Positions 1 through 64,000 of a stretch of 64,000 nt of DNA are shown piece after piece. The notes under the pieces are model-generated. The model saw only the letters and a list, made by a program, of their open reading frames with translations, ran no database searches and was not told the DNA's origin. Source of the stretch: Methanolobus profundi (GTDB lineage Archaea > Halobacteriota > Methanosarcinia > Methanosarcinales > Methanosarcinaceae); assembly GCF_900114835.1 (NCBI RefSeq), contig NZ_FOUJ01000006.1:1-64000 (forward strand), read 5' to 3'. Position 1 is the stretch's first letter; the number at the start of each line of letters is the position of its first letter. The position numbers and the translations under genes are program-made.

Positions 1-293
1 AAAGGTAACATCATATATATACATTCCCATACAAGGTCCCATTTCAGCACACTGACCAACAATACTGATGTTGAATATATGTGATCTTAGAACATTAGCA
101 ACCATTGATCGAAATCCAGATGATCCTGATAACCGATCACGTAATTCGATAGCAAGAAAAACAAATAGGATAGAACAAGCAGTGAACAAAAAAAAAACGG
201 AACTAAAACAAAAGAGAGAAGACGCATCTGCCATCCCAACCCAAGCAGAAGTGGAAGCTTTAGCCTCCAGATCATATTGTTTGGATATGCTAA
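1..293. other. Intergenic, no convincing gene
   Basis: This stretch lies downstream of the isocitrate dehydrogenase gene. Both strands hold open frames of 60-130 codons, but neither has a ribosome binding site or family resemblance. The minus-strand frame (87-275) looks hydrophobic mainly because it reads the complement of an A-rich run, and the plus-strand frame runs antisense into icd. I see no RNA gene or repeat. Confidence 0.5.
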
Positions 294-319
294 AAAGCCC
301 CGGCCGAAACCAGGGCTTT
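294..319 (-). terminator. Intrinsic-type terminator hairpin after icd
   Basis: Read on the minus strand, AAAGCCCTGG and CCGGGGCTTT form a ten-pair stem (one U-G) around a six-base loop. The closing T's of the stem continue into two more T's. It sits 22 bases past the icd stop. The U-G pair would be a mismatch on the other strand, so it is oriented for icd. The form is that of a bacterial factor-independent terminator. Confidence 0.6.
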
Positions 320-340
320 CCTTTTGTTCTCACAATAGAA

Positions 341-2587
<2,247 letters not shown>

Positions 2588-2702
2588 TTAATATTGCTCA
2601 AAATCAATACGCATTTTAACAAATTGTAATTTGGCAGTCAGGGACTACTCAATCACCCTTGATCACTGCTGCTGATTTTGTCAAATTTCAACCTTCTGAT
2701 AA

Positions 2703-2717
2703 TTTTATATTATAAAA
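2703..2717 (-). promoter_or_regulatory. TATA box of icd
   Basis: On the minus strand the element reads TTTTATAATATAAAA, a nearly perfect archaeal TATA box. Its centre predicts transcription starting near 2684. Confidence 0.45.
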
Positions 2718-2812
2718 TGCAAGCTAAGTACAAATTGCTTTATTGACGACAGCATCATATATATGTCATACCCAAAATGGAAACATAGGGCTAAAGTTAC
2801 TCCAAAAGAGGA

Positions 2813-3046
2813 TCAGGCATTTCCGAAAAGACCACTGAACTTTGCCAGGTCCAAAAGCCTTAGAAGGGTCACAACGACAACGAAAGTGAAACCAATTATC
2901 ACAAGCACAAGAACAATAGCCCTTTGCAGAGAGACATCAGTATAGAGCAACATTGCAGAAGCAATGGATATAATGATCATCTGACCCAGTAATGACAGCA
3001 GACTAAGCCATACTGCCTTTTTCTTCAAAAAAAGACTCACATTCAT
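2813..3046 (-). CDS. Small two-helix membrane protein
   Basis: A 77-residue protein with two predicted membrane helices (about 13-34 and 43-63) and a lysine-rich N-terminus. It resembles the next gene upstream (3081-3371): both start with an LFL segment, share an 'LS/L-L/F-GQ' motif in helix 1 and a 'DVS..R' loop between helices. They look like tandem paralogues or two parts of one operon. The product is not recognised. The two genes share orientation with 34 bases between them. A plus-strand frame over the same bases (2763-2945) is judged a shadow. Confidence 0.6.
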   Translation of the reverse strand: MNVSLFLKKKAVWLSLLSLLGQMIIISIASAMLLYTDVSLQRAIVLVLVIIGFTFVVVVTLLRLLDLAKFSGLFGNA

Positions 3047-3080
3047 AACTGGTATTGATGTTAAGGCAATTTATAGATAT

Positions 3081-3371
3081 TTATCCATTATTGTGAACTT
3101 TCCATCCAATACCGGACATCTCTTGATCACGATATAAAAAAGGATGACGGAGGTCCTCTATCATTTCAACCAGCTTTTTCACAGTATATAGAGCAAGTAA
3201 TGAGAAGAAAGCCAGATTGAGTGTCATGACTTTGATCCTGATAGGAGACACGTCATCAAATACAAGAGAGTTGAATGCAAAGAAGATCATGAAAAATTGC
3301 CCAAACAGGGACACATAGTAGCGCCTTACATCTCTATGTTCCAAAAATAACTCAGGATGCATATAATACAA
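3081..3371 (-). CDS. Small membrane protein, paralogue of its neighbour
   Basis: A 96-residue protein with two hydrophobic helices (about 20-40 and 48-66), then a charged tail. The 'LFLEHRDV...SLFGQ' and 'DDVSPIR' elements align with the 77-residue protein encoded just downstream. No family is recognised. The AT-rich spacer on its upstream side is shared with the divergent TatD-like gene and probably carries both promoters. Confidence 0.6.
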   Translation of the reverse strand: MYYMHPELFLEHRDVRRYYVSLFGQFFMIFFAFNSLVFDDVSPIRIKVMTLNLAFFSLLALYTVKKLVEMIEDLRHPFLYRDQEMSGIGWKVHNNG

Positions 3372-3462
3372 ATATACATTATAAGTATTTATAAATTACC
3401 ACATAATTATTTTTATAATTTTTAACAGTAGAATTTTAGATAATAATAACATATGAAAGAAC

Positions 3463-4305
3463 ATGACACAAAGTTTCCCTATTACCGATGAACACATGCA
3501 CATAGACCCAAGGGCCAAGGGTCTCAAAGCTGTAAAAGAATTCCAGAATAATGGCGGCACACACATATTCCTTGTGATGAAACCAAGCTGGACCCTTGGA
3601 ATAAAGGTCACAAGACCTGAAGACCAGATCGCAGTCTTTGATGAAACGGTAGATATCTCACGTCAGATAAACGAAACAGGTGTAACATCCTTCCCTGTAC
3701 TGGGAGTACATCCGGCTGAGATCACAAAGCTCACCGAATACATGGAACTTGAAAAAGCAGTGGAGACAATGAAAGGCGGTCTTGACATCGCAGCAGGATA
3801 TGTGGAAAGAGGACTTGCAGTTGGCCTAAAGAGTGGAAGACCACACTACCCAGTTACCCCGGAAGTCTGGGATGCTTCCAACGAGATAATGGAATACGGA
3901 TTCACGCTTGCCTCTGACCTTGATTGCGCAATACAGCTCCATACAGAGAGCGTAGGGGAGCCTGAACTTATAGATATAACTGAACGTGCCAAAAAGACAG
4001 GCATTAAACTCCACAGAGTTGTGAAGCATTATGCACCTCCACTGGTAGACGTATGTGAGCGTCTTGGAATATTCCCAGGCGTCCTGGCAGGAAAAGGAGC
4101 TATTGAAGAAGCACTTGAGCAGGGAACCCGTTTCATGATGGAGACCGACTACATCGATGACCCTGACAGACCCGGTGCCGTACTTGGTCCAAAGACCATA
4201 CCCCGCAGAACCCTCAAACTTGCAGAGGAGTTCGGTGAAGAACCATTCTGGAAGATCCACAAAGAAAATCCCGAATATGTCTACGATGTGGATATAGAGA
4301 TCTAA
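3463..4305 (+). CDS. TatD-related metal-dependent hydrolase (TIM barrel)
   Basis: A 280-residue member of the archaeal branch of TatD-like amidohydrolases (COG1099-type). The metal-binding HxH is at residues 11-13 (DEHMHIDP). A 'GVHPAE' segment sits near 88, a conserved 'LHTES' after strand 5, and 'ETDYIDDPDRPG' near 230 supplies the Asp of the metal site. TatD proteins act as DNases or phosphodiesterases; the substrate of this archaeal branch is unknown. The start ATG has only a weak GAAAGAAC upstream. An out-of-frame ATG lies ten bases earlier. Confidence 0.85.
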   Translation: MTQSFPITDEHMHIDPRAKGLKAVKEFQNNGGTHIFLVMKPSWTLGIKVTRPEDQIAVFDETVDISRQINETGVTSFPVLGVHPAEITKLTEYMELEKAVETMKGGLDIAAGYVERGLAVGLKSGRPHYPVTPEVWDASNEIMEYGFTLASDLDCAIQLHTESVGEPELIDITERAKKTGIKLHRVVKHYAPPLVDVCERLGIFPGVLAGKGAIEEALEQGTRFMMETDYIDDPDRPGAVLGPKTIPRRTLKLAEEFGEEPFWKIHKENPEYVYDVDIEI

Positions 4306-4327
4306 GTACGAAGACTGGAAAGCATAC

Positions 4328-5641
4328 CTAGAAGCGGTCGACCAGAACTATGTAGATATCCATTACATTGGTCCCCGTTGGACCGGTCACTATAAGGTCC
4401 CCCGTTTCCTCGAAAAAGTAATGGGAATTATTGGCATATAGCTCCCGCCTCGCATCCAGTTGGAGGTCCTTTCCGCGTTGAAGTGTCATACCGTCGGCAA
4501 ATGCTCCTGCACTGTCAGTGGTCCCGTCATTACCATCGGTCCCTGCGGCCAGCATAAGAACACCTTCAAGATCAGATACCTCGATGCCAAAGGACAAAGC
4601 CATTTCCTGGCATCTGCCACCATTGCCTTTTCCTTTCATTGTAACAGTTATCTCGCCACCCGCCAGGATACATGCCGGAAGAGGCAAAGGATCCTCCCTT
4701 AATCTTTCCTCACGTGCAATTGAAGCAAATACCTTCGCAACCTCCTTTGCCTCACCTATTACGGAAGAACTGAGAAGCATTGTATTATACCCTAGCTCAC
4801 ATGCTTTTGTTCTGGCCTCCTGAAGAGCCAGAGCATTATTCCCAACAAGATAATGGGAAGCCTTTTCAAATACAGGAGCACCAGCTTTTGGAGTCTCCTC
4901 TATAACACCCTCCAGACCATCCTCAAGTAATCCGGCAATTGCAGGGGACAAAGTAATATTGTACCTTGCAACGATCTCACTGAAATCAGAATAAGTGGAA
5001 GTGTCAGGTACGGTTGGCCCCGATGCGATCACATCAAGAGGATCACCTACAACATCCGAAAGGATAAGGCTTACAGATGCTGAAGGATAGGCCATCTTTG
5101 CAAGCCCACCTCCTTTAATAGAACAAATATGTTTTCTCACGGTGTTGAGCTCATCGATCGTGGCACCCCCGCGTATCAGACCATCTGTCAGTTTTACGAC
5201 ATCTGCTATCGATACACCCTTACGAGGAAGTGACACAAGTGCAGACCCACCGCCGGATATCAGGAAAAAAATAAGGTCATTCTCACCTGTACCCTCAAGG
5301 AAGTCATGTACGATCCTGCCGGCAGCCATACTACTTTCATCAGGAATAGGATGACCTGATTCATAGACCTCCATCTTACGAAGAGGGCTTCCAAATCCAT
5401 GTTTTGTGATCGCAATACCTTTTGTCAAAGAGTCACCAAGGATATCCTCAACGGCCTTTGACATCGACACCGCAGCTTTCCCAAAGGCTATGCAATAGAT
5501 ATTATCATAATTAGAAAGATCATAGAATGTGTCGTTTATGACAACATTCCCATCCTCTTTTCTCATAGCCCTGTAAACACACAAAGAAGGATCTACAGCA
5601 GAGATAGCCTCAGACATTATTGCATACGCATCATTTCTCAT
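4328..5641 (-). CDS. Glycerate 2-kinase, MOFRL family
   Basis: It phosphorylates D-glycerate to 2-phosphoglycerate with ATP, linking glycerate to lower glycolysis or gluconeogenesis (pyruvate kinase is encoded about 7 kb away). The N-terminal GCK domain covers most of the protein; a 'GGGSALVS' loop lies near 130, and the C-terminal MOFRL domain holds 'GGEITVTMKGKGNGGRCQEM' and 'AAGTDGNDGTTDSAGA'. I chose the ATG at 5641 because a TATA box (CTTTATATG, 5664-5672) lies 27 bases before it, which predicts a leaderless transcript. In-frame upstream starts at 5653 and 5662 fall before the predicted 5' end. Residues align with the family from 'MRNDAYAIM'. Confidence 0.93.
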   Translation of the reverse strand: MRNDAYAIMSEAISAVDPSLCVYRAMRKEDGNVVINDTFYDLSNYDNIYCIAFGKAAVSMSKAVEDILGDSLTKGIAITKHGFGSPLRKMEVYESGHPIPDESSMAAGRIVHDFLEGTGENDLIFFLISGGGSALVSLPRKGVSIADVVKLTDGLIRGGATIDELNTVRKHICSIKGGGLAKMAYPSASVSLILSDVVGDPLDVIASGPTVPDTSTYSDFSEIVARYNITLSPAIAGLLEDGLEGVIEETPKAGAPVFEKASHYLVGNNALALQEARTKACELGYNTMLLSSSVIGEAKEVAKVFASIAREERLREDPLPLPACILAGGEITVTMKGKGNGGRCQEMALSFGIEVSDLEGVLMLAAGTDGNDGTTDSAGAFADGMTLQRGKDLQLDARRELYANNSHYFFEETGDLIVTGPTGTNVMDIYIVLVDRF

Positions 5642-5663
5642 ATTACCGGCCATATGAACCACA

Positions 5664-5672
5664 CATATAAAG
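5664..5672 (-). promoter_or_regulatory. TATA box of glycerate 2-kinase
   Basis: CTTTATATG on the minus strand is centred 27 bases before the ATG at 5641. It is the evidence used to choose that start. Confidence 0.4.
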
Positions 5673-5689
5673 GGAGAATTACCAGAGCT

Positions 5690-6355
5690 TTATGAACGAC
5701 TGTAAAGACCCACCAGTTCACCATATGCCACTACATGTCCATCCATGGCATCTTCCACCAGGGACCGCTCAGAACCACTTTCAATATCGATCTCAGTATC
5801 GAGAGCATAGAATTTAAAGAAATACCTGTGAGTACCGGACGGAGGGCATGGACCTGTATATGATGCCTTACCCGCACCATTAGCACCCTCAACACCTGGA
5901 ACGCTGTCCTCATCTATCTGCTCATCAGGACGTATGTTCCAGACGACCCAATGCGTGAATGTACCCATTGGAGCATCAGGATCATCCATTATCAACAACA
6001 ATGAACCCACCCCATCAGGAATGTCAGATACTTCCAGTGCAGGATTGATATTCTCACTATCACAAGTATATAGTTCCGGTATCGTACTTCCATTTTCAAA
6101 AGCAGAGCTTGTTACCTTTAACTCAGCAACATGGGCATCATTGATCAACTCCTGAGGGACAGAAGGTTCATCCGGAGTAATGTTCACATCGTATGGATCA
6201 GGCACATCATCCGGTTCTTCAACAGCAGGTTCAACGCACCCCGACATAGGCAGCATGAAAAGAAATAGAATGATAACAGCAGTTATCCCAATAGAACTTT
6301 GAATGGACACGATGTTCTTTAACAGATGTGTCCCTGGACTATTGACCCCGGACAT
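5690..6355 (-). CDS. PEBP/YbhB family (Raf kinase inhibitor-like) lipoprotein
   Basis: The protein starts with a basic region and hydrophobic helix ending in the lipobox 'LPMSGC', so it is probably lipid-anchored outside the membrane. An acidic Pro-rich linker leads to a YbhB/YbcL-type PEBP domain with both family motifs: 'DDPDAPMGTFTHWVVWN' and 'TGPCPPSGTHRYFF'. These form the anion-binding pocket. The function of archaeal members is unknown. A GTGGG lies just before ATG 6355; a GTG at 6364 is a possible alternative. It stands 48 bases upstream of the glycerate kinase start in the same direction but probably has its own promoter. Confidence 0.88.
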   Translation of the reverse strand: MSGVNSPGTHLLKNIVSIQSSIGITAVIILFLFMLPMSGCVEPAVEEPDDVPDPYDVNITPDEPSVPQELINDAHVAELKVTSSAFENGSTIPELYTCDSENINPALEVSDIPDGVGSLLLIMDDPDAPMGTFTHWVVWNIRPDEQIDEDSVPGVEGANGAGKASYTGPCPPSGTHRYFFKFYALDTEIDIESGSERSLVEDAMDGHVVAYGELVGLYSRS

Positions 6356-6476
6356 ATTTCCCACAAGTAATACACTAATTGCACGCTATTTATTTTTTGT
6401 GGAGTGAAGGATCAGCAATAAGAAAAGATAGTGATAATAATTTATAGATAAGAAGTTACGGAAAGGTATTGAATAC

Positions 6477-6662
6477 CTATTCCTCAGGGATAACGATCCA
6501 TGCGATAAGATACACAAGAAGACCGGTACCCAGACTGAAAACAGTCCCAACCGCCCAGATCAGCCTGATAACTACCGGGTCAATATCAAGATAATTACCA
6601 AGACCGCTACAAACACCTGCGACCATCCTGTCGCCCATTGGACGTCTTAATTGTTTATCCAT
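6477..6662 (-). CDS. PspC domain protein
   Basis: A 61-residue PspC-domain protein: an N-terminal 'RRPMGDRMVAGVCSGLGNYL' segment, then 'DIDPVVIRLIWA' and one long membrane helix ending in 'AWIVIPEE'. PspC proteins in bacteria belong to the phage-shock envelope-stress response; archaeal stand-alone copies are membrane proteins of unknown role. The start at 6662 is fixed by a strong GAGGTAAGC directly before the ATG. A longer frame to 6725 adds unrelated residues and lacks such a site. Confidence 0.9.
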   Translation of the reverse strand: MDKQLRRPMGDRMVAGVCSGLGNYLDIDPVVIRLIWAVGTVFSLGTGLLVYLIAWIVIPEE

Positions 6663-6753
6663 GCTTACCTCAATATATGATACATAGCTATTGGATAAAA
6701 ATATTGAAGTTAACATATATGGCATTTACGAGACACAGTAAATACATGAGCAA

Positions 6754-7110
6754 TTACAACTCACAGGTCTTGCAGTTGGTCCCGCCACAATCAGGGTTCT
6801 CGAACTGCCACTTAAGACCCCATTGCTTGATGTTCTGGAGAACGTGAAGGAATTCCTCGCCACTTTCAGTAAGAGTATATTCTGATCTGATAGGGAAGAC
6901 CGAATCGTCAATGTTCTTGTCGACAAGACCATGCTCTTCCAATTCTTTCAGCCTGGTAGAAAGGGTCTTAGGGGTTACATCCTGTAGTTTATTCTTAAGC
7001 TCATTGAATCTCTTCTGCCTGTTCTCACCTTTGTACAGCTCATGAAGGATACACAGGGACCATTTTTTCCCAATGATATCCACCGTTTTATAGATAGTAC
7101 AATCTTTCAT
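6754..7110 (-). CDS. HxlR family winged-helix transcriptional regulator
   Basis: A 118-residue HxlR/MarR-like DNA-binding protein. The domain covers about 5-100: 'IIGKKWSLCILHEL' (helix 2), 'RFNELKNKLQDVTPKTLSTRLKEL' (recognition helix) and 'YTLTESGEEFLHVL' (wing and dimer helix). Cysteines cluster at the C-terminus in 'DCGGTNCKTCEL', with another at residue 4, suggesting metal or redox sensing (inference). It is transcribed away from the siroheme reductase cluster, which it is likely to control. Its start lies about 27 bases from the shared TATA element, so the mRNA may be leaderless. Confidence 0.92.
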   Translation of the reverse strand: MKDCTIYKTVDIIGKKWSLCILHELYKGENRQKRFNELKNKLQDVTPKTLSTRLKELEEHGLVDKNIDDSVFPIRSEYTLTESGEEFLHVLQNIKQWGLKWQFENPDCGGTNCKTCEL

Positions 7111-7132
7111 AGTATCTTATAAGAAACCACCC

Positions 7133-7142
7133 AATATATAAG
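7133..7142. promoter_or_regulatory. TATA element shared by divergent hxlR and reductase genes
   Basis: AATATATAAG is close to symmetric and is the only good TATA box in the 91-base gap between the HxlR gene and the siroheme reductase-like gene. Leftward it predicts a start at the HxlR ATG (leaderless). Rightward it predicts a leader of about 40 bases carrying GGAGTG before the reductase ATG. Confidence 0.45.
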
Positions 7143-7201
7143 TGAGTATCCATAATATACCATTGTCCAGAAGAGAATTTTGGAAGAAGGAGTGAACAAT
7201 A

Positions 7202-7861
7202 ATGGCAAAAGATCTACTTGAAAAGGGAGCGATACTGCAGAGAGACCAGGAAACATACGCAATTGCACCACATTTGCCTGGTGGGGTTGTCTCAGCAGAA
7301 CAGCTACGCAAGATCGCAGATGTCGCTGCAAAGTATGAGGCTGCAACATTGAAAGTAACCTCATCCCAGAGAGTTGCTATCGTAGGATTGAAAGAAGAGG
7401 ATATCGATAAGGCCTGGGAAGACCTTGGAATTAAACCAGGTGCTGCCATTGGACTTTGTGTAAGAAGTATTAAGATATGTCCAGGTACCACATTCTGTAA
7501 GCGTGGACAGCAGGACGCCGTTGGTCTTGGGCTCAAGCTCGATGAGAAATATCACGGAATGCCACTTCCATCAAAGTTCAAGATGGCAGTTTCAGGATGT
7601 ATGAACTCATGCTCAGAGCCAGCTATCAAAGATGTAGGCATCATGGGAACACCAAAGGGCTACACGGTCATGGTTGGTGGAAATGCAGCTATCAAACCAA
7701 GGCTTGCTGACATCATTGCAGACGAACTTTCAGAGGACGAAGTTCTCGAGCTTGTAGAAAAGATCGTTAGCTTCACCAAGACAAATGGTTCAAAGCACCG
7801 TCTTGGAAGAGTTATCGACGAGATAGGACTTGACAAGTTCAAGGCAGAGATCGGACTATAA
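7202..7861 (+). CDS. Small siroheme/[4Fe-4S] sulfite reductase-like protein
   Basis: A 219-residue protein of the dissimilatory sulfite reductase-like (Dsr-LP) group found in methanogens, related to the low-molecular-weight siroheme protein of Methanosarcina barkeri. The N-terminal half is a ferredoxin-like reductase fold. The siroheme-[4Fe-4S] site has the usual two pairs: Cys93 and Cys99 in 'CPGTTFCKRG', Cys133 and Cys137 in 'SGCMNSCSEP'. Six-electron reduction of sulfite or nitrite is the family reaction; the physiological substrate here is unproven. GGAG precedes the ATG. The next genes on the same strand encode redox proteins; a hairpin with a T-run follows the stop. Confidence 0.92.
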   Translation: MAKDLLEKGAILQRDQETYAIAPHLPGGVVSAEQLRKIADVAAKYEAATLKVTSSQRVAIVGLKEEDIDKAWEDLGIKPGAAIGLCVRSIKICPGTTFCKRGQQDAVGLGLKLDEKYHGMPLPSKFKMAVSGCMNSCSEPAIKDVGIMGTPKGYTVMVGGNAAIKPRLADIIADELSEDEVLELVEKIVSFTKTNGSKHRLGRVIDEIGLDKFKAEIGL

Positions 7862-7884
7862 GTTAAGATCAGAGGATCTTTCTT

Positions 7885-7908
7885 CAGGGGATGATACCCC
7901 TGTTTTTT
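7885..7908 (+). terminator. Terminator hairpin after the siroheme reductase gene
   Basis: CAGGGG and CCCCTG pair perfectly around ATGATA and are followed by six T's. It begins 24 bases after the stop, so much of the transcription probably ends here or is attenuated before the CGGC gene. It also argues against translating the CGGC gene from an ATG at 7830. Confidence 0.6.
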
Positions 7909-7979
7909 CTTATTTTCAACATTCATTAAAAAACGGAGCTGGTATTATCGTAGATGTTGAACCTGTAACAAAGGTCGCA

Positions 7980-8288
7980 GTGATCAGATGCGACATAGTC
8001 TCGGAGGCATGCCCGGGCGTGGGATGTTTTATGGCATTCAATAAAAGGAGCATGCACTTCAAAGATTATGATGAGAACACTGAGATGGTTGCTTTTTTCA
8101 CATGCGGAGGATGCTCAGGCCGCAGAATATACCGTCTGTTGAAGTCATTGAAGAAACGAGGTGTGGATGTTATTCACCTTAGCTCCTGTATGCAGATGGA
8201 GAACTATCCGAAATGTCCTCACATAGACGAGATCAAGAAAACAGTTGAAGATGCAGGAATTAAACTTGTAGAAGGAACACATCATTAA
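7980..8288 (+). CDS. CGGC domain protein
   Basis: A roughly 100-residue CGGC-domain protein: the signature 'TCGGCSGRRI' lies mid-protein, with further Cys in 'IVSEACPGVGCF' and 'SSCMQMENYPKCPH'. The family is predicted to bind metal through its many Cys and His; its function is unknown. The start is uncertain. The domain begins at 'KVAVIRCD', and GTG 7980 has AAAGGT just upstream. ATG 7830 would overlap the reductase gene and translate through the terminator hairpin. An ATT or ATC near 7944-7947 behind GGAG (7935-7938) is another option. It is followed 27 bases later by the ferredoxin gene. Confidence 0.8.
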   Translation: MIRCDIVSEACPGVGCFMAFNKRSMHFKDYDENTEMVAFFTCGGCSGRRIYRLLKSLKKRGVDVIHLSSCMQMENYPKCPHIDEIKKTVEDAGIKLVEGTHH

Positions 8289-8315
8289 TACACAGAACAA
8301 ACAGGAGACGAAAGA

Positions 8316-8684
8316 ATGGGCAAGAGACTGATAGTTAAGATCGATGAAGAAAAGTGTACAGGATGTGGAAAATGTGTTTCACCCTGTGCTGAAGGTGCCA
8401 TACAGATAATCAATGGGAAAGCAAAGGTAGTCGCAGAAGAACTCTGTGACGGAATGGGATTCTGTATCGGAGTCTGTCCTGAAGATGCTATCACCATAGA
8501 GGAAAGGGAAGCTGTACCCTTTGACCTTAGAAAGGCCGAGGCACAGAAAAAGAAGACAGATGTTTCTATCCAGTGTTTCAGCTGTGGCTGTGGAGAACAG
8601 GGCAACTACCTGATGCCAGTCAGACATAATATGGAAAGCCTCTGGGTCTGCACAAGATGCCTGCCAAAACTTATCCACGGATGA
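8316..8684 (+). CDS. Two-cluster ferredoxin with extra cysteine C-terminus
   Basis: A 122-residue iron-sulfur protein. Cluster 1 has the classic CxxCxxCxxxC (Cys14, 17, 20, 24). The second motif is '[12 protein letters not shown]' (Cys44, 50, 54), the spaced form seen in ferredoxin domains beside HdrA-like and ATP-binding proteins. The C-terminal part adds Cys87, 90, 92 and Cys112, 115, which could bind another metal centre. GGAGACGAAAG precedes the ATG. It is probably the electron donor or acceptor of the neighbouring reductase or GXGXG protein (inference from position). The next ATG lies only 4 bases after its stop. Confidence 0.92.
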
Positions 8685-8688
8685 GATA

Positions 8689-9669
8689 ATGACCATCGAG
8701 ATCGAGCTTGTCAAAGAGGTAGACCACCTCTGCGACTACACTTTCAATTTCCATTGGCATAATGAGGAACTTGATCCTGATTCAACGATACCAGACCAGA
8801 ATGGTACTGAGTTCACTTACAGGGACCTTGTCAATGAACTGAAAGCTGACGGTGAGATCTACATAACAGGTGATGCAGGAAAGAACTTTGCCTACAGCAT
8901 GGGTGCTGACATCAAGCACTTCGGAGGAAGCGGAGAGGCAGAGAGGACAGGAAGGATATTCATCACAGGGAATGTCGGAGCTGAGACCGGAATGGGCATG
9001 GTGGCCGGGACCCTGTATATCAAAGGCAATATCGAACAGCCTTTTGGCAACATCGTAGAACTTGTGTCTGATGCCGAAGGATTCCGGAAATTCCGTTCGA
9101 CCACAGATATCCTGTGCAATGGTATCGGAAAGGATGAGCTCATAGATAATGAGTTCGACAAAGAACAGAACACACTTGTCCTTAAAGACAACATTCCCAG
9201 AGGAACGGTTGCTGCAAGATGCACCTGTGATGCAAAGGTGATCATCGAAGGTGATGCCTACAACGGAACCGGGCTGCTTGCAAAGAAGGCTACCATCATA
9301 GTGAATGGGAATGCAGGAATGAACACCGGTTCACACCTTAATGGAGGGACCGTTATCGTCCATGGTGATGTAGGCGAGTTTGCCGGTGCATACATGAAAG
9401 ATGGAAAGCTCGTATTCATGAACGCCAAAGGATTCATCGGGGCGGAAATGGAAGGAGGAGCGATCTATTCCAGGAGCAGATCGAAGACAGGCCCACCTGC
9501 TGAAAAGTTCAGAATGAGCAGGGATGACAGCGTATTTATCAGAAAAGCCATGGATACGGGCAGGGTTGAATCAATGCTCTACAACAAATATGAAAAGGGC
9601 GAAGAAAAGCAGAAATATGCGGAGGTCAAAATGCGTGACGGGTCGATTGTCATGCGAAAGATAGACTGA
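8689..9669 (+). CDS. GXGXG-motif beta-helix protein (glutamate synthase domain 3 / FwdC-like)
   Basis: A 326-residue protein whose centre and C-terminal half form the right-handed beta-helix of the GXGXG family: repeated 'G(D/N)AG/VG' turns such as 'ITGDAGKNFAYSMG', 'ITGNVGAETGMGM', 'VNGNAGMNTGS' and 'VHGDVGEFAGAYM'. The fold occurs in domain 3 of glutamate synthase and in subunit C of formylmethanofuran dehydrogenase. Stand-alone archaeal copies are often labelled glutamate synthase subunits, but no amidotransferase or FMN domain gene is adjacent, so the substrate is unknown. It is the last gene of the cluster and ends 2 bases from the convergent histidine kinase gene. Confidence 0.87.
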   Translation: MTIEIELVKEVDHLCDYTFNFHWHNEELDPDSTIPDQNGTEFTYRDLVNELKADGEIYITGDAGKNFAYSMGADIKHFGGSGEAERTGRIFITGNVGAETGMGMVAGTLYIKGNIEQPFGNIVELVSDAEGFRKFRSTTDILCNGIGKDELIDNEFDKEQNTLVLKDNIPRGTVAARCTCDAKVIIEGDAYNGTGLLAKKATIIVNGNAGMNTGSHLNGGTVIVHGDVGEFAGAYMKDGKLVFMNAKGFIGAEMEGGAIYSRSRSKTGPPAEKFRMSRDDSVFIRKAMDTGRVESMLYNKYEKGEEKQKYAEVKMRDGSIVMRKID

Positions 9670-9671
9670 AC

Positions 9672-11384
9672 CTATGCTTTTTTGAGCATCACCCAGAATA
9701 CAGAACCAGATCCTGACGGATTATCCTCGATACCAAGAGAACCATTGTGGATCTCAACTATCCTTTTTGCGATAGCAAGACCAAGACCACTGCCCTTGAT
9801 ACCCTTTTTATCAGCCCTTTTGAATCTCTCGAAAACATGTGGTTTGATGCCGTCAGGTATTCCATCACCCTCGTCAGTTACCATTATTTTCCAGGAATCA
9901 CCTTCATCAAGAACTTCTATTTTGACAGTACTGCCCCGTGGACTGTATTTCAGAGCATTGGATATGAGATTAGAGAATACATCCTCGATTATATTGTTGA
10001 CATGTGAAGGATATTCACCACATGACCTAAAGTCGAGTTTCATATCTTTTTCAGCAAATGCCAGGGAAAAACTATCAGCAACCATCCAGAGTATATTCCC
10101 AATATCCTGCACCTCGAATTCCACATCTGTATTAGATTCAAGCTTTGCAAGCTTTGAAGCAGAACCTATCATTGCTATCAAGTGATCGGTCTGCTCAATT
10201 ATTATCTTCAGGGATTCTTTTTTCTCGATATCTGTTTCTTTTGAATATAATACATCACTGAATCCTTTAATGACATGGACCGGATTCATCAGATCATGCC
10301 TCATGATATCTGTGAAAAGGTCCTTGAGATCGTTCGATTCCTCAAGTCGTGCCTTTTTAGCTTTTTCCAGCTTCAGCCTTGAGTGCACTTCTACAATAAC
10401 AAATAGCATGATTACAAGAACTAAGATATACCAGTACTGAACGAGCAACTGCGCAGGAGGTACTTTTCCATAATCGACATACAGACTGACCCTGAGATCT
10501 TTCATCAGATTGTCTGCGGGACTATAACTTGCCGGAACTGACCATCCAGTTGAATCAAGGGCAATAGCAGCATTACTATCAGGAGGCATGCTTAAAAGAG
10601 CTATAGATACTTTATTGGAGATAGTCTCAGGAGTTGAAGCAACCTTTCCAAACATCCAGTCAGGATAAAGGTCTGTGCTGACAAGTAGAGGATAGTCCAC
10701 ATACTCATTCTGATCAAGGACCTTGATATCTTTAATATCTATACTACCCTCAAGAACCATTTTTTCCAGAGCACCTGTTCTGACCGATCCTGCATCCACA
10801 TCTCCATTGATCACAGAAAGGACCACTTTGTCATGGGTCTGGCCAAATGTCAGCTCACCGAGATCTTTTTTGTGATCAATGCCACTGTTCTTTAATTCAC
10901 CCATTGGAACAAGGAATCCACCGAATGAATTTTCGCTGACAGCCATGAATGATGCCCCTTTGAGATCCTGCAAAGAATTTATATCATCCCGGTCAGACCT
11001 TGTGAAGATCACGCCACCAAGACCAGTATAAGAAGAATTGTTCCACGTTGGCTGAAAAGTTGCGATCCTGCCTGCTCCATGGAGCCGCGCCATTTCAACG
11101 TATACCATAGGATTCACATAGAAGAACTCGATATCTTCATTGGCTATAGCAAGAGTGACCTCATCATAATCAAGAGGAATTACTTCAAATGTAGTATTTG
11201 GAATATTGGTTGAGAGATATTCCGCAGTGGGGAGCCATTGATTCATAGTATCGTTCTTTTCGCCGTGGACAGAAAGGACACCTATTCTGTAAACGTCCGG
11301 TGCACAATCTGCCACTGGTAAAAAAATAGAATTAAAGATGATAAGAAATAGAACTAACCTTATAGGCGAGTACCCAAACCACAT
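9672..11384 (-). CDS. Sensor histidine kinase with PhnD-type periplasmic-binding sensor
   Basis: A 570-residue membrane sensor. It has an N-terminal signal sequence (about 1-27), an external PhnD/SsuA-like solute-binding domain (about 30-300; 'YRIGVLSVHGEKNDTMNQW', 'ANEDIEFFYVNPMVY', 'FGQTHDKVVLSVINGDVDAG') and a single membrane helix near 318-336. The cytoplasmic kinase follows: H-box 'DIMRHDLMNPVHVI', N-box near 'NLISNALKYS', G-boxes 'DEGDGIPD' and 'GSGLGLAIAKR'. The 'RHDLMNP' H-box is of the archaeal/HisKA_2-like style. The fused binding domain suggests direct sensing of an oxyanion or organic solute. No response regulator is encoded nearby. Confidence 0.92.
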   Translation of the reverse strand: MWFGYSPIRLVLFLIIFNSIFLPVADCAPDVYRIGVLSVHGEKNDTMNQWLPTAEYLSTNIPNTTFEVIPLDYDEVTLAIANEDIEFFYVNPMVYVEMARLHGAGRIATFQPTWNNSSYTGLGGVIFTRSDRDDINSLQDLKGASFMAVSENSFGGFLVPMGELKNSGIDHKKDLGELTFGQTHDKVVLSVINGDVDAGSVRTGALEKMVLEGSIDIKDIKVLDQNEYVDYPLLVSTDLYPDWMFGKVASTPETISNKVSIALLSMPPDSNAAIALDSTGWSVPASYSPADNLMKDLRVSLYVDYGKVPPAQLLVQYWYILVLVIMLFVIVEVHSRLKLEKAKKARLEESNDLKDLFTDIMRHDLMNPVHVIKGFSDVLYSKETDIEKKESLKIIIEQTDHLIAMIGSASKLAKLESNTDVEFEVQDIGNILWMVADSFSLAFAEKDMKLDFRSCGEYPSHVNNIIEDVFSNLISNALKYSPRGSTVKIEVLDEGDSWKIMVTDEGDGIPDGIKPHVFERFKRADKKGIKGSGLGLAIAKRIVEIHNGSLGIEDNPSGSGSVFWVMLKKA

Positions 11385-11485
11385 GTATTAAAGCCTCATG
11401 CAATACATGCAAATGTTACGTGTATGCAAATATTGCACAAATACTATCACATACACAATATAAAAAAGTTCCTAAAACATTCTCC

Positions 11486-12925
11486 TCATTTCACCTCTAT
11501 GAACTTCAAAAGATTTGTACCACCTGGTTTACCATGGCCTGATACCTGACCCTGGGTCAATATCAGAAGGTCCCCTGACTCTATCATATTAGAAGTTTCA
11601 AGGAGATCCATTGTCATTTCTTCCCAGTCATCCACCTTTTCACTGGCCAGGACCGGATGAACAGCATATTGCATTGCCAGTTGTTCACATGTCAGCGGAT
11701 AACGGCTGAATGCAAGTACCCAAACATCGGGTCTGAACCTTGAGATATGCCGGGGCGTCTCACCCGATACAGTAGGCGTTATCACAAAATGGACAGGGAG
11801 ACTTCGAAGAGCATCATTGACCTGTATGGATATCATATCCTCCACAGTAGGATGCATCCGTTGGATAGCCTTCTTCATCATCTCAAGACCGATCGTGGTG
11901 TGGTCCCTCCACTTTTCAGTAGAATGAGCTATCATGGCCATCATCTGAACAGTCTCAACAGGGTATTTTCCCACCGCAGTCTCTGCTGACAACATTACTG
12001 CATCGGTCCCATCGATTATCGCATTTGCAACATCTGTTGCCTCTGCCCTTGTGGGTCTGATATTACCTGTCATCGACTCGAGCATCTGGGTAGCTGTTAT
12101 AACCGGTGTGCTCATGAGGTTGGCCTTGTGTATGATATCTTTCTGTACTATCGGAACGTGCTGTATAGGTATCTCCACACCGAGATCACCCCTCGCGATC
12201 ATTATAGCATCACTTTCCTTGAGGATCTCGTTGATGTTCTTCACAGCATTATCCCTTTCGATCTTTGAAACTATGAACACGTCCTTTCCCTGACTTGCTG
12301 CATAGTTACGTACCTGTATGACATCTTCCCGGGATTCGATAAATGAAAGACAGAATATACTAAGGCCTTCCTGAAGTCCGAAATCAACGATCTCCAGATC
12401 CCTCCCGGTTATTGGATTGACAAGTATCTTTGAGCCTGGCAGGTTGAGACCTTTCTTGGAAAATAGAGGCCCTCCAACAACAACATCACAATGGATATCT
12501 TCATCCACAACTGATTTGCAATCAAGCTGGATGAAGCCATCATTCAGATAGATAGGACTCCCTTCTGTAACACTCTCTGTTATCTGTTTATACTGAACTG
12601 GAATTACAGAGTCCGCGCCCTTAACATCCCGAGTGGTCAATACGACATGGGAACCCCTCTCAAGCATCATTGGTTCATTCTCAATTATTCCCACCCTGAT
12701 CTTAGGTCCTGGAAGATCTGCCATGATAGCTACAACCTTGTTGAGCTCTTTCGCTATTTTCCTTATCCTTTTGATCATAATACGATGATCATCAAGATCC
12801 CCATGAGAGAAGTTAAGCCGGGCAACATCCATACCCGCCAGAATAAGTCTGCGCAACACATCCTCTGAGGATGAAGCAGGTCCGATAGTGCATACGATCT
12901 TTGTTTTGTGATCTGGTAGATCCAT
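11486..12925 (-). CDS. pyk: Pyruvate kinase
   Basis: It transfers phosphate from phosphoenolpyruvate to ADP, giving pyruvate and ATP. At 479 residues it is of normal length. It carries the N-terminal 'KTKIVCTIGPASSS' and 'GMDVARLNFSHG', the catalytic signature around 'IMIARGDLGVEIP' (Lys-containing segment 'VSKIERDNAV' before it), the 'TATQMLESM' loop and 'DGTDAVMLSAETAVGKYP'. The C-terminal allosteric domain is present. The ATG lies after GGTGGGAAACAATT. It stands alone, divergent from the D-lactate dehydrogenase-type gene. Confidence 0.97.
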   Translation of the reverse strand: MDLPDHKTKIVCTIGPASSSEDVLRRLILAGMDVARLNFSHGDLDDHRIMIKRIRKIAKELNKVVAIMADLPGPKIRVGIIENEPMMLERGSHVVLTTRDVKGADSVIPVQYKQITESVTEGSPIYLNDGFIQLDCKSVVDEDIHCDVVVGGPLFSKKGLNLPGSKILVNPITGRDLEIVDFGLQEGLSIFCLSFIESREDVIQVRNYAASQGKDVFIVSKIERDNAVKNINEILKESDAIMIARGDLGVEIPIQHVPIVQKDIIHKANLMSTPVITATQMLESMTGNIRPTRAEATDVANAIIDGTDAVMLSAETAVGKYPVETVQMMAMIAHSTEKWRDHTTIGLEMMKKAIQRMHPTVEDMISIQVNDALRSLPVHFVITPTVSGETPRHISRFRPDVWVLAFSRYPLTCEQLAMQYAVHPVLASEKVDDWEEMTMDLLETSNMIESGDLLILTQGQVSGHGKPGGTNLLKFIEVK

Positions 12926-13071
12926 AATTGTTTCCCACCTATAATAATCAATGACAATTGGTCCTTAATAATCTATGGAACTGATTAAATTAAGACTTAT
13001 TCAGAAGTATTCAAGTCAATATATATAGGATACATAGTTAAAAATATTTAAACTAATAAGATCCATTTACA

Positions 13072-16000
13072 ATGGGGTTTACTATGACAGCATCAAAGTA
13101 TGAACTAACTGAACAACAAAAGAAAGAACTCTCCGGGATATTCGGGAGAGGTGTCAATTTCAAGGATAAAGAAAGACACTTTTACACACATGATGTGGGA
13201 GCATTACCATCAATGATCAAAACGATGGTAGGCAAAACAAAACCTGCCGCCATTGTAAAGGTAAGGAACGAAGAAAAAGCTGTCGAACTCATCAATTTTG
13301 CACGTAAATATAAGATACCTGTCGTACCAAGAGCAGGAGCTTCTTCGGGATATGGAGGCATCATTCCGACAAAGGGAGGTATCGTTGCCGATGTAACTCC
13401 TATGAGAGATATTATCAGCCTGGATAAGGACGATCTCAGAGTTACTGTCGGCGCAGGTGCTGTCTGGCATGACCTCGAGGCAAAGCTCAATGAGGAAGAG
13501 CTTGCTGTTCAGGCAGTTCCATCAAGCGCAATGTCCGCAACTGTTGGCGGATGGCTTGCGCAGAACGGAGTTGGTTATGGAAGTTATGAATACGGCTGGT
13601 CACAGGACACAATGGGATCAGCAAGAGTGGTACTGCCGAATGGAGAGGTAAAGGAGTTCTCCGGCGACGAACTTGGAAAGATAATCGGAACCATGGGTAC
13701 CACCGGAATTATCACTCAGGTCACACTGAAGCTGAGAAAATACGAGAAGAACGCAGCCATCTCAGCAAAGTTCCCTGATGCTGCCAGCATGAAGGAAGCT
13801 ATCAAGAAGGTTGGTGAAAAGAAGATCCCTATATGGGCGATCTCTTTCCTGAATCCGCAGTGGGCCGAGATGAAGAACAAGTCGCCGTATAAGACACATT
13901 ACGGAGAAACGGTCGATGAACACAGACCGGAACTACCACTTTCCTACATATGCAACTTCGCCTATCCTGAATCAAGAGATGTAAGTGGCCTTGAAGAAGT
14001 GATCAAGGAAGCTGGTGGAGAGATCCTGCCAGATGAGATCGCCGAGCATGAGACACAGGAATGGTTCAGATCAATGAAGGTCAAAAGACTTGGTCCTTCA
14101 TTCATCCCGGCAGAGGTTGTTGTGCCTGTGGATAAGATCGATGTCATGTTCAATGAGATCGAGAAGAAGATCGGACTTCCTGTCCTTGTAGAGGGTATGG
14201 TGACAAAGGGTGACGAAGCGATCATGCTCTGTTTCATGCCACACTCGGAAAGGTCATTCAAGTATAATCTTGCATTCCCTCTTGCGCTGAGCATTGTGAA
14301 GATAGCAGAGGAGAATGGAGGAAGGATATATGCTTCAGGTCTCTACTTCGCGAGCCAGGCAGAGAAAGTGTATAAAGACCGCTTTAAATCCATTCAGAGT
14401 TTTAAGAAGCAGGTAGACCCTGATGACATAATGAACCCTGAGACAATGACAGGAAAGTCAATGATCAATACAGGGCTTTCCCTTGCAAAGACATTCGAGC
14501 CAATGGCACGTATGGTGGGTAATATGTCAGGTGTTGGCAACCAGGAGTTCAAAGATGAGAAGAACATCCCAGGAGACATCATATCACATGCTTACACCTG
14601 CGCACAGTGTGGCTACTGTGTCAATGAGTGTGACCAGTACTACGGTCGTGGCTGGGAATCACAGTCACCACGTGGCAAGTGGTTCTTCATAAAGGAGTAC
14701 CTTGCCGGGAAGATGCCTCTTGACCAGGAACAGGTGGATACTTTCCTTGCATGTACCACATGTGAGATGTGTGACCACAACTGCCAGCTTGACCTGCCGA
14801 TCGAGCGTTCATGGATGACACTCAGGGAGAACTTCGTCCAGAAGAGAGGCATGATGACAATTCCTCCGTTCGAGATCATGGCACAGAGCCTGGACAACCA
14901 GAGGAATATCTGGGCCAGCTATCGTGAGGACAGGGACAAGTGGCTGCCTGATGACCTCAGGGCAAAGATAAAGGACAAGGCAGAGATCGCATACTTTGCC
15001 GGTTGTACCGCATCCTTTGTGGAAAAGGATGTTGCCATAGGAACCGCACGTCTGCTGGATGATGCGGGAATTGAGTTCACATACCTTGGCGACAAGGAAG
15101 CATGTTGTGGAATACCAATGCTTGTTGCAGGAAAATGGGATGTTTTCGAGAGGATCTTGAAAATGAACATTGCCAACATGCAGAAGGCAGGCGCCAAGAC
15201 CGTTGTCACTTCATGTCCTGCATGTCTGCTTATGTGGAGAACGATATATCCACAGTGGGCTGAGAAACTGGGAATGAGCTTTGACATCGAGGCAAAGCAC
15301 TATTCTGAAGTGCTCATGGATAAGCTGGATGTGCTTAAGCCTAAGTTCAAGGTACCTTTGAACAAGACCATTGCATGGCATGACTCATGTCACCTCGGCA
15401 GAGCCGGTGCAGGTGTCTATGAGCCTCCACGAGAACTGCTGAAAGCGATCCCAGGTGTCAAGTTCAAAGAGATGGAGCATAATCGTGAAAATGCTCTTTG
15501 CTGTGGTTCTGTTGTGACACTTATCGATGAGCCGAAAGTTGCCAGTAAGATCGGAAATGTCCGTCTGCAGGAAGCTGTGGACCAGGATGCTGATATCATG
15601 GCTGCACTCTGCCCATGCTGTATGGTGCAGTTCAGGATAGCTGCTAAAGAGAACAATGTGAACATGGAGATACAGGACCTTGGAGCTCTTGCAGCCCGCA
15701 GTCTTGGATATGATATCCCAGATTCCACGAATGAAGCACTTGTTGCATGGTCAACCTTCGACAAGATGATCGAACTCATGGAACCTGAGAACATGACAGA
15801 GATGATGGTCGAGCTACTGCCTGATATGATCGGAGCCATGCCTTCATACCTACAAGCTATGATGAAGATGGTAAAGTACGTACCCGGCATGGATGTAGCC
15901 ATGAAACCAATGATGCCGGTAATGATGCCACTGCTTATGCCATCCCTTATGCCAAAGGTCATGCCAAAGATGCTCAAGGCGGTCGAGAAGAGAGTACCGA

Positions 16001-16131
16001 TGCCAGATCACATGAAGGAACAAATGCCTGACCTCATGCCTGCTGCAATGGGTAATCTTCTGCCTAACATGCTTCCGCAGATCATACCTCTGCTGACACC
16101 GAAGATGATAGCGTACATTAAGGCGCACTGA
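13072..16131 (+). CDS. FAD/Fe-S oxidoreductase, D-lactate/glycolate dehydrogenase type (GlcD-GlcF fusion)
   Basis: A 1019-residue fusion. Residues about 45-220 are a PCMH-type FAD-binding domain ('RAGASSGYGGIIPTKGG', 'IIGTMGTTGIITQVTL'), followed by a GlcD-type C-terminal domain to about 455. Two [4Fe-4S] motifs follow: 'CAQCGYCVNECDQY' (from about 509) and 'CTTCEMCDHNCQLD' (from about 561). Two CCG domains follow ('DKEACCGIPM' and 'ENALCCGSVV'). Family members oxidise D-lactate or other 2-hydroxy acids and pass electrons to a membrane carrier; the substrate is inferred. The last 117 residues hold 26 Met and many Pro, including an MPxx tetrapeptide run; this tail is not part of any known domain. 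ATG 13084 is an equally possible start. TATA-like boxes lie at 13018-13030 and 13041-13053. Confidence 0.9.
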   Translation: MGFTMTASKYELTEQQKKELSGIFGRGVNFKDKERHFYTHDVGALPSMIKTMVGKTKPAAIVKVRNEEKAVELINFARKYKIPVVPRAGASSGYGGIIPTKGGIVADVTPMRDIISLDKDDLRVTVGAGAVWHDLEAKLNEEELAVQAVPSSAMSATVGGWLAQNGVGYGSYEYGWSQDTMGSARVVLPNGEVKEFSGDELGKIIGTMGTTGIITQVTLKLRKYEKNAAISAKFPDAASMKEAIKKVGEKKIPIWAISFLNPQWAEMKNKSPYKTHYGETVDEHRPELPLSYICNFAYPESRDVSGLEEVIKEAGGEILPDEIAEHETQEWFRSMKVKRLGPSFIPAEVVVPVDKIDVMFNEIEKKIGLPVLVEGMVTKGDEAIMLCFMPHSERSFKYNLAFPLALSIVKIAEENGGRIYASGLYFASQAEKVYKDRFKSIQSFKKQVDPDDIMNPETMTGKSMINTGLSLAKTFEPMARMVGNMSGVGNQEFKDEKNIPGDIISHAYTCAQCGYCVNECDQYYGRGWESQSPRGKWFFIKEYLAGKMPLDQEQVDTFLACTTCEMCDHNCQLDLPIERSWMTLRENFVQKRGMMTIPPFEIMAQSLDNQRNIWASYREDRDKWLPDDLRAKIKDKAEIAYFAGCTASFVEKDVAIGTARLLDDAGIEFTYLGDKEACCGIPMLVAGKWDVFERILKMNIANMQKAGAKTVVTSCPACLLMWRTIYPQWAEKLGMSFDIEAKHYSEVLMDKLDVLKPKFKVPLNKTIAWHDSCHLGRAGAGVYEPPRELLKAIPGVKFKEMEHNRENALCCGSVVTLIDEPKVASKIGNVRLQEAVDQDADIMAALCPCCMVQFRIAAKENNVNMEIQDLGALAARSLGYDIPDSTNEALVAWSTFDKMIELMEPENMTEMMVELLPDMIGAMPSYLQAMMKMVKYVPGMDVAMKPMMPVMMPLLMPSLMPKVMPKMLKAVEKRVPMPDHMKEQMPDLMPAAMGNLLPNMLPQIIPLLTPKMIAYIKAH

Positions 16132-16145
16132 AGAATTAGAGTTGT

Positions 16146-16176
16146 TTGACATTGCTTTAGAGCAGTGTCAATTTTT
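16146..16176 (+). terminator. Terminator hairpin after the FAD/Fe-S gene
   Basis: TTGACATTGCT and AGCAGTGTCAA form an 11-pair stem with one G-U around a TTAG loop, followed by five T's. It begins 15 bases past the stop codon. Confidence 0.6.
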
Positions 16177-16366
16177 CATTTTATTATCTTTTTTGTAATT
16201 GGCTCAAAGTGCGATTCTCAGGTTTTGGCTTTTTGAGTATTGTCAATTTGCTGGCACAATAGGAAAAACTTCCTTCGCCTTCGCAAGATGTTAGTAAAAT
16301 TGAGATTGTATATTATAAAAAAGAGCTGTTTGGAAAGTTATTGGAAACTTTTCCATTATATGGTGT

Positions 16367-16627
16367 TTAGGCAGATTCTATAATAGCTACCATCAAAAGA
16401 AATAACAATGCAGCGACTAAAACCAGACCACCAAGAGATATTTTTGTCCAATTGTAATCAGACTTTAACGATTCAATATATGATTCCGGATTTTCGTCAA
16501 GACAATCAGGTTTTTCAGCATCCTTTATCATATATTGCAAGGTCACATATTTACTACCAATAATTCCAAAAGCGCCACCTACGATAATACCGCCAAAAAA
16601 AAGAAGACCTGCTTCAGCATCAATCAT
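16367..16627 (-). CDS. Small membrane protein, two helices
   Basis: An 86-residue protein with a Gly-rich hydrophobic helix at 7-24 ('LLFFGGIIVGGAFGIIGS'), a short charged loop with one Cys (residue 42), and a second helix at 64-84. No family is recognised. The gene stands alone between terminator-like and AT-rich sequence, and its start has no clear ribosome binding site. Confidence 0.5.
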   Translation of the reverse strand: MIDAEAGLLFFGGIIVGGAFGIIGSKYVTLQYMIKDAEKPDCLDENPESYIESLKSDYNWTKISLGGLVLVAALLFLLMVAIIESA

Positions 16628-16861
16628 GTTTTTATCACAATACTATGACATTTTTAATAGGTGTTACTTTGTTTTGATGCTTTTTAAAGGTGTCTATTGT
16701 TCCATCTTTTGTGGATAAACTTCCTTTTATTGGCGAAATTGGAAGTAAAATCAATCAAAATCCCGCACTCCTATGTAACTATTAAAGAAGTTTTAGATAA
16801 AACCAGAAATTCAAATATGAACAAAACATACATATCTTAATAAATTGAACTATAGCAAAGT

Positions 16862-16873
16862 AAATATATAAAG
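16862..16873 (+). promoter_or_regulatory. TATA box of the lipoprotein gene
   Basis: AAATATATAAAG is a good archaeal TATA box. It predicts transcription starting about 16892, within the ambiguous start region of the lipoprotein gene. Confidence 0.4.
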
Positions 16874-16902
16874 TAGAGGAGTGGGTTAATATCAAAAAAT
16901 TA

Positions 16903-17538
16903 TTGATACATGTTGTGTTAATAGTCTGTTTACTCTTTTCAGGCTGCATTAGTTACGAAGATGGTAATACATCAGAAGCATCATATTCTTCGGAAACAGA
17001 CTCAGGATCTATTCAGATCCCTGATATAATAGTTGATCAGGACGATATACCAGGACGTACTTTAAACAGTTATTTCTTCTATGCAGTCCCTGAAAATGAT
17101 ATTTACACCAGGGAACTAGATAACGTGAGTAAATATACAGACGCTTTACCGTTGGGTGCTCGCAATGTTGGAGAAAAATCCTATTGGATGGACGTATCAG
17201 GGCAGCGTGCAGTAGCTGTTGAGATCGAAAGATATGATTCTGACGAAGGAATGGAATACATATTCAATAACTGGCAAGAATGGACAGAAATTCTCAAAGA
17301 GGCAGAACAGCATGATGCAAACTTGCCGTGGGAAGAATATGAAACTGATACTTGCGACTTTGGTACCAATGGATATTATGAATCAGAGTCCCCGTTAAAT
17401 GATCCGGATATCTCACATACCACCCTAATATTCATGACCTCCAATAATGAATTGGTAACTATACATGTCAGAGATGAAAGAGGAAATGATCTGGATGAAG
17501 CCATGAGAATTGCAGAAATGGTCGAAGACAGGCTCTGA
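16903..17538 (+). CDS. Lipoprotein of unknown function
   Basis: A secreted lipoprotein of about 211 residues with lipobox 'LLFSGC', an acidic Ser-rich linker, then a soluble domain ('PLGARNVGEKSYWMDVSGQR', 'EYIFNNWQEWTEIL', 'TLIFMTSNNELVTIHVRD') not assigned to a family. The start is unclear. A TTG at 16903 gives a signal peptide lacking lysines. Reading four codons further upstream, from an ATC at 16891, gives a typical KKLL n-region and sits 9 bases behind GAGGAG (16876-16881). A TATA box (16862-16873) predicts a transcript beginning near 16892, which would favour a leaderless message instead. Confidence 0.7.
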   Translation: MIHVVLIVCLLFSGCISYEDGNTSEASYSSETDSGSIQIPDIIVDQDDIPGRTLNSYFFYAVPENDIYTRELDNVSKYTDALPLGARNVGEKSYWMDVSGQRAVAVEIERYDSDEGMEYIFNNWQEWTEILKEAEQHDANLPWEEYETDTCDFGTNGYYESESPLNDPDISHTTLIFMTSNNELVTIHVRDERGNDLDEAMRIAEMVEDRL

Positions 17539-17580
17539 AGCAAACAAAATTAATTTAAAAATTAGGAAAACAGAGAAGGA

Positions 17581-17601
17581 GATGGATCATAAAGACCCAT
17601 C
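17581..17601 (-). terminator. Terminator-like hairpin after the flavodoxin operon
   Basis: On the minus strand GATGGGTC and GATCCATC pair with one G-U around TTTAT and are followed by a T-rich run. The G-U would be a mismatch on the plus strand, so the hairpin serves the leftward transcript. Confidence 0.4.
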
Positions 17602-17624
17602 CCTGATTCATTTTAATTAAAAAC

Positions 17625-17819
17625 TTACTTTTGAATTGGCTTGTCAGGCGTTACGCCATAGTATTCTGTTCTTGCCTTGCCCCATGGACAACCATTCTTG
17701 CCGAATATCTTGAGTTCAAGGTTCTGAATAGCCTTGAAAAATCCATTTCCGGCACGTGCGCCTTTGCATACAAGACAGTAGTTCTCACAGAATACTGGAG
17801 CCTTCTTTTGGTCTGCCAC
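17625..17819 (-). CDS. Small four-cysteine protein beside flavodoxin
   Basis: A 64-residue basic protein with Cys11, Cys15, Cys18 and Cys44 ('CENYCLVCKG' and 'GKNGCPWGKAR'), a pattern able to hold one metal or Fe-S cluster. No named family is recognised. A GGAGGGGAT ribosome binding site is visible just upstream of the ATG. It follows the flavodoxin gene by 77 bases in the same direction, so a redox partnership is plausible (inference). Confidence 0.75.
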   Translation of the reverse strand: MADQKKAPVFCENYCLVCKGARAGNGFFKAIQNLELKIFGKNGCPWGKARTEYYGVTPDKPIQK

Positions 17820-17896
17820 TAATTATCCCCTCCGTTTGTTTCTCAATGTTCGAATATTTATTCGTTTTTTCAGATAAAGATAAGCTGGACAGGTAA

Positions 17897-18391
17897 TTAT
17901 AATTTAGCCTGGATTTCCTTTGCGAATTCCTTTGCCTTCTGGACACGGGATTCATCAGGCTGTCCCTTTGTTGCCGGACCCATCTCACCGAATGCTTTCA
18001 TCTGTGGGTCATCTGCCTGGAGAAGCATGTCGATAACTGGCTGTGCGAGTTCCCCCTGACAGTCGAATGAACCGAGGAAGTTTGCACCTGATGCTGCTTC
18101 CTTGCATGAGCCTGTCCATGAGTGGATCGCCTCAAAGCCTTCAGGAACAGCGTGGGTCATGAATACAGCAATGTTCTTGCCTGCGGTCTTGTCGGTTATG
18201 AATGACTTTACCTTTGGAGGAATGTCGAACTGCATAACAGGGAAGCCGATGAAAGCAAGGTCATAGCCTTCAAGGTCTGCAACGTCATTAATTGGTTTAA
18301 TGTCTTTTTCGCCTTCAAGTTCACCATAAATGGCTTCAGCGATCTTCTGTGTGTTTCCGGTCTGGGTCAGGTATGTTACAAGTGTTTTCAT
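17897..18391 (-). CDS. Flavodoxin family protein
   Basis: A 164-residue flavodoxin. The N-terminal FMN phosphate loop is 'YLTQTGNTQKIAEAI' (T-x-T-G-N-T); the strand-3 segment 'YDLAFIGFPVMQFDIP' and 'KNIAVFMTHAVPEG' complete the fold. It would carry electrons as a low-potential FMN protein; its partner is not known. GAGGTATCTAAA precedes the ATG. The small four-cysteine protein follows downstream. Confidence 0.9.
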   Translation of the reverse strand: MKTLVTYLTQTGNTQKIAEAIYGELEGEKDIKPINDVADLEGYDLAFIGFPVMQFDIPPKVKSFITDKTAGKNIAVFMTHAVPEGFEAIHSWTGSCKEAASGANFLGSFDCQGELAQPVIDMLLQADDPQMKAFGEMGPATKGQPDESRVQKAKEFAKEIQAKL

Positions 18392-18553
18392 TTTAGATAC
18401 CTCTATATTTGAATAAAGAGTGTATCTGCTATAGATTTATATAGATAAGCGTCAGGAAACTGTAGTGAAATTGATACACAAAAATAACCTTCATCAATAC
18501 TTTCACACCGCTCACATCACCAATATATACCCGGAATACAATCATAGTATCCA

Positions 18554-18658
18554 ATGACAGAGTTCGAGAAGAAAGTAAAAATGATGACCCTTCTCAGAAG
18601 CATTCAGAAAAAGAATGCATCGGAAAGGGAAAAAGCAAAACGGCAAACTCTTTTTTAA
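18554..18658 (+). CDS. Possible 34-residue basic protein upstream of uvrA
   Basis: An open frame of 34 codons rich in Lys and Arg, starting MTEFEKKVKMM and ending in TLF. It begins about 30 bases after a TATA-like element (AATATATACC, 18520-18529), so it could be a leaderless small protein or a leader for uvrA, 55 bases on. There is no ribosome binding site and no known family. The rest of the 18392-18712 gap shows nothing else. Confidence 0.25.
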   Translation: MTEFEKKVKMMTLLRSIQKKNASEREKAKRQTLF

Positions 18659-18712
18659 ACGCTTGCAGTTCACCGCAAACTATACCTATTAGCCACCTCA
18701 AGAGAATAAACA

Positions 18713-21541
18713 ATGTCTTTGAGCAGCATCAGGATAAAAGGTGCTAAGGAGCACAACCTCAAGAATATTGACCTCACCCTTCCCCGTGACAAGCTTATAG
18801 TCATCACCGGGCTTAGCGGGTCAGGTAAATCATCACTTGCTTTTGACACCATCTATGCCGAAGGACAGCGCAGGTATGTGGAATCACTATCCGCATATGC
18901 CAGACAGTTCCTTGGTCTTATGGAAAAGCCGGATGTGGAGTACATCGAAGGGCTGTCCCCTGCCATATCCATCGAGCAGAAGACCACAAGCAAGAATCCT
19001 CGTTCCACCGTAGGTACCGTTACTGAAGTTTATGACTACCTCAGACTGCTCTTTGCCCGCATAGGCATCAGGCACTGTCCTGACTGTGGAAGGATAATCG
19101 AGACCCAGAGCGTCGACCAGATAGTTGACAGCATCATGAACCTCCAGGAAGGCACAAAGATACACGTACTCGCCCCTCTTGTAAGAGAAAGAAAAGGAGA
19201 GTACAAGAAGCTCCTGCTGGACCTGCGCACAGAAGGATTCACACGTGTGCGCGTGGATGGAGAGGTACACTCACTTGATGAAGCCGAGGATATCGAACTG
19301 GGACGTTACTTCAAACATAATATTGACATCGTAGTGGACAGGCTCGTTATCAAAGAGGGTATCGGGGAAAGACTTTCCGACTCCGTGGAAACAGCACTTG
19401 AGAAGAGCGGAGGTACGCTCACGGTCCAGGTGCTTGACGGAGAAGAACTTACATTCAGCGAGAAGCTAGCATGTCCCGAATGTGGGATCGGGTTCGAGGA
19501 AATGGAACCTGCAGCATTCTCATTCAATAGCCCACAAGGTGCATGTCCCGAATGCCACGGACTTGGGACCACAATGGAATTCGACCCTGAACTGATAGTT
19601 CCCGACAGGACGCTCTCCCTGAACCAGGGAGCTGTAGAACCCTGGTATAGCAAGAAAGCTGACGGATACTACATGCAGTCACTTCAATCACTTGCGAACT
19701 ATAAAGGATTCTCAATGGATACACCTTTTGAGGAACTGGACCCCGAAGTACAACATGTCATATTCCATGGTAGCGAAGAACTCATTCCTTTCGTGCATGT
19801 AGGAAAGAATGGTGGAATGTGGAAACACAAAGGACGCTTCAAGGGAGTTATCGCTAACCTCTCAAGGATATACGAAGGCACTGAATCCGAGAACAGCAAG
19901 GAAAGGATGAGCAGGTACATCAGTACAAAGCCATGTCTCACATGCCACGGAAAAAGGCTCAAACCTGTAACACTTGCAGTTACCATCGACGGAAGGAACA
20001 TCATTGATGCAACCGAGATGTCCGTGGAGGAAGCACTCGGATTCTTCAAGGAACTTGAACCAAAGCTCAACGACAGGGAATATACCATCGCACGCCTGAT
20101 ACTCAAAGAGATCAAAGCAAGGCTTGGTTTCCTTGTAGATGTGGGACTGGACTATCTGACACTTAGCAGGTCTGCTGCCACACTTTCAGGAGGAGAGGCA
20201 CAGCGTATCAGACTTGCAACCCAGATAGGATCAAGTCTTATGGGTGTGCTCTACATTCTTGACGAACCAAGTATCGGACTTCACCAGAGAGATAATCTCA
20301 GGCTTATCACGACCTTGAAACACCTCAAGGATATCGGCAACACAGTAATTGTAGTGGAGCATGATGAAGAGACCATCTCCAACGCAGACTATGTTGTGGA
20401 TATGGGACCGGGGGCAGGCATCCATGGAGGAGAGATAGTTGCCGAAGGTACCCCGAAGGAGATAATGAAGAACAAGAGTTCCACAACAGGAAAATACCTC
20501 AGTGGAAAGCTCAGTATAGAGATCCCGGAAACAAGAAGGGAACCTACGGGCACCATAAAACTCTATGGCGCAAGCCAGAACAACCTGAAGTCTGTTGATG
20601 TTGAATTCCCATTGGGCATACTTGTATGTGTGACCGGGGTCTCCGGATCAGGAAAAAGTACACTCATCAATGAGACCCTCAATAAAGTGCTTGCAAAAGA
20701 ACTGAACAGGGCAAGGGAAAGACCCGGTAAATTCAAGTCGATCGATGGTCTGGACAATGTGGACAAGGTCATAACCATAGACCAGTCACCCATAGGACGT
20801 ACCCCCAGGTCCAATCCTGCAACTTACACTAACCTATTCACCCCCATCAGGGAACTCTTCGCGCAGACAAAGATGGCACGTGCAAGAGGCTACAAACCCG
20901 GACGTTTCAGCTTCAATGTCCGTGGCGGGAGATGTGAAGCATGCTCAGGTGACGGTATAATCACTATAGAGATGCATTTCCTCCCTGATGTCTATGTGCC
21001 CTGTGAAGTATGCCATGGAAAACGCTACAACAGGGAAACACTGGAAGTTAATTACAAGGACAAGAATATCGCTGAAGTCCTTGACATGACCGTGGAAGAA
21101 GCACTTGATTTCTTCGAGAACGTGCCAAAGATCAGCCGCAAGCTCCAGACACTCAATGATGTCGGACTTGGTTACATAAAATTAGGGCAGTCATCTACCA
21201 CACTTTCGGGAGGAGAGGCACAGAGAGTAAAGCTTGCAACCGAACTTAGTAAGCGCTCCACCGGCAAGACCGTGTATATACTTGATGAACCTACCACCGG
21301 CCTTCACTTCGACGATGTGAAGAAGCTCCTGGAAGTACTACAAAGACTGGTCGATGCCGGAAACACAGTCATAGTCATCGAGCACAACCTTGATGTGATA
21401 AAGACCGCTGACTGGCTCATTGACCTTGGACCTGAAGGCGGAGACCGTGGTGGAGAGATAATTGCACAGGGAACTCCCGAGGAAGTTGCAAAGAGCGACA
21501 TCTCCTATACCGGAAAGTTCCTCAAAAAGATGCTTGGATAA
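18713..21541 (+). CDS. uvrA: Excinuclease ABC subunit A
   Basis: It is the damage-recognising ATPase of nucleotide excision repair. The 942-residue length is typical. Two ABC modules are present: Walker A '[14 protein letters not shown]' near 33 and '[14 protein letters not shown]' near 640; signatures '[12 protein letters not shown]' and '[12 protein letters not shown]'; Walker B '[12 protein letters not shown]' and '[12 protein letters not shown]'. Zinc fingers are at 'CPECGIGF...CPECHGLG' and 'CEACSGDGI...CEVCHGKR'. The bacterial UvrABC system is known in Methanosarcinales as an acquired trait. uvrB and uvrC are not in this window. Confidence 0.98.
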
Positions 21542-21875
21542 TGTGATATTAACACATATCCACCATTGTTAGATCCATACATTCTTTTTTGAAATATTGT
21601 GTCACAGATACACCTATTTACAGAAGTATTATATACTACATTAGTATATTTATTTATCAGATGTTGTTTTTGTCAAACCTGTGCAAATGTTGACTCACAA
21701 TTGACACAGGAAAGTCAAGATCAATTCTATTGGATAGGGTACATTGTGTAGAAGAATAGAGACCGACCGCTCAGAAAGGTACGTGAGAGTATCTAAATTC
21801 TGAAATAAAGTGTGGGCATCTAGAGAAATTGATCATTCAGCACAATTAATGTTGAGATGCTGGCCGTAAGAAGAA
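21542..21875 (+). other. Intergenic with TATA-like elements, no gene
   Basis: This 334-base AT-rich gap separates uvrA from the histidine kinase gene. It holds a TATTATATACTA element near 21635 and a T-run after uvrA that may end its transcript. I see no RNA gene, repeat or small ORF worth calling. Confidence 0.4.
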
Positions 21876-23702
21876 ATGAATATGTACCTGAACTATTATT
21901 CTCTCCCGTTAGCAATTATGCTATTGATCATGAGTGTACTCATACTTCAGATCAGGAAACATAAAGATGCAGTAGGCACCACCTGCTTCACCTTTTTGCT
22001 GGGCGCAGCTATAATCTATTCATTCTTTTACGCGCTTGAGATATCTTCAACAACAATGAAAACAGCCCTGATATTCTATAAACTGGAATACATAGGCATT
22101 CCATTCATACCTACTTTTTTTCTTACATTCGCGATCAAATATTCAGGAAAGAAACACTGGCTTACTACACCCTCGATAATAGGATTATTTACTATTCCAT
22201 TTGTCACCATGATACTGGTGTTCACAACCGAACAGCATACACTCTACCATAAGGAGATATTACTTAGCACAGGGACAATTTTTCCCTCATTGATATTCAA
22301 ACCCGGCATATGGTATGCTGTCCAGGAATTCTATAATGTCCTCTGCATGATGTTCGGCATAATGCTCCTTCTTAATATGTGGATGGAGATCGCACCTGTA
22401 TTCCGTAAACAGGTAAGCATTGTAACAATTGGCGCACTTATACCGTTCCTCACATTGCTTCTGTACATAGCCGACATATTCCCTGAAGGGCTTGACCCGA
22501 TCCCATATTCCATCCCATTATGTGCCTTAGTGATCTACATAGGGATCACCCGCTTCAAATTGCTGGATGTTGCACCAATGGCACGTAGTCTTCTTTTTGA
22601 GAAACTGCCAGATGGAGTAATAGTTCTGGATGGAACAAAAAGAATAGTTGACTATAATACATCAGCAGCCAGCTACCTTGGAATAACATCAGACCTCATA
22701 GGAAAGAATGCATCAGAGCTCATGAACAGCTGGCCTGAGCTAGTTACCTGTGAACTTGAGAAAAAGAAAAGCAACAACCTTGAGGTTAAGAAGGACATTA
22801 ATGGAACTACTTACTGGTTGAAAATAACTTTCCAGCCACTTTTCAATGAGAACCAAAGCCTGATAGGAGAAATGATAGTTATCAGGGACATCACTGAGAG
22901 CAAAGAGGCAGAAGAGATGTTGCTTAGAACTAACAGGCATCTCGAAGAAGCAACTGCCAAAGCACAATACATGACAGCCCAGGCAGAGATGGCAAACCGT
23001 GCAAAGAGCGAGTTCATTGCCAACATGAGCCATGAGATCCGCACACCACTTAACGGAATAATCGGTTTCTCTGATATCCTGATGGGAACTAAAATGACCG
23101 ACCAACAGTCCCATTATATGAGAACGGTACATACATCGGCAAATACATTGCTTGACCTTATCAACGACATACTCGATTATTCAAAAATGGAAACCGGAAA
23201 GCTGGAACTGGACCCTGAAATGATCGACCTCTCACATATGATAGAGCATATCATTGATATCGTTGAGCCCAATGCACACGAAAAAGGACTGGATCTCAAG
23301 TTGAATATAATAGGAAATATTCCTGAATGGACCATCGTTGACCAGTCAAGATTAAGACAGGTATTGATGAACCTTCTAAGTAACGCTATCAAATTCACTG
23401 AAGATGGAGAGATAGAACTAAAAATAGAAATGTCTGAGATCCAGGATGAAACACACAAGACGGGATTCAGATTCTCGGTCATTGATACAGGGATAGGTAT
23501 TGCAGAAGAGGACATGGAACGGATATTCGATCTGTTCTCACAGGCAGACGGTTCGATCACCCGCAAATATGGAGGTACCGGACTGGGACTTACAATATCC
23601 AGCAGGCTTCTGGAAATGATGGACTCCAGACTGGAGCTTGAAAGTGAAGTTGGAAAAGGAAGCATCTTTTACTTCATACTCCGGCTTCCTACAGCAAATT
23701 AA
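21876..23702 (+). CDS. Histidine kinase with 7TM sensor and PAS domain
   Basis: A 608-residue membrane kinase. About 1-225 is a seven-helix histidine-kinase N-terminal (7TMR-HisK-type) sensor. Residues about 235-350 are a PAS domain ('FEKLPDGVIVLDGTKRIVDYNTSAA', shown only in part). HisKA carries 'FIANMSHEIRTPLNGIIGF' with the phosphorylated His near 386, then the ATPase domain with 'LMNLLSNAIKFTEDG', 'DTGIGIAEEDM' and 'GGTGLGLTIS'. No receiver domain is fused and no response regulator is adjacent, so it is an orphan. The signal is unknown. Confidence 0.95.
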   Translation: MNMYLNYYSLPLAIMLLIMSVLILQIRKHKDAVGTTCFTFLLGAAIIYSFFYALEISSTTMKTALIFYKLEYIGIPFIPTFFLTFAIKYSGKKHWLTTPSIIGLFTIPFVTMILVFTTEQHTLYHKEILLSTGTIFPSLIFKPGIWYAVQEFYNVLCMMFGIMLLLNMWMEIAPVFRKQVSIVTIGALIPFLTLLLYIADIFPEGLDPIPYSIPLCALVIYIGITRFKLLDVAPMARSLLFEKLPDGVIVLDGTKRIVDYNTSAASYLGITSDLIGKNASELMNSWPELVTCELEKKKSNNLEVKKDINGTTYWLKITFQPLFNENQSLIGEMIVIRDITESKEAEEMLLRTNRHLEEATAKAQYMTAQAEMANRAKSEFIANMSHEIRTPLNGIIGFSDILMGTKMTDQQSHYMRTVHTSANTLLDLINDILDYSKMETGKLELDPEMIDLSHMIEHIIDIVEPNAHEKGLDLKLNIIGNIPEWTIVDQSRLRQVLMNLLSNAIKFTEDGEIELKIEMSEIQDETHKTGFRFSVIDTGIGIAEEDMERIFDLFSQADGSITRKYGGTGLGLTISSRLLEMMDSRLELESEVGKGSIFYFILRLPTAN

Positions 23703-23760
23703 GTATATTCAAAAGAACAGGACTTAAAATGTTGAATATGCCAGGATATTAATAATGCAG

Positions 23761-23782
23761 AAAAAAGACCATACAAATGGTC
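23761..23782 (-). terminator. Terminator after purB
   Basis: GACCAT and ATGGTC pair around four bases; on the minus strand the stem is followed by six T's. It lies between the convergent kinase and purB genes, 32 bases past the purB stop. Confidence 0.5.
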
Positions 23783-23813
23783 AAAATAAATAAAATTAAA
23801 AATGAAGGGAACC

Positions 23814-25151
23814 TCAGTTCCTCTTCAGTTTAGCAACTACCATATCGACCTGTTCAACGGCTGTGCCGATGTACTTGTCAGGGTCAACAAGGTTGCTTAC
23901 ATCATCTTCGCTCAGGTAGTTCGCAACATCAGGATTTGCCAGCAGGACATCCTTGAAGTGTGCACCTGTCTCATGAGCTTCCATTGCACTGGAACGTACA
24001 AGTTCGTGAGCTTCCTGACGACCGACACCACGCATTGCAAGTTCTATCATCACTGCTTCACCCATATTCAGACCTTTGAGAAGGTCAAGGTTGCGGCGGA
24101 TGTTCTCAGGGTAGAACCTGAGGTTCTCGATAACGCCTATTGCCAGCTTTATAATATGATCTGTGAGCACACATGCCTCAGGGAAAACAACCCTTTCACA
24201 TGAGGAGTTGGTAAGGTCCCTTTCATCCCAGAGCGTGTTGTTCTGAAGTTCAGGTTCGATCATTGCACGAACGATCCTTGCAAGACCACATATCTGTTCG
24301 GACTTGATAGGGTTACGCTTGTGTGGCATTGTAGAAGATCCGACCTGCTTTTTCCTGAAGCTCTCTTCCACTTCAGCGATCTCGCTTCTCTGAAGGGAAC
24401 GGATCTCAACAGCTACCTTATCAAGAGTGGTTACGGTATTTGCCATCCACATGACGAACTCCGCATGCCGGTCTCTCTGGATGATCTGATTTGAAACATC
24501 AACTGAACCGATCTCAAGATACTTCATAACACGTTTCTGGATCTCGATACCATCCTTACCGAATGCAGCCTGGGTACCTACGGCACCTGTCATCTGACCT
24601 ACGATAAGACGTGGTTTTAGCTGTTCAAGACGCTCGATATGTCTTGCGACCTCGGACGCCCAGATAGCGAACCTGAGACCATAGGTAGTAGGAACACCGA
24701 TCTGCCCGTGTGTCCTGCCGGCACACACAAGGTTCTTGTGAGTATCTGCCTGAACAAGAAGTACATCAAGCAACTTGTGAATTTTCTCTTCAAGGATCAG
24801 AACAGCTTCCTTTAACTGAAGACCTGTTGCAGTGTCAAGCATATCATTGGATGTTGCACCGAAGTGGACCCACTTGTCTGCATTCTCCTCACACTTCTCT
24901 GAAATGGCAAGTACTACTGCCATCATGTCGTGGTGGATCTCATCTTCTATTGCCTTTACCCTTTCAAGCTCTACAGAACCGATACTGTTCTCTATGATAT
25001 CTGCAGCTTCCTTAGGGATAAGTCCTATATCTGCCTCGGCCCTGGCAAGTGCAGCCTCAGCTTTCATTATCTTTTCCAGGCGGTTTGCCTCGCTCCAGAC
25101 AAACTTCATTTCGTCTGTTCCATAACGGTATTCTATAGGATGGATTGCCAT
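23814..25151 (-). CDS. purB: Adenylosuccinate lyase
   Basis: It splits SAICAR and adenylosuccinate, releasing fumarate, in purine synthesis. The 445-residue length fits the family. The fumarase-superfamily signature 'GSSTMPHKRNPIKSE' carries the mobile-loop Ser; 'HFGATSNDMLDTATGLQL' and 'CAGRTHGQIGVPTTYG' supply the catalytic His residues. It stands alone here; other nucleotide genes (purD, pyrE) lie near 42-44 kb. Confidence 0.97.
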   Translation of the reverse strand: MAIHPIEYRYGTDEMKFVWSEANRLEKIMKAEAALARAEADIGLIPKEAADIIENSIGSVELERVKAIEDEIHHDMMAVVLAISEKCEENADKWVHFGATSNDMLDTATGLQLKEAVLILEEKIHKLLDVLLVQADTHKNLVCAGRTHGQIGVPTTYGLRFAIWASEVARHIERLEQLKPRLIVGQMTGAVGTQAAFGKDGIEIQKRVMKYLEIGSVDVSNQIIQRDRHAEFVMWMANTVTTLDKVAVEIRSLQRSEIAEVEESFRKKQVGSSTMPHKRNPIKSEQICGLARIVRAMIEPELQNNTLWDERDLTNSSCERVVFPEACVLTDHIIKLAIGVIENLRFYPENIRRNLDLLKGLNMGEAVMIELAMRGVGRQEAHELVRSSAMEAHETGAHFKDVLLANPDVANYLSEDDVSNLVDPDKYIGTAVEQVDMVVAKLKRN

Positions 25152-25296
25152 TTATTGAATCTCCATGATCTTGATCTCGGTAGATATAATATATCACTAT
25201 ATTATAGAGATCATTCAAATTAACGATATGCCTCTGGTATAGTTGATCTACCAATAAATAGGCTTTGTATGGACTAAAAAAGAGAATAGAGAAGTA

Positions 25297-25497
25297 TCAG
25301 TTCTTCTCATCCTTAAAGCCGATCTCAATATGAGAACCATCACAAAAAGGTTTGTTCTTTGATGAGCCGCACCTGCAGAGCGCTATAGAAGGCTGTACTT
25401 CCAGCTTTTCACCTTTTGAGTTCACAAGAACATTCAGACCATTTACAATGTAAGGTCCGTCTTTACTTACTTCAATAGAGCATTCTTTATCTGTCAT
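25297..25497 (-). CDS. CDGSH iron-sulfur domain protein
   Basis: A 66-residue CDGSH (mitoNEET-like) protein. The cluster motif is 'CRCGSSKNKPFCDGSH', giving three Cys and one His as ligands for a [2Fe-2S] centre. The N-terminal part is a short beta region ('DGPYIVNGLNVLVNSKGE'). Family members are small redox or cluster-transfer proteins; the partner is unknown. It is monocistronic. Confidence 0.93.
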   Translation of the reverse strand: MTDKECSIEVSKDGPYIVNGLNVLVNSKGEKLEVQPSIALCRCGSSKNKPFCDGSHIEIGFKDEKN

Positions 25498-25637
25498 GAT
25501 CTAACCCCAGACATATTATGTTTTTTTAGTAAATAAACATGACTGAGTTCTACCAAAGATATAATTGGCAGACAAAAGCAAAAGTATTAAATAATACCAC
25601 ATAGGAACAGAGAAGGACACTGCAGACATCCGATTAA

Positions 25638-25651
25638 TATTATATAAAATA
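25638..25651 (+). promoter_or_regulatory. TATA box of amt-glnK
   Basis: ATTATATAAAATAG predicts transcription from about 25670, giving a 36-base leader that ends in the strong ribosome binding site AGGGTGATG before amt. I found no GGAA-N6-TTCC-type NrpR operator between this box and amt. Confidence 0.45.
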
Positions 25652-25705
25652 GGTGGAACTATGGAAAATATTATCGAATTAGATCGAATAGGAAGGGTGA
25701 TGTAA

Positions 25706-26902
25706 ATGCCTCTCGACACAGGAGATACAGCATTTATTATCATCTGTACCGCCCTTGTCATGTTAATGACACCCGGAGTCGGGCTTTTTTACGGCGGAAT
25801 GGTACGTAGCAAAAATGTAATTTCAATGATCGCAATGGCATTCATATCATTTGCCATTGTAAGTATACAGTGGGTCACAGTAGGTTATACCCTCTCCTTT
25901 GGATCAGATATATCAGGATTTATTGGTGGACTTGATTATCTTTGCCTTACCGGAGTAGGTCTTGATGGTGACGGTATCCCTGATATGCTGTTCATGGTAT
26001 TCCAGCTTGTTTTCGCAGGGATCACACTGGCGATCCTCACATCAGGAGTGGCTGGACGTATAAAGTTGAGCTCATTCATGGTCTTTGGAGTTATCTGGAC
26101 AACGATCGTCTACGACCCACTTGCTCACTGGGCATGGGGAGGCGGCTGGGCTGGTGAACTGGGAGCACTTGATTTTGCAGGTGGTACCGTAGTACACATC
26201 AGTTCAGGGTTCGGTGCACTGGCACTGGCACTTGTGATCGGCAACCGTTCAGGATTTGGCAAATACAGCATGGAAGCTGAGAACATCACTATGACACTGC
26301 TTGGTGGAGCACTCCTCTGGTTCGGATGGTTCGGTTTCAATGCAGGAAGCGCACTTGCAGCAGACGGACTTGCTGTCAATGCCCTTGTGGTCACCAACAT
26401 CTCAGCAGCAGCCGGAGCCCTGACATGGATGGCAGCATCATGGATAAAGGGAAAACCAAGTTCCCTGGGTCTTATCAGTGGAGCTGTTGCAGGTCTTGTG
26501 GCTATCACCCCAGCATCTGGTTTTGTCGGACCTATGTCCGCAATAGTCATTGGAGGATTCGCCGGTATACTCTGTTATAGTGCCCTTCTCTTCCGTGTAC
26601 GCAAAGGACTTGATGAGAGTCTTGATGCCTGGGCTGTACATGGAATGGGGGGATTCTGGGGAGCTATCGCAACCGGGATCTTCGCAAGTGCTGCTGTTGG
26701 TGGGGTCGATGGACTTATCTACGGAAACACACACCAGTTCCTTGTACAATTGATCGACGCATCTGCTGCGATGATCTACGCATTCGTAATGACATACGTA
26801 CTTGCCACTGTCATCGACAAGGTAATGGGATTGCGTGTGACAGACGAAGAGGAATATGTTGGACTTGATATCTCCCAGCATGGAGAATCTACAACAGCCT
26901 GA
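25706..26902 (+). CDS. amt: Ammonium transporter
   Basis: An Amt/MEP/Rh channel of 398 residues with about 11 membrane helices, moving ammonium inward. Visible family features are '[19 protein letters not shown]' at the N-terminus, the twin pore histidines in '[13 protein letters not shown]' and '[15 protein letters not shown]', and '[19 protein letters not shown]'. There is no signal peptide. A GGGTGATG site precedes the ATG. glnK follows 10 bases later, the standard amtB-glnK pair by which P-II blocks the channel when nitrogen is plentiful. Confidence 0.97.
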
Positions 26903-26912
26903 GGTGATATGA

Positions 26913-27248
<336 letters not shown>

Positions 27249-27250
27249 TG

Positions 27251-27276
27251 TGGGGAACTTCCCCATATCCTATTTC
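27251..27276 (+). terminator. Terminator hairpin after glnK
   Basis: TGGGGA and TCCCCA pair around ACT, starting two bases after the glnK stop, with a T-rich tract shortly downstream. Confidence 0.4.
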
Positions 27277-27419
27277 TTTTTTAAAATTATCCTATCAGCT
27301 ATTTCTTACTATATAGTAAGGTAGAACAATATACTTTATGTAGATTAATTATATATTTCCAAGTCCCAATGTGCAAACACGGCATAATGAAGGTGGGAAC
27401 AATAAACATCATTGGGAAT

Positions 27420-28289
27420 ATGACAGATCTGCACACACATACATGTTATTCTGACGGAGACCTTTCACCAGAGGAGGTAGTGGAACTTGCCAGAAGAAAG
27501 GGACTTCGGGCTTTAAGTATAACAGACCATGATACCATCGATGGACTGGAACCTGCAAGAAAAGCATGCAACGAGCAGAAGATCACATTCATCCCGGGAA
27601 TAGAGTTCACAACCGAGACAGAATACGCAGGTATAGAGGTCCATATACTCGGTTATAATATAGACCCTGATAACCACAGACTGCTCAAGCTCACAGACCA
27701 TGCCAAAGAGAATGCAAAGGAGTATTCCCGAAAGGTATGTTCAGCACTAGAGGCATATGGCTGGGAGATCGACCATTCCATACTTGAAAGTGTGAAAGGA
27801 ATTATCACAAAACACGACATCACCATGTCAGTAACGAACAATGATATGAACAACTATGATTTCCACAACCAGTGGTTATCCGATGGTTCACCGCTAAATA
27901 TAGAGATGCAGAAGTTCCCCGCCAGAAAAGTCATCGATATTATACACAGGTCGGGAGGTAAAGCTGTTTGCGCACATATGATCAGAACACTTGAACAGAC
28001 AGGCAACATGCCACTTCTGCCATACATCACCGGATCACTTGTACGACACGGACTTGATGGATTCGAAGTATTCTATGCCAACAGCAACAAAGAGCAGGTG
28101 CGTACTATGTATGAGCTCTGTTCAAAGCAGAGCCTGATCATGACAGGCGGTTCAGACTTCCATGGACCGAACAGGACAGGACGATGTCAGCTTGGAGAGT
28201 ATAACACATATTCCAGATACGAACATCATGACATGATCAGGAAGCTATGCTATTCAAGTAACTGTACCATGCCAAAGATCCTTGCCTGA
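27420..28289 (+). CDS. PHP domain phosphoesterase
   Basis: A PHP-domain protein (COG0613-type) of about 289 residues. Motif 1 is 'DLHTHTCYSDGDLSPEE', motif 2 'SITDHDTIDG', then 'IPGIEFTTE', 'VCAHM' and 'TGGSDFHGPN'; together these bind the metals of a phosphoesterase. Bacterial relatives hydrolyse nucleoside 3',5'-bisphosphates; the archaeal substrate is unknown. I place the start at ATG 27420 because the family begins directly at the HTH motif; in-frame ATGs at 27387 and 27369 add poorly conserved residues. An AAGGTGGG lies 22 bases upstream of 27420, so the start is uncertain. Confidence 0.88.
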   Translation: MTDLHTHTCYSDGDLSPEEVVELARRKGLRALSITDHDTIDGLEPARKACNEQKITFIPGIEFTTETEYAGIEVHILGYNIDPDNHRLLKLTDHAKENAKEYSRKVCSALEAYGWEIDHSILESVKGIITKHDITMSVTNNDMNNYDFHNQWLSDGSPLNIEMQKFPARKVIDIIHRSGGKAVCAHMIRTLEQTGNMPLLPYITGSLVRHGLDGFEVFYANSNKEQVRTMYELCSKQSLIMTGGSDFHGPNRTGRCQLGEYNTYSRYEHHDMIRKLCYSSNCTMPKILA

Positions 28290-28321
28290 AGCACAATATA
28301 TCATTGGACAAAAAAAACACA

Positions 28322-28789
28322 TTATCTGAGATACCATTCCAGAGGAACGACTATCTCATCACCATTCTTGCATATACCGAAAAGTGGTATCTCAACATTC
28401 ACATCCTCAAGAAGGATCACGGAAAGACCACATCCACCACCACGGGGAATACAATACATAACCTTTGCTTTGAAAGAAGTATCATTGGCATTTCCCCAGG
28501 ATGGAACACTTATGGTGATCACATCACCGATATTGGCAGGAAGCCTGTCCAGAAAAGGGGAGATCTTCTTTTTATCGAGTGGAAAGCCCGTACCTTTCAG
28601 ATCATTCTCAATATCTCTTATCCCCAGATCAAGAGCATCAGCAATATCCTCTACGGAATATCCTGCCTTATGAAGGAACATGGCAGAACCCTTTTTGAGA
28701 TGGTCCAGGTCTGAATACTCTAATGGCCTGGTCTCACATAGTTTCCTCATCTGTTCCAGCTGCCTATTCCTTTTGTCCCCTACATCCAT
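28322..28789 (-). CDS. Unknown protein with helix-turn-helix-like N-terminus
   Basis: A 155-residue protein, not recognised. Residues about 25-65 ('HKAGYSVEDIADALDLGIRD') look like a helix-turn-helix; the C-terminal half is predicted beta-rich with two Cys in 'YCIPRGGGCGLSVILLED'. A strong AAAGGAG lies before the ATG. It follows the glutamine amidotransferase gene by 14 bases on the same strand, so the two form an operon. A regulatory role is possible but unproven. Confidence 0.75.
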   Translation of the reverse strand: MDVGDKRNRQLEQMRKLCETRPLEYSDLDHLKKGSAMFLHKAGYSVEDIADALDLGIRDIENDLKGTGFPLDKKKISPFLDRLPANIGDVITISVPSWGNANDTSFKAKVMYCIPRGGGCGLSVILLEDVNVEIPLFGICKNGDEIVVPLEWYLR

Positions 28790-28803
28790 AATTAAGAACT
28801 CCT

Positions 28804-29523
28804 TTAAGCATCATTGCTCGCTTTGGCCTTGATATTCTCCTCGAACCAGTCCAGTATTGTGAACATAAGGTCAGAAGATGAAGCTAACAAGTCATCCCTT
28901 CCACGGATCTCCTGCTCGGACTGGATGTATCTGCCCTTCACAAGGTCAGAAGCACATTCAGTTACAAGACTGTCCACACAACTCTCATCTGTCTCGGGAT
29001 GGAACTGGACAGCCAGTACATTATCCCTGTAAATAAAACCCTGTTCAGGGCATGCTTCACTCTCAAAGAGTCTTCTGGCTCCTTTAGGAAGAGTAAAGGT
29101 GTCACCATGCCACTGGAAGACCGTTAATTCAGGGGGCATATTGAAAAGAGAATCATCTTCCCTGAAAGCATCCAGTGTTTGTATAATGTGCCAGCCGATC
29201 TCACGGTACATGTTCTGTGATACCTGACCACCAAGGATCTCAGAAAGCATCTGGGCACCGAAACATATCCCGTAGACTGATTTACCTGACTCGATAACAT
29301 TTTTTACGAACTCTTTTTCCTCTATAAGCCACGGATACTCATCTTCCTGATAGACGCTCATGAGACCACCCATGATCACAAGAAGATCGAATTCATCGGG
29401 ATGCGGATAATTCGAATTCATATAGGGCATAGTAACAGATATTGAATGTCCATTATTACATGCCCATTCTTTGATGTTACCAAGCGTTTCAAATTCCAGA
29501 TGTACCAGACAATGTATTTTCAT
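28804..29523 (-). CDS. Class I glutamine amidotransferase-like protein
   Basis: A stand-alone class I GATase of about 239 residues (GMP synthase-like family). The nucleophile elbow is 'GICFGAQMLSEILGG' with Cys; the His-x-Glu pair lies in 'VQFHPETDES'; the oxyanion segment is 'VIMGGLMSVYQED'. No synthetase partner is fused, so it may hydrolyse gamma-glutamyl compounds. I start it at ATG 29523 ('MKIHCLVHLEFE'), where the family begins; ATGs upstream to 29562 add 13 unlikely residues. It is cotranscribed with the unknown 155-residue gene. Confidence 0.88.
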   Translation of the reverse strand: MKIHCLVHLEFETLGNIKEWACNNGHSISVTMPYMNSNYPHPDEFDLLVIMGGLMSVYQEDEYPWLIEEKEFVKNVIESGKSVYGICFGAQMLSEILGGQVSQNMYREIGWHIIQTLDAFREDDSLFNMPPELTVFQWHGDTFTLPKGARRLFESEACPEQGFIYRDNVLAVQFHPETDESCVDSLVTECASDLVKGRYIQSEQEIRGRDDLLASSSDLMFTILDWFEENIKAKASNDA

Positions 29524-29670
29524 AGTGATGCAGATTCGAAAGTGATCTTTGTACATATACATCTTTGGGTATCACCCTGAATAATATTTGTAAGACATTT
29601 GTAAAAATAAAACATAGTGTTCTAAAAAAACAAAAGTGGTGCGCAAAATCACATATTATTATAGAAGTAT

Positions 29671-29680
29671 TTATATATAA
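29671..29680 (+). promoter_or_regulatory. TATA box of the chemoreceptor gene
   Basis: TTATATATAA predicts transcription starting near 29701. That is after the divergent amidotransferase start and just before the candidate chemoreceptor starts. Confidence 0.4.
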
Positions 29681-29718
29681 TATTTTATAATAAATTCTCA
29701 TATTCATTGAAACAAGGT

Positions 29719-31788
29719 ATGGATAAGAGTATGAGATATCAAGACATTCCCATTGGAAAAAAATTAATAATATTTACTTTGATAGCAGCGATAATACCTG
29801 CTCTGCTGATAGGTACCTATGCATATGAACAGGCAGAAGCAAGCATTTCAGACGAGATACAACATAAACTCGAAGAGCAGGTGCACATAGAGAAGGATTA
29901 CATCGACTCCACCTTATCCCTTGCTCAGGATAAGGTCATCAGTGATCTGGGAGTGGCAAGGTCTACATTCTATTCAAAAGGTGACCCATCTATTGTTAAC
30001 GATCAGATGGTACTTGGAGAGGACTATATTGTCAATAATGATTTTGAGATAGTGGATAATATCAAGAACATGGTAGGAGGGACAGCTACCATATTCCAGG
30101 TACAGAATGGAGAAGCTGTAAGGATATCCACCAATGTGATCAACAATGAAGGTAAAAGAGCCGTCGGAACTACGGTCTCACAACCAGTCTATGAGGCAGT
30201 TGTCAAGAATGGAGAAACATTTTACGGACGCGCATGGGTCGTCAATGCCTGGTACCTCACCGCATACGAGCCGATCAAAGACAATACAGGAAAGACCATC
30301 GGGATCCTTTATGTCGGTATACTGGAAGAACCGTTCATTAACACCATAAAGACACACATAGATGATCTTGTCGTGGGTGAGACAGGATACATGTACATAA
30401 TGAATTCCGAAGGAGACCTCATACTGCATCCTGATATCGAAGGGGAGAGTGTCTACGAGCAGGACTTCGCCAAAGAGATGATCGCGAACAAGGAAGGTTT
30501 TATCCATTACAACTGGAATGGACGTGATAAGGCGACAGCCTATACATATTATGAGGACAGGGATTGGATCATAGCATCCGGAAGCTACTTTGATGAGTTC
30601 ACAGAAGGTATTGACTCCATCAGACACACAATGATGGCAGCGATTCTTTTTCTGATAATTGTTGGTTCACTGGCAGCTACCAGGTTCTCAAGGTCCATCA
30701 CCAGACCACTTGAAGGCATGGTAAATGCTGCCAACAGCATTGCAGATGGAGACCTGACGGTTAAACTGGAAAGTGATTCTAAAGATGAGGTGGGACAATT
30801 AGCCTTTGCGATCGACCAGATGGCAGGAAATCTAAAAGACCTGGTATTGGAGATCGAACAAAGTGCAACCAGAGTCACCGGAACATCTGGCAACATGCTG
30901 GCATCATCCGAGGAGATGGAAGCAGTATCCAGCCAGATAGCACAGACCATCAGCGAGATAGCCACAGGTGCACATGGACAATCCATGAAGACTGAAGAGA
31001 CCTCACGTGCAATGACAGAGATGACATACAATGTACAGGAAATAGCTTCAGGTGCACAGGTAGCTGCTGAAACTGCCACTACTGCAAGTGAACTTATCCA
31101 GCAAGTCGGCCTTCAGTCCGAAACACTTCTTTCCCAGATGGATGAGATACAGAGGTCTGCAGGGGAATCTGCAAATGTCATCAAGGAACTGGATATAAAA
31201 TCAAGGGAAATAGGAGAGATAGTAGAACTGATAACCAATATTGCAGACCAGACCAACCTGCTAGCATTGAATGCCGCTATCGAGGCAGCACGTGCAGGAG
31301 AACATGGAAGAGGATTTGCAGTAGTTGCAGATGAGGTGAGAAAACTTGCAGAGAACTCTGGAGCAGCAGCACAGCAGATATCAAAGCTTATCCTCGATAT
31401 CCAGCATGGAACTGAAGAAGCTGTACTGACAGTGGAGAAAGGAACAGGAACTATTGCCACCGGTGCAAAAGCCCTTCAGGAAACGGTCGATGCCGTCAAG
31501 ATGATAGTTGAAGGTGGCGGTAAAGTTGCAGGCATGGCACAGAACATTGCAGCTTCAGCACAAGAGCAGTCAGCATCTATACAAGAAGTTACTGCATCTA
31601 TCGAGGATATTTCCTCCATATCAGAAGCATCAGCCGCCGGAACTCAGGAAGTTTCTGCTGCCGTGGAAGAACAGACGTCGTCCATGACCGAGTTCACAGC
31701 ATCTGCAAGGGAACTGGCAGAACTGGCCGATGGATTGAGATCAAAACTGGAAATGTTCAAATTTGAAAGTGAGGAAAGGATCAGATGA
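29719..31788 (+). CDS. Methyl-accepting chemotaxis protein with Cache sensor
   Basis: A chemoreceptor of about 689 residues. It has an N-terminal membrane helix ('[20 protein letters not shown]'), an external Cache-type sensor (about 40-300; '[20 protein letters not shown]', '[19 protein letters not shown]'), a second membrane helix near 308-325, a HAMP domain and a long cytoplasmic signalling helix pair. The tip '[20 protein letters not shown]' is the MCP signature that contacts CheW and CheA. No che gene is near. TTG 29707, ATG 29719 and ATG 29731 are all possible starts; AAGGT (29714-29718) would best serve 29731. Confidence 0.94.
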
Positions 31789-31794
31789 TCCACC

Positions 31795-32286
31795 TTAACT
31801 TTCATCCATTTCGTCATGATAATCAAGTGTACACTTGAATTCCTTTTCAGATGCAGTTACAAGATAATATGTAGCAGCAAGTGCGATTATCAGGATACCC
31901 ATTCCCATCAGGAATAGTGGGTCAGTGTTCTTGATATCTATTATCATTACTTTCCTTACTACTGCTGTAACACCTACCAGAATGATCACATCAACATTCA
32001 TAGAAGATTCTACTATGATCATCTTAACGGTCTCAAGCAGCTCTATGCCTATTATGACAAGGAAGAACAGGCCGAAAACATCAAGTATCTGCTCTACACC
32101 GATCAGCAAGTAAGGAGGTGTGACCATGTCCACCAGAACTATCCATGCGATCTCTATTGTTGCGCTCAGAATAACTAATGCCATCATGACAATAATGGCC
32201 TTGATAACTAAAGTCTGAAAGATGTTTATATATTTTATGATCAGATCGATCACCACCATGATCGTGGTCCTAACGTCCCCGATCAA
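31795..32286 (-). CDS. PsiE family membrane protein
   Basis: A protein of up to 163 residues of the phosphate-starvation-inducible PsiE family (PF06146), with four membrane helices. The family core is 'IGIELLETVKMIIVESSMNV' leading to 'VGVTAVVRKVMIID'. The function is unknown; E. coli psiE is controlled by PhoB, but no such regulation is visible here. The first start is a TTG; ATG 32259, with AGGA nine bases upstream, is the more likely one. It converges on the chemoreceptor gene with 6 bases between stops. Confidence 0.88.
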   Translation of the reverse strand: MIGDVRTTIMVVIDLIIKYINIFQTLVIKAIIVMMALVILSATIEIAWIVLVDMVTPPYLLIGVEQILDVFGLFFLVIIGIELLETVKMIIVESSMNVDVIILVGVTAVVRKVMIIDIKNTDPLFLMGMGILIIALAATYYLVTASEKEFKCTLDYHDEMDES

Positions 32287-32452
32287 TGAACTTATGTACC
32301 TGCACTTGTATGTTCAACAAGCCCCGGATAAAGTACTTTTTTTTGGTTCAAATAATTATTGCTATGCATATGGAAAAACATATATTTTACACAGAACATA
32401 TATAGACATTGTAGCTGGGCAAACATAGGTGGATGTAAGGGGAGATAAATAC

Positions 32453-32860
32453 ATGATAGTTACTAAGTACCATGCTTTTGCAGGTATGATATTTTTAATA
32501 TTTATGGCATCCATTGCCATGATGCCATCGGACATGTCCGATAATGGGAACCTTGAGAATACAACAGATGAGATAATAGAACCTGTTCAGGAGATGGAAC
32601 GGGAACAAACACCATTGATGTCGACAATTGATGATACGCCGGACGAGGAAGAAAAAGATGGATGGTGGAAGCATGACGGACATAGTTCTATCAGCTACAC
32701 GACCAGTTCACCGGTCAATAGCAGCAATAGTGAACAAGTACCGGAAAACGAGGATGAAGGAAAAGGAACCCAGGTTCCGGAGGAAATACCTGAATTCCCT
32801 GTAATAGCGGTACCCATGATGACCATAATTGGTATTTCCCTGCTTTTCAGCAGGAAATAA
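32453..32860 (+). CDS. Short PEF-CTERM surface protein
   Basis: A 135-residue exported protein: an N-terminal hydrophobic helix (about 4-22), an acidic low-complexity middle rich in Glu, Asp, Ser and Thr, and a C-terminal PEF-CTERM signal ('IPEFPVIAVPMMTIIGISLL' then basic residues) starting at about 112. Such signals are recognised by an archaeosortase (ArtC class, known from Methanosarcinales), which removes the tail and anchors the protein. The start at 32453 has AGGGGAG eight bases upstream; a GTG at 32429 is in frame but unlikely. The mature part is almost only a linker. Confidence 0.82.
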   Translation: MIVTKYHAFAGMIFLIFMASIAMMPSDMSDNGNLENTTDEIIEPVQEMEREQTPLMSTIDDTPDEEEKDGWWKHDGHSSISYTTSSPVNSSNSEQVPENEDEGKGTQVPEEIPEFPVIAVPMMTIIGISLLFSRK

Positions 32861-32863
32861 CAC

Positions 32864-33850
32864 TTATTTTTTAAATGACAACGAAACAGGCATATCAAAG
32901 ACCCTGGTCTCTTTGTTCCTGTTGATGGTATATGGATAAGTTCCGGATAGTTTCATAAATATGGAACTGACATCCTTTGGGTCGATAAGAAGGATAAAAG
33001 CACCCAGAATGATGAATGAACATCCCTGTAACGTATTCATGAATATAGGCTCATTCAGGAACAGGAACCCAAAGATGATACCACTTACAGGTTCAAGCAG
33101 TGCCAATACACTTACAGTCTGAGCTTTTATCTTTGCAGCACTGTTGAGGTAGAGGACCGAAGCAAAGGCTGTTGTTATGAGACCAAAGAGAAACAGAGTT
33201 CTCAGGTTCATGAATAATACATCTGCTGGAACCTTGCTCCCAAAAGGCAGTAGTATTACCAGACTAAGGAACGTTGACCAGAACAACTGTGTCAGACCTG
33301 AGTACTCGTCCTTCAAATAACTTACAGTCATTATCGTGCCACTATAGGACAGACCGGAAAGTATCCCAAGTACGATACCAATGAGAAGACGGGAATCATA
33401 CCCATTTGTACTGTTACCCGGCAATATGACCAACAGGATACCGGCAATAGACACCATCAGAGAGAACACGCCACGCTTTGTTATCCTTTCTTTTAGAAAG
33501 AGAGGTGATAATAATGTCACATAGACCGGTGCTGTGTAAAGCAGCAATACTGCGATAGAGATGCCTGCATACTGAATTGAACTAAAGTATGTATAAAGAG
33601 TAAGAACGTTGAAGATCGCAATTAACAGAATGAATCTCTTTTTTTTGTTCAATATAAGCATTTTATGCCTTTTAGTTACTATACAGTACACTAACAACAG
33701 TAAAAATCCAAAAACAAGCCTGTAGAAGATAATTGAACTTGTTTGCATGTTGTATACATGCTTAATAAAGATTCCACTTGCCCCAAATATAGTACAAGAT
33801 ATTATAAGCTCTATATAGGAGTAATTAGTACTTTTACTGTTGAATATCAT
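32864..33850 (-). CDS. EamA/DMT family exporter
   Basis: A drug/metabolite transporter with ten membrane helices and two EamA repeats (about 10-145 and 155-290). Characteristic stretches are 'LIISCTIFGASGIFIKHVY' in helix 1 and 'ALLEPVSGIIFGFLFLNEP' in helix 9. The substrate is unknown, though relatives export amino acids or metabolites. I place the start at ATG 33850 because a TATA box (about 33867-33880) lies 25 bases before it, predicting a leaderless mRNA; the ATG at 33904 would lie upstream of that promoter. Confidence 0.87.
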   Translation of the reverse strand: MIFNSKSTNYSYIELIISCTIFGASGIFIKHVYNMQTSSIIFYRLVFGFLLLLVYCIVTKRHKMLILNKKKRFILLIAIFNVLTLYTYFSSIQYAGISIAVLLLYTAPVYVTLLSPLFLKERITKRGVFSLMVSIAGILLVILPGNSTNGYDSRLLIGIVLGILSGLSYSGTIMTVSYLKDEYSGLTQLFWSTFLSLVILLPFGSKVPADVLFMNLRTLFLFGLITTAFASVLYLNSAAKIKAQTVSVLALLEPVSGIIFGFLFLNEPIFMNTLQGCSFIILGAFILLIDPKDVSSIFMKLSGTYPYTINRNKETRVFDMPVSLSFKK

Positions 33851-33904
33851 GGCTTTGCTGAAACAATGATATATTATATAAAGCAATCTGAAATTAAAAA
33901 TCAT

Positions 33905-34530
33905 TAAAGTACTGTATACTAAAATAAGCAGATATAGTAGAGTATAACAATGATAAATCTAAGAATAATAGGCCATACTAGAATTGATCGAGTATTCAAG
34001 GTGCAATAAAGATAGACATCTAAATATCAAAAGCCTGAAGCTAAAAATGATATTAAAAAATAGAAAAAGAAATTGACAATAACCCCATTGACAATTTTAA
34101 AGATCCCGTTGACAATAACCCCGCAGCCATTCTACCACCAATAGAATGACCACCCCGATATCAGCTCATACTCCATTTGCCCACTTAGGCACTTTTAACC
34201 CCACTCCCAAAGCCACTCATACTCTTTTGTTGTTCCCGATGGGTGGAAATGCGTACATATTCGTTTTTATGTGCAGAGGGGAAAGGCACAATGCTCGCAT
34301 TTCCGTGCAATCCAATTCACGTTTTTTACCGGGGAATGTTGGGAGGAAAACCATATTTTAACACCTATGGCATGTTTCATTTGAAGCAATCACCGCCTTA
34401 GCAGTTCGTGCTACAATTGATAATATATTTTTCTACTATATTAATATATCTATATTTTAATATCTAATAATTATCATAATGATGAGGCGATATTTTTGAA
34501 AAATACAGTATCATCCAACACAAGAACATA
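33905..34530. other. Long intergenic region with short repeats
   Basis: Over 600 bases without a convincing gene. The part at 34073-34122 holds short direct repeats. At 34245-34304 GGAAATGCG and CGCATTTCC form a spaced inverted repeat. A 71-codon frame at 34146-34361 is Pro/Thr/His-rich with no ribosome binding site and is not called. The composition (C-rich around 34130-34230) differs from neighbouring spacers, so this could be a decayed gene or an RNA element. Confidence 0.4.
34073..34122. repeat. Short direct repeats TTGACAAT(AACCCC)
   Basis: TTGACAATAACCCC occurs at 34073-34086 and again at 34109-34122, with a third TTGACAAT at 34088-34095. The purpose is unknown. Confidence 0.6.
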
Positions 34531-34770
34531 TTATGTAGAGCAAAAATAATTGCCTTCAAGACCAAATTTCCCGTGGATCATACACTCAGAACACATACAA
34601 CCTTTTTTCTGCACATCGGGACGTGGACCTTTGGAACAGAACATAAATGATCCATCCTCAGGATAAGAAGGGCACTTTTGGCAATTACACCCTTTGGAAT
34701 GATGATATGACGTACATATTCCAAAATATTTGCCACGTCCTTCAGATAAACAGGAATTTTCAGCAGCCAT
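34531..34770 (-). CDS. DUF2769 cysteine-rich protein
   Basis: A 79-residue protein with ten Cys arranged as in DUF2769: 'CNCQKCPSYP' followed by 'FCSKG', then 'GCMCSECMIHGKFGLEGNYF' and a final Cys. The pattern suggests binding of metal or Fe-S clusters. The family is common in methanogens and has no known function. It ends a leftward run after threonine synthase but is separated from it by a T-rich spacer. Confidence 0.82.
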   Translation of the reverse strand: MAAENSCLSEGRGKYFGICTSYHHSKGCNCQKCPSYPEDGSFMFCSKGPRPDVQKKGCMCSECMIHGKFGLEGNYFCST

Positions 34771-34866
34771 ATTTGACCATAGGTCAGGAGAGATAATAAA
34801 GAGAACGACATTGCGAAAATACTGCGATCAACAGACCAAAATAGAAGAAAAAAAGGAAAGGAAAAC

Positions 34867-36210
34867 TCAGTTGAGCTTTTCCTGAAGATATTTCTTGAAA
34901 CCTGCGTAATCTGTTCCAAGATAATCCATGAACTCTTCCTTTGACTCTACCTTCTTCAGGCTTTCCGGAAGGTTAGGTTCGACACCAGTCTCAGCCTTCA
35001 CATGCTCAGGGAACTTTGCAGGATCTGCGGTTTCCAGTGTTACAGCCAGTGTGTTATCACCGGTCTGTGCCCTGAAGTCAAGAAGACCTCTGATACCTAC
35101 AGCTCCGTGTGGTTCTATGAGGATCCCATACTTCTCGTAGATCTCCCTGATAGTTGCCTTGGTCTCTGCATCAGTGACTGAACTTGAGTGTATATCATTC
35201 CTGAGGTTTTCCATATCAGGCTCTTTGCTGATATTGCCTTTCTCATCCATTACTCCGCCATAGACAGCGATGAGCCTTGAAAGGTTGCTTGGATGTCCCA
35301 CATTCATTGCATTGGAGAGACAGTTCTTTGAAGGTTCTATCTTCTTGTAGCCACCGGTTCCTAAGAATGTTGGAACCTCATCGTTCTCATTGACTGAAGC
35401 TATTATCTTTTTGATAGGAACTCCCATGGTCCTTGCCAGGACACAGCCCATCATGTTTCCGAAGTTTCCTGATGGGATGGAGTATATGATATCTTCAGGG
35501 TAGTTCCTGAGCTTTGCATAAGCGTAGATGTAGTAGATAGATTGCGGAACAAGACGACCGATGTTTATGGAGTTGGCTGATGAGAGGTTCATATGTTTGA
35601 GGTCCTCATCTGCAAATGCCTGTTTTACCATTGCCTGGCAGTCATCGAACTTACCATCTACTGAGATGGCTGTGATGTTCTTACCCAATGTGGTCATCTG
35701 TTTGCGCTGGCGGTCAGATACTTCGTCCGTTGGGAAGAGCACAATGACCTTGATGTTGTCAAGACCATAGAACGCATCTGCAACAGCACTGCCGGTATCA
35801 CCGGATGTAGCTGTAAGAATGGTAAGACTTCTGTTCTCCTTGCTGAGATAGTACTGCATGAGCCTTGCCATCATACGGGCTGCGAAGTCCTTAAAGGATG
35901 CAGTTGGTCCCCTGTCAAGCCTCATGATATAGGTCTGTGGGTCCACTTCTTCCAGAGGAACATCATAGTTGTAAGCGTCATAGGTGAGAGCTTTCAGTGA
36001 CTCGTCGTCCACCTCACCTTCGAGTACCTTGCTAAGTACTCTGTAGGCTATCTCAGGATACGGTGCATCTTTGAAGGAATCGATCTCCTCCTTTGAGAAT
36101 GTCGGAAGGCTCTCTGGCATGTAAAGCCCTCTGTCCGGTGCAAGTCCGGTGATAAGGGCTTCCTGAAAGCTCACTTCCGGTGCGTTAAGATTTGTGCTGT
36201 AGAGTTTCAT
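34867..36210 (-). CDS. thrC: Threonine synthase
   Basis: It converts O-phosphohomoserine to threonine with pyridoxal phosphate. The 447 residues include the N-terminal 'NAPEVSFQEALITGLAPDRG', the PLP lysine in 'DRGPTASFKDFAARMMARL', the Gly-rich phosphate loop in 'ATSGDTGSAVADAF', and 'IPSGNFGNMMGC'. This is the long ThrC type also found in bacteria and yeast. It stands alone. The 366-base spacer upstream (36211-36576) holds its promoter and that of the divergent phosphoesterase. Confidence 0.96.
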   Translation of the reverse strand: MKLYSTNLNAPEVSFQEALITGLAPDRGLYMPESLPTFSKEEIDSFKDAPYPEIAYRVLSKVLEGEVDDESLKALTYDAYNYDVPLEEVDPQTYIMRLDRGPTASFKDFAARMMARLMQYYLSKENRSLTILTATSGDTGSAVADAFYGLDNIKVIVLFPTDEVSDRQRKQMTTLGKNITAISVDGKFDDCQAMVKQAFADEDLKHMNLSSANSINIGRLVPQSIYYIYAYAKLRNYPEDIIYSIPSGNFGNMMGCVLARTMGVPIKKIIASVNENDEVPTFLGTGGYKKIEPSKNCLSNAMNVGHPSNLSRLIAVYGGVMDEKGNISKEPDMENLRNDIHSSSVTDAETKATIREIYEKYGILIEPHGAVGIRGLLDFRAQTGDNTLAVTLETADPAKFPEHVKAETGVEPNLPESLKKVESKEEFMDYLGTDYAGFKKYLQEKLN

Positions 36211-36459
36211 TTTGATCAGGAATTCAAGTTGATATGGATTAGTGTAATAGATAGATAATGACCTTTAAAGGATAAATAAGTATGAATACCTTGCCATTCG
36301 CATAATGGAACGATCAGGAAATTTAAGTACGAGATGTGAGGGCACAGATATTCAAAGGAACTGTGTTCTGTATTATTGTTATGCAATGTTGTTCTGAAAT
36401 ATTCTTTCGGAATTTAATTATGCATTTTAGTTCAGTAATAATGTTCCAAAATATTGCTC

Positions 36460-36474
36460 TGAAACATTGTTTCA
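36460..36474. repeat. Perfect palindrome, possible operator
   Basis: TGAAACATTGTTTCA has seven-base arms around one T. It lies 103 bases before the metallophosphoesterase gene, in a spacer with further ATGTT/GAAAT half-site-like words. It may be a regulator site. Confidence 0.3.
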
Positions 36475-36576
36475 ATAAATTTTTGCTGTATTATGTCAAA
36501 GTACTTTTTTATCACGCATTATCGGCAGGACCCTGATAACAGCTTTTCCTGCGGCGAAATATAAAGGGGGCAACTC

Positions 36577-37386
36577 ATGTCAATTATAGCCGTTTCAGAT
36601 GTCCATCTGGGAATGGATGGAGCAAGAAAGGATGATTTTACAGAATTCATCCATCGAGTAAAGGATATGGGGGCAGACCATCTTGTTCTGCTGGGAGATA
36701 TTATAGATATATGGAGAAGGGATTTTACAAAAGCGGTCATCGAATGTTCGGAACCATTGAACGCATTGAACGACATACTGGATGATACTCAGGTCCATTA
36801 TGTGGTCGGTAACCATGATTACTACATGCTTCGCCTCAGTGAGAAACTAAAGGAGAATTTCCCATTTGAAGTGGAGAAAACAACGGTTATCAAGAGCATG
36901 AATAAGGAGTTCTTCTTCTTCCATGGATATCAATTGGAGGTGCTGTGTAACCCACACTACAAATCCATGCAGACATACGAGAAGTTCAGTGAGCAAATGT
37001 GTCTTGCCGGAGATGACGAGGGAGATATAGCAGATGCTGCCTGGAAGATATATCAAGCAGGCAGGGCGTACATAGACAAACTGAAAAGACTACCGGAGAA
37101 CATCTATGCAGCATTCGACTCTATGGGAAATCCGCCTGAGAAGAGACTGAGAGGTAAGCACGATGCCCTCGGCAGCATAAAGGATCTTGCAGGTGCAAGC
37201 ACCAGACATTATCTATTAAGCATACGTCCGGAACAATACATGATATACGGCCATACCCACGAAGCATACGTGGACAAAAGGAACATGGTCGCAAATACCG
37301 GTAGCTGGGGATTTGGAAAGGATGAAAAACTGGAATATATCGAGATAGCTAATGACGAGGTCGAACTGAAGGAATTTGTGCCATAG
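36577..37386 (+). CDS. Calcineurin-like metallophosphoesterase
   Basis: A 269-residue phosphoesterase with the metal motifs in order: 'VSDVHLGMDG' (D-x-H), 'LVLLGDIIDIWRRD' (GDxxD), 'YVVGNHDYYM' (GNHD), and 'MIYGHTHEAYV' (GHxH). The arrangement resembles UDP-2,3-diacylglucosamine hydrolase-like enzymes, but the archaeal substrate is unknown. A GGGGG lies eight bases before the ATG. Monocistronic, convergent with the flavoprotein gene. Confidence 0.92.
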   Translation: MSIIAVSDVHLGMDGARKDDFTEFIHRVKDMGADHLVLLGDIIDIWRRDFTKAVIECSEPLNALNDILDDTQVHYVVGNHDYYMLRLSEKLKENFPFEVEKTTVIKSMNKEFFFFHGYQLEVLCNPHYKSMQTYEKFSEQMCLAGDDEGDIADAAWKIYQAGRAYIDKLKRLPENIYAAFDSMGNPPEKRLRGKHDALGSIKDLAGASTRHYLLSIRPEQYMIYGHTHEAYVDKRNMVANTGSWGFGKDEKLEYIEIANDEVELKEFVP

Positions 37387-37411
37387 GCACAAAGACCTCT
37401 CCGTTTTTTAT

Positions 37412-37990
37412 TTACTCAGAGTTTATCTTCTTCAACAACCATGCCATGTTAGATGCAAGGTTGGTCATGGTCTGCATTCCTTCTGCATCTTCATTGACAT
37501 CCCCGGGATTTAGACCAATACCAAGATTCCAGTAAGTTGAACCCACAGTGAACATGTTAGTGATCCCGAACAACTGATTGATGGAATTATAAGCACGTAC
37601 TGCGCCTGCCCTGCGAACTGCCACTACAGCAGCACCGGCCTTCCTTGAAAAGAAGCCACCGTTTGCGATAGAGACAAAACCTGCACGGTCGATAAGTGCC
37701 TTGGTCTCTGTGTTGACATCAGCGAAGTATGTTGGAGAACCTATAACAATCCCATCAGCATCCTTCATTTTAGCGATGCATTCATTGATGACATCATCAT
37801 CAAAGACACACTTGTCGTCTTTATTCTCAAAGCATTTCATACATGCAGTACACCCACGAACCTTTTTCCCACCAATATTGATGGTCTCGGTCTCGATACC
37901 TTCAGCTTCGAGCTTTGTGGTGAGTGCTTTCAGGAGGTGGGCTGTGTTCCCTTCTTTACGTGGACTTCCGTTTATTGCGATTACTTTCAT
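37412..37990 (-). CDS. Iron-sulfur flavoprotein (Isf/NADPH-FMN reductase family)
   Basis: A 192-residue flavodoxin-fold protein. The FMN loop is 'NGSPRKEGNTAHLL'. The compact [4Fe-4S] motif is Cys47, 50, 53 and 61 ('CTACMKCFENKDDKC'), spaced CX2CX2CX7C as in Methanosarcina Isf. 'IVIGSPTYFADVNTETKALI' forms the second FMN contact. Isf proteins shuttle electrons from ferredoxin, in part to reduce oxygen or peroxide. A GAGGAAACCACC ribosome binding site precedes the ATG. A truncated copy of the 5' end with the same leader lies at 39117-39200, beyond the RhuM gene. Confidence 0.93.
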   Translation of the reverse strand: MKVIAINGSPRKEGNTAHLLKALTTKLEAEGIETETINIGGKKVRGCTACMKCFENKDDKCVFDDDVINECIAKMKDADGIVIGSPTYFADVNTETKALIDRAGFVSIANGGFFSRKAGAAVVAVRRAGAVRAYNSINQLFGITNMFTVGSTYWNLGIGLNPGDVNEDAEGMQTMTNLASNMAWLLKKINSE

Positions 37991-38076
37991 GGTGGTTTCC
38001 TCTTTTTGTGATTTTAAATTAATTATCCAGAGATGAATATAGCAAGTTGTTATAAGTGATTTAGTATTAGGTGCTC

Positions 38077-39111
38077 TTAGTTGTAGTCATCCTTACTCTC
38101 CATGATGCGCCGGACCTCTCTGTCAAAATCGGAGATGTAATTATTATCCTGTGTTACCCGGTATTCTTCATATTCCTGTTCAGCTTTCAGTTTTGCTTCC
38201 AGTGCGCTGACCCTGCCCTTGTCTTTCAATATCGGATAACTGGACAGTTCCAGGAAGTTATGCAGGAATTCACTCCAGTCCTGCATTTTCATGAGTATCT
38301 GGCGCTGTGCACGATTTTCTGCGAGGTCGAGATAGGCAGAGACCAGCCGGTTCAGTTCCCTGATATGAGCGTCACCGAGGTAGTTCTTGGCAACTGTTAC
38401 ATCAGATCTCAGTATCTTCCCATCAGGTGCCTGCTTCCAGTTTGTCAGGCCCATGTGCAATTTTGTTGCGTCAGCGGAGTCATAAATGATCTCTGCGGCT
38501 GTTTTCCCGGTAATAGCCCAGTGAAGCTTATTCTGTACTGTGGCAAAGAATTCCTTTGTTTGCGGGGCATTTTTGTTATAATCCGCAGACAGGGCATATA
38601 TGTCGGTGATCTTCTGGTAGAACCGCCTCTCGCTTGCACGAATTTCCCTGATACGCTCAAGAAGTTCCTCGAAATAGTCCTTTCCAAAAACCTGCTTCCC
38701 CTGTTTGAGCCGTTCATCATCCATTACGAACCCTTTGATGATGTACTCCTTCAAGGCCTGTGTTGCCCATATTCGAAACTGGGTTGCCTGTACACTATTT
38801 ATGCGATACCCCACCGAAATTATCGCGTCAAGGTTGTAGAATTCCATTTTCCGCTGAACCTGGCGCTCCCCTTCTGTTTGAACTGTTTCCAAAATGGAAA
38901 TTGTTGACTCTTTCACCAGTTCTCCGGATTCATAGATGTTTGCCAGGTGTTTGCTAATGGCAGGTACCTTCACCCCGAACAAGCCAGCCATAGCCTTCTG
39001 GGTAAGCCAAACGTTTTCATCCTTCAGTACTACGTCTACCTTCACTTTTCCATCATTTGAAGTGTAGAGAATGAAATCTGACTGGTTGCCGGAAAGGTTG
39101 TTCTCATTCAT
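38077..39111 (-). CDS. RhuM family protein
   Basis: A 344-residue member of the RhuM family (PF13310), first named from a Salmonella pathogenicity island and common in mobile or phage-derived regions. The N-terminus ('VWLTQKAMAGLFGVKVPAIS') looks like a winged-helix or KilA-N-like DNA-binding unit, followed by 'YNLDAIISVGYRINSVQATQ' and 'RIWATQALKEYIIKGF', the most conserved core. The biochemical function is unknown. The gene sits between an intact flavoprotein gene and a truncated second copy of its 5' end, so it was probably inserted there. Confidence 0.93.
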   Translation of the reverse strand: MNENNLSGNQSDFILYTSNDGKVKVDVVLKDENVWLTQKAMAGLFGVKVPAISKHLANIYESGELVKESTISILETVQTEGERQVQRKMEFYNLDAIISVGYRINSVQATQFRIWATQALKEYIIKGFVMDDERLKQGKQVFGKDYFEELLERIREIRASERRFYQKITDIYALSADYNKNAPQTKEFFATVQNKLHWAITGKTAAEIIYDSADATKLHMGLTNWKQAPDGKILRSDVTVAKNYLGDAHIRELNRLVSAYLDLAENRAQRQILMKMQDWSEFLHNFLELSSYPILKDKGRVSALEAKLKAEQEYEEYRVTQDNNYISDFDREVRRIMESKDDYN

Positions 39112-39116
39112 GGGTT

Positions 39117-39182
39117 TTAACTCCGCACTGCTGCTGTGTTTCCTTTTTTACGTGGGATTCTGTTTATTGAGGCTACTTTCAT
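39117..39182 (-). pseudogene. Truncated 5' end of a second flavoprotein gene
   Basis: From ATG 39182 the minus strand encodes 'MKVASINRIPRKKGNTAA' followed by three unrelated codons and a stop. This matches the first 17 residues of the intact flavoprotein at 37412-37990 ('MKVIAINGSPRKEGNTA'). The upstream bases, including GAGGAAACCACC, are also shared. It is a remnant of a duplicated gene cut off where the RhuM segment begins. Confidence 0.75.
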
Positions 39183-39360
39183 GGTGGTTTCCTCTTTTGT
39201 GAATTGTTATTGTAGGTTAAATCTGAAAAAGAATGTGGTGTGAGTTGTTGTAATAAGTGCAACGAAATTAGAAAATAGATAATGCCTCTGATTACTTCCA
39301 GTGTAAAATTTATTTTTGCAAAAATGTATTTAAAGATAAATAAAACATAGTAAGAATATT

Positions 39361-40641
39361 ATGCAACGTGAAAATGAATATGCAGAATATATATCTAAAC
39401 TAATAGATAGAAATATAAAAAAAGAACAAGCAAGTGGTTTTACGTCATGGGCTATGCTTGGTGTTTTTTTCTATTTTCTATTCGAACTATTTGATAATAT
39501 CCCTGTTGCTTTAATCTGGCCACATTTTAAAATGTATCCTTTTATTCTAATTGTCCTTACAATTGACTTTTTTTTGTTTTTATTATTGTTTGTAATAAGC
39601 TTAGCTAATTTAGCGCATGTTGAGAAAAAAAGAAAAATATTAACCAAATTAAATGAAGACATATCTCTGCATTATTATATAGGAATGCTGTTTTTTATTC
39701 TAAGTTATTCAAATATTAAAACTGGTTTAATCCTCAATAACAAAAATGTTTTGGAATTCCCCTTCTATGTTTGGGGATTATTTTTATTTACGAACGGTTT
39801 GGCCCCATACATACAAAATATTGCAAACTTATGGAAAAAATATCAATTGAAGAAAACAATTATAAAATTCAACTCCGGTTCTCAAATCGAAAACAAAATA
39901 ACTACAATTACAATATTAATTGGTTCATTCGTATCTATTTTAATCTTGTTGTATTATGCATTAACAATAGAATTTAATTTAACAACACACGAAATTTTAT
40001 ATTACATCAAGATTGGAATTGAAATTTGCACCCTTTTTACCTTATCCTTTTTATTATTGGCTCAATTTGTTTTCAAAAAAAGAAATACTTGGCTAGAAAA
40101 TTTAGAACAAGAGATTTACATGTATGAGTTAAATGATACAGAAATAAAAGAACGATTTGAGAATGAATATATTGGCCAAAGTATTGAAAAATGGTTTTCT
40201 AAAGAACGTCGTGAATTAGAACTTATCCATACTGTATTTGAAGAAAGCTATCAAAAACTCAATTTACACATCGAAAAAATGTCTCTAATTCAGCAGATAA
40301 TTCTAGATAAAAATTTTGAAGATATCTTGTATGAACTTAAGAAATTAGAAAATGAAATAAAATGGTTTGAAGAAGAACGCAAAGCTATAATGAAAACTGT
40401 AAAACATAGCATGAAAAGCTATGTAGGTCTTATTAGCGAGATTAACTTAAAACTTGATAGTATCGGAAACAAATCATTAAATCCGCAAGAAAGGAAGGAA
40501 ATTGTGCAAATCGGCAAATATTACATTGAGGTTCAAGAATCAATTGAGAAACAAACTAACCTATTATTTGAAAGAGTGGAAATATGCCTAGAATCTAGTG
40601 AAAATTTTTGGGGCGAAATAAAAGAGAAAACAAATACATAA
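39361..40641 (+). CDS. AT-rich membrane protein with coiled-coil tail, unknown
   Basis: A 426-residue protein, not recognised. About six membrane helices occupy 28-50, 58-85, 108-128, 134-152, 186-207 and 222-247. Residues about 255-420 are highly charged and helical, likely coiled coil ('ELKKLENEIKWFEEERKAIM'). Codon use is much more AT-rich than in neighbouring genes (AAA, AAT, TTA, ATA dominate), a sign of recent acquisition. It lies between the RhuM gene and a tRNA-Leu gene, an accessory position. It has no clear ribosome binding site. A defence or surface role is speculation. Confidence 0.8.
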   Translation: MQRENEYAEYISKLIDRNIKKEQASGFTSWAMLGVFFYFLFELFDNIPVALIWPHFKMYPFILIVLTIDFFLFLLLFVISLANLAHVEKKRKILTKLNEDISLHYYIGMLFFILSYSNIKTGLILNNKNVLEFPFYVWGLFLFTNGLAPYIQNIANLWKKYQLKKTIIKFNSGSQIENKITTITILIGSFVSILILLYYALTIEFNLTTHEILYYIKIGIEICTLFTLSFLLLAQFVFKKRNTWLENLEQEIYMYELNDTEIKERFENEYIGQSIEKWFSKERRELELIHTVFEESYQKLNLHIEKMSLIQQIILDKNFEDILYELKKLENEIKWFEEERKAIMKTVKHSMKSYVGLISEINLKLDSIGNKSLNPQERKEIVQIGKYYIEVQESIEKQTNLLFERVEICLESSENFWGEIKEKTNT

Positions 40642-40722
40642 GAATGAGTCTGCATAAATATAGTTATATGGTACAATATGTTAGATATACTTAAAGTGAC
40701 TCATAATAAAAAAGTAATCTGG

Positions 40723-40807
40723 TGCGGGAGATGCGATTCGAACGCATGAACTCCTACGAGACTAGGCTCTGAACCTAGCGCCTTTGGCCAGGCTGGGCAA
40801 CTCCCGC
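40723..40807 (-). tRNA. tRNA-Leu (CAG anticodon)
   Basis: A class II tRNA of 85 bases. The acceptor GCGGGAG pairs with CTCCCGC; the anticodon stem CTAGG/CCTAG holds loop TTCAGAG, giving CAG (Leu, CUG codons). There is a long variable arm, and the T-loop is GTTCGAATC. The 3' CCA is encoded at 40720-40722. It borders the AT-rich island. Confidence 0.95.
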
Positions 40808-40882
40808 ATTGTGAATGTTGGTAGTAGCGGCTTTTTCTAATTAAACTTTGTGTTTGAAAAAGCCTGAAGGAAACTGGTTGGC

Positions 40883-41788
40883 TTATGCCAGCAGTTTCAA
40901 CAAAAGTGCTTTCTGGGCGTGCAGGCGGTTCTCTGCCTGGTCGAATACCACAGAGTGTGGACCGTCCATAACCTCTGCGCTGATCTCCTCGCCGCGGTGT
41001 GCAGGGAGACAATGCATCACGATAACATCTGGTTTTGCCTGCTCCACCAGTTCAGAGTTGATCTGGTATGGTGCAAGGTCCTTCAGGCGCTTCTCGCGTT
41101 CATCCTCGTCGCCCATGGAAACCCATACATCAGCATAAATGATATCGGCATCCTTTGCAGCCTCAGCAGGGTCATTGGTGATAGTGATGTTACCGCCAAG
41201 TTCTCTGGCAAGCTCCACAATATCCTCATCCGGCTCATATCCCGGAGGACATGCCACTGCAGCTTCCATATCCATGAGAGCACAGCCTATTATAGCCGAA
41301 TTACACACATTGTTACCGTCGCCCACCCATGCATACTTCAGACCGGAGAGCTTTGTCTTGTACTCACGGATCGTAAGCAGATCAGCAAGGATCTGACATG
41401 GATGTTCCTTATCCGAAAGTGCATTTATCACAGGGATAGAGGAATGCTCAGCAAGCTGCTTCACTGTCTCATGGCTGTAAACCCTGGCAATGATACCATA
41501 AAGATACCTGGAGAGTACCTCGGAAGTGTCTGATACGGTCTCGCCTCTGCCAAGCTGCATATCTCTGGGATTCAGGTAGAGACCATGTCCTCCAAGGTCA
41601 CACATAGCAACCTCGAACGACACACGTGTACGTGTGGATGACTTCTCGAAGATCATACCCAGACTCTTATTCTTCAACAGGTCTGTGACCTTGCCCCTCA
41701 GGCGCTTTTCCTTAAGATCCTCCGCCATATCGAGTAACTCGACTACCTCATCATGAGTAAGGTCAGCCATGGAGATCAGGTGTTTCAT
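40883..41788 (-). CDS. argF: Ornithine carbamoyltransferase
   Basis: It joins carbamoyl phosphate and ornithine into citrulline in arginine synthesis. At 301 residues it has the carbamoyl-phosphate loop '[10 protein letters not shown]' (from about 55), 'HPCQILADL', '[10 protein letters not shown]' and the ornithine/catalytic '[11 protein letters not shown]' near the C-terminus. GAAGGTTGAT precedes the ATG. It lies just downstream of purD on the same strand (33-base gap). Confidence 0.97.
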
Positions 41789-41821
41789 ACTATCAACCTT
41801 CGCTATTTTATCTAATTAATA

Positions 41822-43126
41822 TTATTGTCCGCGTATCTGCTTCATATGGTCGATACGCCTCTGGATAAGATCTGCTTTACCAATGTCACTCCTGTAATGC
41901 AGGTCACCGGAAAGGTTCTCCAGAGCGATCTGAGCGATCTCTTCTGCCTTTGCGATAGAATCTGCAACACCTACAACAGCAACAGCCCTTGAACCGGTGG
42001 TGTAGACCTTACCATCCTTCTCGTAAACACTTGAATAGAAAAGCACAGCATCACCAATATCACCAACAACGACCTCACGGTCCTTTGTAGGATGATCAGG
42101 GTATCCTGCAGGAACAGCATACTTACATACAGTCGCCTTGTTGCTGAACTTGACCTCAAGCTTGTCAAGTGTACCGCTTGCCATTGCAGCCAGCACATCG
42201 ACATAGTCGCTCTCAAGTAAAGGCAGAACATTCATTGCCTCAGGATCACCGAAACGCGCATTGAACTCAATGACCCTTGGGCCATCCTTTGTTATCATGA
42301 ACTGACCGTACAGTGTACCCTTGTACTCCTGACCGGTCTCCTTGTGAAGTGCCTTTATGGTATCCTTCATAATCTGCTTTGAGCTCTCGACATCCTCAGC
42401 CGTAAGGAACGGAAGGATCTCACCTGCTTCATTATAGGAACCCATACCACCTGTATTAGGTCCGAGATCGTTCTCAAAAGCCCTCTTGTGGTCCTGTACT
42501 GTTGGCATGAAAGCAAGGTTCTTACCATCCACGAAAGCCTGAAGGGTGAACTCCTCACCAACGAGGTTCTCCTCTACAACAACACTTCCCATGTCCAGCA
42601 GACCTGCTGCATATTCCTTTGCTGCTTCAACATCAGGAAGCTGGTCGCCCATTACCTTGACACCCTTTCCGCCTGTAAGACCGGATGGTTTGATAGCAAC
42701 GTTTCCAAGCTCATCGATGAAAGCATCCATAGCATCCTTTTCAGTGAATACATCGAATACAGGACAACCTGCAATGTTGTTGTTCCTCATGAAATTACGT
42801 GCCCATGCCTTGTCGAACTCAAGCTGTGCGACCTTCCTCTTTGGACTTGCCACGCTGATGCCTGCATCTTCAAGGGCATCTGCAAGACCTACTGCAAGAG
42901 GTGCTTCAGGACCAACTACAACGAGCTCGATGTTCTTTGAAACTGCGAACTCAACGACCTTTTCCACATCTGTCTCTTTCTCAAGGAGAAAATCTTCACA
43001 TAATGCTGCAATGCCCGGATTCTTCTTTGACATCACTGCATAGATGGACGGATCTTTCCTGCTGCGTGCTATTGCTGCTGTCATAGCATGCTCTCTTCCG
43101 CCGCCACCAACTACTAGAATATTCAT
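41822..43126 (-). CDS. purD: Phosphoribosylamine-glycine ligase
   Basis: The second enzyme of purine synthesis, an ATP-grasp ligase of 434 residues. The N-terminus '[20 protein letters not shown]' and '[17 protein letters not shown]' form the first domain; '[12 protein letters not shown]' is the ATP loop; '[20 protein letters not shown]' is the metal and product segment. GAGGTTTGAT precedes the ATG. It may be cotranscribed with argF. Confidence 0.97.
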
Positions 43127-43287
43127 ATATCAAACCTCATTATCAGAAAACTTGTGCGATATGCAGATAATTCCTATCTAACATTCATCTACAATCTTTT
43201 TTTGTAATTTTATCAGGAATCAGAGTATGAAAATTCTAATTCCTGTAATAAATAACTTACCTTAATGATCTGTATCTTTAAGATCAT

Positions 43288-43821
43288 TTATATGAGGTCG
43301 CTTGCCCTGACAAGAGGAACAAGTTTCACACCCATATCAGCCAGACCTTTTTCTGCACCAGACTCACGGTCAACCACTGTGATGACACGGTCAACGACAG
43401 CACCTGCTTCACGTATAGCTTTGATCGCATCCATTACAGATCCACCGCTCGTAGTAACATCCTCAAGAAGAAGGATCCTTGAGCCTTCACTGAAGTCACC
43501 TACAAAACGTCCGCCAGTACCATAATCCTTTTCGGATTTACGGATCAGTACAAGTGGCAGGTCGGTTTCCAGTGAAACAGCCGTTGCAAGTGGAACACCA
43601 CCAAGCACAACGCCGCCAACAGCATCCAGATCAAGGCTGCTTATGACCTTTCCAGCTTCCCTGGCTATCACTTTGAGAGTAGCAGGGTCCGTGCTGGCTT
43701 TCTTAATATCAATATAATATGTGCTTTTCTTCCCGGAAGCAAGTGTGAAATCACCGAACTTAACAGCGCCACATGCTTTCAGGGCATCTATCAATGCAAG
43801 TTTACCATTCCCTTCAGACAT
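43288..43821 (-). CDS. pyrE: Orotate phosphoribosyltransferase
   Basis: It makes orotidine monophosphate from orotate and PRPP. The 177-residue protein has the archaeal length, 'FTLASGKKSTYYIDIKKAST' near the N-terminus, 'GVVLGGVPLATAVSL', and the PRPP motif 'RILLLEDVTTSGGSVMDAI'. A GGTGATAT site precedes the ATG. carS lies upstream on the same strand with 55 bases between. Confidence 0.96.
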   Translation of the reverse strand: MSEGNGKLALIDALKACGAVKFGDFTLASGKKSTYYIDIKKASTDPATLKVIAREAGKVISSLDLDAVGGVVLGGVPLATAVSLETDLPLVLIRKSEKDYGTGGRFVGDFSEGSRILLLEDVTTSGGSVMDAIKAIREAGAVVDRVITVVDRESGAEKGLADMGVKLVPLVRASDLI

Positions 43822-43876
43822 AATATCACCAGATAATAGTTAATGATCAATTATTAGATCTTCAAATTGAAATAAC

Positions 43877-44443
43877 TCACCAGGGTTCATTCTTTACCCC
43901 GATGAAATAACCAACAACATTCGTCACAAAATGCAATAGCGGTGTGACGATAAGTAAAGTAAGGACAATAGGGAGAGTGAAGTTTCCCAGGAACCAGGCA
44001 GGTGAAGTAACCAATGTCAACAGCCATGCGCCCATGACAAAATCAAGCTGGTCAACGCCGGGCAGGGCGGCACCTCTCTTGTATCCCATCCTGCGTTTAA
44101 AGAAACTCATTGACATATCACCCAGAAGCGAACCGAAAGCAAGAGTGAATATCACAAGCATGGCACCCATACCATCTCCAAAGGATGGCAATTCAACGCC
44201 AAATATGCTGCTGCTCTTTGTAAGATAGTACATCTGCGAAAGACCCAGTAGCATCCCACACAGCGTCCCTGCAAAAAGCCCGCGCCAGGTCTTACCATCT
44301 CCAAGCATACGCCTTCCATCGGACATTGTCCTGCCACCATCTATAGAAGGACCTCCACCGAAAACGGCAGCCATCGAATTAGGCAGGTAAGCAGGAAGCA
44401 TAAGCCATACGGCAGTTATCAGTATCTCTATCGTAAGTATCAA
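43877..44443 (-). CDS. carS: CDP-archaeol synthase
   Basis: An integral membrane enzyme that activates digeranylgeranylglycerol phosphate with CTP, the step before polar head-group attachment in archaeal lipids. The 188-residue sequence has about five membrane helices and the CarS (formerly DUF46) motifs 'LMLPAYLPNSMAAVFGGG', 'DGRRMLGDGKTWRG' and 'SFFKRRMGYKRGAALPGVDQ'. Upstream gene for pyrE on the same strand. Confidence 0.95.
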   Translation of the reverse strand: MILTIEILITAVWLMLPAYLPNSMAAVFGGGPSIDGGRTMSDGRRMLGDGKTWRGLFAGTLCGMLLGLSQMYYLTKSSSIFGVELPSFGDGMGAMLVIFTLAFGSLLGDMSMSFFKRRMGYKRGAALPGVDQLDFVMGAWLLTLVTSPAWFLGNFTLPIVLTLLIVTPLLHFVTNVVGYFIGVKNEPW

Positions 44444-44588
44444 TCCTCTGTAGTAACTTTCTTTAGCAACTTATTCCTGCAATACTATACTCTCATCCGT
44501 TGCTCTGTCCTGATATGCAACATCATTATTTAATATATCGAAATAGGATGGATAAATAAAAGTACATAGTATAAACGGCTTTGCCCCG

Positions 44589-45674
44589 ATGTCTAATTAT
44601 AAATATGTTGTATACATAGAATCTCTTTCCAAGATGAAAAACAAAATACCGCAACTGACGGCAAGCAACACCATGCTTGCGACTGTTGTCACTTTTCTTC
44701 TGCTGGCAACTATCATCACAATGGGGATGCTGACCCCCCTTATCGCAAAACTCACAAGCGGGGTCGAACTAAGTCTCGAGCCATCATATTTCAATAACAG
44801 GACCGCGATCCCTGTAGCTATCCTTATGCTGCTTCTGAGTACATGTATGCTTGTGGGCTACACAGAAAGAAAATATATCCTGCCCATAGTTGGAGCTTCT
44901 GCCCTTGTATCTATTCTTTTCGCAGTGATCTCCCCATTTGGGAACACACCAATGGACATAGCTCTACCCATACTCATTGTAACACTGCTTGCCACCCTTT
45001 ACAGGATATTAGGCATATATGCAAAGAACAAGGACACAAGTACCAGAGCAAAGATAAGAAAGCTCAGCGCACACGTGATCCACATAGGAATAATACTCAT
45101 ACTGCTTGGAATTGTTCTCAGCTCTAATATGAAAATGGAAAGTTCTGCTGTGCTTGGGACAAATGAGATGGTCGCCTTCGATGGACAGCATTACCAATTG
45201 GTGGTCAACAGCATGAGCTCATACTACAGCGGCGAGGCTTACCGCACATACCAGGGTTCATCCTACACAACAGAAGTGGTCTTTGATATCTACAAGAACG
45301 GGAATTATTTCAAGGAAGGACAGGTCAATTACATCACCGACTTCAAGTGGGGACAGACCTACACTACCACTTATATCAACCGGGGACTGACCGAGGAACT
45401 TTTCATAGCACCAAGGGCGATAAGTGAATCTGACGGACAGATCGACCTGTATATGAGAACAGTACCTTTCATCAACTGCCTCTGGGGAGGCATGTACCTC
45501 ATGGTAATAGGCATCATTGCCCTGTTCTTCACCGACCGCAGACACGAAGTACCGGATAAGGATGCATCTGACAGGAACATTAGTGGCAGTTCCAACGTCG
45601 ATGCCATATATGACCGGATGTTTGAACAGGAACTCAAAAAACGTACTGTAAAGAAGACAAAGGGTAAGAGGTGA
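44589..45674 (+). CDS. CcmF C-terminal half (cytochrome c biogenesis)
   Basis: A 361-residue membrane protein equivalent to the C-terminal part of bacterial CcmF, the heme lyase of cytochrome c maturation. It has several membrane helices ('LLATIITMGMLTPLIA', 'AIPVAILMLLLSTCMLVGY', 'VIHIGIILILLGIVLSS') and a beta-rich external domain ('YQLVVNSMSSYYSGEAY...', 'INRGLTEELFIAP') before the last helix. The next gene, 4 bases on, encodes the N-terminal half. In bacterial CcmF the order is the reverse. ATG 44634 is an alternative start. The rest of the Ccm system is not in the window. Confidence 0.8.
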   Translation: MSNYKYVVYIESLSKMKNKIPQLTASNTMLATVVTFLLLATIITMGMLTPLIAKLTSGVELSLEPSYFNNRTAIPVAILMLLLSTCMLVGYTERKYILPIVGASALVSILFAVISPFGNTPMDIALPILIVTLLATLYRILGIYAKNKDTSTRAKIRKLSAHVIHIGIILILLGIVLSSNMKMESSAVLGTNEMVAFDGQHYQLVVNSMSSYYSGEAYRTYQGSSYTTEVVFDIYKNGNYFKEGQVNYITDFKWGQTYTTTYINRGLTEELFIAPRAISESDGQIDLYMRTVPFINCLWGGMYLMVIGIIALFFTDRRHEVPDKDASDRNISGSSNVDAIYDRMFEQELKKRTVKKTKGKR

Positions 45675-45678
45675 TGAC

Positions 45679-46773
45679 TTGAACTTAGGTATGATACTCA
45701 TATGGCTGGCCTTTGTCTTCGGATGGGGAGCCACATTCTATTCAATTCGCTATTACACTTCATCCGACCACATTGCAAGGATGCGGTCAAAGAAGTTCGA
45801 GATACTCTGTACTGCCAGCATCACACTCTCGGCACTCATACTCATAATACACCTGCTTAGCGTGAATGCTTCCTATGAATACGTTTACAATCACTCCAGT
45901 ACGGACCTCTCATGGTTCTACCGTCTCTCAGCATTCTGGGCCGGGCAGGAAGGATCACTTTTGCTCTGGACATGGGCAACACTCGCCATGCTAATGCTTG
46001 TCCGCTACACAGGACACACCAGAGAGCTTTCAGAGACAAAGCTCATGGACATTACAACGATGATAACAATGGCAATTGTATCCGTGTTCCTGATACTCCT
46101 TGTTATCGACAGCCCATTCTCTGCGTTCCGCATACTTCCGTCGGGCACTGTTGAGCCCACGAACTGGAATCCCTTTGCGGTGCTCTATAACGTACCATAC
46201 GGACAGGGCATGAACCCGCTCCTGCGTAACCCATGGATGGCGGTCCATCCCCCTATACTGTTCCTCGGATATGCCGCCTTTACAATACCCTTTGCAGCAG
46301 CGATCGGAAATCTGATAACAAAGGATGGACGCTGGACACTTGTTGCAAGGGACTGGATGAGACTTGCATGGCTTTTCCTGACACTTGGAATAGGTCTGGG
46401 AGGATTCTGGGCATACGAAGTCCTTGGATGGGGAGCATGGTACTGGACATGGGATCCTGTGGAAACGTCCTCACTTATACCATGGATCACTTCTACCGCT
46501 TACCTGCATGCTCAGACACGCACCAGACATGGAGAGTATGGATTCCTGGCACCACTGCTTGCAGTTGCCTCTTTCATACTTGTGATATTCGCAACATTTG
46601 TCACAAGAAGTGGAATATGGGCTTCAGTACACTCATGGCAGGATTTTACAACAGAAGGAGCTGTCATTGCAATATTCCTTGTGATACTCACAGGGATCAG
46701 CACATTCCTGCTGGGTAAAAGATATCTTGAAGATGAAAAAGAAGATAGTGGACAGGGATCAGGTTCTGCGTGA
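45679..46773 (+). CDS. CcmF N-terminal half with WWD heme motif
   Basis: A 364-residue membrane protein equivalent to the N-terminal part of CcmF (CcsA/CcmC superfamily). The heme-handling WWD domain is 'WGAWYWTWDPVETSSLIPW'; conserved segments 'FWAGQEGSLLLWTWATLA' and 'WMAVHPPILFLGYAAFTIPF' carry His ligands. It would attach heme to apocytochrome c with the protein encoded just upstream. The start is a TTG behind a strong GAGGTGATG that overlaps the end of the preceding gene, so translation is coupled. Confidence 0.87.
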   Translation: MNLGMILIWLAFVFGWGATFYSIRYYTSSDHIARMRSKKFEILCTASITLSALILIIHLLSVNASYEYVYNHSSTDLSWFYRLSAFWAGQEGSLLLWTWATLAMLMLVRYTGHTRELSETKLMDITTMITMAIVSVFLILLVIDSPFSAFRILPSGTVEPTNWNPFAVLYNVPYGQGMNPLLRNPWMAVHPPILFLGYAAFTIPFAAAIGNLITKDGRWTLVARDWMRLAWLFLTLGIGLGGFWAYEVLGWGAWYWTWDPVETSSLIPWITSTAYLHAQTRTRHGEYGFLAPLLAVASFILVIFATFVTRSGIWASVHSWQDFTTEGAVIAIFLVILTGISTFLLGKRYLEDEKEDSGQGSGSA

Positions 46774-46794
46774 ACCTCCAACCTGTTCTACACA

Positions 46795-47574
46795 TTATTT
46801 TTTGACTGCATATACATTCAGCCTTCTGAAATACTCGAAGTATGTACCGTCGGGCTGAGCAGCTAGTTTTTTAGCATCCTCAACTACAGTATCCCTGAAA
46901 AGCTTAGTTCTCTCTTTCCTGAGATAAGGCAGAAAAGGAACCAGACCAGGTTGTTCTATCCATCCTACAAAGGATCCCTCATCCGGGAAATTGCGGTCGG
47001 CATTCTCCATCCAGACCCTTGTTTGTTCAAAGCCTGCTGATGACAGGAGTTCTTCATATTCTGAAGTACCCGGCATGTACCATGGCCATTCCAGTGAACT
47101 GAACTCATTTTCAAATTCAGGAGAAGATATGACCTTCATGAGCACATCATACAGATTCTGGCAATTGCCTTCACCTGCAAACTGAACCCTCATGAACCCA
47201 CCAGGATTCAGACAGTTATAGATGATATCCAGAAGACGGGAATGACCTTTCACCCAATGAAGAGCTGCATTAGAGAAAACAACATCGAACTTATCCTCAA
47301 GGACAATATCTTCCATATCCAGCAGTCTGAACTCCATATTTTCAGCCCGGTGGTTCTCTGCCTGCTCCAGCATGGAAGACGAACTGTCAACACCTACAAC
47401 CTTTCCATTGGGCACTCTCTCAGCCAGCCTGGCAGTGAGAAGACCGTTACCACAACCAAGGTCAAGGATATGTTCATCACCCCTGAGTTCAAGCTCATCC
47501 ATTACTTTGCTTCCCCAGTCCCTCTGTGGCTGGGAGAACTTTTCGTATTTCTTACCATCAAAATCCTTTTCCAT
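46795..47574 (-). CDS. Class I SAM methyltransferase (Tam-like)
   Basis: A 259-residue methyltransferase with the SAM motif I 'HILDLGCGNGLLTARLAE', motif 'VVGVDSSSSMLEQAENH', and 'VFSNAALHWV', the signature of trans-aconitate 2-methyltransferase-like enzymes. The C-terminal helical part ('EELLSSAGFEQTRVWME') also fits. The real substrate is unknown; aconitate is only the name-giving example. It lies downstream of xseB on the same strand. Confidence 0.9.
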   Translation of the reverse strand: MEKDFDGKKYEKFSQPQRDWGSKVMDELELRGDEHILDLGCGNGLLTARLAERVPNGKVVGVDSSSSMLEQAENHRAENMEFRLLDMEDIVLEDKFDVVFSNAALHWVKGHSRLLDIIYNCLNPGGFMRVQFAGEGNCQNLYDVLMKVISSPEFENEFSSLEWPWYMPGTSEYEELLSSAGFEQTRVWMENADRNFPDEGSFVGWIEQPGLVPFLPYLRKERTKLFRDTVVEDAKKLAAQPDGTYFEYFRRLNVYAVKK

Positions 47575-47602
47575 TCATACCTACCTTCACTTCAAAAGAG
47601 AC

Positions 47603-47863
47603 TTACTCATCTATAAATTTTTCAGTTTTCAACTTCCCATTCTCTTCGATAAGTATCTCGATCTTCCTTTCAGCTTTTGAGAGTTTCTGGTTGCATACAC
47701 GGGCAAGCCCCATTCCACGTTCGAACAGTCCAAGACTCTCATCGAGGGTTAGCTGACCCCTCTCAAGCTTCTCCACAAGGCTCTCCAGTTCCTCAAGAGA
47801 GACCTCAAAGCTCATATCATCAACTCCTTCGATCATTTCCGACATATTCTTCCATTCTTTCAT
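47603..47863 (-). CDS. xseB: Exonuclease VII small subunit
   Basis: An XseB protein of 86 residues. The family core is 'SFEVSLEELESLVEKLERGQ' followed by 'LTLDESLGLFERGMGLARVC', a helical hairpin that packs on the XseA C-terminus. I start it at ATG 47863, which follows GGGAAG and lies four bases past the xseA stop; a longer frame to 47911 lies inside xseA. With XseA it degrades single-stranded DNA to acid-soluble oligonucleotides. Confidence 0.93.
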   Translation of the reverse strand: MKEWKNMSEMIEGVDDMSFEVSLEELESLVEKLERGQLTLDESLGLFERGMGLARVCNQKLSKAERKIEILIEENGKLKTEKFIDE

Positions 47864-47867
47864 GATT

Positions 47868-49091
47868 TTAACTTCCCTTCTTATCAGCATCCCTTTTATC
47901 AGGCCGGACACCTGTAACCCTGCATTCTACTGTCCCATCGATCACCCTGACATCCAGAGGGTCATCTGTATCCACATCCCCTATAGTTCGTACAACACTA
48001 TTATCCGAAGCCTTCAGAGTGATACTATAACCCCTTTCAAGTGTGTTCAGCGGACTCACGGCATTCAGGCGACCTGCCAGTCCTGAAAGAGAGGAGGACT
48101 TCGAATCTATGACCTTTCTTAGTCCGAGTTCCATCCTGGTACTCAGTTCATCCACCCGCTGCATATCACGTCGCAGGATCTCAGCGAACCTCTCGGGCTC
48201 GATCCTTGAGGAAAGATAGTCGAGTTGTCTTCTGTTATCGGATATTATGTGTATTGCAGCCTGTTCCATACGAGATGAAAGAGCAGAGACTTGCTTTTTA
48301 AGATCCGATCTCTCCGGCACAGCAATTTCTGCGGCTGCCGATGGTGTCGGAGCTCTCACATCAGCTACGAAGTCCGCAATGGTATGGTCGGTCTCATGTC
48401 CCACTGCAGATATGACCGGTATCTTTGAGTTGAATATAGCTCTTGCAACTATCTCTTCATTAAAGGACCAGAGATCCTCAAGTGAACCACCGCCCCTGCC
48501 AACGATGATCACATCCACATCCATCCCATTGAGATGTTCTATGGCCCTGACAATGCTCTCTGCGGAATTCTCACCCTGAACCACAGCAGGGCTCAAAAGT
48601 ACATCCACAGGGAACCTGCGTTCAATGACATGAAGTATGTCATGTATCGCCGCACCCGTTGGAGATGTGACAACGCCGACCTTTGAAGGAAAACGCGGGA
48701 TCCTTTTCTTATGGACCACCTCGAACAGACCTTCTTCCTGCAATCTGTTCCTTAACTGCTCATATGCTTTGTAGAGTTCACCGATACCATCAGGACGCAT
48801 ATCAAGGACCCTGAGCTGATACTGCCCCCGCACAGTATAGACATCCACGGTCCCAAAGACAAGCACCTTCATAGAGGTCTCCGGTTCGAACTTGAGCGTG
48901 CGGTTGGTCATCCTGAAGCTCACACAACTTATCTGGGCACCTTTGTCCTTAAGTGTGAAATAATAATGGCCGGAGCTATGTTTGGTCAGGTTCGAGATCT
49001 CACCTCTGACCCATACCTGACCAAGCTGTGGATCATTTACCAGAACCTGCCTGATATGATCATTCAATTGTGAAACAGTGTATATACCCAT
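47868..49091 (-). CDS. xseA: Exonuclease VII large subunit
   Basis: The catalytic subunit, about 407 residues. An N-terminal OB fold ('YTVSQLNDHIRQVL', 'VWVRGEISNLTKHSSGHYYF') is followed by the nuclease core ('VGVVTSPTGAAIHDILHVI', 'DVIIVGRGGGSLEDLWSFNE', 'AVGHETDHTIADFVADVRAP') and a coiled-coil tail. ATG 49091 is chosen because GGAG lies seven bases before it and the OB fold starts there. Exonuclease VII is bacterial in origin and patchy in archaea. Confidence 0.96.
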   Translation of the reverse strand: MGIYTVSQLNDHIRQVLVNDPQLGQVWVRGEISNLTKHSSGHYYFTLKDKGAQISCVSFRMTNRTLKFEPETSMKVLVFGTVDVYTVRGQYQLRVLDMRPDGIGELYKAYEQLRNRLQEEGLFEVVHKKRIPRFPSKVGVVTSPTGAAIHDILHVIERRFPVDVLLSPAVVQGENSAESIVRAIEHLNGMDVDVIIVGRGGGSLEDLWSFNEEIVARAIFNSKIPVISAVGHETDHTIADFVADVRAPTPSAAAEIAVPERSDLKKQVSALSSRMEQAAIHIISDNRRQLDYLSSRIEPERFAEILRRDMQRVDELSTRMELGLRKVIDSKSSSLSGLAGRLNAVSPLNTLERGYSITLKASDNSVVRTIGDVDTDDPLDVRVIDGTVECRVTGVRPDKRDADKKGS

Positions 49092-49300
49092 GTAGGAACT
49101 CCGGCCTTTGAAAAGATTATGATCGGATAGTATAAGATCCAAAGGGAAGTTATGTGAAAGTATTATATTAACGGTTGTTGCCGGTAAAGATCAACAGGAA
49201 GTTACAGTCTAAAAAATAACATCCTAAAAAAAGAAATCTTTTAAATTTTATTTAGAAAACTTTTAATAGACCACGCCTTCAGTAAAAAGAAATTAACTGG

Positions 49301-51877
49301 TTGGATAAAAACGTGGAACACATTAATAGAACGGACTGCAGAACTGCTGTTGCTGAACATTCCAAAAGCAGTGAGGCTATCAAAGCTACCCATTACAGGG
49401 AAATGCAACTCATCCTTTCAGACAAGCATCCGATAAGCTCTGAAATACTGATAGATGACCGGGAGAAGATCAGTATGATACTGGGAAAGATCCAGTCATG
49501 CATTTCCTTATTAACAGGGAAAAAAGATGGAGAGAACGATATATGCCCTTACAGATCAAGAGTATCAAAGAACAGCAGGACCATAACCATCGATTGCAAG
49601 GACTGTGACCTTGCATCCAGTTTTGATGATGAACAGTGCAGGAAGAATATATTCACCATTCTTCAAAAGGAGCCTGTTGCCGAAAGGCTCACCCTCTCGA
49701 AGCTCTATGAGCGGGACTACGAAAGCAGGTCACTTGAAGCGATATATCTGATGGCAGGTCTCAAGGACAAACTTATCCCTTACAGGAATGCAAAACCTGT
49801 TCAAGTTACATGCAGCGATTCTTCAAGATGCAGCGAAGAACATGCAGGAATAATGAGAACTATAATGGATTCCTCAGGAGCAGATCCTCTGAAGACCTGC
49901 TACATGATCGATAAACTGATAGAATATAATGAGAAAAAAGACCTTCATCAGGATATCCAACCCGAGTGCATGGATTGCAGAGGCAGATTTTCAGAGACAC
50001 TCTATGAAATGAACTCCATCTCAAAAAAAGTCTCAGATAGTACCTGCCTCCATACCCATGGACACAATAGAGGAACATATGAAGCAAACTATCCTGATGG
50101 AGCAGACAACAACTACGAAAAATATCTCCGTTCATACGTCAGACCACCTTTTTCAACATCCAGGATATACACCGAACCTCCTGATAATACGCTCTTCCTT
50201 GAATGCTACGACATAAGTTACCAGGATGAAAGAAAGCTCCCTGTGAATATCTACCAGCTCACTGACCGGCCTGAGAAAATGTATGTTATCAACCCTGTAG
50301 AATACTCTCTTGAAGAAAAGGAACTCAAGATACTGGAAAGGGTAAGAAGGAAGATGATAATGCACCGGCCTGCAGACCTGCAATTCTCGGACCCGGTGAA
50401 TTCAAGAGAATACTTCCGAAGACTCAGTAAACAACTCCTGTTCGAAGAAACTGCTGCTGAAGATATCACCTCTGACCCTGCAAAAGTAAAACTCTGCTGT
50501 GACCTGCTCACCAAGTATACCACAGGACTGGGAATACTTGAGGACCTGATGTCAGATGAGAGGGTCACTGATGTCTATGTGAATGCTCCTGCTGATCAGA
50601 ATCCGGTTCACGTGGTAATGGACGGGGAGGAATGCATTACCAACATCTTCCTGTCACAGGAGGATATGGAATCAATGGTCTCAAGACTTCGTTCCATCAG
50701 TGGCCGCCCGTTCGGGGAAGCTACACCAGTACTTGAAATGTTCCTGAGGGAATACGGAGTGCGTGTATCAGTGATCGGTGATCCCCTGAGTGCTAAAGGA
50801 ATTGCCTACGCATTCAGGAAACATGCAAAGGACCCATGGTCATTGCCAAAGCTCATCAATAACGGTTCCATCTCACCACTTACAGCAGGTCTTCTGAGTT
50901 TCATAATGGATGGACAGGCATCAGTTCTTGTTGCCGGAGGAGTGGGAGCCGGAAAGACATCACTCATGTGTGCTCTGCTTCTTGAGATACCTCAAAAGTG
51001 TCGCATGATAACCATAGAAGATACATCTGAGATACCCATCGAGGAATTGCAGGAAATGGGATGGAAGGTCCAGGGACTTAACTCACAATCTGCGATCATG
51101 AAATATGGGGTTGAGATAGAACCTTCCGTGGCACTGCGGGCATCCCTGAGACTTGGAAGTTCATCTTTGATAATGGGAGAGGTCAGAGGTCCCGAAGTAG
51201 CCGTGCTATATGAAGCAATGCAGGTAGGAGCAGCCGGAAACTCAGTTATCGGCACGATACATGGCTCATCCACCGATGCGGTCTATGAGAGGGTCGTGAA
51301 CACACTTGGAGTACCACCGGCATCATTCAAGGCAACCGATGCTGTCATCGTATGCGCGAATACAAGACTTTCGGGAAGTATGACAATGAAACGGCGTGTC
51401 ATGCAAGTTGCCGAGGTCAACGAGAAATGGGATGAGAGTTCTGGAAAGGTCTTCTCTGACATACTAAGTTATGATGCTTCAGAGGACTGCCTTAAACCCT
51501 CTGACATCATGGACAGAGGACAGTCAGCCCTGATAGGAAAGATAGCAGACAAGTGGGGCATTTCCATGGATGAGGCATCAAGCAATATCCGTATGAGAGC
51601 AATGATCAAGGCAAAGATAGCAGAGTACGGCAAGGATGACGAGCATCTGCTGGAAGCAAGGAACGTTGCTGTGGCAAATAACATGTTCTGGCTGCTGATG
51701 GACAGAGAGATCACAGAACCTGATGGAACGAATTACCAGAGAGTATGTGACAGATGGATGGATTGGTTCGAAGGGTTTGCAGGCAAAAATGAAAGTGCTC
51801 CTGTGATCAGAGAAGGACAGCCTGGCACCGGACATAACGAACAGTATATCTGCGCAGGTGGTCAGACTGTACAATGA
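49301..51877 (+). CDS. Type II/IV secretion system ATPase (GspE/TadA-like)
   Basis: An 858-residue secretion ATPase. The C-terminal 480 residues are the motor: 'DERVTDVYVNAPADQNPVHV', Walker A 'GGVGAGKTSL' near 545, Asp box 'TIEDTSEIPIEEL', Walker B 'SSLIMGEVRGPEV', His box 'GNSVIGTIHGSS'. The N-terminal 350 residues are unusual, with Cys82, Cys99, Cys102 and Cys113 and a later 'CMDCRGRF' segment, possibly metal-binding. Starts are TTG 49301 or GTG 49313. It drives a TadC-type membrane protein encoded by the overlapping next gene. No pilin or archaellin gene is nearby, so the exported structure is unknown. Confidence 0.92.
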   Translation: MDKNVEHINRTDCRTAVAEHSKSSEAIKATHYREMQLILSDKHPISSEILIDDREKISMILGKIQSCISLLTGKKDGENDICPYRSRVSKNSRTITIDCKDCDLASSFDDEQCRKNIFTILQKEPVAERLTLSKLYERDYESRSLEAIYLMAGLKDKLIPYRNAKPVQVTCSDSSRCSEEHAGIMRTIMDSSGADPLKTCYMIDKLIEYNEKKDLHQDIQPECMDCRGRFSETLYEMNSISKKVSDSTCLHTHGHNRGTYEANYPDGADNNYEKYLRSYVRPPFSTSRIYTEPPDNTLFLECYDISYQDERKLPVNIYQLTDRPEKMYVINPVEYSLEEKELKILERVRRKMIMHRPADLQFSDPVNSREYFRRLSKQLLFEETAAEDITSDPAKVKLCCDLLTKYTTGLGILEDLMSDERVTDVYVNAPADQNPVHVVMDGEECITNIFLSQEDMESMVSRLRSISGRPFGEATPVLEMFLREYGVRVSVIGDPLSAKGIAYAFRKHAKDPWSLPKLINNGSISPLTAGLLSFIMDGQASVLVAGGVGAGKTSLMCALLLEIPQKCRMITIEDTSEIPIEELQEMGWKVQGLNSQSAIMKYGVEIEPSVALRASLRLGSSSLIMGEVRGPEVAVLYEAMQVGAAGNSVIGTIHGSSTDAVYERVVNTLGVPPASFKATDAVIVCANTRLSGSMTMKRRVMQVAEVNEKWDESSGKVFSDILSYDASEDCLKPSDIMDRGQSALIGKIADKWGISMDEASSNIRMRAMIKAKIAEYGKDDEHLLEARNVAVANNMFWLLMDREITEPDGTNYQRVCDRWMDWFEGFAGKNESAPVIREGQPGTGHNEQYICAGGQTVQ

Positions 51878-53804
51878 GAACTGGTATTACACCGGCTGCA
51901 AGTTCACATCTGCTAATTTAAGGTGGCTCATTAGGGACCATGATTCATTCAGGCAGCAAGCAGACAGATCCATCAGCGAGAATTACCGCAATGCAATGGT
52001 CTATACAGGATTCTCATTGGAACCTCATGAGACCGTGCTTTTCTCCTATGTAGTTGCATCACTTGCACTGATAGGCATACTTGCTTTTGATATCATCCTA
52101 TTCAGGCTCATCACTTTTGAAGGGGCGACCATTGGAGCCGTTATAGTGTTAAGCCTCATGTTCCCACTTGCAGTGTTGCTCTACCTGAGCGAGTATATCA
52201 AGATACATGCAAAATGGATGAAGGTCAGCTCCCTTGGAGATATTCCTGAGATTATCAGTTACATTGTGATGTCAATGAAACTGGTGCCAAATATGGAAGT
52301 TGCTATCCGTTTCGCTGCAGGGAACTCCACCAGGCCACTTGCAAAGGACCTGAAAAAGATGATATGGAACCTGCATATGAGAGAGTACAAAGGTATTGAT
52401 GATGCAATACTTGAATTCTCCAACCTCTGGGGCAAGGACAGCGAGTACTTCAAAAGAGCATTGCACCTTATTAAAAGTTCTACAAGCGAACCTGATGAAG
52501 CGCAAAGAGTGATCACCCTGAACAGATCACTGGACCTTGTGCTTGAAAGTACGCGCAACCTGATGGATAACTTTGCATCAAAACTGAAAACACCCACATA
52601 TGTACTTTATTCCATATTCATTCTGATACCCCTTGCCCTTGTTGCATTGATGCCTGCAATAACCGTTGTAGGCATACGTTTTGGAATTGGTACGTTAGTC
52701 ATAATCTATGATGTGGTGCTTCCATTACTGACATTTGCATACGCCGAATACATACTGACGCAGCGACCTGCGGCATTCATTCCACAGGACATACCTGAAA
52801 GCCATCCTGAACTTGAGGGCATAAGAAAAAGAAAACAACAGTCACTTTTGCTATCTTCGGCCATTGGTATATTCATATCGTCATTGGGATACATACTGAT
52901 ATACAAAGGAAATCCGTGGAACATAGTGTCAACAGCAACACTTGATGGAATAATACCGCCAACGCTATTCATTATATGGGGGATCGTATTTGCCATTGCG
53001 ATCTACCTGAATATCAGCTATGCCCCTTACAAGAAAATAAGGGATGAGATACGCAAGATGGAGAACGAGTTCTCAGATGCATTGTTCGTTCTGGGTAGAA
53101 GGATATCTGAGGGCAGGTCTGCGGAGGAGGCATTCATTCACACTGCAAGGACCATGGAAGGTTCTGATATATCAAGTGCCTTTGAAAGAATATCGCTCAA
53201 CCTAATGAATATGAGAACAGATATCCGTTCCGCAATATTCGATGAGGATTTTGGGGCTTTCAAGGATATATACTCAGAAAGGATCAGGACAACGATGCTC
53301 CTCCTTGTAGAAAGTGTGAATAAGAGCCATCTGGTTGCAGGGGTTGCCATAGTCAAGCTTGCAGACCACCTTAAAGAACTACAGGACGTTGAGATCAAGA
53401 TCAAGCAGTCACTCTATGACATGACATCGACCATGCGCTCAACTGCTGCAGTCTTTGCGCCACTTATCGCAGGTGTCACTATTGCTCTCTCAGAGGTCAT
53501 AGCAAAGATACTTCAGAACATATCAGATAGCATCGAACGCCTCCCGGAAAACGCGTTTCCCGGACCGGCACAGATATCCCCAGGGAATCTGAACCAATCG
53601 ATCCCTTCCGACCTTTTCATGTTCGCCATCGGAATTTACATCATTTTGATAACAGTGATACTTATCCGCTTCTCCGGCACGATAGAATACGGAGGTGACA
53701 GGGCACAACTACGGTATGAGATAGGCCAGACACTACCAATTACGATCATAGTGTTCACTGTTTCAACGATATTCTCAAGAATTATATTCAGAGGAATGAT
53801 ATAA
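51858..53804 (+). CDS. TadC/GspF-like secretion membrane platform protein
   Basis: A 648-residue membrane protein with two T2SSF domains: 'SLGDIPEIISYIVMSMKLVP' opens the first and 'MENEFSDALFVLGRRISEGR' the second. Membrane helices lie around 68-110, 245-295, 330-390 and the C-terminus. The duplication is usual for archaeal GspF/TadC homologues, which form the inner-membrane platform for a type IV filament or secretion motor. It starts at GTG 51858, overlapping the ATPase gene by 20 bases, so the two are translationally coupled. Confidence 0.9.
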   Translation: MVRLYNENWYYTGCKFTSANLRWLIRDHDSFRQQADRSISENYRNAMVYTGFSLEPHETVLFSYVVASLALIGILAFDIILFRLITFEGATIGAVIVLSLMFPLAVLLYLSEYIKIHAKWMKVSSLGDIPEIISYIVMSMKLVPNMEVAIRFAAGNSTRPLAKDLKKMIWNLHMREYKGIDDAILEFSNLWGKDSEYFKRALHLIKSSTSEPDEAQRVITLNRSLDLVLESTRNLMDNFASKLKTPTYVLYSIFILIPLALVALMPAITVVGIRFGIGTLVIIYDVVLPLLTFAYAEYILTQRPAAFIPQDIPESHPELEGIRKRKQQSLLLSSAIGIFISSLGYILIYKGNPWNIVSTATLDGIIPPTLFIIWGIVFAIAIYLNISYAPYKKIRDEIRKMENEFSDALFVLGRRISEGRSAEEAFIHTARTMEGSDISSAFERISLNLMNMRTDIRSAIFDEDFGAFKDIYSERIRTTMLLLVESVNKSHLVAGVAIVKLADHLKELQDVEIKIKQSLYDMTSTMRSTAAVFAPLIAGVTIALSEVIAKILQNISDSIERLPENAFPGPAQISPGNLNQSIPSDLFMFAIGIYIILITVILIRFSGTIEYGGDRAQLRYEIGQTLPITIIVFTVSTIFSRIIFRGMI

Positions 53805-53878
53805 ACCGGAAACAGAAAGATACTCCCACTGCCGCAAGATTAAAGCTTCCTTAATTCCTTTTTTACAGAGGTGCTTTT

Positions 53879-54442
53879 ATGAAAAGATCGATCGGAGCCA
53901 GATCCTTAGCATACCCGACGCCAGCATGGCTTGTCGGAACCTATGACATGTTCGGAAAAGCAAACGCTATGACTGCAGCCTGGGGAGGTATCTGCTGCTC
54001 AGATCCCCCGTGCATCAGTGTTTCCCTGAGAAAGGCAACCTATAGTTATGCCAATATAATGGAAAAGGAAGCTTTTACGATCAGCATACCCTCTGAGGAC
54101 TATGTGAAGGAAACAGATTATTTTGGTATTGAAAGCGGAAAGAATGTAGACAAATTCGAAAAGATGGGACTTACTGCTGTGAAAAGTGACCTTGTGTACG
54201 CACCATATGTAGAAGAGTTCCCCATCGTCCTTGAATGCAAACTGATACACAGCTTTGAGCTGGGCCTTCACACACAGTTCATTGGAGAGATCGTTGACAT
54301 CAAAGCAGAGGAATCCGTGCTTGATGAGAAAGGTAACCCTGACATAAAGAAGATAAGACCGATAATCTACTCGCCTGAAAGGAATTATTACGGACTTGGG
54401 AAATTGCTTGGAAAGGCATTCTCAATTGGAATAGAGAAGTAG
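53879..54442 (+). CDS. Flavin reductase-like / flavoredoxin family protein
   Basis: A 187-residue flavin reductase-like domain protein (flavoredoxin type) binding FMN: '[20 protein letters not shown]', '[20 protein letters not shown]', '[20 protein letters not shown]' and '[13 protein letters not shown]'. It is likely an electron-transfer or flavin reductase protein; the partner is unknown. GAGGTGCTTTT lies before the ATG. A ferredoxin gene follows in the opposite direction. Confidence 0.93.
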
Positions 54443-54467
54443 AACTGTAATTGATACGGGGCCTTGG

Positions 54468-54653
54468 TCACTCCATATATACCAGGGCCTTGTTAGGACA
54501 GATCTTTACACATTTCATGCAAAGGTCACACTTCTCATGATCCACATTAGCGAAACCATTGACCCTGTAAAGTGCACCATTTGGACAGACATTCTCGCAT
54601 CTGCCGCATTTCCTGCATCCCAGTGACACAATGAAGCCTTCACGCTCTTCCAT
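54468..54653 (-). CDS. Ferredoxin, 2[4Fe-4S]
   Basis: A 61-residue ferredoxin with two full motifs: 'CRKCGRCENVCP' and 'CDLCMKCVKICP', each CxxCxxCxxxCP. The start is uncertain: ATG 54653 gives a compact ferredoxin, but no ribosome binding site precedes it. Longer readings run into the divergent radical SAM gene. The shared TATA element at 54711-54720 predicts an mRNA beginning about 54688. It may serve the radical SAM enzyme encoded divergently. Confidence 0.85.
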   Translation of the reverse strand: MEEREGFIVSLGCRKCGRCENVCPNGALYRVNGFANVDHEKCDLCMKCVKICPNKALVYME

Positions 54654-54710
54654 CGAGGAGGAGTATTGTATGAATGCTACATAAGCCTTAGGACCTCTGT
54701 CAAAAATACC

Positions 54711-54720
54711 CTTATATACC
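54711..54720. promoter_or_regulatory. TATA element shared by ferredoxin and radical SAM genes
   Basis: CTTATATACC lies 27 bases before the radical SAM ATG (leaderless prediction). On the other strand it reads GGTATATAAG, about 62 bases before the ferredoxin ATG. No other TATA-like sequence lies in the gap. Confidence 0.4.
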
Positions 54721-54741
54721 TGCAGGTTATAGGATGCCACG

Positions 54742-55797
54742 ATGAGTAATATCACCCAGGGAGAGGCAGGTTCTTTCCACTCTTTTCTTTCAGAAGGCTG
54801 CAAGCTCTGTAAACAGGGAGCTAAGATGGTCCTTTTCATAACGGGCATATGCCCAAAGGATTGTTTTTATTGTCCAGTGTCACATGAGAGACGCACTGAT
54901 GATACCTATGCCAATGAAAGAAAGGTGAGCTGTGACTGTGATGTTATTGATGAAGCGAGACAGATGGATGCCCTTGGTACCGGGATCACTGGAGGAGAGC
55001 CACTTATCAGGCAGGAGAAGGTCCTCCACTACATAAGGCTACTCAAGAAGGAGTTCGGGCACGAACATCACATCCATATGTACACATCTATGACCCCTGA
55101 CAGGAAATTGATGGCAGAACTTGCGGAAGCAGGACTCGATGAGATCAGGTTCCATCCACCTGTAAGACTCTGGGACTCTCTGAAAGAGAGTGGTTATACA
55201 GACTCTATACGTTCTGCGAAGGAACTTGGACTTGAAACTGGGTTTGAGATTCCTTCCATCAAAGGTGCAAATAAAGTAGCTATTTTTGCAGAGGAGAATG
55301 ATTGCTTCATTAATCTGAATGAACTGGAGTTCTCAGACACTAATGCAGATGCAATGAAAGAGCTTGGTTATCAACTAATAGATGATATCTCCAATGCAGT
55401 AGTGGGATCTGAAGAATATGCAGCTGAGGTTGCCTCTGACTGTCAGAGGATACATTTCTGCTCATCCAGCTACAAGGATGCTGTACAGCTTCGAAAAAGG
55501 CTCATACGTATCGCTGAAAGGACATCCAGGACCTTTGACGAGATCAGTGAGGACGGGACCATATTCTATGGACATATTGAATGCGATGAAATAAGTGATA
55601 TTGAAACTTTGAACGATGAACTTTCAGAGATGGAAGTACCGGCTGATATGCTGGAAATAACAGAGAGTGGGATAGACATTGCATGGTGGATCCTGGAGGA
55701 TATAGCAGGATCTGTGAGTGATGATAAAAGAAAATTGTATATCATTGAAAGATATCCATTTAAAGAAGGGCTAATTGTTGAGAAGATACCCCTTTAA
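54742..55797 (+). CDS. Radical SAM protein (COG2108-like)
   Basis: A 351-residue radical SAM enzyme. The cluster motif is 'CPKDCFYCPVSHE' (CxxxCxxC); an extra CxxC ('GCKLCKQG') lies upstream near residue 20. 'LGTGITGGEPLIRQEKVL' is the SAM-binding GGE motif, and 'IHMYTSMTPDRKLMAELAEA' continues the barrel. The C-terminal about 120 residues form a separate domain. Related to pyruvate formate-lyase activating enzymes, but the substrate is unknown. It is followed by a DUF2551 gene. Confidence 0.9.
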   Translation: MSNITQGEAGSFHSFLSEGCKLCKQGAKMVLFITGICPKDCFYCPVSHERRTDDTYANERKVSCDCDVIDEARQMDALGTGITGGEPLIRQEKVLHYIRLLKKEFGHEHHIHMYTSMTPDRKLMAELAEAGLDEIRFHPPVRLWDSLKESGYTDSIRSAKELGLETGFEIPSIKGANKVAIFAEENDCFINLNELEFSDTNADAMKELGYQLIDDISNAVVGSEEYAAEVASDCQRIHFCSSSYKDAVQLRKRLIRIAERTSRTFDEISEDGTIFYGHIECDEISDIETLNDELSEMEVPADMLEITESGIDIAWWILEDIAGSVSDDKRKLYIIERYPFKEGLIVEKIPL

Positions 55798-55915
55798 ATG
55801 CTAAATTATATATGTTAGAATGATATAGATGGTACAATTTTCATATCCAATACGGGTTTTAGAACTATTTCAAATAAATAGTTTTATAAGATAAAATAAC
55901 ATATTGAGGAAAGAG

Positions 55916-56227
55916 GTGTTTGTACTGGAAACGATTGAAGAGCGAGTAAGAGAAAGACTAATTAAATATCTTAGTCGCGATGATACTGGTATACGCAAAG
56001 TTGTACTGAAATTGTTCCTTAACGGTAGTAAATTCACTACAGGAGACGTGTACGAGCATCTACATAATACGGATTTTGATGTGAGCTACAGAGGAGTATC
56101 AGCCATGGTAGGTCTTATGAATACAAGACTTGGCATCCTTAGCATTGATGTTACAGGTGATCACAATATATACCTGCTTAAAGAAGATTACAGGGAGATC
56201 GTAAGGTCCGTCCTTGACAACTACTGA
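55916..56227 (+). CDS. DUF2551 protein
   Basis: A roughly 103-residue protein of DUF2551, a family I know from Methanosarcinales. The core is 'TGIRKVVLKLFLNGSKFTTG' then 'DVSYRGVSAMVGLMNTRLGI', which reads like a winged helix, with 'GDHNIYLLKEDYREIV' at the end. It may bind DNA (inference). GTG 55916 is chosen because GAGG lies six bases before it; TTG 55904 in frame is an alternative. Confidence 0.82.
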   Translation: MFVLETIEERVRERLIKYLSRDDTGIRKVVLKLFLNGSKFTTGDVYEHLHNTDFDVSYRGVSAMVGLMNTRLGILSIDVTGDHNIYLLKEDYREIVRSVLDNY

Positions 56228-56287
56228 CCCCCTAACTCTTCATTTTAGATACTTTAAAGATACACAATTCTAACTTAAATTACGGGA

Positions 56288-57169
56288 GTGTCACTTATAT
56301 TCAGAAGTATACCCCGAATAGTCTACAAAGGATACGAACGCCTGCTAACACAGGAAGTCCAGAGTGAAAAGGTTCCGCGACACGTTGCTATTATTATGGA
56401 CGGGAACCGCAGGTATGCACGCAAACTTGGGCAAATGACATCATATGGCCACAGGCGCGGGGCAGATGTCACAGAGAGTGTTATGGAGTGGGCCTGCGAG
56501 ATCGGAGTGGAATACCTGACCATATACGCATTTTCAACTGAGAATTTTAATCGGTCAGATGACGAAAAGGATAAGCTTTTCGACCTTATCAAATTGAAGT
56601 TCGATGATATAGTCGTTGACGAACGGACCCATGAGAGAAAGATGAGGGTCCATGCGATCGGCGATATTGATAAATTGCCGGAAAGTCTCCGTGAATCGAT
56701 CGATAATGTAGAACTTGTTACATCAGTATACGATAAATTCAATCTGAATGTTGCAATAGCATACGGCGGAAGACAGGAGATAGTCCAGGCAGTGAAAGAG
56801 ATCGCCTACAAGGTGGAGACAGGAGAGATCGACCCCGACACCATCGATGAAGAAACTATATCCGATCATCTTTATCCATCAAAAAGTGCTGCACTCCCTG
56901 ATGTGGACCTTATTATACGCACAGGAGGAGACGAAAGAGTATCCAATTTCCTCCCGTGGCAGGCCAATGGAAGTGAATGTGCAGCGTATTTCTGTGCACC
57001 CTTCTGGCCAGAGTTCCGCAAGATAGATTTTCTGCGCTCTATACGTGTCTATCAGTCCCGTATGAGGGAAAAACATCAACGTGCAACCATCCGTGCAGCC
57101 CAGTTCCTCAAAGCCCTTGGAAAGGCGGAAATAGAGGAAGTCAGGCAGCATTCAAAGGTTAAGAATTAA
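56288..57169 (+). CDS. uppS: cis-Prenyltransferase (undecaprenyl diphosphate synthase family)
   Basis: It builds long Z-polyprenyl diphosphates used as sugar carriers for glycosylation. The 293-residue protein has the active-site Asp in 'AIIMDGNRRYARKLGQ', 'SYGHRRGADVTESVMEW', 'LTIYAFSTENFNRSDDEK' and the C-terminal 'DLIIRTGGDERVSNFLPWQ' and 'PFWPEFRKIDFLRSI'. The first start is GTG 56288, which overlaps the GGGAG that should be its ribosome binding site. An ATA at 56297, nine bases on, would be better spaced, so the true start is unclear. Confidence 0.95.
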   Translation: MSLIFRSIPRIVYKGYERLLTQEVQSEKVPRHVAIIMDGNRRYARKLGQMTSYGHRRGADVTESVMEWACEIGVEYLTIYAFSTENFNRSDDEKDKLFDLIKLKFDDIVVDERTHERKMRVHAIGDIDKLPESLRESIDNVELVTSVYDKFNLNVAIAYGGRQEIVQAVKEIAYKVETGEIDPDTIDEETISDHLYPSKSAALPDVDLIIRTGGDERVSNFLPWQANGSECAAYFCAPFWPEFRKIDFLRSIRVYQSRMREKHQRATIRAAQFLKALGKAEIEEVRQHSKVKN

Positions 57170-57295
57170 AACCACTGTTCTTACAAGATCATTGTGTCAC
57201 ATCATAAAAGCAATATAGCCTTACCAGTGACCACTATTTAGAACTATATCAAAAGCTAGTCAGTTCATCTTAAAGCATCAAAAAAGAGATTGTGG

Positions 57296-57380
57296 TGCGG
57301 GAGGTGTGATTCGAACACACGAACTCCTACGAGACTAGGCCCTCAACCTAGCGCCTTTGGCCTGGCTGGGCAACCCCCGC
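57296..57380 (-). tRNA. tRNA-Leu (GAG anticodon), copy 1
   Basis: An 85-base class II tRNA. The acceptor GCGGGGG pairs with CTCCCGC (one G-U). The anticodon loop TTGAGGG in stem CTAGG/CCTAG gives GAG (Leu, CUC and CUU codons). CCA is encoded at 57293-57295. It is identical in sequence to the copy 158 bases away. Confidence 0.95.
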
Positions 57381-57453
57381 ACATGATCTGCGAAGAAAGT
57401 AATTTGGTTCGACCTGAAAGGTCCGAAATAATTCATCTATAAGAAGTATCTGG

Positions 57454-57538
57454 TGCGGGAGGTGTGATTCGAACACACGAACTCCTACGAGACTAGGCCC
57501 TCAACCTAGCGCCTTTGGCCTGGCTGGGCAACCCCCGC
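57454..57538 (-). tRNA. tRNA-Leu (GAG anticodon), copy 2
   Basis: Identical to copy 1 over all 85 bases plus the encoded CCA (57451-57453). The spacer between the two copies is not similar to the sequence after copy 2. This copy lies 51 bases past the rpoD stop on the same strand. Confidence 0.95.
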
Positions 57539-57589
57539 ATCGAGATTGATTTCCTATAAATTTTAGGAGAGTAAATCTCCTAATCCACA

Positions 57590-58384
57590 TCAGAGGGACT
57601 CTAAGATTTGCCCCATCTGGCTGGCTTTCTCCTTAATAGTTGTTCCTGCATTTATAATTAACTGTTGGACTGTGTAAGAACCATCGGATTCCATAGTGAA
57701 AATGAAAGAATTTTCATCTTCTGACACAGTAATTGCATCAATATCACAGACTGATGCACAGAGTTTGCAGAGTATACATTTAAGGATGTCGTCGCCGGAT
57801 ATTTCTGCGCCGTTCGGACCAATGTGAATGATATCTTTTGGACATTCCTTCACACATGCGCCGCACTCGTCACAGTTCTCGAACTTGACAACGGGCATAT
57901 TCTTGTAGCCACATGCCACACCAGCTTGCCATTTAGCATGTTGATGACCATACCCCATGTGGGCAATAGCCTCAAGCACTACTTTCTGGCCTTCCTTCAG
58001 ATCAATGATAGGAATGTTCTGGTCAGCTGGCTGGACGGTCTCATCAGATGAGACAAAGTCGCCCGAATATACCATTCTCGGACCTTCTGCACTGAGGGTC
58101 AGGGATACCTTGCATGCAGGGCATTCTGATCCACATGTGCACTCTTCTACAGGTACGAACTCCTCAATGTTTGTCGTCAAAGGAATAAGGCCAAGCCTTA
58201 AAGCTAACTGCTCATCAAAGAGGACTGACGTATTGTTGTAGATGTTCACATCATCGATAGCAATAGTAGGTACATCGGAGAGCGCTGCCCTCCTTATACC
58301 ATTAGCCAAAGCTGCACTTGCATCTGATAATATGAACTTCGCAGACCTCTCTGACAGCTCAAGTATGTCTACTTCCATTGTCAT
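57590..58384 (-). CDS. rpoD: RNA polymerase subunit D (Rpo3) with ferredoxin domain
   Basis: The archaeal counterpart of bacterial alpha and eukaryotic Rpb3, nucleating polymerase assembly with subunit L. At 264 residues it has the assembly domain with a CxCxxxCxxC zinc site (Cys82, 84, 88, 91), as in Rpb3. An inserted domain with two complete [4Fe-4S] motifs follows (Cys171, 174, 177, 181 and Cys203, 206, 209, 213). Both clusters look intact, which is not so in all archaea. It is the last gene of the S13-S4-S11-RpoD operon. Confidence 0.97.
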   Translation of the reverse strand: MTMEVDILELSERSAKFILSDASAALANGIRRAALSDVPTIAIDDVNIYNNTSVLFDEQLALRLGLIPLTTNIEEFVPVEECTCGSECPACKVSLTLSAEGPRMVYSGDFVSSDETVQPADQNIPIIDLKEGQKVVLEAIAHMGYGHQHAKWQAGVACGYKNMPVVKFENCDECGACVKECPKDIIHIGPNGAEISGDDILKCILCKLCASVCDIDAITVSEDENSFIFTMESDGSYTVQQLIINAGTTIKEKASQMGQILESL

Positions 58385-58405
58385 GAGTTCATATCCATTT
58401 AGTAT

Positions 58406-59351
<946 letters not shown>

Positions 59352-59364
59352 AAGATCACCTTAA

Positions 59365-59811
59365 TTATTTCTTCTTGCTTACGCCAATGGTTGAGCCACG
59401 CCTTCCTGTGGACTTTGTTCTCTGACCTCTGACCTTAAGACCTCTCTCGTGCCTGAGACCACGGTATGCCCTAACCTTCTTAAGGTTGTTCAGGTCTTCC
59501 CTGAGGGTCATAATGATATCCTGGCCAAGGAGATGCTTGTCATTTCCGGTAAGTGGGTCTGCAGTTCTGTTAAGCATCCAGGTTGGAAGGTTCTGCTCGA
59601 AATTAGCAATAGCTGTGTCGAGCTTTGCAACATCCTCATCAGAAAGATAACCAATGGTCTCTTTCGGGTCGATACCTGTGCTTTCAACTATAATTCTTGA
59701 TGTTCTGAGCCCTATACCGCGAATACCGGTCAGCGCATACATTACGGGCTGACTACCCTGAAGGTCAGTATTCATGATACGGACTAAGTGTCTTATTTCT
59801 TCATCTGCCAT
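59365..59811 (-). CDS. rps13: Ribosomal protein S13 (uS13)
   Basis: A 148-residue archaeal S13, in the head of the small subunit. Motifs are '[20 protein letters not shown]', '[20 protein letters not shown]' and the basic tail '[18 protein letters not shown]'. It has AAGGAGG as ribosome binding site; this site is also the end of a 22-codon leader ORF whose stop overlaps the S13 ATG. First full gene of its operon. Confidence 0.98.
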
Positions 59812-59879
59812 TATTTTTCCTCCTTAGGGACGCAAGCGCCCTGTAGCCTCGGAACATAGGTCCCGACACACCCCATCAT
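59811..59879 (-). CDS. 22-codon leader ORF coupled to S13
   Basis: From ATG 59879 the minus strand encodes [16 protein letters not shown] and then VPKEEK before TAA, whose last base is the A of the S13 ATG (TAATG overlap). The KEE codons are the S13 ribosome binding site. The promoter TATA (59923-59931) predicts a transcript starting about 59901, so this ORF would begin some 22 bases from the 5' end. It has no ribosome binding site of its own. The same bases can fold into two hairpins (AGGGCGC/GCGTCCCT and TCGGGA/TTCCGA), so the element may act as RNA rather than peptide. Confidence 0.4.
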
Positions 59880-59922
59880 CACAATGGAGCAGGCATTTCT
59901 AAAGATTTTAGAATAACTCGCC

Positions 59923-59931
59923 TGTATATAC
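59923..59931 (-). promoter_or_regulatory. TATA box of the S13-S4-S11-RpoD operon
   Basis: GTATATACA on the minus strand lies about 115 bases before the S13 start and predicts a leader of about 90 bases. Confidence 0.45.
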
Positions 59932-60250
59932 TATCTGTCATATTTAACACTATTGTGCAAACGTAAATAGGAATACAAGTGGACTCTCTCTATAGGTTGA
60001 TCACTTAAATACTTTCCCATATAGGAAAAAGAACATTGTGCCAAAAGATACAAAGGACAATTTTGAAAACAAATGAATGATCAGAAGGAGAACAAGTCTT
60101 CAATTTTATTAAATCTGTGCGCACAACATGAGGACTAGCCACTTGAATCCATAAAGAATTATACATATGAGTATTAATATATAAAAATAGCTAATGGCAG
60201 AAATCACAAATGTTCAGTAGGTATAAATAGGTCAAATTACCAAATATAAA
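59932..60250. other. Intergenic between divergent operons
   Basis: An AT-rich spacer between the ribosomal operon promoter and the PEF-CTERM gene. A TATA box for the rightward gene lies at 60221-60231 (GTATAAATAGG). A 21-codon frame at about 60072 has no ribosome binding site and is not called. Nothing else is seen. Confidence 0.4.
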
Positions 60251-60265
60251 GTGGGATATTATATA

Positions 60266-60317
60266 GGGAATTTATTCCCAAAAAACGGGAAAATCCGTAC
60301 TGACAAGTACGGGGGGG
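60266..60317 (+). promoter_or_regulatory. Structured, possibly switching leader of the PEF-CTERM gene
   Basis: The leader holds GGGAATTTATTCCC (60266-60279), which can fold on itself. A later CGGGAAAA (60286-60293) can pair with the same TTCCC, so the two folds exclude each other. A third hairpin, CCGTACT with AGTACGG around GACA (60295-60312), ends directly at the G-rich ribosome binding site (60311-60317) nine bases before the ATG and partly sequesters it. This layout suggests control of translation initiation. Confidence 0.4.
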
Positions 60318-60325
60318 TAAAATAA

Positions 60326-60826
60326 ATGAAGAAATTAGTATTAGTTGCAATAGTAGCTATGATAGCTTTGGTAGGAACCGCTAGTGCTAACTACGGAGCT
60401 GACCTTGCCGACAGTAGTGGAGTTATTCTGCCACTGACAGTTTCCCAGGTCGTTGGAACTCCAGTAGATTACAGCATTATATTAAGTGATTTTACCGGAG
60501 AGACCGTATATTATACCATAGGATTCAATGATACAGGATTGGACGTGCAGATACTCAAACAAGGAACATATGTCAATGCTGCTAGTTTCACAGACTATGA
60601 TATTGTACGCGTAACAATTGAACCTGGCGCACAACAGGGTGATCAATTCAGTGCAAGGATCGATGTTTGGAAAGATGATCCATCACAAGTAATAAGATCA
60701 GTTACATTCTGGGCATCTGCATCACAGAACTTTAACGCACAGATTCCAGAGTTCCCAACAATTGCACTGCCAGTAGCTGCAATACTCGGTCTTGCATTCT
60801 TCATGCAGCGCCGCAAGGAAGAGTAA
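60326..60826 (+). CDS. PEF-CTERM surface protein
   Basis: A 166-residue exported protein. A cleavable signal peptide ends at about residue 21 (after 'VGTASA'). The mature domain (22-138) is beta-rich ('GETVYYTIGFNDTGLDVQIL', 'VRVTIEPGAQQGDQFSARID'), reminiscent of a small Ig-like or jelly-roll domain but not assigned. The C-terminal PEF-CTERM signal starts at about 140: 'IPEFPTIALPVAAILGLAFF' then basic residues, the typical archaeosortase target. A run of G's forms the ribosome binding site. The strong site suggests an abundant surface protein. Confidence 0.9.
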   Translation: MKKLVLVAIVAMIALVGTASANYGADLADSSGVILPLTVSQVVGTPVDYSIILSDFTGETVYYTIGFNDTGLDVQILKQGTYVNAASFTDYDIVRVTIEPGAQQGDQFSARIDVWKDDPSQVIRSVTFWASASQNFNAQIPEFPTIALPVAAILGLAFFMQRRKEE

Positions 60827-61137
60827 GTATTAAACTTACTCCCATTATTTATTTTTTGATCATATATAAACCAGATAGCTACTGCTTTAGCTAATGCCAC
60901 ACAATTTAATTGTGCTATTTCAAAATGCACTATAATCAACTGAGACTCTGCAACATACCTGTTAATACGTGGTCTCAAGCTTTTCACGCTGAACCCATAC
61001 CTTGCAGTTTAGTTAGTGTAAATAAATGATCACATTTAAGCCAACAAATAAATAATCACGCATAAATAAATACAATTGTATAAAAGTTCAACTTATACAC
61101 AAAGAACATATATTAATAAACCTATTTTATTCCTGAA
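60827..61137. other. Intergenic, AT-rich
   Basis: It holds a T-rich stretch just after the PEF-CTERM gene, an inverted repeat CACAATT/AATTGTG at 60900-60914, and repeated AAATAAAT words at 61020-61070. A TATA-like ATATATTAATAAA near 61108-61120 is probably the promoter of the next pair. No gene is seen. Confidence 0.4.
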
Positions 61138-61923
61138 ATGGAATCGAAACTCAGATACTACTTTGGATCGATGGTATTCTTATCTGGCCTTATACTTTCC
61201 ATAAGTGCAATTGGATTTGCTATAATGGTCCATCTTAGGAGAACATCCGATCCATCGGAAATAATTACCACTTATGGCCTTCTGGGTGTTGGACTTTCCT
61301 TCATATTATTAGGCATTAACCTGATGATAAGTCAACGCAGACCTTACGGCGTCTATAGTAACTGGGTAATGATATTCGGGTTCCTGTCTTCAATTTTCGG
61401 CGTGATTTTCTTTTCAACGATCTTTTCAGATGCATGGGTATATCCCAATGTTACATACGTATCCTTCGCATATGCATCAGGTATTTGCCTTCTTTCAGGT
61501 AACGCATTTGGAAACGCGGTTCTGAGACTCATAGAGGAACGCTCCAGACAATTACTTGAAACAGATCCTATCGATCTGTATACAGAAGAGGATATTGAAA
61601 AAGAAGTGGAAAGGACACTGAACGAATCCTTGTCTGATAATACCAGATTCTCTTCATTCAACATGGGTATCAAAGAAGATACAACAAACTTTGTCCATGG
61701 AAAAGCATTGAAAGAAATGGCACAGACAAAAATTGAGGTCCAGGATAGTATAAGGGAAGTCGAGTGTCTGCAAAGCACGATCAGTGGAAAGGTCAAAGTG
61801 GATGATTATGGCATAGATCTGACAACAAAAATGCTGAGTGCAACCATGAAGCAAAGTGCAGAGATAGAAAATAGAAAGTTATCGAATAAGATCAAAAATA
61901 AAATAGACTTTATTAGGAGATAG
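61138..61923 (+). CDS. Four-helix membrane protein partnered with actin-like gene
   Basis: A 261-residue protein. Four membrane helices cover about 9-31, 43-63, 74-98 and 104-125. A cytoplasmic tail of about 135 residues follows, charged and helical ('EDIEKEVERTLNESLSDNTR', 'MKQSAEIENRKLSNKIKNKI'). No family is recognised with certainty. The actin-like gene begins 3 bases after its stop, so the two are surely cotranscribed. The topology suits a membrane anchor or regulator for the filament protein (inference). It has no clear ribosome binding site and may be leaderless. Confidence 0.8.
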   Translation: MESKLRYYFGSMVFLSGLILSISAIGFAIMVHLRRTSDPSEIITTYGLLGVGLSFILLGINLMISQRRPYGVYSNWVMIFGFLSSIFGVIFFSTIFSDAWVYPNVTYVSFAYASGICLLSGNAFGNAVLRLIEERSRQLLETDPIDLYTEEDIEKEVERTLNESLSDNTRFSSFNMGIKEDTTNFVHGKALKEMAQTKIEVQDSIREVECLQSTISGKVKVDDYGIDLTTKMLSATMKQSAEIENRKLSNKIKNKIDFIRR

Positions 61924-61926
61924 AAC

Positions 61927-62991
61927 ATGGCAAAAGGACTTGATGTAGGAACAATGAATATTATATGTGCAGAGAAAGGGAAAGGAGATTCGATCGCATT
62001 TGCACAGCAGAGAAACGCTTTTTTAGAGATGGAAGCTGGAGATCTGGCACAGAATATGCTTGATAGTGCCAAGATATTGTATACCCAGAAGGGCGACACG
62101 ATCAACGTACTTGGAGAGGATGCATTCAAATTTTCCAATGTATTCAATAAAGGGATAAGAAGACCAATGAAACAGGGAATTATAAGCCCTGATGAAAAAG
62201 AATCTATCCCAATGATCAAACTGATAATTGAAAGAGTAATTGGTCAGCCTGAGAAAGATGGAGAGATAGCATATATTTCAGTCCCGGCTGCCCCTGTTGA
62301 CAGCAAAGTGAACGTACTATACCACAGCAAGACCGTTGAAGCTCTGGCAAGAAAACTTGGTTACGAGACAAGTCTTATCGATGAAGGCCTGGCAGTTGTA
62401 TTCTCAGAACTCGGAGACTTTAATTTCACAGGCATAGGAATCAGTGTAGGAGCAGGCATGACGAACATAACTGTCGCATACCTTGCCACACCTATTGTAT
62501 CATTTAGCATTACAAGAGGCGGGGACTGGATCGATGAACAGGTATCCAGTGCAACTGGCGTTGCGATCGAGAGAATTACATCAATAAAAGAAACCGATTT
62601 CTCATTTGACTCGGATTATGAGATAGGAAGCGTACAGGGTGCACTTGCCCTTTACTATGATGCTCTGATAACATATATAATTGGAAACCTGAAAAAGAAG
62701 TTATCTGAAGTTGCACCGCCTGATGCAGAGTTCCCTATCGCCATTGCAGGCGGCAGCAGTCGTGCAAAGGGATTCATGGAAATGTTTGAAACCAGAATAT
62801 CTGAAGCAAGCCTTCCAATAAACATCTCAAAAGTGAAAAAGAACAAGTATACACTTTCAGACTCTAAGGACCCTATATACTCAATTGCAAGAGGATGCCT
62901 TATCGCAGCTCTGACAAGAGAAGATGCTGAATCAGTAGAAGAAGTTGAAGAGAAAGCCACTAAGGCTGAAAAGAAGGCTGCTGCAGTTTGA
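61927..62991 (+). CDS. Actin-like ATPase (MreB/FtsA/salactin-type fold)
   Basis: A 354-residue member of the actin-ATPase superfamily. Phosphate-1 loop is 'GLDVGTMNIICA' (4-15), phosphate-2 'GIGISVGAGMTNITVAYL' (170-187), adenosine motif 'IAIAGGSSRAKGF' (271-283), hinge 'DEGLAVVFSELGD'. Its length fits MreB or the haloarchaeal salactin class rather than DnaK. A 'GGDWIDEQVSSATG' segment matches the FtsA/MreB 'GGD' turn. The usual Asp at the start of phosphate-2 is replaced by Ser. The tail from 333 is Glu/Lys/Ala-rich. GGAGATAGAAC precedes the ATG. Pairing with a membrane protein suggests a membrane-linked filament for shape, polarity or DNA positioning. Confidence 0.85.
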   Translation: MAKGLDVGTMNIICAEKGKGDSIAFAQQRNAFLEMEAGDLAQNMLDSAKILYTQKGDTINVLGEDAFKFSNVFNKGIRRPMKQGIISPDEKESIPMIKLIIERVIGQPEKDGEIAYISVPAAPVDSKVNVLYHSKTVEALARKLGYETSLIDEGLAVVFSELGDFNFTGIGISVGAGMTNITVAYLATPIVSFSITRGGDWIDEQVSSATGVAIERITSIKETDFSFDSDYEIGSVQGALALYYDALITYIIGNLKKKLSEVAPPDAEFPIAIAGGSSRAKGFMEMFETRISEASLPINISKVKKNKYTLSDSKDPIYSIARGCLIAALTREDAESVEEVEEKATKAEKKAAAV

Positions 62992-63031
62992 GCACCTTCA
63001 TTTTTCTTTTTTTATCATACATTATTTATTT

Positions 63032-63301
63032 TTAGAACAACTGTTTTTGAATGTCCTTTAACAATTCCCTTGCTACATGGTCAGCAATTTTCCTGTTCAA
63101 AGCCTCTGAAGGATGAACCTGGTCCAGGTTGTTGTTGCAGAGCGGGCATTCTATGCACTCATATAGTGCCATACTGTCATCCACCACGTTGGAAAATGAG
63201 ATTGTTATCTCTCCCTCACAATCAGGACATGTCACCAACGTTTCGCCACCAGGACCTACATCCATATTCTCTTTTATGTGGAATACCTCTACTTTACTCA
63301 T
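63032..63301 (-). CDS. Small zinc-ribbon protein
   Basis: An 89-residue protein with two CxxC pairs ('TCPDCEGE' and 'IECPLCNNN'), a zinc-ribbon pattern, then a helical C-terminus ('IADHVARELLKDIQKQLF'). Cys48 may be extra. The product is not recognised. It lies downstream of the tRNA-Ser gene and converges on the actin-like gene. Confidence 0.7.
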   Translation of the reverse strand: MSKVEVFHIKENMDVGPGGETLVTCPDCEGEITISFSNVVDDSMALYECIECPLCNNNLDQVHPSEALNRKIADHVARELLKDIQKQLF

Positions 63302-63390
63302 AATGTAGCCTCATTCATTGAATAGTATGGAGAATAATTCGTAAGATCATTTAGTAACTAATGTAAGATATAGATTGAAAAAAGTTATGG

Positions 63391-63474
63391 CGCCGAGAGG
63401 GGGATTCGAACTCCCGAGGGGCGGATGCCCCACAAGCTTTCCAGGCTTGCGCCCTACCGCTAGACTATCTCGGC
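63391..63474 (-). tRNA. tRNA-Ser (GGA anticodon)
   Basis: An 84-base class II tRNA. The acceptor GCCGAGA pairs with TCTCGGC and the discriminator is G; the anticodon stem CAAGC/GCTTG holds loop CTGGAAA, giving GGA (Ser, UCC and UCU codons). The long variable arm is G/C-rich, and the T-loop is GTTCGAATC. CCA is encoded at 63388-63390. Confidence 0.95.
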
Positions 63475-63483
63475 ACACGTATT

Positions 63484-64000
63484 TTATTCTGTGTTATCTG
63501 GCTTGCTGTGCCAGCCTTGCGGATAAGTGCCAGCATCTATTATTACTCTTTCGGTCGTAGCCACGATCCCGTGAGTATTTTGAAGCATTTCATCAGTACT
63601 CATAAGAGATCTGCACAATGCCACAGCTTCTCCTTTTAAAGTAAAGAGGCAAATATCATCATCTTTGTTGATATTCTTGTCAAAACTCAGTATACCGGGC
63701 ACCGCAATTGCCGCACCACGGCACACCGCATCTACTGCGCTGTCACGAATAATGACCTTAGGAAGATGTGAAAGACCTTCCTCCATAGGCCGGATAACCT
63801 CACGCAGGAATGATTCATCATTCTCTTCTTTCAAGAGAACATAAGCATCTTTCAGATCATGGAGTGTGACAAGAGTGTCTTCCCTGAAAGGACCGGTCTT
63901 GGTCCTGCGAAGTTCCTGCATATGAGCACCACAGCCCAATGCAACACCAATATCATGGCATAACTTGCGCATGTAAGTACCCGCCTCACAGCCAACACGC
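63484..64000 (-). CDS. cbf5: tRNA/rRNA pseudouridine synthase Cbf5 (5' end cut by window)
   Basis: The C-terminal 171 or so residues of an archaeal TruB-family pseudouridine synthase; the gene runs off the window at 64000. The family segment 'VGCEAGTYMRKLCHDIGVAL' is visible only if reading continues past the first in-window ATG (63972), which shows the gene is incomplete. 'AHMQELRRTKTGPF' completes the catalytic fold. A PUA domain ('AVDAVCRGAAIAVPGIL', 'GEAVALCRSL') ends the protein. Cbf5 works with Nop10, Gar1 and L7Ae on guide RNAs and also on tRNA U55. The stop lies 10 bases before the tRNA-Ser 5' end. Confidence 0.95.
   Translation of the reverse strand, partial: RVGCEAGTYMRKLCHDIGVALGCGAHMQELRRTKTGPFREDTLVTLHDLKDAYVLLKEENDESFLREVIRPMEEGLSHLPKVIIRDSAVDAVCRGAAIAVPGILSFDKNINKDDDICLFTLKGEAVALCRSLMSTDEMLQNTHGIVATTERVIIDAGTYPQGWHSKPDNTE

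Follow-up and report, generated by a model that had tools for sequence, protein, structure and literature searches.

We investigated the region upstream of a ribosomal protein operon in Methanolobus profundi (Halobacteriota; Methanosarcinia; Methanosarcinaceae), within a window of 64,000 nucleotides, meaning the whole stretch of DNA that was analysed (positions 1 to 64,000 of contig NZ_FOUJ01000006.1). Four genes are read from the minus strand: S13 (uS13; 59365..59811; NCBIfam uS13_arch, 1.4e-61), which is the first of the operon; S4 (uS4; 58791..59351; uS4_arch, 4.3e-60), the presumed ligand discussed below; S11 (uS11; 58406..58789; arch_S11P, 3.1e-63); and RNA polymerase subunit D (57590..58384; PRK00783, 5.8e-104). 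The NCBIfam matches for all four genes bear out the order S13-S4-S11-RpoD that had been proposed from the sequence. Directly ahead of S13, and on the same strand, lie a short reading frame (59811..59879) and a conserved structured RNA leader (59819..59890), which share most of their bases.

Two features of the surrounding region were additionally observed. A tandem pair of tRNA-Leu(GAG) genes follows RpoD on the minus strand (57293-57380 and 57451-57538), and this arrangement is present too in three of the related loci (L001, L011 and L028). On the plus strand, a divergent ORF of 166 aa (60326-60826) has a signal-like N-terminus and a PEF...hydrophobic...RRK tail, presumably as in an archaeal sorted surface protein.

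The short reading frame ahead of S13

The original prediction, made from this sequence, offered two readings of the leader: a 22-codon peptide whose translation could be coupled to that of S13, or a folded RNA with two hairpins. The frame exists as claimed, running on the minus strand from ATG 59879 to a TAA at 59813-59811 that overlaps the S13 ATG at 59811, and the S13 ribosome binding site (GGAGG, 59823-59819) lies within it; an upstream GTG at 59882 would lengthen it to 23 codons. Such an ORF does not exceed chance expectation: 97 ORFs of at least 20 aa, in six frames, overlap the surrounding 6.5 kb.

We compared the frame with 24 other genomes of the same genus, some of which have identical leaders. 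The homologous ATG is kept in four of these, the phase in seven and a TAA at the stop in 17, and all three are kept in two only (L082 and L086), whose frames read MSECVETVFRGYRTHASLRRNN and MSECVETYVSGLQDHVSLRRNN, with an internal frame change and other residues. No homologous peptide was kept across 62 leaders that include other genera, and the 22-codon peptide had no Pfam match. Translation of a short leader peptide coupled to S13 is accordingly rejected as very improbable, despite the open frame and its TAATG overlap in the window: the frame is broken in 22 of the 24 same-genus genomes, the two others encode different peptides, and other genera have no equivalent. The frame looks like an accident of sequence, and we judge it non-coding. 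The Shine-Dalgarno sequence is kept where the frame is broken, which tells against the peptide, but the stems are also conserved, so that the alternative of an RNA element survives.

Three tandem hairpins at the S13 Shine-Dalgarno

Relatives fetched with S13 comprised 80 loci from genome contigs, the closest being from Methanolobus, together with 30 from a set of 40 related genomes. From Methanosarcinaceae and ANME-2-like members we took 71 leaders, of which 62 remained after the removal of nine exact duplicates. Nearly all of the 62 leaders show one pattern, consisting of a hairpin, GUG (or GCU, GCG), a hairpin, GGCUAC, a hairpin, UAAGGAGG and the S13 start. The unit used for our covariance models R1, R2 and R3 extends from the first hairpin to the Shine-Dalgarno sequence (P1-P2-P3-SD), and scores 63.7-65.9 bits in the window's own genome, where it is present in single copy, all further matches having E=2.7 or worse. 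Its elements follow one another, 5' to 3', as P1, a G-Y-K/GGC extension of P2, UAY, P3, GGAGG and the S13 start. The two hairpins of the original prediction are real and number at least three, and perhaps four.

The first hairpin, P1 (59870..59890; GCTCCAT/ATGGGGT), directly abuts the first G of the G-Y-K motif in 68 of the 69 leaders aligned with R2. In the window this motif is GUG (59867..59869), and it stands opposite GGC at 59848-59846, forming an invariant G-C pair, then U-G or C-G, then G-G (or U-G). Across the 69 leaders, the first G faces the C of GGC without exception (69/69), the second position is divided between C-G (34), U-G (34) and U-A (1), and the third is GG in 51, UG in 16, and UA and CG in one each. 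The motif encloses P2 (59849..59866; TCGGGAC ctat GTTCCGA), and the 3' part of this extension runs into the conserved UAY linker to give GGCUAC (59843..59848). The C and the U are found in 69/69 leaders, the A in 65/69 with four gaps, and the base after U and A is C, U or A. The third hairpin, P3 (59827..59842; AGGGCG cttg CGTCCC), has a variable position at its base (AC 37, GU 19, AU 6, CC 1, gap 6), with G-U found in other genera, and from these sequences A-C and G-U look like interchangeable wobbles. The S13 Shine-Dalgarno GGAGG (59819..59823) follows, with GGAG in all 69 rows; the UCC of P3 at 59830-59828 is predicted to be able to pair alternatively with its GGA.

A possible fourth hairpin, P0 (59891..59924, minus strand; inner stem TTCTAAA/TTTAGAA), is predicted by folding. 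It shows little covariation because it is nearly invariant among close relatives, and it may lie outside the transcript. We additionally noted by eye a motif GC(C/G)(A/G)AGU that recurs 5' of P1 in many Methanosarcinaceae leaders (at about 59910-59924 here), and that may be a promoter element or part of the RNA.

We next consider the covariation. Model R1, built on seven hand-chosen leaders, matched 57 of 86 sources and none of 21 S13 loci that title and S13 identity place outside the class. Within the class it missed eight loci (L030, L036, L038, L039, L042, L049, L106 and L109), the first six of which were later recovered by R2, as was the genome of L109 (as L157). R2 was run on 69 sources picked as known or likely carriers of the element, leaving out near-duplicates (e.g. 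L035, L083, L084, L097, L104 and L159), the poorly placed L022 and L025, and L157, and matched all 69. The 57 R1 rows, of which 55 are distinct, have 90.1% of their cells paired and changes on both sides in 17 of 21 pairs, with a covariation score of 0.455 against at most 0.154 with slid partners; in the 69 leaders the corresponding values are 88.6%, 17 of 21, and 0.426 against 0.058-0.150, both alignments having been fitted to the structure and so being biased towards it. By helix, pairing amounts to 88.0% of cells in P1 (4/5 pairs changed on both sides), 91.4% in P2 including G-Y-K/GGC (8/9) and 84.7% in P3 (5/7). A plain MAFFT alignment of 21 leaders, which was not fitted to structure, gave for P2 and P3 97.2% paired cells (95.7% for P2), 9 of 12 pairs changed on both sides, and a score of 0.485 against at most 0.190 for slid partners; this check was limited to these two helices because MAFFT misplaces P1 when loop lengths differ. 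The free energy of the window leader alone gave a weak signal (z -2.06 and -1.50), indicating a fold only mildly stable for its composition, so that the case rests on covariation. The compensatory changes in the stems, together with class-wide conservation beside S13, strongly support the folded RNA of the original prediction. As judged by this comparison of sequences, the leader bases fold into three hairpins in tandem, with the S13 Shine-Dalgarno at the 3' end, and this structured RNA is conserved and covaries.

The element is presumably transcribed as part of the operon mRNA. The start site originally predicted, 22 bases upstream of the short frame, would fit a TATATA at 59930-59925. In an alignment of 22 same-genus leaders we also identified a conserved AT-rich block, TTAAATA, at about 59947-59940, and a further block, GGGAAAG-TATTTAAG (about 60003..60018, minus strand), that by eye is kept in most of them. 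Of these AT-rich blocks, GGGAAAG-TATTTAAG looks most like a BRE/TATA promoter. A start from it would imply a 5' UTR of about 170-180 nt, which would fit the long 5' UTRs, of 165 nt on average, described for ribosomal-protein mRNAs of Methanolobus psychrophilus (PMC5378194).

Such long 5' UTRs suggest that structured leaders may have a general use, and the structure might act on the stability or processing of the mRNA, or on translation efficiency in general (or in a temperature response), without any specific protein ligand. We consider this improbable, as the invariant G-C pair, the K-G position and UAY exceed the needs of a plain stabilising hairpin, and as the element precedes one operon only.

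Distribution of the leader across archaea

We identified the element throughout the family. R2 matches were found in 100 of 111 family genomes at E<=1, although the match in G055 (E 0.336) is not credible, and that genome has no S13 match. S13 itself was found in 100 of the 111, and 98 of these have an R2 match; the other two (G066 and G067) contain what by eye are degenerate versions of the leader (L171 and L172). Across the class, 175 of 237 genomes match at E<=0.1, a count that includes some chance matches, such as L146. We take the matches at L146, L163 and L164 as chance, because S13 is absent there.

A survey of the phylum with model R3, using an even draw of 392 genomes and a threshold of E<=0.001, gave matches in 73, made up of 72 of 83 class members and one of 309 others, where the split between class and non-class was read from the genome listing, taken as kinship-ordered. 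The single match outside the class (E 9.5e-4) has no S13 nearby and is taken as chance. For 67 of the 73 matches an S13 row could be paired; each of these is located upstream of S13 on its strand, no more than 41 nt from the S13 match in 65 cases. The other two, at 216 and 228 nt, belong to genomes of family f5, in which S13 has a long N-terminal extension that begins just after GGAGG. The remaining five class matches adjoin S13 as well, so that 72 of 72 class matches are situated beside this gene. In other families, 16 loci have a start codon for S13, in frame, 6-12 nt after GGAGG.

The element is recognisable by eye in several genomes of family f7 that R3 missed or that were outside the draw (L173, L178 and L179), and family f3 seems to be without it (L106; L175-L177). 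We identified lineage-specific changes at the 3' end of the leader, P3 being lost or replaced in families f4, f5 and f7. In f5, P3 is gone, and GGCUAAAGCC directly follows P2 in most members; in f7, its place is taken by a stem that includes the Shine-Dalgarno sequence, e.g. CUCCAGA-cuu-UCUGGAG in L147.

Two differences in S13 itself were noted in these families. An extension of about 70 residues, rich in Lys and Glu, stands between the leader and the conserved part of the protein at five f5 loci (L151-L154 and L156), and at f7 and f4 loci (L147-L149, L157 and L158) the apparent S13 start codon, 6-12 nt downstream of the leader, is TTG instead of ATG. Separately, in 20 of 29 outgroup S13 loci scanned (L043-L080), a tRNA-Ser ends within about 150 nt of the S13 match (19 with anticodon GCT and one with GGA; the in-class L050 is excluded from the count). 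The RNA leader occupies the place of this tRNA-Ser in the class, and one locus, L037, has both a tRNA-Ser(GGA) and the leader.

A putative regulatory leader of the S13 operon

No family of Rfam 15 matches the leader; the sole gathering-level match in the window is a tRNA, and the three matches that Rfam gives at E up to 10 do not include an alpha-operon family. In the main texts of open-licence articles in PubMed Central, we found no RNA element described for the S13 operon of archaea, and neither "Methanosarcina" nor "methanogen" was found in the main text of Weinberg 2010. According to Eckert and Weinberg 2020, only a handful of archaeal cis-regulatory RNAs have been confirmed or even predicted (PMC7247131).

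The leader is a covarying RNA with invariant non-helical bases, present once in the genome, at the Shine-Dalgarno of a single ribosomal-protein operon, which leads us to read it, with a probability of roughly 0.6, as a cis-acting r-leader of S13-S4-S11-RpoD that answers to a protein of the operon. A compact RNA of three hairpins with such bases beside the Shine-Dalgarno could also suit a small-molecule riboswitch, but the sole operon that would be regulated encodes ribosomal proteins and an RNA polymerase subunit, and no Rfam riboswitch matched near its cut-off, making this scarcely credible.

For r-leaders of multi-gene operons, it is customary to guess the ligand from those established in other systems (PMC7247131). 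Among the genes of this operon, S4 is the one for which r-leaders are known in bacteria, one of them situated on the S13 ribosome binding site (PMC7247131, PMC10931766), and by this analogy we hold S4 to be the ligand at slightly short of even odds. The leader of the E. coli alpha operon lies before a corresponding operon (S13, S11, S4 and RNA polymerase subunit), at the same site on the rpsM ribosome binding site (PMC10931766), but it forms a pseudoknot, whereas the Methanolobus leader is predicted to form tandem hairpins, and nested hairpins account for the covariation observed in the 69 leaders. Bacterial S4 r-leaders of Firmicutes, Fusobacteria, Clostridia, Bacteroidia and Flavobacteria also precede S4 operons, and include several mutually unrelated structures (PMC7247131); the Firmicutes and Fusobacteria types share a conserved GUAA that is not among the conserved bases here. 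Among archaea, the r-leaders listed for S15 (Halobacteria, Methanomicrobia), eL15 and L4 are likewise covarying, with ligands assigned from gene context, but all sit in other operons, none of those listed being before S13/S4 (PMC7247131). Archaeal L1 is described as controlling the translation of its own mRNA by feedback (PMC10931766), and L7Ae likewise acts on its own mRNA. Our preferred reading makes the leader the archaeal equivalent of the alpha-operon leaders of bacteria, though structurally unrelated to them.

This class-wide element precedes an operon whose E. coli counterpart is the classic case of S4 feedback, and, if it answers to S4, two domains of life would have arrived at the same feedback by way of unrelated RNAs. 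The genetic tractability of Methanosarcina makes the leader directly testable.

We also considered resemblance to rRNA. When R2 was run with filters off on the window organism's own 16S and part of its 23S, nothing rose above chance, the best match (7.0 bits, E=0.15) being on the antisense strand. The GGCUAC of the leader occurs three times in the 16S, where it is one of 40 6-mers seen at least three times, and we dropped it as an rRNA mimic. The same RNA might answer to S13 or S11, or to the pair of them, rather than to S4: S13 is the first gene behind the leader in every case compared, and GGCUAC is present in the 16S as CCAGGGCUACACGC, in a part that we take to be situated near S13. The lack of a significant model match to rRNA and the frequency of such 6-mers, however, weaken this case, in bacteria the ligand is poorly predicted by the first gene (PMC7247131), and we regard a ligand of this kind as unlikely. 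The sites of L1 on its mRNA resemble its site on 23S rRNA (PMC10931766), in contrast to the S13 leader, for which the model search of 16S and part of 23S showed no such mimicry; local mimicry of a motif may nevertheless be present.

Returning to S4 as the preferred ligand, we infer protein binding and repression along the following lines. An operon protein, most likely S4, when in excess over 16S rRNA, would bind the core of P1, P2 and GGCUA; the bound leader would block small-subunit initiation at S13; and the whole operon would be turned down through coupling. In many members a UCC just 5' of GGAGG can pair with it, and binding may favour this Shine-Dalgarno hairpin over P3. More broadly, we tentatively propose, with rather less confidence than an even bet, that the class around Methanosarcina controls S13-S4-S11-RpoD by an S4-responsive leader that is independent in origin of the bacterial alpha-operon leaders, with a core of P1, the G-Y-K/GGC mismatch helix and UAY, and with a 3' module, open to exchange between families (P3 in the Methanosarcinaceae, in f7 a hairpin with the Shine-Dalgarno), that would set the ribosome binding site on or off.

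The predicted anti-Shine-Dalgarno stem differs between lineages. Each of the 14 Methanolobus-like leaders has a stem of 3 bp; among ten Methanosarcina-like leaders, nine have one of 3-5 bp; and the stem reaches 5-7 bp in the four leaders of f7 and in one from f4. A universal switch by Shine-Dalgarno sequestration is thus unsupported, given the 3 bp of the Methanolobus-like leaders against the 5-7 bp of f7. A stem of only 3 bp makes a steric block, or entrapment of the ribosome on the folded leader, more likely in Methanolobus, and the on/off device probably differs between families.
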